Virus record (IMG/VR): IMGVR_UViG_3300015265_000023 | Location: 1 to 21,912 of that record | Source: a virus | Length of the DNA: 21,912 bases | Direction: 5' to 3' (one strand) | Shown here: one piece after another, positions 1 through 21,912 of the stretch | How positions within the stretch are numbered: position 1 is the first letter of the stretch | Layout of the letters: each line of letters opens with the position of its first letter | The notes under the pieces: generated by a model | What the model saw: the letters and a program-made list of their open reading frames with translations, nothing else | Databases searched by the model: none | Told to the model about the DNA's origin: nothing | Translations under genes and position numbers: made by a program

Positions 1-135
1 CTTGAGTACGATGTCGAGCTTGGGTTTTCCAGGCTCGTAAATCACCAGAGCAATTTTGGCGCCCGGCCAAAGGTGTTCACTGATGCGAACCAATGAGTCG
101 TTGGCGACTTCGTGAAAGCGTTCAGTTGCAGACAT
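1..135 (-). CDS. Small phage protein, 3' end cut by window edge
   Basis: Reading leftward from an ATG at 135, 45 codons stay open to the window edge, so the C-terminus is missing. The start MSATERFHEV and the inner GAKIALVIYEPG look like a compact soluble alpha/beta protein. An AGGAA ribosome binding site lies a few bases upstream of the ATG. Small proteins of this style are common in Pseudomonas prophages (from memory), but I know no function. The start region closely resembles the start region of the methyltransferase gene at 4525 (a 22-nt near-repeat covering start codon and Shine-Dalgarno). Divergent from the small membrane protein gene at 207. Confidence 0.6.
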   Translation of the reverse strand, partial: MSATERFHEVANDSLVRISEHLWPGAKIALVIYEPGKPKLDIVLK

Positions 136-206
136 AGGGATTCCTCGCCCTCCGTTCACCGGCGGGTCTATGGTTTAATGAAATAGATCTTGAGCGGGAG
201 GTGGCG

Positions 207-383
207 ATGGATAAAGCGATTCGAAACCCCATGATTATCACTGGGGGTTTATTGGCTATTTTCGGACTCGGCGTTTGCCTGAACCAACTGCTTAGAGACG
301 GGAGGGTCGGTTACCTGGCGTTTGGCTTATTCGTCTCAGGTGGCACGTTGTTGATGGTTGGATGGATGCAGCGGAATAAGTAG
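207..383 (+). CDS. Small two-helix membrane protein
   Basis: A 58-residue protein with two hydrophobic stretches, roughly residues 9-27 and 35-52, separated by a short polar loop (LLRDGRVG), and a basic C-terminus (QRNK). This predicts a small inner-membrane hairpin with both ends in the cytoplasm. I chose the ATG at 207 because GGGAGGT sits just upstream; an in-frame GTG at 201 lies inside that ribosome binding site. It is the only plus-strand gene in the first 2.4 kb and points away from the minus-strand early operon, so it is probably an independently expressed accessory gene. Function unknown. Confidence 0.55.
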   Translation: MDKAIRNPMIITGGLLAIFGLGVCLNQLLRDGRVGYLAFGLFVSGGTLLMVGWMQRNK

Positions 384-626
384 CAAGCTGTTCACCGGCA
401 GGCTGTTTTATTCGTGGGTCTCAGGCAAGCCCCTACAGATTTCGATTGGAGTTTCAGTTAGTATTTTGCGGTTCGCCCAGCCAGGGTATTCACAGCAGCC
501 TTAACCGGGGGACTTGCTTCTGGCCTGGGCGAACTCTTGCCACCGTTCACCGGCAGGCTGGTTGAGTTGTGAAAATCGGATAAATGGTTACAACAGGCTA
601 AGTGGGTGGGCTAAGGTTTTATTCGT
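384..626. other. Non-coding stretch with repeats and a stem-loop
   Basis: No convincing gene lies between the small membrane protein and the tiny minus-strand ORFs. The stretch holds two identical copies of GTTCACCGGCAGGCTG (390-405 and 545-560) and an inverted repeat (471-534), described separately. I see no clear promoter. Confidence 0.5.
471..534. repeat. Inverted repeat, possible stem-loop
   Basis: GTTCGCCCAG at 471-480 is matched by its exact reverse complement CTGGGCGAAC at 525-534. The stem can be extended inward by CCA/TGG around a one-base bulge, leaving a loop of about 37 nt. There is no T-run on either side, so it is not a typical terminator. It could be an RNA structure or a protein-binding site. 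Confidence 0.4.
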
Positions 627-686
627 TCACCTCGCTGGTTGCTGCCCATTCAGCTCGTCCCTGATGCGACTGGCGGGGTGAACCAT
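627..686 (-). CDS. Tiny coupled ORF (19 aa)
   Basis: ATG at 686 overlaps the stop of the preceding tiny ORF (TGATG), with GGGGGAGG upstream as a ribosome binding site. It encodes MVHPASRIRDELNGQQPAR and a TGA. The start signals are good, but a peptide this short cannot be confirmed from one sequence; it may be a coupling artefact at the end of the operon. Confidence 0.25.
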   Translation of the reverse strand: MVHPASRIRDELNGQQPAR

Positions 687-739
687 CACCGCCTCCCCCT
701 GTAGCAATACACGTAGGTGAACCAGGCAAGGGCGATCAT
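686..739 (-). CDS. Tiny coupled membrane-like peptide (17 aa)
   Basis: ATG at 739 overlaps the stop of the 145-aa gene upstream (ATGA), the translation-coupling arrangement used throughout this operon. The peptide MIALAWFTYVYCYRGRR is hydrophobic and aromatic with a basic tail, like a very short membrane-inserted peptide. Plausible but unproven. Confidence 0.3.
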   Translation of the reverse strand: MIALAWFTYVYCYRGRR

Positions 740-1173
740 GGCGTCACCTGCGATTTGAGGTCAGCCAGTGCGAACACGATGCCGCGACAGTAGTGATCCT
801 CACCATCCAGCACATCGAAAGTTGAGTGGGGAATATCGGTTGAATAAGTCCAGGAGTAGCCATCCTCCTTGCACCAGAGCGCCTCGATCTTTCTGGCCAG
901 GGTTTTACGCTTGAAGTACTCCTGAAGCTCGTCGTCATCCTCGATGTTCTCCCGCTCGGGCAGCAGGCCTTCGGCATCGATCAGCACGGTACCGCCGTCG
1001 TAGCAGCCGAACTCATCGCGGATGGCGCCTTCGAGCTCCATCAGGTCATCGCTGGCGCCGAAGACGATCACCAGGCCTGCGGCCTTGGCGGCCTTGATCT
1101 GGTCCTTTGCGATGCTTCGATGTGCCGGGTACTGAATGCCGTCAAGCAGGGCGGCCAGGTATTCTTTGAGCAT
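736..1173 (-). CDS. Conserved phage protein of unknown function (145 aa)
   Basis: This is an acidic soluble protein with recognisable blocks: GLVIVFGASDDLMEL near residues 33-47, a D/E-rich middle (ENIEDDDELQEY), then IEALWCKEDGYSW and CRGIVFALADL at the end. From memory, proteins with this same layout are widespread in phages of Gammaproteobacteria, always as early-region hypothetical proteins; no reaction is known to me. There is no signal peptide or membrane segment. It is the last full-size gene of the minus-strand run here and its stop is coupled by ATGA to a tiny ORF. Confidence 0.8.
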   Translation of the reverse strand: MLKEYLAALLDGIQYPAHRSIAKDQIKAAKAAGLVIVFGASDDLMELEGAIRDEFGCYDGGTVLIDAEGLLPERENIEDDDELQEYFKRKTLARKIEALWCKEDGYSWTYSTDIPHSTFDVLDGEDHYCRGIVFALADLKSQVTP

Positions 1174-1220
1174 GACTTCGTCCTTGCCGCTATAGCGGCT
1201 GGTTTTGAAGGGGGAGGGAG

Positions 1221-1538
1221 TTATTGCTGGATTTTGCGAACGGCGGCGTTGAATTCCAAAGGATCGCCGTTCGGGTAATTCTCGATGATTGCCCGCAGGC
1301 GCTGGCGCTCGACTTCATCGTGAGGGCGCGCGACCGCAGCCGTCATCTCAGCCAAGGCCATCCACGGATAGTCGCAGGCGGTATCCTTCACAGTGCAGTC
1401 GCCGGCGTGGATGAATTTCTCTCCCGCTTTGCTGGCGAGGCAACCGCGCTGGCAGTAGCGGCACCGGTAAAGGTCGCCGTCAATTGCCCAGGTGCGGTGG
1501 TGTAGTTCGAGATCAGCGTCGCGCTTATCCATAGTCAT
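1221..1538 (-). CDS. Small Cys-rich, possibly zinc-binding phage protein
   Basis: This 105-residue protein contains a Cys/His cluster in its first half: CRYCQRGC around residues 26-33, then HAGDC near 45-49 and a further Cys at about 55. The spacing suggests one zinc ribbon or knuckle, preceded by a His-rich start (LELHHRTW). The second half is helical (IIENYPNGDP...). Its ATG overlaps the stop of the gene upstream as ATGA, so the two are translated together. A second ATG two codons in could be used. Function unknown; zinc binding is inferred from the residues alone. Confidence 0.75.
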   Translation of the reverse strand: MTMDKRDADLELHHRTWAIDGDLYRCRYCQRGCLASKAGEKFIHAGDCTVKDTACDYPWMALAEMTAAVARPHDEVERQRLRAIIENYPNGDPLEFNAAVRKIQQ

Positions 1539-1912
1539 TCGCCCTGGTTGGCCAGCATGTTCAGGCGCATGCCCGAAGTGCTGGGGATCTGATGGTCTCG
1601 CTCAGCCTCTGATGGCTTGAAGAACGCGACGATATCGCGCTCAAGATCAGTCCAGCCCTTACCGTCCACGACCGCGCGGGCTCGGCGCAGCAGGTCTTCA
1701 GCGCTATCAATCCGCTGATCCGCTGTGTTCAGGCTCAGCTGCAGGGCGTCACGCTCGGCGGTAACCCGGTCGAAGGTCTCGCCGAGTACGTACTGCACAG
1801 GGCGCTGTCCGCATTCGCAATCCGGCCAAGGGTTGTCCTCTGCCCAGGTTCTGCCTTCACTGGTTTCGGCCTCGCAGGCTGGCCCGAGGTAAATCACTTT
1901 TGGCTCGCTCAC
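1535..1912 (-). CDS. Phage protein with CxC motif and helical middle
   Basis: I start this 125-aa protein at the GTG at 1912 (MSEPKVIYLGPAC), because AGAGGT lies about nine bases upstream and a longer reading from 1957 would overlap the preceding gene. An N-terminal segment with three Cys residues (GPACEAE, then DCECG near residues 31-35) may hold a metal. A helical, probably coiled-coil stretch follows (DRVTAERDALQLSLNTADQRI) and a C-terminal domain containing DLERDIVAFF. Similar architecture is common in Pseudomonas prophages (from memory); no function is known to me. Fourteen bases separate it from the gene upstream, and it is ATGA-coupled to the gene downstream. Confidence 0.7.
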   Translation of the reverse strand: MSEPKVIYLGPACEAETSEGRTWAEDNPWPDCECGQRPVQYVLGETFDRVTAERDALQLSLNTADQRIDSAEDLLRRARAVVDGKGWTDLERDIVAFFKPSEAERDHQIPSTSGMRLNMLANQGE

Positions 1913-1926
1913 CTTGAGATACCTCT

Positions 1927-2331
1927 TCAATTGTCCGTACCCGTGTAGGTGCGCCAAGGGACCTTGACGCCGTTAAATTCGGTCGCGTTCGGCAGGTCTT
2001 CCAGGCAAGCGAATATCGGTATGCCTAACTTGCGTGCACGGTGGACTTCGCCCAGGGTACCGGCGCTGTACCGCCAGCCATTGATCAGCACTACTGCGTC
2101 ACAGCGCTCCATCAGCGCCAGGGTGCCATCGAGGAAGAACTGATCTTGATCCGGCAAGTCGTCGTCGAAGTGCGCCGTGTTCGTGTGTGGGCAGATCGGG
2201 AACCAGCCGAGGCGTGCGGTGCTGACAGCTACCGATCTGGCCACCGCGATGTTCTCGGCGATTAGGTCACGGGTTGCAGCTCGGTACGGACCAGCCACGT
2301 ATATGACCGGTATTTTGTTTTCTGTGGGCAT
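1927..2331 (-). CDS. DUF4406 / nucleoside 2-deoxyribosyltransferase-like protein
   Basis: At 134 aa this is the size of a single Rossmann-like domain. It opens with VIYVAGPYRA (residues 9-18), the family's first beta strand and Gly-Pro loop. It continues with NIAVARSVAV, a helix, then GWFPICPHTNTAHF and later MERCDAVVLINGWRYSAGTLGEVHRARKLGIPIF, which carries the D-A-V-V strand and the S-x-G-x-x-x-E active-site-like segment typical of the nucleoside 2-deoxyribosyltransferase superfamily. Phage DUF4406 proteins are thought to act on nucleotides or DNA bases, but the substrate is not established. Its place next to a DNA methyltransferase fits a DNA or nucleotide modification role. Confidence 0.8.
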   Translation of the reverse strand: MPTENKIPVIYVAGPYRAATRDLIAENIAVARSVAVSTARLGWFPICPHTNTAHFDDDLPDQDQFFLDGTLALMERCDAVVLINGWRYSAGTLGEVHRARKLGIPIFACLEDLPNATEFNGVKVPWRTYTGTDN

Positions 2332-2493
2332 GGGGCGTCCTATGCCGGGTCATGCCCGGGCGGTGAAATAGTGCAGTCAAGGGGGTGAAAGATTCTGTGA
2401 GGTTGTTGTGTGTAAGACATTCGCCATAGTTACCCCCCGTTTCGCCGCGGCGATGAAAGAGGACAATAAGTACCTCGACTAAGGGGTGCCTGA
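2332..2493. other. Intergenic region between opposed units
   Basis: This 162-base gap separates the DUF4406 gene start (leftward) from the 38-aa ORF (rightward), so promoters for both directions could lie here. I see a short GC-rich palindrome CGCCGCGGCG near 2442-2451 but no confident -10/-35 pair. Confidence 0.3.
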
Positions 2494-2610
2494 ATGAGAC
2501 GAATTTTTGAAGACTTGCTGTTCCAAATCCTGATCGATCAGGTGCTGACGCGGATTTACCAACTGATCGAATGGCTCAACACGGCACCCTGGCAGGTGTG
2601 GTTTGCATGA
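2494..2610 (+). CDS. 38-aa hydrophobic/amphipathic ORF
   Basis: AAGGGG sits seven bases before the ATG, a good ribosome binding site. The peptide begins MRRIFEDLLFQILI and ends with a Trp-rich tail (WLNTAPWQVWFA). It is rich in Leu, Ile, Phe and Trp, so it could form an amphipathic helix at a membrane. It lies on the plus strand between two minus-strand genes and stops two bases short of the end of the methyltransferase gene. It could be a small toxin-like or regulatory peptide. It might also be chance; the only support is start-site quality and composition. Confidence 0.4.
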   Translation: MRRIFEDLLFQILIDQVLTRIYQLIEWLNTAPWQVWFA

Positions 2611-2611
2611 G

Positions 2612-4525
2612 TCAGGCAGCCAATCGTTGGTAAAGCTCGATAATGTCGGCGGCGTTTGCTGCGACCAAGGCTTCAGCCTCATCCGGACAGACACTGTTGC
2701 CGATCAGCCGGACCTGGTCCGTCTTGTTGATGTCGCGCCATTCCTCAGCGCCGGTGACCGGGTCAACAAACAGTCCACGATCGATGATGTAGTCCTTGTC
2801 GAAGCCTTGCGCAGCCTTCAGCTCAGGCGGCTGCAGCATGCGCAGGGTGATGTATATCAGCACATAGCCGCCGACCATGACCATCTCGGCCGGGTCTTTG
2901 AAATGCTCCGGCAGATGCTCGTGCATGAAGGCGGCGCAGCGGCGGGCGCCTTCCATCTGTTCCGGAGTCAGGGTGTCCAGTACCTGAATTGTCTCGACAA
3001 CTGCAACCCGGTCTTTCGTCGGTAGCGTGTGCATAGGCTCGTTGAGCGAGATACCGTCCTTCTCGTTGCCGTAGTACTTCACCAGGTAGGCGTTCACGAG
3101 CCGCTGGTTGGCGCCGGATTGGCAGATGGTAGAGAGCGGTGAATCGGCCGCGCGGCCATCACCGTCGTAGAAACCGCCATTCGCCTGTTCGAAGAACGCC
3201 GCGGATACAGCATGGTGCCCGGTGCTGGTAGCGACTACGCCAAGCGGGCCTGCAACGTCGGCCCCGACGGATCCTTTCCGTAGGGTGACCATGTTCGCAG
3301 AGACAAGCGCCTGCTCGCCTCGGTTGGCGCCAGTTACTGTCCGGAAGGGATCGTCAGGAGAGTAACCACTGCGCTCTCCGTGATGGGTGAGGTGGGTCAG
3401 GTGGCAAGCAGCCAGGGCGAAGTGGCCACCCTTAACCTGAGCGACCTGTGTACGCAATGGCTCCACCGCAATGAAGTTCCTTTGTGACGAGCCATTGGTA
3501 CATTCGGTGAGGAATGGCGTGGCCATCGGTTGAACCAGTGCGTGATGCGTGCCGCCGGCGCTGATGGTCGACAGCGCTTCGTCCACGCTGTGGGTGCTGG
3601 TGTGTGATTCCGACGTGCCGCGCATCGGGACAATGAACGGCTTCGCGCTGGTCAGCACATGTCGCCAGCAACCCTTGGCCACGCGCCGCATCGTGTTCAC
3701 TGCCATCGGCTTGGCCCGGAAGATCGTGCGGCCCAAGTTGCTCCAGTCGATGCATTCCGCGGCAGTGCGCCAAGGTTGCTGTTTGGCCGTCGGCGTCTTA
3801 TGGCGCTTCGGCGCTGGCCAAACGATCGGCTGGCCATCGCTGCGTGCTACCAGGTACAGGCGCTTGCGAATGGTCGGCGTGCCAGCGTTGGCCGCGATGC
3901 GCTCTCGCCATTCGACTTTGTAGCCAAGGCCACGCATCAGTGCCTCCATCGGTACGAACTCGCCGATGGCCTGCATGATCTCCGGCATGTCTGGGTGATC
4001 GGCTGCCAGGCCGGTGCTGATCGCGGTAATGAATGCCTTGAACGTGCGCCCGCGCTCGGCCTTGATCGGCTGACCTTCGTGGTCGATCGGTCCCCAGTCG
4101 CAGAACTCTTCAACGTTCTCCAAGAAGAGCAGACGCGATTTGGTGATGAACAGCCAACGAATCACCACCCATGCCAGCCCGCGGACACCCCGGTCGCGCG
4201 GTGCGCCGCCTTTGGCTTTGCTGTGGTGGCGGCAATCGGGTGATGCCCAGATGATTGCCACTGGCTGGCCGCCGGTTGCCTCTCGAGGATCGACCTCGTA
4301 CACATCCGCCACATAGTGAGCTGTCTTCGGGTGATTGGCGCGGTGCACAGCCAAGGCGATCGAGTTGTGGTTTACCGCGACATCTGGCTCCCGGTATGCC
4401 CGGGCGATGCCGGTGCTGGCGCCGCCGCCACCGGCGAACAGGTCCACCACCAGTTCTTTTTCGAACGGCAGGCCCATGCTTGGCTGGCCATGGATGAACT
4501 GTGGCAATTTCTGTTGTGCGGACAT
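2612..4525 (-). CDS. DNA (cytosine-5) methyltransferase
   Basis: A 637-aa enzyme that should transfer a methyl group from S-adenosylmethionine to C5 of cytosine in DNA. The family motifs are in order: motif I DLFAGGGGASTG (28-39, cofactor binding), motif IV ASPDCRHHS with the catalytic Cys98, motif VI LENVEEF (135-141), motif VIII with TIRKRLYLV, and the C-terminal motif X RLIGNSVCP. Motif IV reads Pro-Asp-Cys rather than the usual Pro-Pro-Cys, a variant I associate with phage enzymes of this type. The long middle (about 240-500) would hold the target-recognition region. No restriction nuclease is visible nearby, so it probably acts alone, for example to protect phage DNA. An AGGAA ribosome binding site precedes the ATG. 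Confidence 0.93.
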   Translation of the reverse strand: MSAQQKLPQFIHGQPSMGLPFEKELVVDLFAGGGGASTGIARAYREPDVAVNHNSIALAVHRANHPKTAHYVADVYEVDPREATGGQPVAIIWASPDCRHHSKAKGGAPRDRGVRGLAWVVIRWLFITKSRLLFLENVEEFCDWGPIDHEGQPIKAERGRTFKAFITAISTGLAADHPDMPEIMQAIGEFVPMEALMRGLGYKVEWRERIAANAGTPTIRKRLYLVARSDGQPIVWPAPKRHKTPTAKQQPWRTAAECIDWSNLGRTIFRAKPMAVNTMRRVAKGCWRHVLTSAKPFIVPMRGTSESHTSTHSVDEALSTISAGGTHHALVQPMATPFLTECTNGSSQRNFIAVEPLRTQVAQVKGGHFALAACHLTHLTHHGERSGYSPDDPFRTVTGANRGEQALVSANMVTLRKGSVGADVAGPLGVVATSTGHHAVSAAFFEQANGGFYDGDGRAADSPLSTICQSGANQRLVNAYLVKYYGNEKDGISLNEPMHTLPTKDRVAVVETIQVLDTLTPEQMEGARRCAAFMHEHLPEHFKDPAEMVMVGGYVLIYITLRMLQPPELKAAQGFDKDYIIDRGLFVDPVTGAEEWRDINKTDQVRLIGNSVCPDEAEALVAANAADIIELYQRLAA

Positions 4526-4572
4526 AGGGGTTCCTCGCCGGTATAGTTCCGGGATCTACAGGGGGGTGGGTA

Positions 4573-5109
4573 ATGAGTTGGGAGAGTGTTTCGTTTTGGA
4601 TTGAGCATCACCCTGGGTTGGCGTCATGGGTGCAGGCAGTGGGCTCAATTGCCTCGATCTGGGGGGCATTTGCGATAAGTAACAGACAGCAAAAAACGCA
4701 AGTAAAACTTGCCGAAAGGGTTGCTCGCGAAAAGGCCGATTCTCTTTACGCTGTCATTGAGAATGCGTTTAAAAGTACTTTTACCTTTGGTGAGCGATTG
4801 CAGTCGAAACCGTCCGAGGTGGTTTTCAAGGAGGCCTGGCATCTAATCTACCGCCAGCAGTTGGAGTCTTCTGTTGACTCGCTCAGCAAGCTTCCAGCCC
4901 ACGAACTTGGTGGCTATGAGGCAGTTGGATCGTACATTGCAGTAATGGGCGCACTTACCGACATCGTCCGAAAGGTGAACGCTTATTTTTCATCGAGCGC
5001 GCTTCAGTCTCTGGAGTATTTCTATATGTGCGAAGAGGTTCTAAAACAAGTTCGAATTTTGGAGTCAGGCTGGCTGGGTTTTCAGCAAGCTTCTCGGCGT
5101 AACAAATGA
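4573..5109 (+). CDS. Single-pass membrane protein, unknown function
   Basis: This 178-aa protein has one N-terminal hydrophobic helix at about residues 15-35 (ASWVQAVGSIASIWGAFAIS), followed by a charged, mainly helical domain (QKTQVKLAERVAREKADSLY...). That predicts an inner-membrane anchor with a cytoplasmic helical domain. Proteins of this layout are frequent among prophage accessory genes; I do not know a function. Base composition is richer in A+T than in the methyltransferase gene, and it is the first of three plus-strand genes inserted in a minus-strand region. A GGGGGG-rich ribosome binding site precedes the ATG. It starts 47 bases from the divergent methyltransferase gene, so the two share a promoter region. 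Confidence 0.7.
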   Translation: MSWESVSFWIEHHPGLASWVQAVGSIASIWGAFAISNRQQKTQVKLAERVAREKADSLYAVIENAFKSTFTFGERLQSKPSEVVFKEAWHLIYRQQLESSVDSLSKLPAHELGGYEAVGSYIAVMGALTDIVRKVNAYFSSSALQSLEYFYMCEEVLKQVRILESGWLGFQQASRRNK

Positions 5110-5153
5110 GTGCAACTACAAGGATCCCTCTAGGTATGCGCCTGCCTCGCCGG

Positions 5154-5178
5154 CTGGCGTGATTCGTTGAAGTGAGGT
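5154..5178 (+). repeat. Direct repeat copy 1 (25 bp)
   Basis: CTGGCGTGATTCGTTGAAGT and the following GAGGT match 5981-6005 at 23 of 25 positions. Both copies end in the ribosome binding site of a GTG-started gene, so the repeat covers a whole translation-initiation leader. Confidence 0.7.
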
Positions 5179-5182
5179 GCCT

Positions 5183-5881
5183 GTGTCAGATAAAAATGAG
5201 ATTGGATTAGGGGTTGGTGTGGATACTTTTGTACTAAACGTCGCTGATATGAAATATGCGGGAAAGCCTTTAGAAGACGGAAAAAAGTTCATTATTGTTA
5301 ATGGTGATTCTGATAAACCGATGAAAATACACGTCGATACTGATACTGACTGGGCGGCTCTAAGTCCCAGCATTGCTGGTATTTTAGTTACTCTGCTAGT
5401 TGCATGGCTTACTCTGCGTCTCCAGCGGAGGCAAACTCTTGCAAATTTAAGTGGCTTTCGTCAGCAGTGGATGGCCGAGCTGAGAGCGGTTAGTTCTGAG
5501 TACCTTCAATTGCTGTACAAGATGGCCCTGCGTATTCAGGTGAAACCCGGCTTCAGATCTACGGACGAGTACTTGGAATTATATGAGGCCATGGTGATTG
5601 CGGGGTCTCGATTCGAAATGCTATTGAGTCGAGATGATAACGATACAAAGATTATTGATGATCAGGATCAAAAAATTGTCGACGCAATTGTCGAGTTAAA
5701 GGAAGGGCAGAACTGTGGGTTGATTCTTGATATGCTGGATCAAATGAAACATCTCATCCGAGAGGAACTTGAGTCCGCATGGAATGATATTAAGGTTGAT
5801 GTAGGGCTAAAGACTGATCGATCGGACAACAGAAAGTTAAGTAAAAAATTGGCATCAGCATCTACCCCAGAGATAACTTAA
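5183..5881 (+). CDS. Membrane-anchored protein, unknown function
   Basis: I start at the GTG at 5183 (MSDKNEIGLG), five bases after GTGAGG; an in-frame GTG at 5177 falls inside the ribosome binding site. The 232-aa protein has an N-terminal domain of about 50 residues, one membrane helix (about 58-76, LSPSIAGILVTLLVAWLTL), then LRLQRRQTLANLSGFRQQW and a helical cytoplasmic tail. The pattern of a membrane helix followed by an arginine-rich stretch and FRQ-x-W-x-x-x-LR recurs in many uncharacterised bacterial proteins. Low-GC composition and its place between two copies of a 25-bp repeat suggest it came in as a unit. Possible defence role by context only. Confidence 0.7.
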   Translation: MSDKNEIGLGVGVDTFVLNVADMKYAGKPLEDGKKFIIVNGDSDKPMKIHVDTDTDWAALSPSIAGILVTLLVAWLTLRLQRRQTLANLSGFRQQWMAELRAVSSEYLQLLYKMALRIQVKPGFRSTDEYLELYEAMVIAGSRFEMLLSRDDNDTKIIDDQDQKIVDAIVELKEGQNCGLILDMLDQMKHLIREELESAWNDIKVDVGLKTDRSDNRKLSKKLASASTPEIT

Positions 5882-5902
5882 GAGAGGGCATGACCGATCT
5901 AG

Positions 5903-6049
5903 ATGGCGAACGAGATCGCGCACCTTGTTGTTGAGGTGTTTTATGATTTGAACTTTAAGCCGTTCTCGCTGGCGATCAGCCTGGCGTGTTTCGTTGAAGT
6001 GGGGTATTTGTGTTCGGTCCGGCATGGGGCCGGATTGGAGCGAAGATGA
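5903..6049 (+). CDS. 48-aa hydrophobic ORF overlapping the next gene start
   Basis: This ORF begins MANEIAHLVVEVFYDLNF and continues into a hydrophobic segment (FSLAISLACFVEVGYL), ending GLERR. It overlaps the first 40 bases of the gene at 6010 in another frame. The second copy of the 25-bp repeat lies inside its coding sequence, whereas in the first copy (5154-5178) the same frame carries a stop (SLAC reads LA-stop). It may be a genuine small membrane protein whose tail was duplicated upstream of the neighbouring gene. No strong ribosome binding site is visible. Confidence 0.3.
   Translation: MANEIAHLVVEVFYDLNFKPFSLAISLACFVEVGYLCSVRHGAGLERR
5981..6005 (+). repeat. Direct repeat copy 2 (25 bp)
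   Basis: This copy differs from 5154-5178 at two positions and lies 827 bp from it. It provides the GTGGGG ribosome binding site for the GTG start at 6010. Confidence 0.7.
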
Positions 6050-6741
6050 AGAAGGTTGATCTGAGTGGTCTTGATCCGAATCTGGAGCCAAGCGGTGAAA
6101 AAATCCATCGGCTAGCGCGGATAGGCATTAACGCTTTGCCAGTGGTTGGCGGACCTTTGTTGGAAATTTTCAACTCTGTTCTGGAGTCGCCGCTGAATAA
6201 ACGTCGAACAGAAACGATGATTCAGCTTGGTGAGGTCATTAACGATCTAATAGAGCAGCGTGTAGTGACTGAAGCGGGGCTGCAAGAAAACGATGCTTTT
6301 ATCAGCACTGTCTCAGAGGTCTGTGCGATTTCGCTTAGAAACCACCAAGTCGAAAAACTTGAAGCGCTTCGTAATGCTGTTAAAAATTCCGCACTACCGA
6401 GTTGTCCATCCGATGATCATCGTCAGATGTTCCTGAATTTTGTAGATGTTTGCACCGTCACGCACATCAAAATCTTGCACGTTTTTGATCATCCGGAGGC
6501 ATGGTTTGCTAGTCGAGAGATGGTACTTCCCGGATGGAGCATGGGAGCGATTTCAACCGTTTTGGAGTTCGCACTTCCCGAATTGAACGGGCACGAGCAA
6601 ACGTACAGCATCATTTGGAAGGATCTGTATCAGCGAGGGCTACTGACAACGGACGGTCTGAATACGACCATGAGCAGGGATGGCATGATTGCCGGAAGAA
6701 CAAGCAAGCTTGGTGCAGAGCTCATCAAATTCCTCAGCTGA
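6010..6741 (+). CDS. Widespread uncharacterised helical protein
   Basis: A 243-aa protein starting at GTG 6010 after GTGGGG. Near residues 39-60 it has INALPVVGGPLLEIFNSVLE followed by SPLNKRR, a short hydrophobic hairpin with Gly-Gly. After residue 95 comes FISTVSEVCAISLRNHQVEK and LEALRNAVKNSALP. I recognise this combination from a large family of unnamed bacterial proteins (hydrophobic hairpin, then FISTV...ALRNHQ..KLEALRNAV), but no function is established to my knowledge. The C-terminal part (about 190-243) looks like a small winged or helical domain. Third gene of the plus-strand cassette; it converges with the leftward recombination genes five bases downstream. A membrane-perturbing or defence role is only a guess. 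Confidence 0.75.
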   Translation: MFGPAWGRIGAKMKKVDLSGLDPNLEPSGEKIHRLARIGINALPVVGGPLLEIFNSVLESPLNKRRTETMIQLGEVINDLIEQRVVTEAGLQENDAFISTVSEVCAISLRNHQVEKLEALRNAVKNSALPSCPSDDHRQMFLNFVDVCTVTHIKILHVFDHPEAWFASREMVLPGWSMGAISTVLEFALPELNGHEQTYSIIWKDLYQRGLLTTDGLNTTMSRDGMIAGRTSKLGAELIKFLS

Positions 6742-6745
6742 AGAA

Positions 6746-7054
6746 TCAGTCTGCGAATATTCGTAGCTGTGCACGGCGATATGCTAGATCAAGCTTCCGC
6801 GACACGTTTTCGGGTATTACGTATTCGTGTCGCGGAAGAGTGAGAAGTGGCGCGGACTTTTGAGGGCCTAGCGCATGAAGATGATGAATCATCAGCGTGA
6901 TCGCCTCGCCCTGTTCCTCGATGCCGCTCCAGGCCATCAGCTCAGCAAGGGCTTGGCGCGTGCCGGTCAGGCAGTGAAGCCTGATCTCTTCTTCGCCGCG
7001 ACTCTTCTTCCTCGCCGCGGACTTCGCTGATCGTTCGGCGTTGCTCTTGGCCAT
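6746..7054 (-). CDS. Small basic phage protein, possibly DNA-binding
   Basis: I start at the ATG at 7054 (MAKSNAERSAKSAARKKSRG), with AAGAGG upstream; the same frame can begin at a TTG at 7069. At 102 aa it has a strongly basic N-terminus, then RLHCLTGTRQALAELMAWSG and a helical stretch, an outline resembling the MAKSNAERQ-type ribbon-helix-helix-like proteins of phages (from memory). Its C-terminal region, LPRHEYVIPENVSRK, is encoded by a palindromic element (6794-6838) whose conserved half also occurs in frame in the rha gene. It is the last gene of the leftward recombination run before the inserted cassette. An overlapping ORF in another frame from 7139 (MKRLSNQVRQ, ATGA-coupled) is an alternative. 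Confidence 0.6.
   Translation of the reverse strand: MAKSNAERSAKSAARKKSRGEEEIRLHCLTGTRQALAELMAWSGIEEQGEAITLMIHHLHALGPQKSAPLLTLPRHEYVIPENVSRKLDLAYRRAQLRIFAD
6794..6838. repeat. Palindromic element inside a coding region
   Basis: CTTCCGCGACACG (6794-6806) and its exact reverse complement CGTGTCGCGGAAG (6826-6838) flank a 19-nt spacer. The 16-mer CGCGACACGTTTTCGG (6798-6813) recurs on the opposite strand inside rha (19814-19829). Both copies have the same orientation and frame relative to their genes, reading ENVSR. Confidence 0.8.
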
Positions 7055-7135
7055 GGCCTGCCTCTTCAAGTCCGTGGGCCGGTAGATCCAGCCATGTTTG
7101 TCGTCGGCGCTGGCGCACCTGGTTGCTGAGCCGCT

Positions 7136-7597
7136 TCATGCTGCGACCTTCACCTGGTGCCAAGCGCCGGCGGCGTAGAACAACTTCGCGGCCAGTGCTT
7201 CATCAAGTGACACTTCCGCAGGAACGGCGATCCACCCCGATGCCACGAGGTGGTTCGGATTGCAGCTGTTTCGCCGCTCCAGGTAGTAATGCTCGATGGC
7301 ATCCGTCAGGCGCTCCACTTTGTAGATGCCCTCGGGCGATATCTCCACCGATTTGACGTACTCGACGCCTCGCTCGTCTCGACACATGGCGCTGAGGTAT
7401 ATCGTCCAGTGGTATGCGAAGTCGAATAGAGCGTTGGCAATCGCCAGGCTCCGGATCTGCCGACAGCTCTTCCAGTTCGCCATGATCTGCGTGCCGCTAG
7501 GGTCGATGTTCACGACCGCGACGTGGTTGGTTCGGAGTAGTGCCCGGCAGCTTCGTTCGGCCCGAGCGAAGCCGTTGTTTGCCTTCCGCTTGCTCAT
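7136..7597 (-). CDS. Conserved Pseudomonas phage protein, unknown function
   Basis: The 153-aa protein has a basic start (MSKRKANNGFARAERSCRAL) and a soluble domain containing SGTQIMANWKSCRQIRSLAIA, an aromatic segment (FDFAYHWTIYLSAM) and a C-terminal part rich in Ala (SLDEALAAKLFYAAGAWHQV). I see no catalytic signature and no membrane helix of full length. Its ATG overlaps the upstream stop as ATGA, so it belongs to the exo/recT operon. It may support recombination or be a regulator; neither can be shown here. Confidence 0.75.
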   Translation of the reverse strand: MSKRKANNGFARAERSCRALLRTNHVAVVNIDPSGTQIMANWKSCRQIRSLAIANALFDFAYHWTIYLSAMCRDERGVEYVKSVEISPEGIYKVERLTDAIEHYYLERRNSCNPNHLVASGWIAVPAEVSLDEALAAKLFYAAGAWHQVKVAA

Positions 7598-7836
7598 AAC
7601 GCCACCGCGAGTTTCCGCAGGGCCTTTCGCTCAGCCGCGGTGATGGCGGGCAGCCGACGCTTGAGGATGGTGTCGGGGTCGATCTTCGCCGATCGCTCCG
7701 CCGGTGGTGGATTGATCTGAGCGGGCTCTGCTCTGGAGAAGCGACCGCCGGCGGCCAAGTGTTGTTCGACCTGGCTGGAAAGCTCCTGCGCTTTATCGCG
7801 CCGGAACTCGATGTCGTATTTCAGGTTGCTGATCAT
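7594..7836 (-). CDS. Small helical phage protein in recombination operon
   Basis: Start chosen at ATG 7836 (MISNLKYDIEFRRDKAQEL), six bases after GAGGTG; a GTG at 7845 lies within the ribosome binding site. The 80-aa protein has an N-terminal helix with LSSQVEQHLAAGG, a Pro-rich linker (PAQINPPPAER) and a C-terminal helix (AAERKALRKLAVAL). No known function. It lies between the exonuclease gene upstream and the 153-aa gene it overlaps by ATGA, so it may assist the exonuclease or annealase. Confidence 0.7.
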   Translation of the reverse strand: MISNLKYDIEFRRDKAQELSSQVEQHLAAGGRFSRAEPAQINPPPAERSAKIDPDTILKRRLPAITAAERKALRKLAVAL

Positions 7837-7856
7837 GGTGGTCACCTCATTAGTTA

Positions 7857-8519
7857 TCAGGCGCTTAAACGATAGGCTTGCGCGCGAGCTCGGTCCGCGA
7901 CCTCATCAACCATGCGATTCAGTTCCAGGTTGAACTGGACGAGCTCCCTGTGCAGGTTGGCGATGTAATCTTCGTCGCGGTAAATCGTCTCGATGTAGAG
8001 CTGGCACTCTTCATCCTGACGCGAATCAAACGACAGAAAATCCCACCACTTCCGCCCCGTGACGAACATGCAACCCTGTACCTGAGGCATATGTTCCTCA
8101 GGCATGCCTTCGAGCCAAGTCTTGACGTGTATCGCCTCGTTGAAAGGGCACTTCGACTCGGTGCCCCCGTCATCGTTGATCAGGCCGTCTGGCGAGCAAC
8201 CGAGCCAGTCGTATTTCGGATGAACGATGAACTCTGACGGCATGACGATGTTGCCGGTCAGCATTTCGTAGGCGTCCTGAGCCTTCTGCTCTTCGGTGTG
8301 ACCCCACTTCATGGAAGCGCTGCTGACGTTGTGTTTGGACTTCTTTGCCAGCCGCTCGAAGCACAGCTCGCGCATATATGAGGTGCGCGCCCCCATTGGC
8401 TCGCGCTTCCCGTTTTTGTCTGGCTTCCCCCAAGCCACCACATCTTTGAATCGGCTGGCGGTCACTCGGCCTGATCGGTCGGCATGCCACTTCTCTGTAC
8501 CCTGAAGTTCCGCCCTCAC
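7857..8519 (-). CDS. YqaJ/lambda-Exo-like recombination exonuclease
   Basis: This 220-aa protein should degrade one strand of duplex DNA from ends, giving the single strand that the annealase next door uses. It shows the PD-(D/E)XK layout of the YqaJ/lambda exonuclease family: W11-H and RSGRVTAS at the N-terminus (15-22), KWGHTEE (71-77), SPDG with Asp111, E121-S-K, and MPQVQGCMFV with the family's conserved Gln (144-153). Length matches lambda Exo (226 aa). The start is a GTG that shares one base with the TAG stop of recT (TAGTG), so the pair is translationally coupled, as expected for proteins that work together. Confidence 0.93.
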   Translation of the reverse strand: MRAELQGTEKWHADRSGRVTASRFKDVVAWGKPDKNGKREPMGARTSYMRELCFERLAKKSKHNVSSASMKWGHTEEQKAQDAYEMLTGNIVMPSEFIVHPKYDWLGCSPDGLINDDGGTESKCPFNEAIHVKTWLEGMPEEHMPQVQGCMFVTGRKWWDFLSFDSRQDEECQLYIETIYRDEDYIANLHRELVQFNLELNRMVDEVADRARAQAYRLSA

Positions 8520-9508
8520 TACGCTGCCTCCTCGGCCTGTGCCAGGTCGTCGTGGTTGCCGGTTATGTCGGTGAAGTCGCCATCAACAGTTGCCGCCATG
8601 GCCTTGAGCGCTTCATGGCACTCCAAGCCGATTGCTGCGCGCTGCTTAGGCTTGAGACCAGCCCAGGCTGTCGCATAGGCTTCAATGTCCTGCTGCTTCG
8701 CGACGGCCAAAAGATCTGCGAATACTCCGTCGATTTCCGGCGACGGGGACTTCGGGCCGAACGACACGCTGGAGGCGGCGGCAGTGTTCGCAGCCTGCTT
8801 CACAGGGGTGATATCGATTTCGCCGCCGTACGAGTCTTCGAACTCGTCGGGCGTGTAGACGCCGAGGATGACGTCAGGGCAGAAGAGTCGCGCCCATTTT
8901 TTTGTCACCAGGTAGGCAATCTGTTGCTTGGGGTCTTCCGCCCAAAGCGTAGAGTTTCGCGTGCGGACTTGGGTGAGCAGAAGTTCCAGAATGCGGGGTT
9001 CGTCTTCGCCCTTGAAGGTCGCCCAGACCTTGATCCCGAGACCTTTTTCGTCGTCAAAGCTCCACGCCGGAACACGGTACTTTTTGAACTCACCAGTGTC
9101 CTCGTCCTTCTTGGTCTTGCTGGTGACTTCGCGCATCTTCCCGATGACGTTTTCCCAGCTACCGAACCACTCAAAGTTCAAGCGACCCTTGACTGGTGCC
9201 TTTGCAGTGATCACTGCGTTGACGAGCTGTGCCTCATAGCTCAATGCACCGCCGTTGACGATGAACGTCTTCTGCGGAACTGCGAATGGGTTCATCTGCC
9301 ACTGCATTGCTTGCAGCACTACCGCCATGCAATCGGCTTGATTGCCCTTCAGATGCTTGGGGACTGTTGTCACGCCCTTCGACATCATCAGCGCGAGATC
9401 GCTCATCGACTTCATGGTGCCTGGGTCGAGGATGAGCGCTGCAGCGTTGTGCGATGGATCGTGGTACGTGGCGAGGCCGGTTTGTGCTTGGGTGTCTGAA
9501 TCGGTCAT
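8519..9508 (-). CDS. recT: RecT-family single-strand annealing protein
   Basis: A 329-aa annealase that should coat single-stranded DNA and pair complementary strands in phage recombination. The RecT signature region includes KGNQADCMAVVLQAMQW, NPFAVPQKTFIVNGGALSYE and AQLVNAVI near residues 54-103. It is followed by a FEWFGSWENVIGK segment and the C-terminal half of the domain (KKWARLFCPDVILGVYTPDEFED). The last hundred residues are a variable Ala-rich tail, often where the partner exonuclease or SSB is contacted. GGAGAG precedes the ATG. The exonuclease gene follows directly with overlapping stop and start. Similar in domain to E. coli Rac RecT; the symbol is by family. Confidence 0.92.
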   Translation of the reverse strand: MTDSDTQAQTGLATYHDPSHNAAALILDPGTMKSMSDLALMMSKGVTTVPKHLKGNQADCMAVVLQAMQWQMNPFAVPQKTFIVNGGALSYEAQLVNAVITAKAPVKGRLNFEWFGSWENVIGKMREVTSKTKKDEDTGEFKKYRVPAWSFDDEKGLGIKVWATFKGEDEPRILELLLTQVRTRNSTLWAEDPKQQIAYLVTKKWARLFCPDVILGVYTPDEFEDSYGGEIDITPVKQAANTAAASSVSFGPKSPSPEIDGVFADLLAVAKQQDIEAYATAWAGLKPKQRAAIGLECHEALKAMAATVDGDFTDITGNHDDLAQAEEAA

Positions 9509-9558
9509 AGCGCTCTCCGCGGCCGACGGGTAGGTCGACCTTCAGATGGAAAGGGTGG

Positions 9559-10716
9559 TTAGAAGCGGATGGCGCGAAGCCAGGCGCGAGCAGTGTCGAG
9601 GTGCACGTCGAAGCCCAAGGCTACAACCTCGACAATGTCTTCAACCGGTGGCGCATCGACGGTCACGTCGTCGGTCTCAGCCGCGGCCACAAGCGCGCTG
9701 ATAGGAGCAACTTCGACTTTCTCTATGACCGCCGGCGCAGCTACAGAAATCGCTGTAGCGGGTGCGGCCGCATGGGCGCGCAGACGGGCCAGCTCTTCCT
9801 GGTCGCGCTGATACTGCGCGTCGCGTTCGCGCTGCTGGCGCTGTTGCTCTTCCTGCTGCTCACGCTGTTGGCGTTGCTGGGCTTCCATGTCCCGGCGCTG
9901 CTGGTCCAGATCGTCCTGCTGCTTCTTCAAACGCAGGCGGTCTTCCTCGGCGCGTTGTTTGCGCAACTCCTCAGCCTCAGCGTCGGCAATACGTTGCTTC
10001 TCGCGCAACTCGTCGAGCTCTTTTTGCTGGGCCAGTAGCTTGGCGGCAGCCTTTTCGCGTTCAACGGCAGACTTGTGCAGCGTTTCAAGCTGATCAATCG
10101 CGTTGTCACGGGCGATGGTGCCTTCAGCTTCGAATTCGGCATATTCTTCGGGCAGGATCACCGACACCTTGACGCCTTGCAGGATCTCGGCGATGTCGGC
10201 TGCGCTACGGCTTGCATATGCAGCAGCGACAGAGCTGAAGCGGGTAATCCTCGCCCGGATGGTTTCGACACGCTCAGCCTCGACGCGCTCGCGTTCGGCT
10301 TTGGCGTCAGCTACGCGTTTTTCCTCGGCTTTAATTGCTTCGTCGACAGGCGCTTCAATTGCCAACACGCGATCCTTCAGCGCCTCGCCGAACTCCTTAA
10401 CCTGGTTGACGCGAGCCTGGGCATCTTTGACTTTCTGCTGATAGGGAACGAGCGCCGTCTTGGTGGTGTTCGCCAAGGCATAGCGCACGTCGCGGATATC
10501 GACGCGAACTTCCTTCGCATTCGCCAAACCTTCGCTGGTCGAGCAGTCAACGACCAGCTTCGCGTAAGTGGTCTCCAGACGAACGATCTGTTCTTCATGA
10601 GGCCGATATTCTGCGATGTCGGTGACGGCTACCGCAGGGGCGACATTTTTTTTGGCGCCGTCGGTTTCGCTGATTTCGAGGGATTCTTGAACGGCTGCTT
10701 TAGTATTTGCGGACAT
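9559..10716 (-). CDS. DUF1351-like coiled-coil protein
   Basis: At 385 aa this protein starts with a helical domain (IAEYRPHEEQIVRLETTYAK and the region to about residue 130) typical of DUF1351-like phage proteins found beside recT. Next comes a segment of about 60 residues (ITRFSSVAAAYASRSAADIAEILQG), then a long Glu/Gln/Arg-rich coiled coil (about 215-305) with stretches such as QQRRDMEAQQRQQREQQEEQ. It ends in an Ala/Val-rich acidic tail. It probably forms an elongated oligomer; a scaffold or accessory role in recombination is inferred from position only. The low-complexity Gln/Arg tract at 9800-9930 is a spot where length variation would be expected. AGGAAC precedes the ATG. Confidence 0.8.
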   Translation of the reverse strand: MSANTKAAVQESLEISETDGAKKNVAPAVAVTDIAEYRPHEEQIVRLETTYAKLVVDCSTSEGLANAKEVRVDIRDVRYALANTTKTALVPYQQKVKDAQARVNQVKEFGEALKDRVLAIEAPVDEAIKAEEKRVADAKAERERVEAERVETIRARITRFSSVAAAYASRSAADIAEILQGVKVSVILPEEYAEFEAEGTIARDNAIDQLETLHKSAVEREKAAAKLLAQQKELDELREKQRIADAEAEELRKQRAEEDRLRLKKQQDDLDQQRRDMEAQQRQQREQQEEQQRQQRERDAQYQRDQEELARLRAHAAAPATAISVAAPAVIEKVEVAPISALVAAAETDDVTVDAPPVEDIVEVVALGFDVHLDTARAWLRAIRF

Positions 10717-10759
10717 GACAGTTCCTGGCCGCGCGGTGCGCAGCGTTTGAAATGACGGG

Positions 10760-10876
10760 TTATTGAGTGAGCTGGGAGCAGTAGGAGCTGGCGAGCATCC
10801 AAGCTGTGAAGAACAGCAGGGCGACGGTCGCGCCGCGCCAGGTGTAAATGCGGTGCGCGCGCTGTTGGCGGGTCAT
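10760..10876 (-). CDS. Small membrane protein (38 aa)
   Basis: The ORF opens with a basic head, MTRQQRAHRIYTWRG, followed by one hydrophobic helix (ATVALLFFTAWMLASSY) and a short polar tail. That is a typical one-helix inner-membrane peptide with the N-terminus inside. The ATG overlaps the stop of the upstream gene as ATGA, the coupling used by all its neighbours, which supports real translation. Function unknown; such peptides near lambda red-like genes could be Kil- or Gam-like in role, but there is no sequence evidence for that. Confidence 0.55.
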   Translation of the reverse strand: MTRQQRAHRIYTWRGATVALLFFTAWMLASSYCSQLTQ

Positions 10877-11067
10877 GGTCGAACTCGCACCGCGATCCGG
10901 CGACCCTTCATGGTGGGCGCCAGGCGCTGTGGCAAGTTGGCGACCAGCTCTTCGCGCTTGCGGCCGATAACCTCATTGAAGGGCAGGCCAAATCCGAGCA
11001 GGGAAATCTTGCGCTCGATGTCGTCGAGCTGTTCGTCGATCAAGTTTTTCACTGGTGCGGTGGTCAT
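10873..11067 (-). CDS. Small phage protein (64 aa)
   Basis: This small soluble protein has an acidic helix at the start (VKNLIDEQLDDIERKISLLG) and a basic end (MKGRRIAVRVRP). AAGGGAG lies upstream of the ATG. It sits in a chain of four genes whose stops and starts overlap as ATGA. I do not recognise the family; a helical dimer that binds nucleic acid or a partner protein would fit its charge distribution. Confidence 0.65.
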   Translation of the reverse strand: MTTAPVKNLIDEQLDDIERKISLLGFGLPFNEVIGRKREELVANLPQRLAPTMKGRRIAVRVRP

Positions 11068-11276
11068 GACGCTCTCCCTTGCCGCATATCAAAAGTGCGG
11101 CGTAAACGCTCGGTGTATTTGGCGTCTTCATCGGCGCTGATGATGCTCAGCGTGCGGAAGATGAGGATTGCAGTATTGGCCGATGCCTTTACTGCGATGG
11201 CGCTGCACTGGGGGTCGATCATGCTTTGGATGTAGCCATCAAGCATTCCGGTCGCAAGGTCGTGCTGGCTGCTCAT
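11064..11276 (-). CDS. Small phage protein (70 aa)
   Basis: I start at ATG 11276 (MSSQHDLATGMLDGYIQSMI), which follows GGAGG and overlaps the upstream stop as ATGA; a longer reading from 11303 runs into the preceding gene. The protein is mostly helical with a mildly hydrophobic centre (ANTAILIFRTLSII) and a basic end. Unknown function; second in the coupled chain. Confidence 0.65.
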   Translation of the reverse strand: MSSQHDLATGMLDGYIQSMIDPQCSAIAVKASANTAILIFRTLSIISADEDAKYTERLRRTFDMRQGRAS

Positions 11277-11521
11277 GCTGGCGCCTCCTTCAAGCCCCAA
11301 CATTCACCAATGGCGTCGACCGCAGCAGCTACACGACTTGCACTCGCCTTGCGTTCAGCGAGCAATCGAACATCGCGATCAGCCAGCGCTTGGGTGCGTT
11401 TGATCTCGGTCGCCTCGTAGTCGTGGAACTGCTCAGGCTGCGATTTCTTCTCGCGCCCCCAAGCGTCGTAGCGCCCGTCCCACGCTCGGGCCTGCGCACT
11501 GTCTGCGTAGCTGGTTGCCAT
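11273..11521 (-). CDS. Small charged helical phage protein (82 aa)
   Basis: This first gene of the coupled chain encodes a charged helical protein (REKKSQPEQFHDYEATEIKR, then ALADRDVRLLAERKASASRV). CTGGAGG is its ribosome binding site. The sequence has no Cys-His cluster or membrane segment, only a single Cys near the end. Unknown function. Its start lies just beyond the terminator at 11637-11662, so on the left transcript it is the first gene that would require read-through or its own promoter. Confidence 0.65.
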   Translation of the reverse strand: MATSYADSAQARAWDGRYDAWGREKKSQPEQFHDYEATEIKRTQALADRDVRLLAERKASASRVAAAVDAIGECWGLKEAPA

Positions 11522-11636
11522 GGTCGCCTCCAGAGTGGCGGGTGTTGATCAAACAAAACTCGGCTGCACTCATCCATTCCGCTGGTTGCCGTTGGGCGCG
11601 GAGGGGAGTGCATGCGATTGGTGTCGGAGAAGATGA

Positions 11637-11662
11637 GAAAGCCCAGATTGTCTCGGGCTTTC
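11637..11662 (-). terminator. Hairpin terminator after the PL7 gene
   Basis: GAAAGCCC (11637-11644) pairs with GGGCTTTC (11655-11662) around a 10-base loop. On the minus strand the stem is followed by a pyrimidine-rich stretch rather than a clean T-run. It lies about 32 bases after the stop at 11694 and before the coupled small genes, so it would divide the left operon unless antitermination occurs. Confidence 0.65.
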
Positions 11663-11693
11663 CGCGGAGCTCTCTGCCTGAAACGTGGCTATG

Positions 11694-12368
11694 TCAGTCG
11701 TGGGTGATGGACAGATCGCTGATAACGCAGACCGAACCGTCTTCCGGGTCGGTGGTGTCGGAGTAATCGATTTGGTTGTACACGCCGCCGTGAAAGGCGA
11801 GAGTTTTCGTGTCCCAGGTATCGTCGAGGCGCATGATTGCGGAAGTGAATTTGATGCCATTACAGCTCGCCGATACGGACACGGCACCGCTGGAGTTTGC
11901 GTGAATGTTGATCTTGAAGAGTGCGCCGAGCGGTACGTTTTCCAATACCGTCGAGTTGATCGGATCGTCTTGTAGGTAGCTCGACCGAAACCCCATGGTG
12001 ATTTTGCCTTTGTTCCAGAACACCTTTACCGGGGGGCGTTCAGAACCCTGAACGTGAATTTGGCCGATCACGACCTTCTGCAGCGAATTGACCTTCGTCA
12101 ACCGCATTTCTTGACGGCACCAATGGTCTGCAGCACTAGAAAATGGCCAGTAACCAGGCTCTTTCCATTCGCAGCGAGTTCGATGGACGCTTTTACTTGA
12201 AGCTCCAAGGGTTGGCGCTGCCATCTGCAGCGATCCGTCGGGAAGCATTGAGATGACACTGGGGCATTCGATCAGCGCTCGCCAACCGATCAGGTCGAGG
12301 GATATAGGGTTTGTGTCGGAAATTGGAAGCGGGGTGGCGATGGTGAAGTTGCTGATGTCTACAGTCAT
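11694..12368 (-). CDS. Polysaccharide lyase family 7 (alginate-lyase-like) protein
   Basis: The 224-aa product is the size of one PL7 beta-jelly-roll domain, whose members cut alginate by beta-elimination. The family's three active-site strands can be seen: RTRCEWKE (63-70; R65-x-E67-x-K69 in place of R-x-E-x-R), IGQIH (101-105; catalytic-type Gln103 and His105), and LAFHGGVYNQ (190-199; second half of Y-x-K-x-G-x-Y-x-Q, keeping Tyr197 but not the leading Tyr or Lys). The start at 12368 follows AAGGATT; there is no signal peptide, so release would need lysis or a particle. The gene is first after the left promoter, not among tail genes. Activity and substrate are unproven because two motif positions differ from the norm. 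Confidence 0.8.
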   Translation of the reverse strand: MTVDISNFTIATPLPISDTNPISLDLIGWRALIECPSVISMLPDGSLQMAAPTLGASSKSVHRTRCEWKEPGYWPFSSAADHWCRQEMRLTKVNSLQKVVIGQIHVQGSERPPVKVFWNKGKITMGFRSSYLQDDPINSTVLENVPLGALFKINIHANSSGAVSVSASCNGIKFTSAIMRLDDTWDTKTLAFHGGVYNQIDYSDTTDPEDGSVCVISDLSITHD

Positions 12369-12550
12369 TGTCGAATCCTTATTGCCCGTTGATTTCCCGT
12401 CTGGCCCTGTCGCCAAGGCCAGGCAGTGAAATCTGTTTTCTCCACCACGCGCATCGCCGGATTCATATCTCTGGCCGTCGTCGCACATTTCGTGTTCGGT
12501 GCTGGTACGGCTGGCTTGCGTGGTTTCGCGTACTCACATCTGATGAGCAC
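12365..12550 (-). CDS. Possible small ORF coupled to the PL7 gene
   Basis: A GTG-started frame of 61 codons (begins MLIRCEYAKPRKPAVPAPNT) ends in a TGA that overlaps the PL7 ATG as ATGA. It is basic, Pro-rich in its first third and has two Cys residues. The ribosome binding site is weak. Frame overlap with PL7 fits the coupling style of this phage, but all frames here are open for a while, so it may be non-coding leader. Confidence 0.35.
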   Translation of the reverse strand: MLIRCEYAKPRKPAVPAPNTKCATTARDMNPAMRVVEKTDFTAWPWRQGQTGNQRAIRIRQ

Positions 12551-12640
12551 GGCCAGTTCCAGAGCTGGCGTGGCATCGACTATTTGTTGCTCGCGCTTAC
12601 CGGCTTACACCCGGGGTAGTCGATGGCGAGGATCCTGAGC

Positions 12641-12652
12641 TGTTAAAGAGCG
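12641..12652 (-). promoter_or_regulatory. boxA antitermination element
   Basis: On the minus strand this reads CGCTCTTTAACA, a match to the boxA core of lambda nut and ribosomal RNA leaders. It lies about 50 bases into the predicted left transcript. A small hairpin candidate (CCGG pairs around TGTAAG, about 12604-12622) follows and could serve as boxB. This points to Nus-dependent antitermination of the left operon. Confidence 0.6.
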
Positions 12653-12709
12653 GCGGGTGTTGACCCTTCGCTGCCGGTCCCTTGTTTGGTACTCGGTGGC
12701 GATGGATGT

Positions 12710-12738
12710 AAATTAACCGCCGGTTTATTCTACGTCAA
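12710..12738 (-). promoter_or_regulatory. Left promoter (PL-like)
   Basis: Reading leftward: -35 TTGACG (12738-12733), a 17-base spacer, then -10 TAATTT (12715-12710). Operator sequences overlap both elements, so repressor binding would block polymerase. It would drive the PL7 gene and, with antitermination, the recombination genes. Confidence 0.75.
12713..12727. promoter_or_regulatory. Repressor operator, left region site 1
   Basis: TTAACCGCCGGTTTA, a near-perfect palindrome matching the sites between cI and cro (consensus TTAACCGSCGGTTAA). It overlaps the -10 of the left promoter. Centre at 12720, 24 bp from site 2. Confidence 0.78.
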
Positions 12739-12751
12739 CACCGGCGGTTAA
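12737..12751. promoter_or_regulatory. Repressor operator, left region site 2
   Basis: AACACCGGCGGTTAA, with one perfect half-site and one degenerate half. It overlaps the -35 of the left promoter. Centre at 12744; the 24-bp spacing equals that in the right operator. Confidence 0.72.
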
Positions 12752-12820
12752 TTTATTTTCCATGGCTGTGGCGTATGCTTTGGCTTTAGCTGTATATATA
12801 TCCAGCATTCAGGGGGCGAG

Positions 12821-13132
12821 ATGGCGAAGGCGAAAAAACAAGAAAGGCAGGTAGAGCGTCTGGAGATGAGCGGGATTGAAAGGTTGGGGCTTCGCGTGTC
12901 GTCGATGATCAATCACCCCGTAGCGCAGATTCAGCGCTGGGTAACGATCCATCGCCTGGACACGGACGGTGATCGGGAGTGGGTGGAGGTTATGGGACTG
13001 CTAAACGAAACGGACGGCATAGACATGACGTTCAACGACGACGAGTCGGTGACGCTGAAGTGGGAGGCGAGCACCGATGAGGATCGGCCTGTCGAGGTTT
13101 ATGATCCAGTCGAGGAGCCAGCGCCATTTTGA
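12821..13132 (+). CDS. DUF1654 family protein
   Basis: This 103-aa protein contains GIERLGLRVSSMINHPVAQ and a following strand-helix unit ending in VTLKW, the core of DUF1654, a small family known mainly from Pseudomonas and its phages, with no established function. The basic head (MAKAKKQERQVERLEM) precedes the domain, and a short acidic tail follows (DEDRPVEVYDPVEEPAPF). AGGGGG lies upstream of the ATG. It is the only rightward gene at the left control region, divergent from PL, and ends at a strong terminator, so it is a single-gene unit. A TATATA at 12793 could be its -10. Confidence 0.82.
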   Translation: MAKAKKQERQVERLEMSGIERLGLRVSSMINHPVAQIQRWVTIHRLDTDGDREWVEVMGLLNETDGIDMTFNDDESVTLKWEASTDEDRPVEVYDPVEEPAPF

Positions 13133-13138
13133 CGAGCA

Positions 13139-13168
13139 CAAAAAAGCCCGCGCTTTGGCGGGCTTTCA
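13139..13168. terminator. Bidirectional terminator
   Basis: AAAGCCCGC (13143-13151) pairs with GCGGGCTTT (13158-13166) around a short loop, with A-run before and T-run after the stem. It lies between two convergent genes and should stop both the DUF1654 transcript and the leftward gene from 13535. Confidence 0.85.
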
Positions 13169-13181
13169 ATTGGAATGGGTG

Positions 13182-13535
13182 TTAGGTCTTTTTTCGCGAT
13201 CGCTTTTCTGCATTGCGCATGCACGCTGAGAAAAAATCGTTCTGAAAGTCGGTCACGGCCTTTTTCTGGTTTTCCTCCAAGGAAAACCTGGGCTTGTCAT
13301 AGGCGCTACGAATGAGCATTTTGTACATTTCTTTGACGTACTCGCTATCAGACTCTTCGGCAATTCCCCACATTGTCGACATAGGGACATCTGACTGCCG
13401 CGACTCCATGACAGTTTTCGCTGAGTGCTCCATTCGTTTGCACTCCTCAAAATCCTCATTGGGCTTCTGGACTGCATGAGCGGAAAAGCAGAGTGGTAGC
13501 AATGCCATCGCAATGAAAGAAAGTTGTTTGTGCAC
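13182..13535 (-). CDS. Exported (periplasmic) protein, unknown function
   Basis: I start at GTG 13535, which follows AGGGACGG and begins a clear signal peptide: MHKQLSFIAMALLPLCFSAHA, with cleavage after Ala-His-Ala. The mature protein of about 96 residues contains two Cys (FEECKRMEHS and FFSACMRNAEKR) that could form a disulfide, and a basic C-terminus (RSRKKT). No family is recognised. As a single gene with its own terminator in the region between PL and the rex-like genes, it may be expressed in the lysogen and act in the host periplasm. Confidence 0.7.
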   Translation of the reverse strand: MHKQLSFIAMALLPLCFSAHAVQKPNEDFEECKRMEHSAKTVMESRQSDVPMSTMWGIAEESDSEYVKEMYKMLIRSAYDKPRFSLEENQKKAVTDFQNDFFSACMRNAEKRSRKKT

Positions 13536-13673
13536 GACGCGTCCGTCCCTGAGATTGAGCCAGTACTCTACCATTCGTGGCGCACGGCCACCATTGGTCG
13601 CCCCGAGTGCCATCATACTGAACGGTCCATGTAATTTGACCTCTACCCCCATAGACCACCATTAGGGGCTCCA

Positions 13674-13904
13674 ATGAGAGAGGCGCAGCGAAGACTGGCC
13701 ATGACAGCCTGGCATGAGCTATTCGGCCTGACTGAAAGCCACATTGACGCAGAAGAAAAGTACTTTGGATTGTTAAGGCGGGCTGACGCGATGGAGCGCG
13801 CCGACCTTATTACCAGTGACGAATGGCGCAAGCTTGTCCAGCAGGCAGGTTCGTCTCTTGCCAGCACCGCAGAGTGCATGGGCGGAGCAGGTAGGGAAGG
13901 ATAG
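13674..13904 (+). CDS. Small helical phage protein (76 aa)
   Basis: A soluble, all-helical protein with three likely helices (MREAQRRLAMTAWHELFG; IDAEEKYFGLLRRADAMER; SDEWRKLVQQAGSSLAST). AGGGGCT precedes the ATG. It is a single-gene rightward unit followed within ten bases by a terminator hairpin. I do not recognise the family. Confidence 0.65.
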   Translation: MREAQRRLAMTAWHELFGLTESHIDAEEKYFGLLRRADAMERADLITSDEWRKLVQQAGSSLASTAECMGGAGREG

Positions 13905-13909
13905 AACGA

Positions 13910-13938
13910 AAAAAGCCCGGCGCTGGGCCGGGCTCTCT
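13910..13938 (+). terminator. Terminator, first copy of a repeated hairpin
   Basis: AGCCCGG (13914-13920) pairs with CCGGGCT (13928-13934) around CGCTGGG, with a 6-A run before the stem. The 25 bases from 13910 are identical to those at 14744-14768. Confidence 0.8.
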
Positions 13939-14045
13939 GTAGATGGGCCAAATCCATTTGGCTGAATTCGCTTTGCAGCGCGGGTGTGACGATAGCGTGA
14001 CAGGCGGGCTCGGACTTTAGATCCAAGTCTGGACAACATACCTAC
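13939..14045. other. Short intergenic stretch
   Basis: It holds two GTGAC copies nine bases apart (13985-14000) and no convincing gene. It lies between two convergent units. Confidence 0.3.
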
Positions 14046-14480
14046 TCAATCGTGTTTATGTTTTTTGTGCCCGTGCTTGTACCCATGCTGCTTGCCGTGT
14101 GATTGATGATTGTCGTTGCCGCCACCATCGGCCAGGTTATTTCCGAGAGCTCCGCCGGCTGCACCGCCAAGACCTGCGCCAATAGTTGACCCGGTAGATC
14201 CTCCAAGACTGTTACCAATTACCGAGCCGCCCGCCGAACCAATCCCGCCACCAATTGCCGCTTCGGTTCTTTTGCCTTTTTCAGCCGTTAAAGCTCCGCC
14301 AGCAGCACCGCCGAGACCAGCCCCAACCGCTGCTCCGGTGCTGCCGCCCATTTGCTGCCCAATAACATTTCCCAGCGCACCGCCGATGCCGCCACCAACT
14401 GCGGCAGTGCCATCGCCAGCAGCCATAGCACCTTGAGCAGCCAACAACCCCAAAAGCAAAACGGGTAGTGTGAATCGCAT
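14046..14480 (-). CDS. Exported glycine-zipper protein with His/Lys tail
   Basis: This 144-aa protein has a signal peptide (MRFTLPVLLLGLLAAQGAMA). The mature part consists of two similar repeats of small-residue glycine-zipper sequence: first AAVGGGIGGALGNVIGQQMG with GGSTGAAVGAGLGGAAGGAL, then AAIGGGIGSAGGSVIGNSLG with GGSTGSTIGAGLGGAAGGAL. The repeats are separated by a charged TAEKGKRTE spacer. The C-terminus is rich in His and Lys (HQSHGKQHGYKHGHKKHKHD), which could bind metal or polyanions. Glycine zippers pack helices in membranes, so an envelope-inserted oligomer is likely. The role in a phage is not known; lysogenic conversion of the host envelope is an inference. Confidence 0.78.
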   Translation of the reverse strand: MRFTLPVLLLGLLAAQGAMAAGDGTAAVGGGIGGALGNVIGQQMGGSTGAAVGAGLGGAAGGALTAEKGKRTEAAIGGGIGSAGGSVIGNSLGGSTGSTIGAGLGGAAGGALGNNLADGGGNDNHQSHGKQHGYKHGHKKHKHD

Positions 14481-14547
14481 ATTTTGAACCCCGGAAATGA
14501 TGCAGTGCGCTGTGGCACGGCAGAAACTCGGTTTGGCCGAGCTGTTT

Positions 14548-14679
14548 TTATGAGCAGGTGCCGCCCTTATGGTGCGAACCTGTGCCGCCCGTTGGATGCG
14601 TGCCCTTCGGGCAGGCTGAGGCCGAAACTGAAAGGACTGAGAGAAGTGCGACGAGTCCTGCGATTGCGATCTTTTTCAT
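14548..14679 (-). CDS. Tiny exported Cys/His/Gly peptide (43 aa)
   Basis: From ATG 14679, preceded by GGGGGC, the ORF gives a signal peptide (MKKIAIAGLVALLSVLSVSASA) and a mature peptide of about 21 residues, CPKGTHPTGGTGSHHKGGTC, then Ser. The two Cys residues at its ends could form a disulfide. I recall very similar short peptides encoded in Pseudomonas genomes, without a function. It is adjacent to another exported protein with a His-rich tail, suggesting a small envelope-directed pair. Confidence 0.65.
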   Translation of the reverse strand: MKKIAIAGLVALLSVLSVSASACPKGTHPTGGTGSHHKGGTCS

Positions 14680-14743
14680 GTTGCCCCCGTGCACTGCGAG
14701 ATGCAGTAGGAGGCTATCGGCGAAGTGCAACGTATCTTGAAAC

Positions 14744-14770
14744 AAAAAGCCCGGCGCTGGGCCGGGCTTT
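14744..14770 (-). terminator. Terminator, second copy of the repeated hairpin
   Basis: AAAGCCCGG (14746-14754) pairs with CCGGGCTTT (14762-14770). It closes the leftward gene set that starts at cI; on that strand the stem ends in a T-run. Confidence 0.85.
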
Positions 14771-14782
14771 AGGCCTATCTGT

Positions 14783-15685
14783 TTATTCCCAAGGGAAGGC
14801 TTGGAGAATGTAGCGAGGTCTACTGCTACCTATTCTTTTGGCATTCACGGTTATCTTAAATGAGCTATAGAGATGTTGATTTATGGCGTTTGGGTTCGGC
14901 ACGTCTCTCTTGATGCTTCCATAAATCACATGACCGTCTACCGTCCTGAACTCAAAGGCTCTTTTGTCTGGTAGAGCTCCAATAAATTCACCTGTAAATG
15001 TTTCAATGCTTTCTTTTATGTTGTCCAGATTGAGTCGCTCCTTGCTGCGTCTCACCTGCTCACTATCAGTGAATTGAAACTTTTTTGTACGCGTGGTCAG
15101 GGAGCAAGATGCTTCATAACTGGATAATTTTCCCAAGAAGTCCGCAACAGCCGTGATAGCCCTATCGGCCAGCCTAGATACCGGCTCAGAAAGTTCTTCA
15201 TCACTTTTTGTTGTGGCTTCGAGAAGCTCGGCTATCAGATCAATTGCCTGAGAAACCGGTGTTGTGCCTTCAATGTCAAGCTGGCGTTCAGCAGGCGCCT
15301 CTTCCAACTGAAAACCAAAAGATCCGAGTGCTGCCCCAGTTATCAGAAGCTGATTGCTGGAACGATTCGGGATGGGGCCTTTGTCCGCTAAGGTTCCGGA
15401 AATCGATGCTGCAATCATAGAGATGGCTTCGCTGAACGCTTGGGTAGCCGAAGTTCCAAACTCAGCTAGAACCCCATGGGTTCCCCAGACAGGAGATCCA
15501 CGATAGGTCAATATGACTTTTGCGGGTTGATATGCATTTCCATTGCTTTGTGCCAGATATGACTTCGCACGCTGAATTCTGGAGTTCAGCGACATGGCCG
15601 TGAGCCTGCTCAAGCCCTTTTTGGAAACCTCTTTTTCAAGGAAGCTGAGCTCGGCGGCGCTATGTAGATACTCATTCCTGTTCAT
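14783..15685 (-). CDS. Partner of NTase-like protein, unknown function (300 aa)
   Basis: This 300-aa protein shows helical N-terminal residues (FLEKEVSKKGLSRLTAMSLN), then SPVWGTHGVLAEFGTSATQAFSEAISMIAASISGTLADKGPIPN with NQLLITGAALGSFGFQLEE, then a helical middle and a beta-rich C-terminal domain (FEFRTVDGHVIYGSIKRD). I recall this G-S/T-P-V-x-G-x-x-G family as a frequent neighbour of DUF6932 proteins, with no known activity. It overlaps the upstream NTase-like gene by 14 bases, has AGGAGC before its ATG, and ends just before a terminator. Lower GC than the flanking phage genes suggests recent acquisition. Two-gene defence or toxin-antitoxin module is an inference from pairing and position. 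Confidence 0.75.
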   Translation of the reverse strand: MNRNEYLHSAAELSFLEKEVSKKGLSRLTAMSLNSRIQRAKSYLAQSNGNAYQPAKVILTYRGSPVWGTHGVLAEFGTSATQAFSEAISMIAASISGTLADKGPIPNRSSNQLLITGAALGSFGFQLEEAPAERQLDIEGTTPVSQAIDLIAELLEATTKSDEELSEPVSRLADRAITAVADFLGKLSSYEASCSLTTRTKKFQFTDSEQVRRSKERLNLDNIKESIETFTGEFIGALPDKRAFEFRTVDGHVIYGSIKRDVPNPNAINQHLYSSFKITVNAKRIGSSRPRYILQAFPWE

Positions 15686-16244
15686 GTGCTAGCTCCTGTT
15701 GACGAGCTTCGAGCAATGCCAGAGCGTCGGCGTCTTGATGTGGTGCGAGGTCTAATTTTAGGAATCCTTTCCACTGTCTAGACCTCCGATGAGACCACAT
15801 GCTGTACCAGTATGCAGACATAGACACCAGGATTTCGGGATCGTCCTGTAGAGACTGGACGTAGAAGTCAACCTTGAATCGTTCTTTAATCCACTCAGTA
15901 TCACCCAAAAGGCGGATTTGTTCCTCAGTTAGCGCATCAAAAAAATCGTCACCTCGGTGAGTGAAGGTGACGACGTCAACATCTCCTGGTGGTCGATGCT
16001 CAATCAGTTCGATGTTTTCTGAAAAGCTGCCATTGAGCCACTGAAAACCCGTATCCATACCCATGAGATGAAGCTCAGCTCGATGAGCTAGATATCCACG
16101 AAGAATTAGACAGCGCTCTGCGCTGGTGGAAAAGCGTTGAATAAGCTGAACTAGATCCGTTTCGTAGGGAGATCTGTTCAAGTCAACGGGATTCAGTTCA
16201 TTTATGGGAGGTAACAAGCCCTCCGCGTTCCATTCAGGAATCAA
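15672..16244 (-). CDS. DUF6932-type nucleotidyltransferase-like protein
   Basis: I start at TTG 16244 because AAGGAGG lies six bases upstream and the resulting N-terminus, MIPEWNAEGLLPPI, matches how DUF6932 proteins begin; a GTG at 16280 lacks such a site. The 190-aa protein carries NGSF (71-74) and GDVDVVTF (87-94), the G-S and D-x-D signature of the nucleotidyltransferase fold, as in MNT-type antitoxins and related enzymes. Acid residues further on (FFDALTEEQI) could supply the third ligand. The family's reaction is not established to my knowledge. It overlaps its partner gene and lies in the group downstream of cI, where lambda keeps rexAB. Confidence 0.75.
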   Translation of the reverse strand: MIPEWNAEGLLPPINELNPVDLNRSPYETDLVQLIQRFSTSAERCLILRGYLAHRAELHLMGMDTGFQWLNGSFSENIELIEHRPPGDVDVVTFTHRGDDFFDALTEEQIRLLGDTEWIKERFKVDFYVQSLQDDPEILVSMSAYWYSMWSHRRSRQWKGFLKLDLAPHQDADALALLEARQQELAHEQE

Positions 16245-16312
16245 TCCCGGCCTCCTTGCTAAATTTAGAAATTCGATCACTTGTGCTTAATGCCGCTATG
16301 CCGCCAGACCAA

Positions 16313-16567
16313 CTACTCCAGCTTCCCCCGCACAATCCTTCCCGCCTTCACCTCATCGGCGTGGCGACGAATCTTTTCTTGCTGAGCCTGCAGTAGAGCG
16401 GAGATCTTCATAATCGCGATGACCTCATCAGGAGATTTGCCTCGACCGGCCATGCTAGTTAGCTCGGCCACTGACCAGCCGATAACTGCACTCGCATCCT
16501 CAAGGTCGTAAAACAGTTCCTGCTGAGCGGTGCGTGGCCCGTCGAGCCCTTGAATGAGATCCACCAT
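16313..16567 (-). CDS. Helical paralog B2 (84 aa)
   Basis: Start set at ATG 16567 (MVDLIQGLDGPRTAQQELFY) after AGAGGT; longer starts (TTG 16597, ATG 16585) are possible and would overlap the gene upstream. The middle is W-S-V-A-E-L-T-S-M-A-G followed by a helix, and the end DEVKAGRIVRGKLE is almost the same as the end of the gene at 16884-17123. It belongs to a set of five related helical-hairpin genes downstream of cI. Unknown function. Confidence 0.65.
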   Translation of the reverse strand: MVDLIQGLDGPRTAQQELFYDLEDASAVIGWSVAELTSMAGRGKSPDEVIAIMKISALLQAQQEKIRRHADEVKAGRIVRGKLE

Positions 16568-16593
16568 CAATACCTCTTCTGCCATGGCAGTCG

Positions 16594-16797
16594 TCAATGA
16601 AGAGTCTTTCGGCTTTCGCCAATCCTGATTCGATCCAGCGCCCGGTTTAGCGAATCCAAGGCATCAAGGAGGGCTTTCGCCTCAGCTTCCCGGCCATCAC
16701 CCCAAAGGCGTTCAGCCATTTTATTCAGGGCTTGGATAGAGTTCTCAATTTCAGCGGCAGTCGCTGCAGCTTTACTTTCAGTCTGCTTCTTCGTCAT
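16594..16797 (-). CDS. Helical paralog A2 (67 aa)
   Basis: Almost identical to the protein at 17376-17579: both share SIQALNKMAERLWGDGRE, AEAKALLDALD-x-LNRALDR and IRIGESR. Two helices joined by a GDGRE turn. Basic N-terminus (MTKKQTESKAAA). The upstream Shine-Dalgarno is poor. Probably a recent duplicate, since the DNA is also very similar. Confidence 0.7.
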   Translation of the reverse strand: MTKKQTESKAAATAAEIENSIQALNKMAERLWGDGREAEAKALLDALDSLNRALDRIRIGESRKTLH

Positions 16798-16883
16798 TGA
16801 GTAACCCGTTTGCAGGGTGTTGCTTGTCTTTCAGTTCCTGGCGCGAATAGATGCTCACCGAACACATGGCCTAAGATCGAATA

Positions 16884-17123
16884 TTAATCAGCGTTGGATC
16901 GCACAATCCTTCCTGCCTTTACCTCATCTACGTAAGCAGTCAGCCGATCCTCGCCAGCATGGAATACTGTGCACATCTTCAGCAATGCTTGGGCATCTGC
17001 TTCATTGCCGGCCAGGCTTGCACGCTCAGCTATTCGCATCAGCTCGACGGCTGACCACTTCAGGTCGGATGCGACACCCTGGAGGTCGCGCTTGAGGTCT
17101 TGCTCTGGCTTACTAAGTCCCAT
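16884..17123 (-). CDS. Helical paralog B1 (79 aa)
   Basis: Start at ATG 17123 (MGLSKPEQDLKRDLQGVASD), five bases after AAGGAG (an ATG one codon earlier is also possible). It contains LKWSAVELMRIAERASLAGNEADAQALL and ends VDEVKAGRIVRSNAD, matching paralog B2. The middle also resembles the A-type proteins (helix, short polar turn, helix). Unknown function; possibly a small DNA- or protein-binding helical dimer. Confidence 0.68.
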   Translation of the reverse strand: MGLSKPEQDLKRDLQGVASDLKWSAVELMRIAERASLAGNEADAQALLKMCTVFHAGEDRLTAYVDEVKAGRIVRSNAD

Positions 17124-17159
17124 CATCACTCCTTGCAAATCGCCGCCACACCAGGTCTT

Positions 17160-17348
17160 TCACCCGGCCATAGCAATTCTCAGCCCCACCGCCGCCTCAA
17201 CAAGCTTCTGCGCCTGCGTTGCGACAGCCCTGGCTCGCTCGGTATCCCCGGCTTCTTTAAGCGCTTTAGTCAAATTGAGCAGATTTTCCACCTCAGTCTC
17301 GATGACGCGGATGGACTTACCTATCGGGTATTGAAGTGTGTGCGCCAT
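17160..17348 (-). CDS. Helical paralog C (62 aa)
   Basis: This is a short helical-hairpin protein: IRVIETEVENLLNLTKALKE, a turn with AGDTER, then ARAVATQAQKLVEAAVGLRI. The layout and the Gly-Asp turn match the A-type paralogs, although identity is low. GAGGG lies upstream of the ATG. Unknown function. Confidence 0.65.
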   Translation of the reverse strand: MAHTLQYPIGKSIRVIETEVENLLNLTKALKEAGDTERARAVATQAQKLVEAAVGLRIAMAG

Positions 17349-17375
17349 GCCATCAACCCTCGTTCCAGACGGTCT

Positions 17376-17579
17376 TCAATGAAGAACTCTGCGACTTTCG
17401 CCGATCCTGATTCGGTCCAGCGCCCGGTTTAACGCGTCTAAGGCATCGAGGAGGGCTTTCGCCTCAGATTCTCGGCCATCACCCCACAGACGCTCAGCCA
17501 TTTTGTTCAAGGCTTGGATAGAGCGCTCTATCTCAGCGGCGGTCACCGCAGCCTGACTTTCCGGCTTTTTCTTCGGCAT
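17376..17579 (-). CDS. Helical paralog A1 (67 aa)
   Basis: First gene after cI in the same direction, 33 bases from its stop. Basic start (MPKKKPESQAAVTAAEIERS), then IQALNKMAERLWGDGRESEA and LNRALDRIRIGESRRVLH. Near-identical to paralog A2. If cI is transcribed in the lysogen, this gene and those beyond may be too, unless an unseen terminator intervenes. Confidence 0.7.
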   Translation of the reverse strand: MPKKKPESQAAVTAAEIERSIQALNKMAERLWGDGRESEAKALLDALDALNRALDRIRIGESRRVLH

Positions 17580-17612
17580 TTCAGAACTTCTGATACTCAG
17601 GCCACAATCCAG

Positions 17613-18485
17613 CTACACCAGGTGAGCATTCCAGACCAGCAGCACCCGTGCCTGGATGAAGGTTTCATCGGCCCTAATCGTTTGCGGGGGATGCCTCTCG
17701 TTATCGGAAAGCATCTTGATCTGATCATCGCCGATCCACTGAAGGCGCTTGATGTACAGGTGCCCCTCCCAAGAGAACATGTAGATCCCATCGCCGACAA
17801 ATTCACGAATGCTGACGTCGACAAGCAACGGGTCACGGTGCTTTATCGTCGGCGCCATCGACTGGCCCCAGCCTGTCACCATCTTCAGGTGAAAGTGCTC
17901 TTTGAACTCAATGCCCATCTCGCGCAGATGCTGAGGGCTGACGCGCACATCCTGAAACATCTCGGGGTAGTCGTGTGGGATCTGGCCACCACCCATCGCG
18001 GCGCGGACGTCGTAATGCGCGATCCACACCTCATCGCCCACCGCGCCGGGGCGGTAGTAGTCGAGCTCAATTGCGCCGCCGCCGTCATCTGCTTCGGCCG
18101 CCGCAAGCAGCCGCCTGCGGGACTCCTCAGACAAACTCTTTCCCTGCTTTTCGAGCATCTGCCGAACCATGTCCGCGGCAGACCCACTCTGTGATGGAGC
18201 ATTCGTCTGATCTGCAGCACCTGTCAGGCCACTGATTTCGGCCGCCAGACGCTTGCTGAACTTCTCAATGGGCACATCAAGCAGGCGTGACAATACCGCC
18301 GCAAACTTCACGTTTAGCGGGTTGGTCCCATTCAGATACATCGCGACCGCTGCGGAAGAAATATCAGCCGCTTCTGCGAGGCTGGCTTGAGTCAAACCGA
18401 GGGCGTTCTTTTTCGATACGAAAAGCGCCTTTGCAGCGTCGCACTCAGCTTTCAGTTCTGGGGAGAGTTCTTTCTTTCTGCTCAT
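17613..18485 (-). CDS. CI-like phage repressor (HTH + S24 peptidase)
   Basis: A 290-aa repressor that should hold the lysogenic state by binding operators at both control regions. The N-terminal XRE helix-turn-helix lies at about 28-60 (ALGLTQASLAEAADISSAAVAMYL). The S24 domain has the catalytic Ser209 in TGWGQSMAPT and Lys246 in GHLYIKRLQ, so it should undergo RecA-stimulated self-cleavage. AAMGGGQ (162-168) may be near the cleavage site, but the exact bond is not clear. Larger than lambda CI (237 aa) because of a longer linker. Its ATG lies only a few bases from the predicted PRM start, so the message would be nearly leaderless, as in lambda. Confidence 0.93.
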   Translation of the reverse strand: MSRKKELSPELKAECDAAKALFVSKKNALGLTQASLAEAADISSAAVAMYLNGTNPLNVKFAAVLSRLLDVPIEKFSKRLAAEISGLTGAADQTNAPSQSGSAADMVRQMLEKQGKSLSEESRRRLLAAAEADDGGGAIELDYYRPGAVGDEVWIAHYDVRAAMGGGQIPHDYPEMFQDVRVSPQHLREMGIEFKEHFHLKMVTGWGQSMAPTIKHRDPLLVDVSIREFVGDGIYMFSWEGHLYIKRLQWIGDDQIKMLSDNERHPPQTIRADETFIQARVLLVWNAHLV

Positions 18486-18493
18486 CCGTGAAA

Positions 18494-18523
18494 TTTAACC
18501 GTTGGTTAATTTATTTGCGTCAA
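18494..18523 (-). promoter_or_regulatory. Repressor maintenance promoter (PRM-like)
   Basis: Leftward: -35 TTGACG (18523-18518), an 18-base spacer and -10 GTTAAA (18499-18494). Transcription would begin within about two bases of 18487 and cI starts at 18485. Operator 1 overlaps the -10, giving room for autoregulation. Confidence 0.6.
18495..18509. promoter_or_regulatory. Repressor operator, right region, cI-proximal
   Basis: TTAACCGTTGGTTAA, perfect palindromic arms around GTT. The centre differs (GTT, not GGC) from the other sites, so affinity may differ. It overlaps the -10 of PRM. Confidence 0.8.
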
Positions 18524-18534
18524 CCGGCGGTGTT
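18520..18534. promoter_or_regulatory. Repressor operator, right region, middle site
   Basis: TCAACCGGCGGTGTT, one good half and one degraded half. Centre 25 bp from the first site and 24 bp from the third. Confidence 0.65.
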
Positions 18535-18561
18535 GCTAGAAAGCTAACCGGCGGTTAATAT
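18533..18561 (+). promoter_or_regulatory. Right promoter (PR-like)
   Basis: Rightward: -35 TTGCTA (18533-18538), a 17-base spacer, then -10 TAATAT (18556-18561). The third operator fills the spacer and overlaps the -10. It would drive cro and the replication genes, with a leader of about 25 bases before the cro ATG. Confidence 0.75.
18544..18558. promoter_or_regulatory. Repressor operator, right region, cro-proximal
   Basis: CTAACCGGCGGTTAA, the best match to the consensus together with the left sites. It overlaps the -10 of PR. Confidence 0.82.
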
Positions 18562-18593
18562 TGAGCTCGAAAACACCATTCGAGATTTTTAGA

Positions 18594-18800
18594 ATGAAGC
18601 AGATCCCACTAACAGAGCTGGTCGCTACGAAAGGGCAGGCCTTTGCGGCCAAGTCTCTCGGGGTCAGCCCCGCCGCAATCAGTAAGGCCATTTCCGCCGA
18701 GCGAAACATTTCCGTCACCTGCAATGAAGACGGGACCTTTGACGCTCATGAGCTCAAGTCTTTCCCCGCGCAGTCAGCACCAAAGAAGACAGCCGCCTAA
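18594..18800 (+). CDS. cro: Cro-like repressor
   Basis: This 68-aa helix-turn-helix protein should compete with CI at the operators and favour lytic growth. The recognition region is GQAFAAKSLGVSPAAISKAI (residues 15-34), followed by a small beta part (NISVTCNEDGTFDAHEL) and a basic tail, the outline of a lambda-Cro-like protein. I start at ATG 18594; the frame is open back to a TTG at 18561, but that lies on the -10 box, upstream of the transcript start. The ribosome binding site is weak (GAG only). Position directly after PR and divergent from cI supports the call. Confidence 0.8.
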   Translation: MKQIPLTELVATKGQAFAAKSLGVSPAAISKAISAERNISVTCNEDGTFDAHELKSFPAQSAPKKTAA

Positions 18801-19009
18801 CCAACCGACTTTCGCCTCGAAGCGAGCGAGACAGTTGCACGCTCACCACGCAACTCATCACCGCTCAGTCGACCCCTTAGAGGATCGGCGATCTGCTCAA
18901 ACGCAGGCCAGAGTCTGAGCTGAGATGACAAGGGAAGGGTGGAGGCCAAGGCGACTACCAAGCAGCAAAGGGCGGATATCTCGCCTTGTAATTCGGAATG
19001 AGTGGTCAT
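18797..19009 (-). CDS. Small leftward protein inside the right operon
   Basis: This 70-aa ORF runs against PR transcription between cro and the next gene. It has AGGGA upstream of its ATG and a protein-like sequence: MTTHSELQGEISALCCLVVA, then LPLSSQLRLWPAFEQIADPL and a Ser/Arg-rich tail. I recall similar short proteins in Pseudomonas prophages. The two adjacent Cys and the helical character suggest a small regulatory or interaction protein. Its stop overlaps the last codon of cro, and transcription from here would be antisense to the cro message. Confidence 0.55.
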   Translation of the reverse strand: MTTHSELQGEISALCCLVVALASTLPLSSQLRLWPAFEQIADPLRGRLSGDELRGERATVSLASRRKSVG

Positions 19010-19039
19010 GGATGCGTCCCTGATCTGAGCAGATTTTCA

Positions 19040-19687
19040 ATGTACCCAGACTACGAGCGAGACAGCCCCATGGAAACGTCCAGTCCAAGACACAGAGCGC
19101 AAACCCGTGACCAGGTGCTGGTCGCGCACGCGGCTAATCAAATTGCTCGCACCTGCCTGAGCCAGGACGATTTCGCCCAGGCGCTGAGCCGCGAGCTGCA
19201 CTTGGCTTGCCCGGAAAAGGCCGCTTCCAAAGAAGTACCAGATTTCAGCGCGCTGACTGATCTGAACGATGTTGGTGAGTTCGTGAAGGCGACCGGCCGC
19301 TGGCTGAAGCGTGTTCAGCGCTGGCTCTCCAGCGAACAAGACATGCCGTCCTGGCTCGAGGAAGCGTGGGTCAACGCGCTTGAGCCTGAGTTCCGCGATC
19401 ACTGCATCAACGAACTGGCCGGTCGCCATGGGCTGATAGGCGCCCGCCAGATGACCACCGACCAATGCGCAAACAAAAGCTTCGGCGCTCTGATCCGAGC
19501 TCTTGGCGATGTGATCGATACCGGCAGCGAAGTGTTCGACGACCAGGTGATGTGCGAAGAGGACTTGCCACACCTCCCGGCATTCGCCAAGCAGTGCCGC
19601 CAAGTTGAGGCACGGGCAGGGGAGTTGGGTCGCAAGGCTGAAGCTCTGCTTGTGAAGCATCGCCCAAATTTGAAATCCATCGCCTGA
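19040..19687 (+). CDS. Conserved Pseudomonas phage early protein, unknown function
   Basis: Start uncertain: ATG 19040 (MYPDYERDSPMETSS) is used here; ATG 19070 and ATG 18998 are alternatives and none has a strong ribosome binding site. The 215-aa protein is helical and acidic, with PDFSALTDLNDVGEFVKATG (about 61-80), RWLKRVQRWLSSEQDMPSWL and EEAWVNALEPEF, then a C-terminal helical pair (LPAFAKQCRQVEARAGELGR). I recall this layout in Pseudomonas phages, in the position where lambda carries cII, but it has no visible helix-turn-helix and should not be called CII. It ends at a terminator before rha. Confidence 0.72.
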   Translation: MYPDYERDSPMETSSPRHRAQTRDQVLVAHAANQIARTCLSQDDFAQALSRELHLACPEKAASKEVPDFSALTDLNDVGEFVKATGRWLKRVQRWLSSEQDMPSWLEEAWVNALEPEFRDHCINELAGRHGLIGARQMTTDQCANKSFGALIRALGDVIDTGSEVFDDQVMCEEDLPHLPAFAKQCRQVEARAGELGRKAEALLVKHRPNLKSIA

Positions 19688-19703
19688 ATCCCGGGCACAA
19701 AAA

Positions 19704-19728
19704 AGCCGGGATTGCGCCCCGGCTAATT
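19704..19728 (+). terminator. Hairpin terminator upstream of rha
   Basis: AGCCGGG (19704-19710) pairs with CCCGGCT (19718-19724), preceded by six A and followed by AATT. It lies 17 bases after the stop at 19687. Read-through or a separate promoter would be needed for rha and the replication genes. Confidence 0.7.
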
Positions 19729-19752
19729 CATTACAACTTGATGAGGCCGATT

Positions 19753-20565
19753 ATGCAGAGCCAACTCCATTCAAGCAATACTTCTCCCACTGTCGCGACA
19801 CGTTTTGCTAATTCCGAAAACGTGTCGCGCACCACGATGTCTTCCCGCGAGATCGCCAATGTCACCGGTAAACGGCACGACAACGTGAAGCGCGACATCG
19901 TGGCAATGCTCAAAGACCTGAAAGTAGATGCACTCAATTTTGAGGACATCTACCTCGATGGTCGCAACCGTGAGCAAGTCCAGTACATTCTCGACCGCGA
20001 GCACACCGACTGCCTGCTAACCGGCTACAGCGCCCCGATGCGCATGAAGGTGATTCGTAGGTGGCGCGAACTGGAAAAGCAGCAGGGCGCCCGCGAGCAG
20101 GCCCTGCTGAATGGCACCAAAGTCGTCGGCGAGATCGCCATCATGGAGTGCTTCACGCGCCTGCTGAAGCCCGCGCCATCTTGCCAGATGGCCATGCTGA
20201 CGAAGATTGCCCAGAACAACGGCCTCGACCCGAAGTTTCTCCCAGGCTACGCCGTCGACGCGGCGCCTGATGCGGCCGGCGGCTCCTCGATGCCCACCAA
20301 GTCGGCCACGGCCTTGCTGAAAGACAACAGCATCCGTATTGCGCCGGCGGCATTTAACCGCGCACTGGCTGCCAAGGGCTTCCTTAAGCAGCTCCAGCGC
20401 AAAAACTCCAAGCAGGAAATGGTCGACTTCTGGTCTGTGACTGAGCAGGGCCTTCGTTTTGGCAAGAATTTGACCAATCCTCAATCCCCCCGCGAGACGC
20501 AGCCTCACTGGTATGTCGATCGCTTCCTCGAACTGGCCGATCTGATCGGCAAAGGCGGCAAGTAA
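19753..20565 (+). CDS. Rha-family phage regulatory protein
   Basis: I start at ATG 19753, with TGATGAGG upstream; ATG 19741 lies inside that site. The 270-aa protein has a short variable head, then the Rha DNA-binding-type domain: TMSSREIANVTGKRHDNVKRDI (28-49), the FEDIYLDGRNREQVQYILDR strand region and GYSAPMRMKVIRRWRELE. The C-terminal domain (SATALLKDNSIRIAPAAFNRALAAKGF ... GLRFGKNLTNPQSPRETQPHW) is the antirepressor-associated domain found in several phage regulators. Rha proteins act in phage regulation and were noted for effects in IHF-deficient hosts; the target here is unknown. A palindromic element sits within residues 14-26. Its stop overlaps the next ATG (TAATG). Confidence 0.85.
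   Translation: MQSQLHSSNTSPTVATRFANSENVSRTTMSSREIANVTGKRHDNVKRDIVAMLKDLKVDALNFEDIYLDGRNREQVQYILDREHTDCLLTGYSAPMRMKVIRRWRELEKQQGAREQALLNGTKVVGEIAIMECFTRLLKPAPSCQMAMLTKIAQNNGLDPKFLPGYAVDAAPDAAGGSSMPTKSATALLKDNSIRIAPAAFNRALAAKGFLKQLQRKNSKQEMVDFWSVTEQGLRFGKNLTNPQSPRETQPHWYVDRFLELADLIGKGGK
19794..19829. repeat. Palindromic element within rha
   Basis: CGCGACACGTTTT (19794-19806) and its exact reverse complement AAAACGTGTCGCG (19817-19829) flank a 10-base spacer. The right half, CCGAAAACGTGTCGCG, is identical to the minus-strand reading of 6798-6813. It encodes the ENVSR residues of the Rha N-terminus. Confidence 0.82.
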
Positions 20566-21362
20566 TGGCCCGTGCACGCAACCTCAAGCCCGCCCTGTTC
20601 AAAAATGAACTGCTCGGCGTGGCAGACCCAATGCTCACCCTGCTGTTTGAAGGCCTGTGGCTTCTCGCTGATAGGGAAGGGCGCTTGGAAGATCGTCCGC
20701 TTCGTATCAAGGGCGAGCTGTTTCCATACCGCGACGGCCTCGACATGGACAACATGCTCAACTGGCTTGCAGAAACCGGCTTCATCGTCCGCTACACCGT
20801 GGGTGAAAAGCGCTACATCGAAATCGACAACTTCATGAAGCATCAGAACCCGCACCGTAACGAACCCGAGTCGTTTATCCCGTCAGTATCAAATGGATGT
20901 ATCACTTCGGATTTTGGCAGAAGTCCTACCGATAAAATCGGAAGCGCTCCGGCTGACTCCCTCTCTACTGACTCCCTTAACCTGACTGCTGATCCCCTCA
21001 CGCCAGCGACGCCTGCGGCATCGGCGACCGAGGATCTGTTCCCGAAGTTCTGGAAGCTGTACCCGAACAAGAAGAGCAAGGCGAACGCTGAGAAGGCTTG
21101 GAAGAAACTCAAGGTCACTGACGAACTGTTCACCCTGATCGCCAGCGGCTTGGCCAAGCAAGTCGTCTGCCCTGACTGGACCAAGGACGGCGGCCAGTAT
21201 ATCCCGCACCCTGCAACCTGGCTGAACGGCAAGCGCTGGGAAGACGAGGTCAAGGTCCCCAGCAATGTCCACCAGTTCCCCCAATCCCGCCACACCGGCT
21301 TTGCCGAACGTGATTACACCGCCGGCCTGATTCCTCGGGAGGATGGCACCTATGCGTTCTGA
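20565..21362 (+). CDS. Phage replication initiator-like protein (O-like)
   Basis: The 265-aa protein has an N-terminal winged-helix-like domain: LKPALFKNELLGVADPMLTL with LFEGLWLLADREGRLEDRPLRIKGELFPYRDGLDM and IEIDNFMKHQNPHRNEPES, the outline of phage replication proteins that bind the origin. A Ser/Thr-rich linker (about 120-160) follows, and a C-terminal domain with LFPKFWKLYPNKKSKANAEK and HPATWLNGKRWEDEV, typical of proteins that bring in the helicase loader. AAAGGCGG precedes the ATG, which overlaps the rha stop. The loader gene downstream overlaps by 11 bases. By analogy with lambda O and P, the origin may lie in the linker-coding DNA, but I see no clear iterons. Confidence 0.82.
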   Translation: MARARNLKPALFKNELLGVADPMLTLLFEGLWLLADREGRLEDRPLRIKGELFPYRDGLDMDNMLNWLAETGFIVRYTVGEKRYIEIDNFMKHQNPHRNEPESFIPSVSNGCITSDFGRSPTDKIGSAPADSLSTDSLNLTADPLTPATPAASATEDLFPKFWKLYPNKKSKANAEKAWKKLKVTDELFTLIASGLAKQVVCPDWTKDGGQYIPHPATWLNGKRWEDEVKVPSNVHQFPQSRHTGFAERDYTAGLIPREDGTYAF

Positions 21363-21912
21363 AAAAGTTGTCATCATGCCAAGGGCTCAGGCCGATCCGC
21401 AAAAGATCACCGGCGTCTGCGAGAACCATGGTCAGTTCCCCCAAACGGTGAACGTGATCTTCGGCAAGGAGTTCAAGACCGGGTGCCCTGAGTGCCAGCG
21501 CATCCGCTTCGAAGAAGAGGCGGCCCGCAAGCAAGCCAACGAAGCTCAGATCATTCGCATGAGGATGGCCGAGAAATTGGGCTCAGCTCTGATTCCGAAG
21601 CGCTTTGCCGGCAAGACTTTCGACGGCTACGTGGCCACGACTACCGAGCAGCACAAGGCGCTGAACACCTGCCGTCGGTACGCCGCCGAGTTCACGCAGA
21701 TCGCCGAGTCGGGCCGCTGCCTGTTGCTGCTGGGCAAGCCCGGTACCGGCAAGACGCACCTGTCCGTTGCGATCGCCAACGAGATTATGGCGACCAGCAG
21801 CGCCTCAGCCGTGTATCGAACTGTCGGCGCCGTGCTCCAGGCAATCCGTGCCACCTACGACCGCACCAGCGAGCAGAGCGAAAACCAGATTTTGTCGAGC
21901 CTCATCAGCCCA
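21352..21912 (+). CDS. DnaC-like helicase loader, 3' end cut by window
   Basis: The frame is open to the window edge (187 residues so far). After a short N-terminal segment there is a Cys/His set (C23-x2-H26 and C45-x2-C48) that may bind zinc, then a helical linker and the AAA+ start: CLLLLGKPGTGKTHLSVAIA with Walker A at about 128-135. This fits DnaC/IstB-like ATPases that load DnaB helicase at a phage origin. The ATG follows GGGAGGA and overlaps the end of the initiator-like gene by 11 bases. Walker B and the arginine finger lie beyond the window, so the assignment rests on Walker A and gene order. Confidence 0.87.
   Translation, partial: MRSEKVVIMPRAQADPQKITGVCENHGQFPQTVNVIFGKEFKTGCPECQRIRFEEEAARKQANEAQIIRMRMAEKLGSALIPKRFAGKTFDGYVATTTEQHKALNTCRRYAAEFTQIAESGRCLLLLGKPGTGKTHLSVAIANEIMATSSASAVYRTVGAVLQAIRATYDRTSEQSENQILSSLISP

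Follow-up and report, generated by a model that had tools for sequence, protein, structure and literature searches.

A DUF6932 nucleotidyltransferase and its partner protein as a candidate defence switch behind a temperate phage repressor

In this study we describe a two-gene module of a temperate phage, in which a small nucleotidyltransferase of the DUF6932 type (NT) is followed by a 300-residue partner of a nucleic-acid-binding type (PT), and we conclude that the pair is probably an uncharacterised defence switch. Both genes lie in what we call the window, the whole 21,912-nucleotide stretch of the IMG/VR record IMGVR_UViG_3300015265_000023. The reading that we favour, with somewhat less than even confidence, is that NT and PT constitute an anti-phage cargo module which is expressed in the lysogen from the rex/bstA slot and in which NT nucleotidylates or holds, and thereby restrains, the effector PT. 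A lysogen-expressed defence or toxin-antitoxin module had been proposed in the initial annotation of this DNA. The layout, the location and the known defence genes in the slot of sister phages agree with that proposal, whereas we infer expression, defence by the pair, nucleotidylation of PT and the role of PT as effector.

The pair spans positions 14783-16244 of the minus strand. The 190-aa NT gene (15672-16244), assigned as a DUF6932/PDC-M63A-like nucleotidyltransferase by Pfam, PHROG and PADLOC profiles, start comparison and a structure model, overlaps the 300-aa PT gene (14783-15685; phrog_18731 match, alignment, model and OB matches) by 14 bp (15672-15685, from the ORF coordinates), which is likely to couple their translation; in relatives the overlap measures 1-20 bp, mostly 4-14 bp. 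The longest open reading frame of NT begins with GTG at 16280. We place the start at TTG 16244 because NT relatives have AAGGAGG and then TTG or GTG at the equivalent position, and because several homologues carry in-frame stops just upstream of it; in the window this Shine-Dalgarno sequence lies at 16251-16257 of the minus strand and is kept with its TTG or GTG start in the close clade. Downstream, the pair ends at an intrinsic terminator (14746-14770, minus strand) with a 10 bp stem, seven GC pairs and a T-rich tail. At 0.479 (NT) and 0.477 (PT), the GC content of the two genes is below that of cI (0.574) and of the window (0.559). The initial annotation had thus been right about the coordinates, strand, overlap and start, about the lower GC of both genes and about the strong terminator. 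No promoter was recognised in the window sequence in front of NT-PT, and the layout suggests that the pair is transcribed together with cI in the lysogen. A second terminator, at 13914-13929 of the minus strand and 0.8 kb from the first, has an identical GGCCCAGCGCCGGGCT core; one of the two follows NT-PT and the other lies beyond a Gly-zipper gene, and the matching cores could possibly provide homology for cargo exchange. Elsewhere in the window, at 4573-6741 on the plus strand, three low-GC genes (0.49, 0.43 and 0.49) run against the surrounding strand, and Pfam, NCBIfam and PADLOC gave no credible family for any of them; this region is possibly a second cargo island.

For NT, a nucleotidyltransferase fold is confidently predicted. 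NT matches PF22014 (DUF6932) at 1.5e-28, with 100.4 bits against a curated cut-off of 27, and belongs to phrog_9194. Its putative catalytic residues are G72 and S73, D88-x-D90 and a third aspartate, D126, with GSX14DXD spacing across residues 72-90. In the iterated family alignment GS and DxD are invariant (91/91) and the third aspartate is kept in 81/91 sequences. The structure model (pLDDT 93) aligns best with PDB chains that are nucleotidyltransferases, namely AadA (Z 5.7; 3.9 Å over 111 residues), 2rff (4.9) and 1ylq (4.8); AAD(9) and kanamycin nucleotidyltransferase are further matches, and MNT antitoxins stand lower in the list. With Z at most 5.7 these fold matches are weak but consistently of the nucleotidyltransferase class, and NT combines the core fold, GS, DxD and third carboxylate of that superfamily. 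The initial annotation had read a G-S ... D-x-D signature in this DUF6932-type protein and had made its idea of a module depend on a predicted nucleotidyltransferase fold, on conserved acidic residues and on the two genes being found together. The family match, the model and the alignment bear out the signature, the fold and the acidic residues.

PT is a full-length match to the uncharacterised phrog_18731 (1.5e-103) and matched no Pfam family. In its structure model (pLDDT 88), the C-terminal ~80 residues (about 220-300) adopt a predicted OB fold with SSB, RPA and IF1-like matches at Z 6-9, and the N-terminal part is helical/alpha-beta with a GSFGFELEE-type hairpin (signature ITGTAxGSFGFELEE). 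The PDB fold search of PT hit the OB domain only and found no fold for the N-terminal domain, and a PDB sequence search with the NT and PT profiles gave no usable relative; BAG matches at 0.05 in the latter were judged to be chance. Neither an obvious catalytic motif nor an invariant tyrosine that could serve as acceptor is apparent in the PT alignment. Among viral structure models PT comes closest to a DUF6575 protein (E 4.5e-12), and a validated E. coli defence system includes a protein of the DUF6575 family (PMC9519451). Pfam DUF6575 matched 0/35 PTs, and a search for DUF6575 in genomes returned two weak partial matches, too few for a profile comparison. DUF6575 proteins and PT are therefore alike in model structure and unlike in Pfam profile, and we regard the resemblance as a lead only.

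The pairing of NT and PT is far beyond chance. PT lies directly downstream of NT in 40/40 viral NT loci, even where NT identity falls to 38%, and the whole locus collection contains no full-length PT that lacks NT or an NT remnant. The two genes do occur together, which is what the module idea of the initial annotation required. Plasmid relatives of PT from Bradyrhizobium, Paraburkholderia and Methylobacterium likewise have a DUF6932 gene directly upstream. Apparently free-standing PTs in L010/L070 and L069 were rejected as short decayed fragments, L098 was rejected as a case of NT without partner since a PT remnant follows its NT, and L105 runs out at the contig edge. In annotated phage records, tblastn gave no hit for NT, for PT or for a distant PT, and our evidence is therefore drawn from IMG/VR, genomes and plasmids. 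Moreover, purifying selection is strong on NT and PT alike: relative to near relatives, dN/dS does not exceed about 0.05 for NT and 0.02 for PT, and the PTs of the window and of the contig L011 differ by a dS of 0.28 with zero amino acid changes.

Broken copies bear on the polarity of the pair. L005, where the catalytic core is deleted, and L065/L081, with a frameshift, have a broken NT beside an intact PT; the reverse, a broken PT beside an intact NT, is seen in L043/L158, through a frameshift around residue 181, and in L098, where PT stops after about 55 residues. Such copies exist both ways, so it seems either that NT and PT each lack strong toxicity by themselves in their present setting or that the broken operons are silent. 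If free PT is toxic, an intact PT beside a broken NT would be surprising, except where PT is no longer expressed, and the two genomes of this kind would fit a reversed arrangement, in which NT is a toxic effector that transfers nucleotides onto an essential RNA or protein, as AbiEii or MenT-like enzymes do, and PT is the antitoxin or a nucleic-acid sensor acting through its OB domain. The only recognisable catalytic centre of the pair is that of NT, the constraint on PT is extreme, and DUF6932 proteins also occur in toxin-first order with short XRE proteins of antitoxin type. We keep this arrangement as a serious rival but consider it less probable than our preferred model, given the loci in which NT remains intact beside a broken PT and given that the MNT relatives of NT are antitoxins (PMC7641770). 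In addition, the similarity to AbiEii is negligible: the window NT has no AbiEii match, a single one of 35 relatives reaches 0.029, and PT has no AbiEi match in PHROGs, Pfam, NCBIfam or PADLOC. Copies broken in either gene with the other gene retained could also mean that neither protein is toxic alone and that NT and PT act as a complex, both being needed and the nucleotidyltransferase activity being triggered only by infection. Obligate pairing and a slot rich in defence genes are consistent with such a complex. However, we have only two broken cases in each direction, and relics that are no longer expressed would give the same picture; we rate this explanation as somewhat less likely again, although a serious rival too.

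In the window, the CI-type repressor (17613-18485, minus strand; HTH_3 and Peptidase_S24 domains in Pfam) lies upstream of the pair on the same strand. The gap between cI and NT is about 1.37 kb, so the pair is not immediately adjacent to cI, and five small ORFs of 67, 62, 84, 67 and 94 aa (16313-17579, minus strand; ORF list and PHROGs) lie between them. These ORFs are in part tandem duplicates: on the same strand, 16594-16797 matches 17376-17579 with 83% identity over 204 bp, and 16313-16597 and 16884-17138 both belong to phrog_6388. An S24 (CI-type) repressor is present in 29/34 viral contigs with either pair type and is found on the same strand and <1 kb upstream in 26/29, with 38-991 bp between the end of the repressor domain and NT in these 26 contigs; NT starts were approximated for nine of the 34, and viral contigs are non-independent samples. 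The rex position of the initial annotation, downstream of cI on the same strand, is accordingly found in the window and, across divergent phages, in these contigs. The repressors beside the pairs are mostly unrelated, with a median identity of 23% and 1/300 pairs above 80%. NT, PT and the terminator form an exchange block (14739-16360, minus strand) that is shared at 94.9% with L011, at 83% with L012 and, slightly shorter, at 81% with L013, and the adjacent repressors of all three differ from that of the window. In L011 the pair is 98-100% identical to that of the window at the protein level, CI is 14% identical, and the DNA similarity in the region is confined to the block. Conversely, L023 has a CI that is 89% identical and an NT that is 55% identical to those of the window. 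With the same pair beside an unlike CI in one case and a similar CI beside an unlike NT in the other, cassette and repressor exchange independently while the position stays.

Comparison within the lineage of the window likewise marks the slot behind cI as an exchangeable cargo site. The slot is bounded by cI and a facing 103-aa gene (12821-13132, plus strand; lineage comparison), ranges from 57 bp (empty) to 5.9 kb and holds 147 cargo clusters in 118 distinct examples, a few of which were included for carrying the pair. Empty slots, with 57-64 bp between cI and the facing gene, are seen in L184, L201, L222 and L244. Cargo of sister phages includes BstA (3.9e-119, L290), HEC-04 (5e-220, L310), RmrA (1e-63, L186) and a PD-Lambda-5_B-type methyltransferase (1.6e-110) beside an AAA protein in L288. 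BstA is encoded downstream of the repressor in synteny shared with RexAB and acts by abortive infection (PMC8585504), as does RexAB of P. putida, which is encoded two genes beyond its CI (PMC12894663). Other cargo consists of HigB-like, DUF4411 and peptidase genes, and most of the 147 clusters are without family. Genes that bear no resemblance to defence are thus carried here too, and NT-PT might instead be moron-like cargo that serves lysogeny or host fitness, for example by tuning repressor expression or through host RNA metabolism. A deletion of the related PDC-M63AB pair in its native host, E. coli NILS69, had no defence effect with a small panel of virulent phages (PMC12409345), which is consistent with such a role and counts against our preferred model. 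The pair stands behind unrelated repressors, however, which speaks against a role tied to one repressor, and homologues occur on plasmids outside prophages, one of them beside a ubiquitin-like/ThiF cluster; we find a non-defensive role distinctly unlikely.

The family is already among the candidate systems of PADLOC (PDC-M63AB, unproven), a point absent from the initial annotation. The window NT matches PDC-M63A at 6.2e-12, as do 35/35 aligned relatives at their own scores, and canonical members score higher, at 9e-33 to 1e-44. For the window PT there is no PADLOC match, PDC-M63B models included, at E up to 1; PDC-M63B matches 10/35 PT relatives weakly (best 2.2e-6), compared with 1e-54 to 1e-137 for the canonical PDC-M63AB pairs of Pseudomonas (L074, L078, L079), and PT is linked to canonical partners by the iterated profile alone. 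The two systems are alike in having a DUF6932 protein followed by a partner of ~300 aa, in their overlapping ORFs and in their frequent place directly behind a prophage repressor. They differ in that the window NT has an extra ~30 aa and the motif YWYSMWSH (residues 145-152), which marks its clade, and in that the window PT escapes all PDC-M63B models. Since the NT tree separates the window type and the canonical type into supported groups (99/98 and 95/88), NT-PT is a divergent sister of PDC-M63AB, and we file it by sequence as a variant, not a member, because PT lacks a PDC-M63B match.

A survey of DUF6932 partners in about 1,000 genomes revealed further associations, each a group of its own: XRE-peptidases related to PD-lambda-2B, short XRE proteins, a Fic gene next door, C-terminal fusions with an alpha/beta hydrolase look and, at the fringe, MNT-type proteins with HEPN-like genes. 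PF22014 grades into these MNT-type proteins, whose HEPN-like partners come next in the same gene order with overlapping ORFs, and L115 is over the cut-off. An XRE protein follows DUF6932 in L073, L088, L092, L093 and L099; that of L073 has a peptidase domain (PD-Lambda-2_B, 4e-81), and the nucleotidyltransferase/XRE-peptidase pair is apparently undescribed. In PD-lambda-2 the XRE-peptidase is toxic alone and is rescued by the upstream gene (PMC9519451), and we therefore dropped this partner as a sign that NT is a toxin. Short XRE proteins of antitoxin type are paired with DUF6932 in L106 and L112. In two Pseudomonas loci (L084, L085) a Fic-family gene (SoFic, 3.5e-12) is divergent from the DUF6932 gene. 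The fusions (L082:1420-2676 and L083:763-1944) contain HGI and AHSFG motifs, their hydrolase reading comes from sequence appearance, and L083 had no match in a PDB sequence search. On a Bradyrhizobium conjugative plasmid (L056), a distant NT-PT adjoins a multiubiquitin/ThiF/DUF6527 cluster and a VPA1262-type gene, a setting that is defence-island-like. It is conceivable, although we are doubtful, that DUF6932 is a modular nucleotidylation switch across anti-phage systems, a single small scaffold with clade-specific partners (OB-fold, HEPN-like, XRE-peptidase, short XRE, Fic or fused hydrolase-like domain) that is installed behind temperate-phage repressors as a defence cartridge.

With HEPN-MNT (HepT/MntA) type VII toxin-antitoxin modules, NT-PT shares a small nucleotidyltransferase with GS..DxD and a third aspartate and an overlapping operon partner. 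MntA adenylylates its toxin by means of GSX10DXD (PMC7641770), whereas NT has GSX14DXD, and the MNT partner is a HEPN protein with RX4HXY, whereas PT has a predicted OB fold and its alignment shows no conserved RX4HXY. Membership in HEPN-MNT consequently fails even if the principle is shared. RexAB of lambda and P. putida resembles NT-PT in being a gene pair that follows cI in the same orientation and in its predicted lysogen expression, but consists of a DNA-binding sensor and a membrane channel (PMC12894663), and scans of PHROGs, Pfam, NCBIfam and PADLOC gave no RexA or RexB relatives of NT or PT. BstA, a prophage defence gene downstream of the repressor that fills the same slot in L290, is a single KilA-N-like protein with no nucleotidyltransferase.

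Our preferred model is therefore one of a restrained effector, a type-VII-like switch, which we favour because the two genes are obligately paired and overlap, because NT is akin to MNT proteins, and because several other DUF6932 partners look toxin-like, among them Fic and the XRE-peptidase, for which PD-lambda-2 is a helpful precedent. NT, an active MntA-like nucleotidyltransferase, would be translated first, bind the coupled PT and either transfer a nucleotide to it or hold it in a complex, which would keep PT inactive in the lysogen. Infection may then disturb the pair, for example through host takeover, nucleotide depletion or phage nucleic acid bound to the OB domain, and the released PT could attack nucleic acid or translation and so abort the infection. 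In favour of this model we count the pairing, the repressor-linked position, the mobility of the block, the defence genes in the slot, the invariant nucleotidyltransferase motif, the OB fold and the low dN/dS; against it we count, in addition to the null deletion, the loci with broken NT and intact PT, the missing catalytic motif and invariant tyrosine in PT, the short antitoxin-type XRE partners and the missing promoter.

Finally, strong positional selection acts on the slot behind cI, as the reinsertion of the same cassette beside unrelated repressors shows. If NT-PT is a defence module, it would extend the immunity cargo that temperate phages carry beside their repressors by a nucleotidyltransferase/OB-fold chemistry and would supply a concrete, testable mechanism for the unproven PDC-M63 of PADLOC. 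With 147 cargo clusters in 118 distinct slots of the lineage of the window, the region behind cI is a hunting ground for new lysogen-expressed defences.
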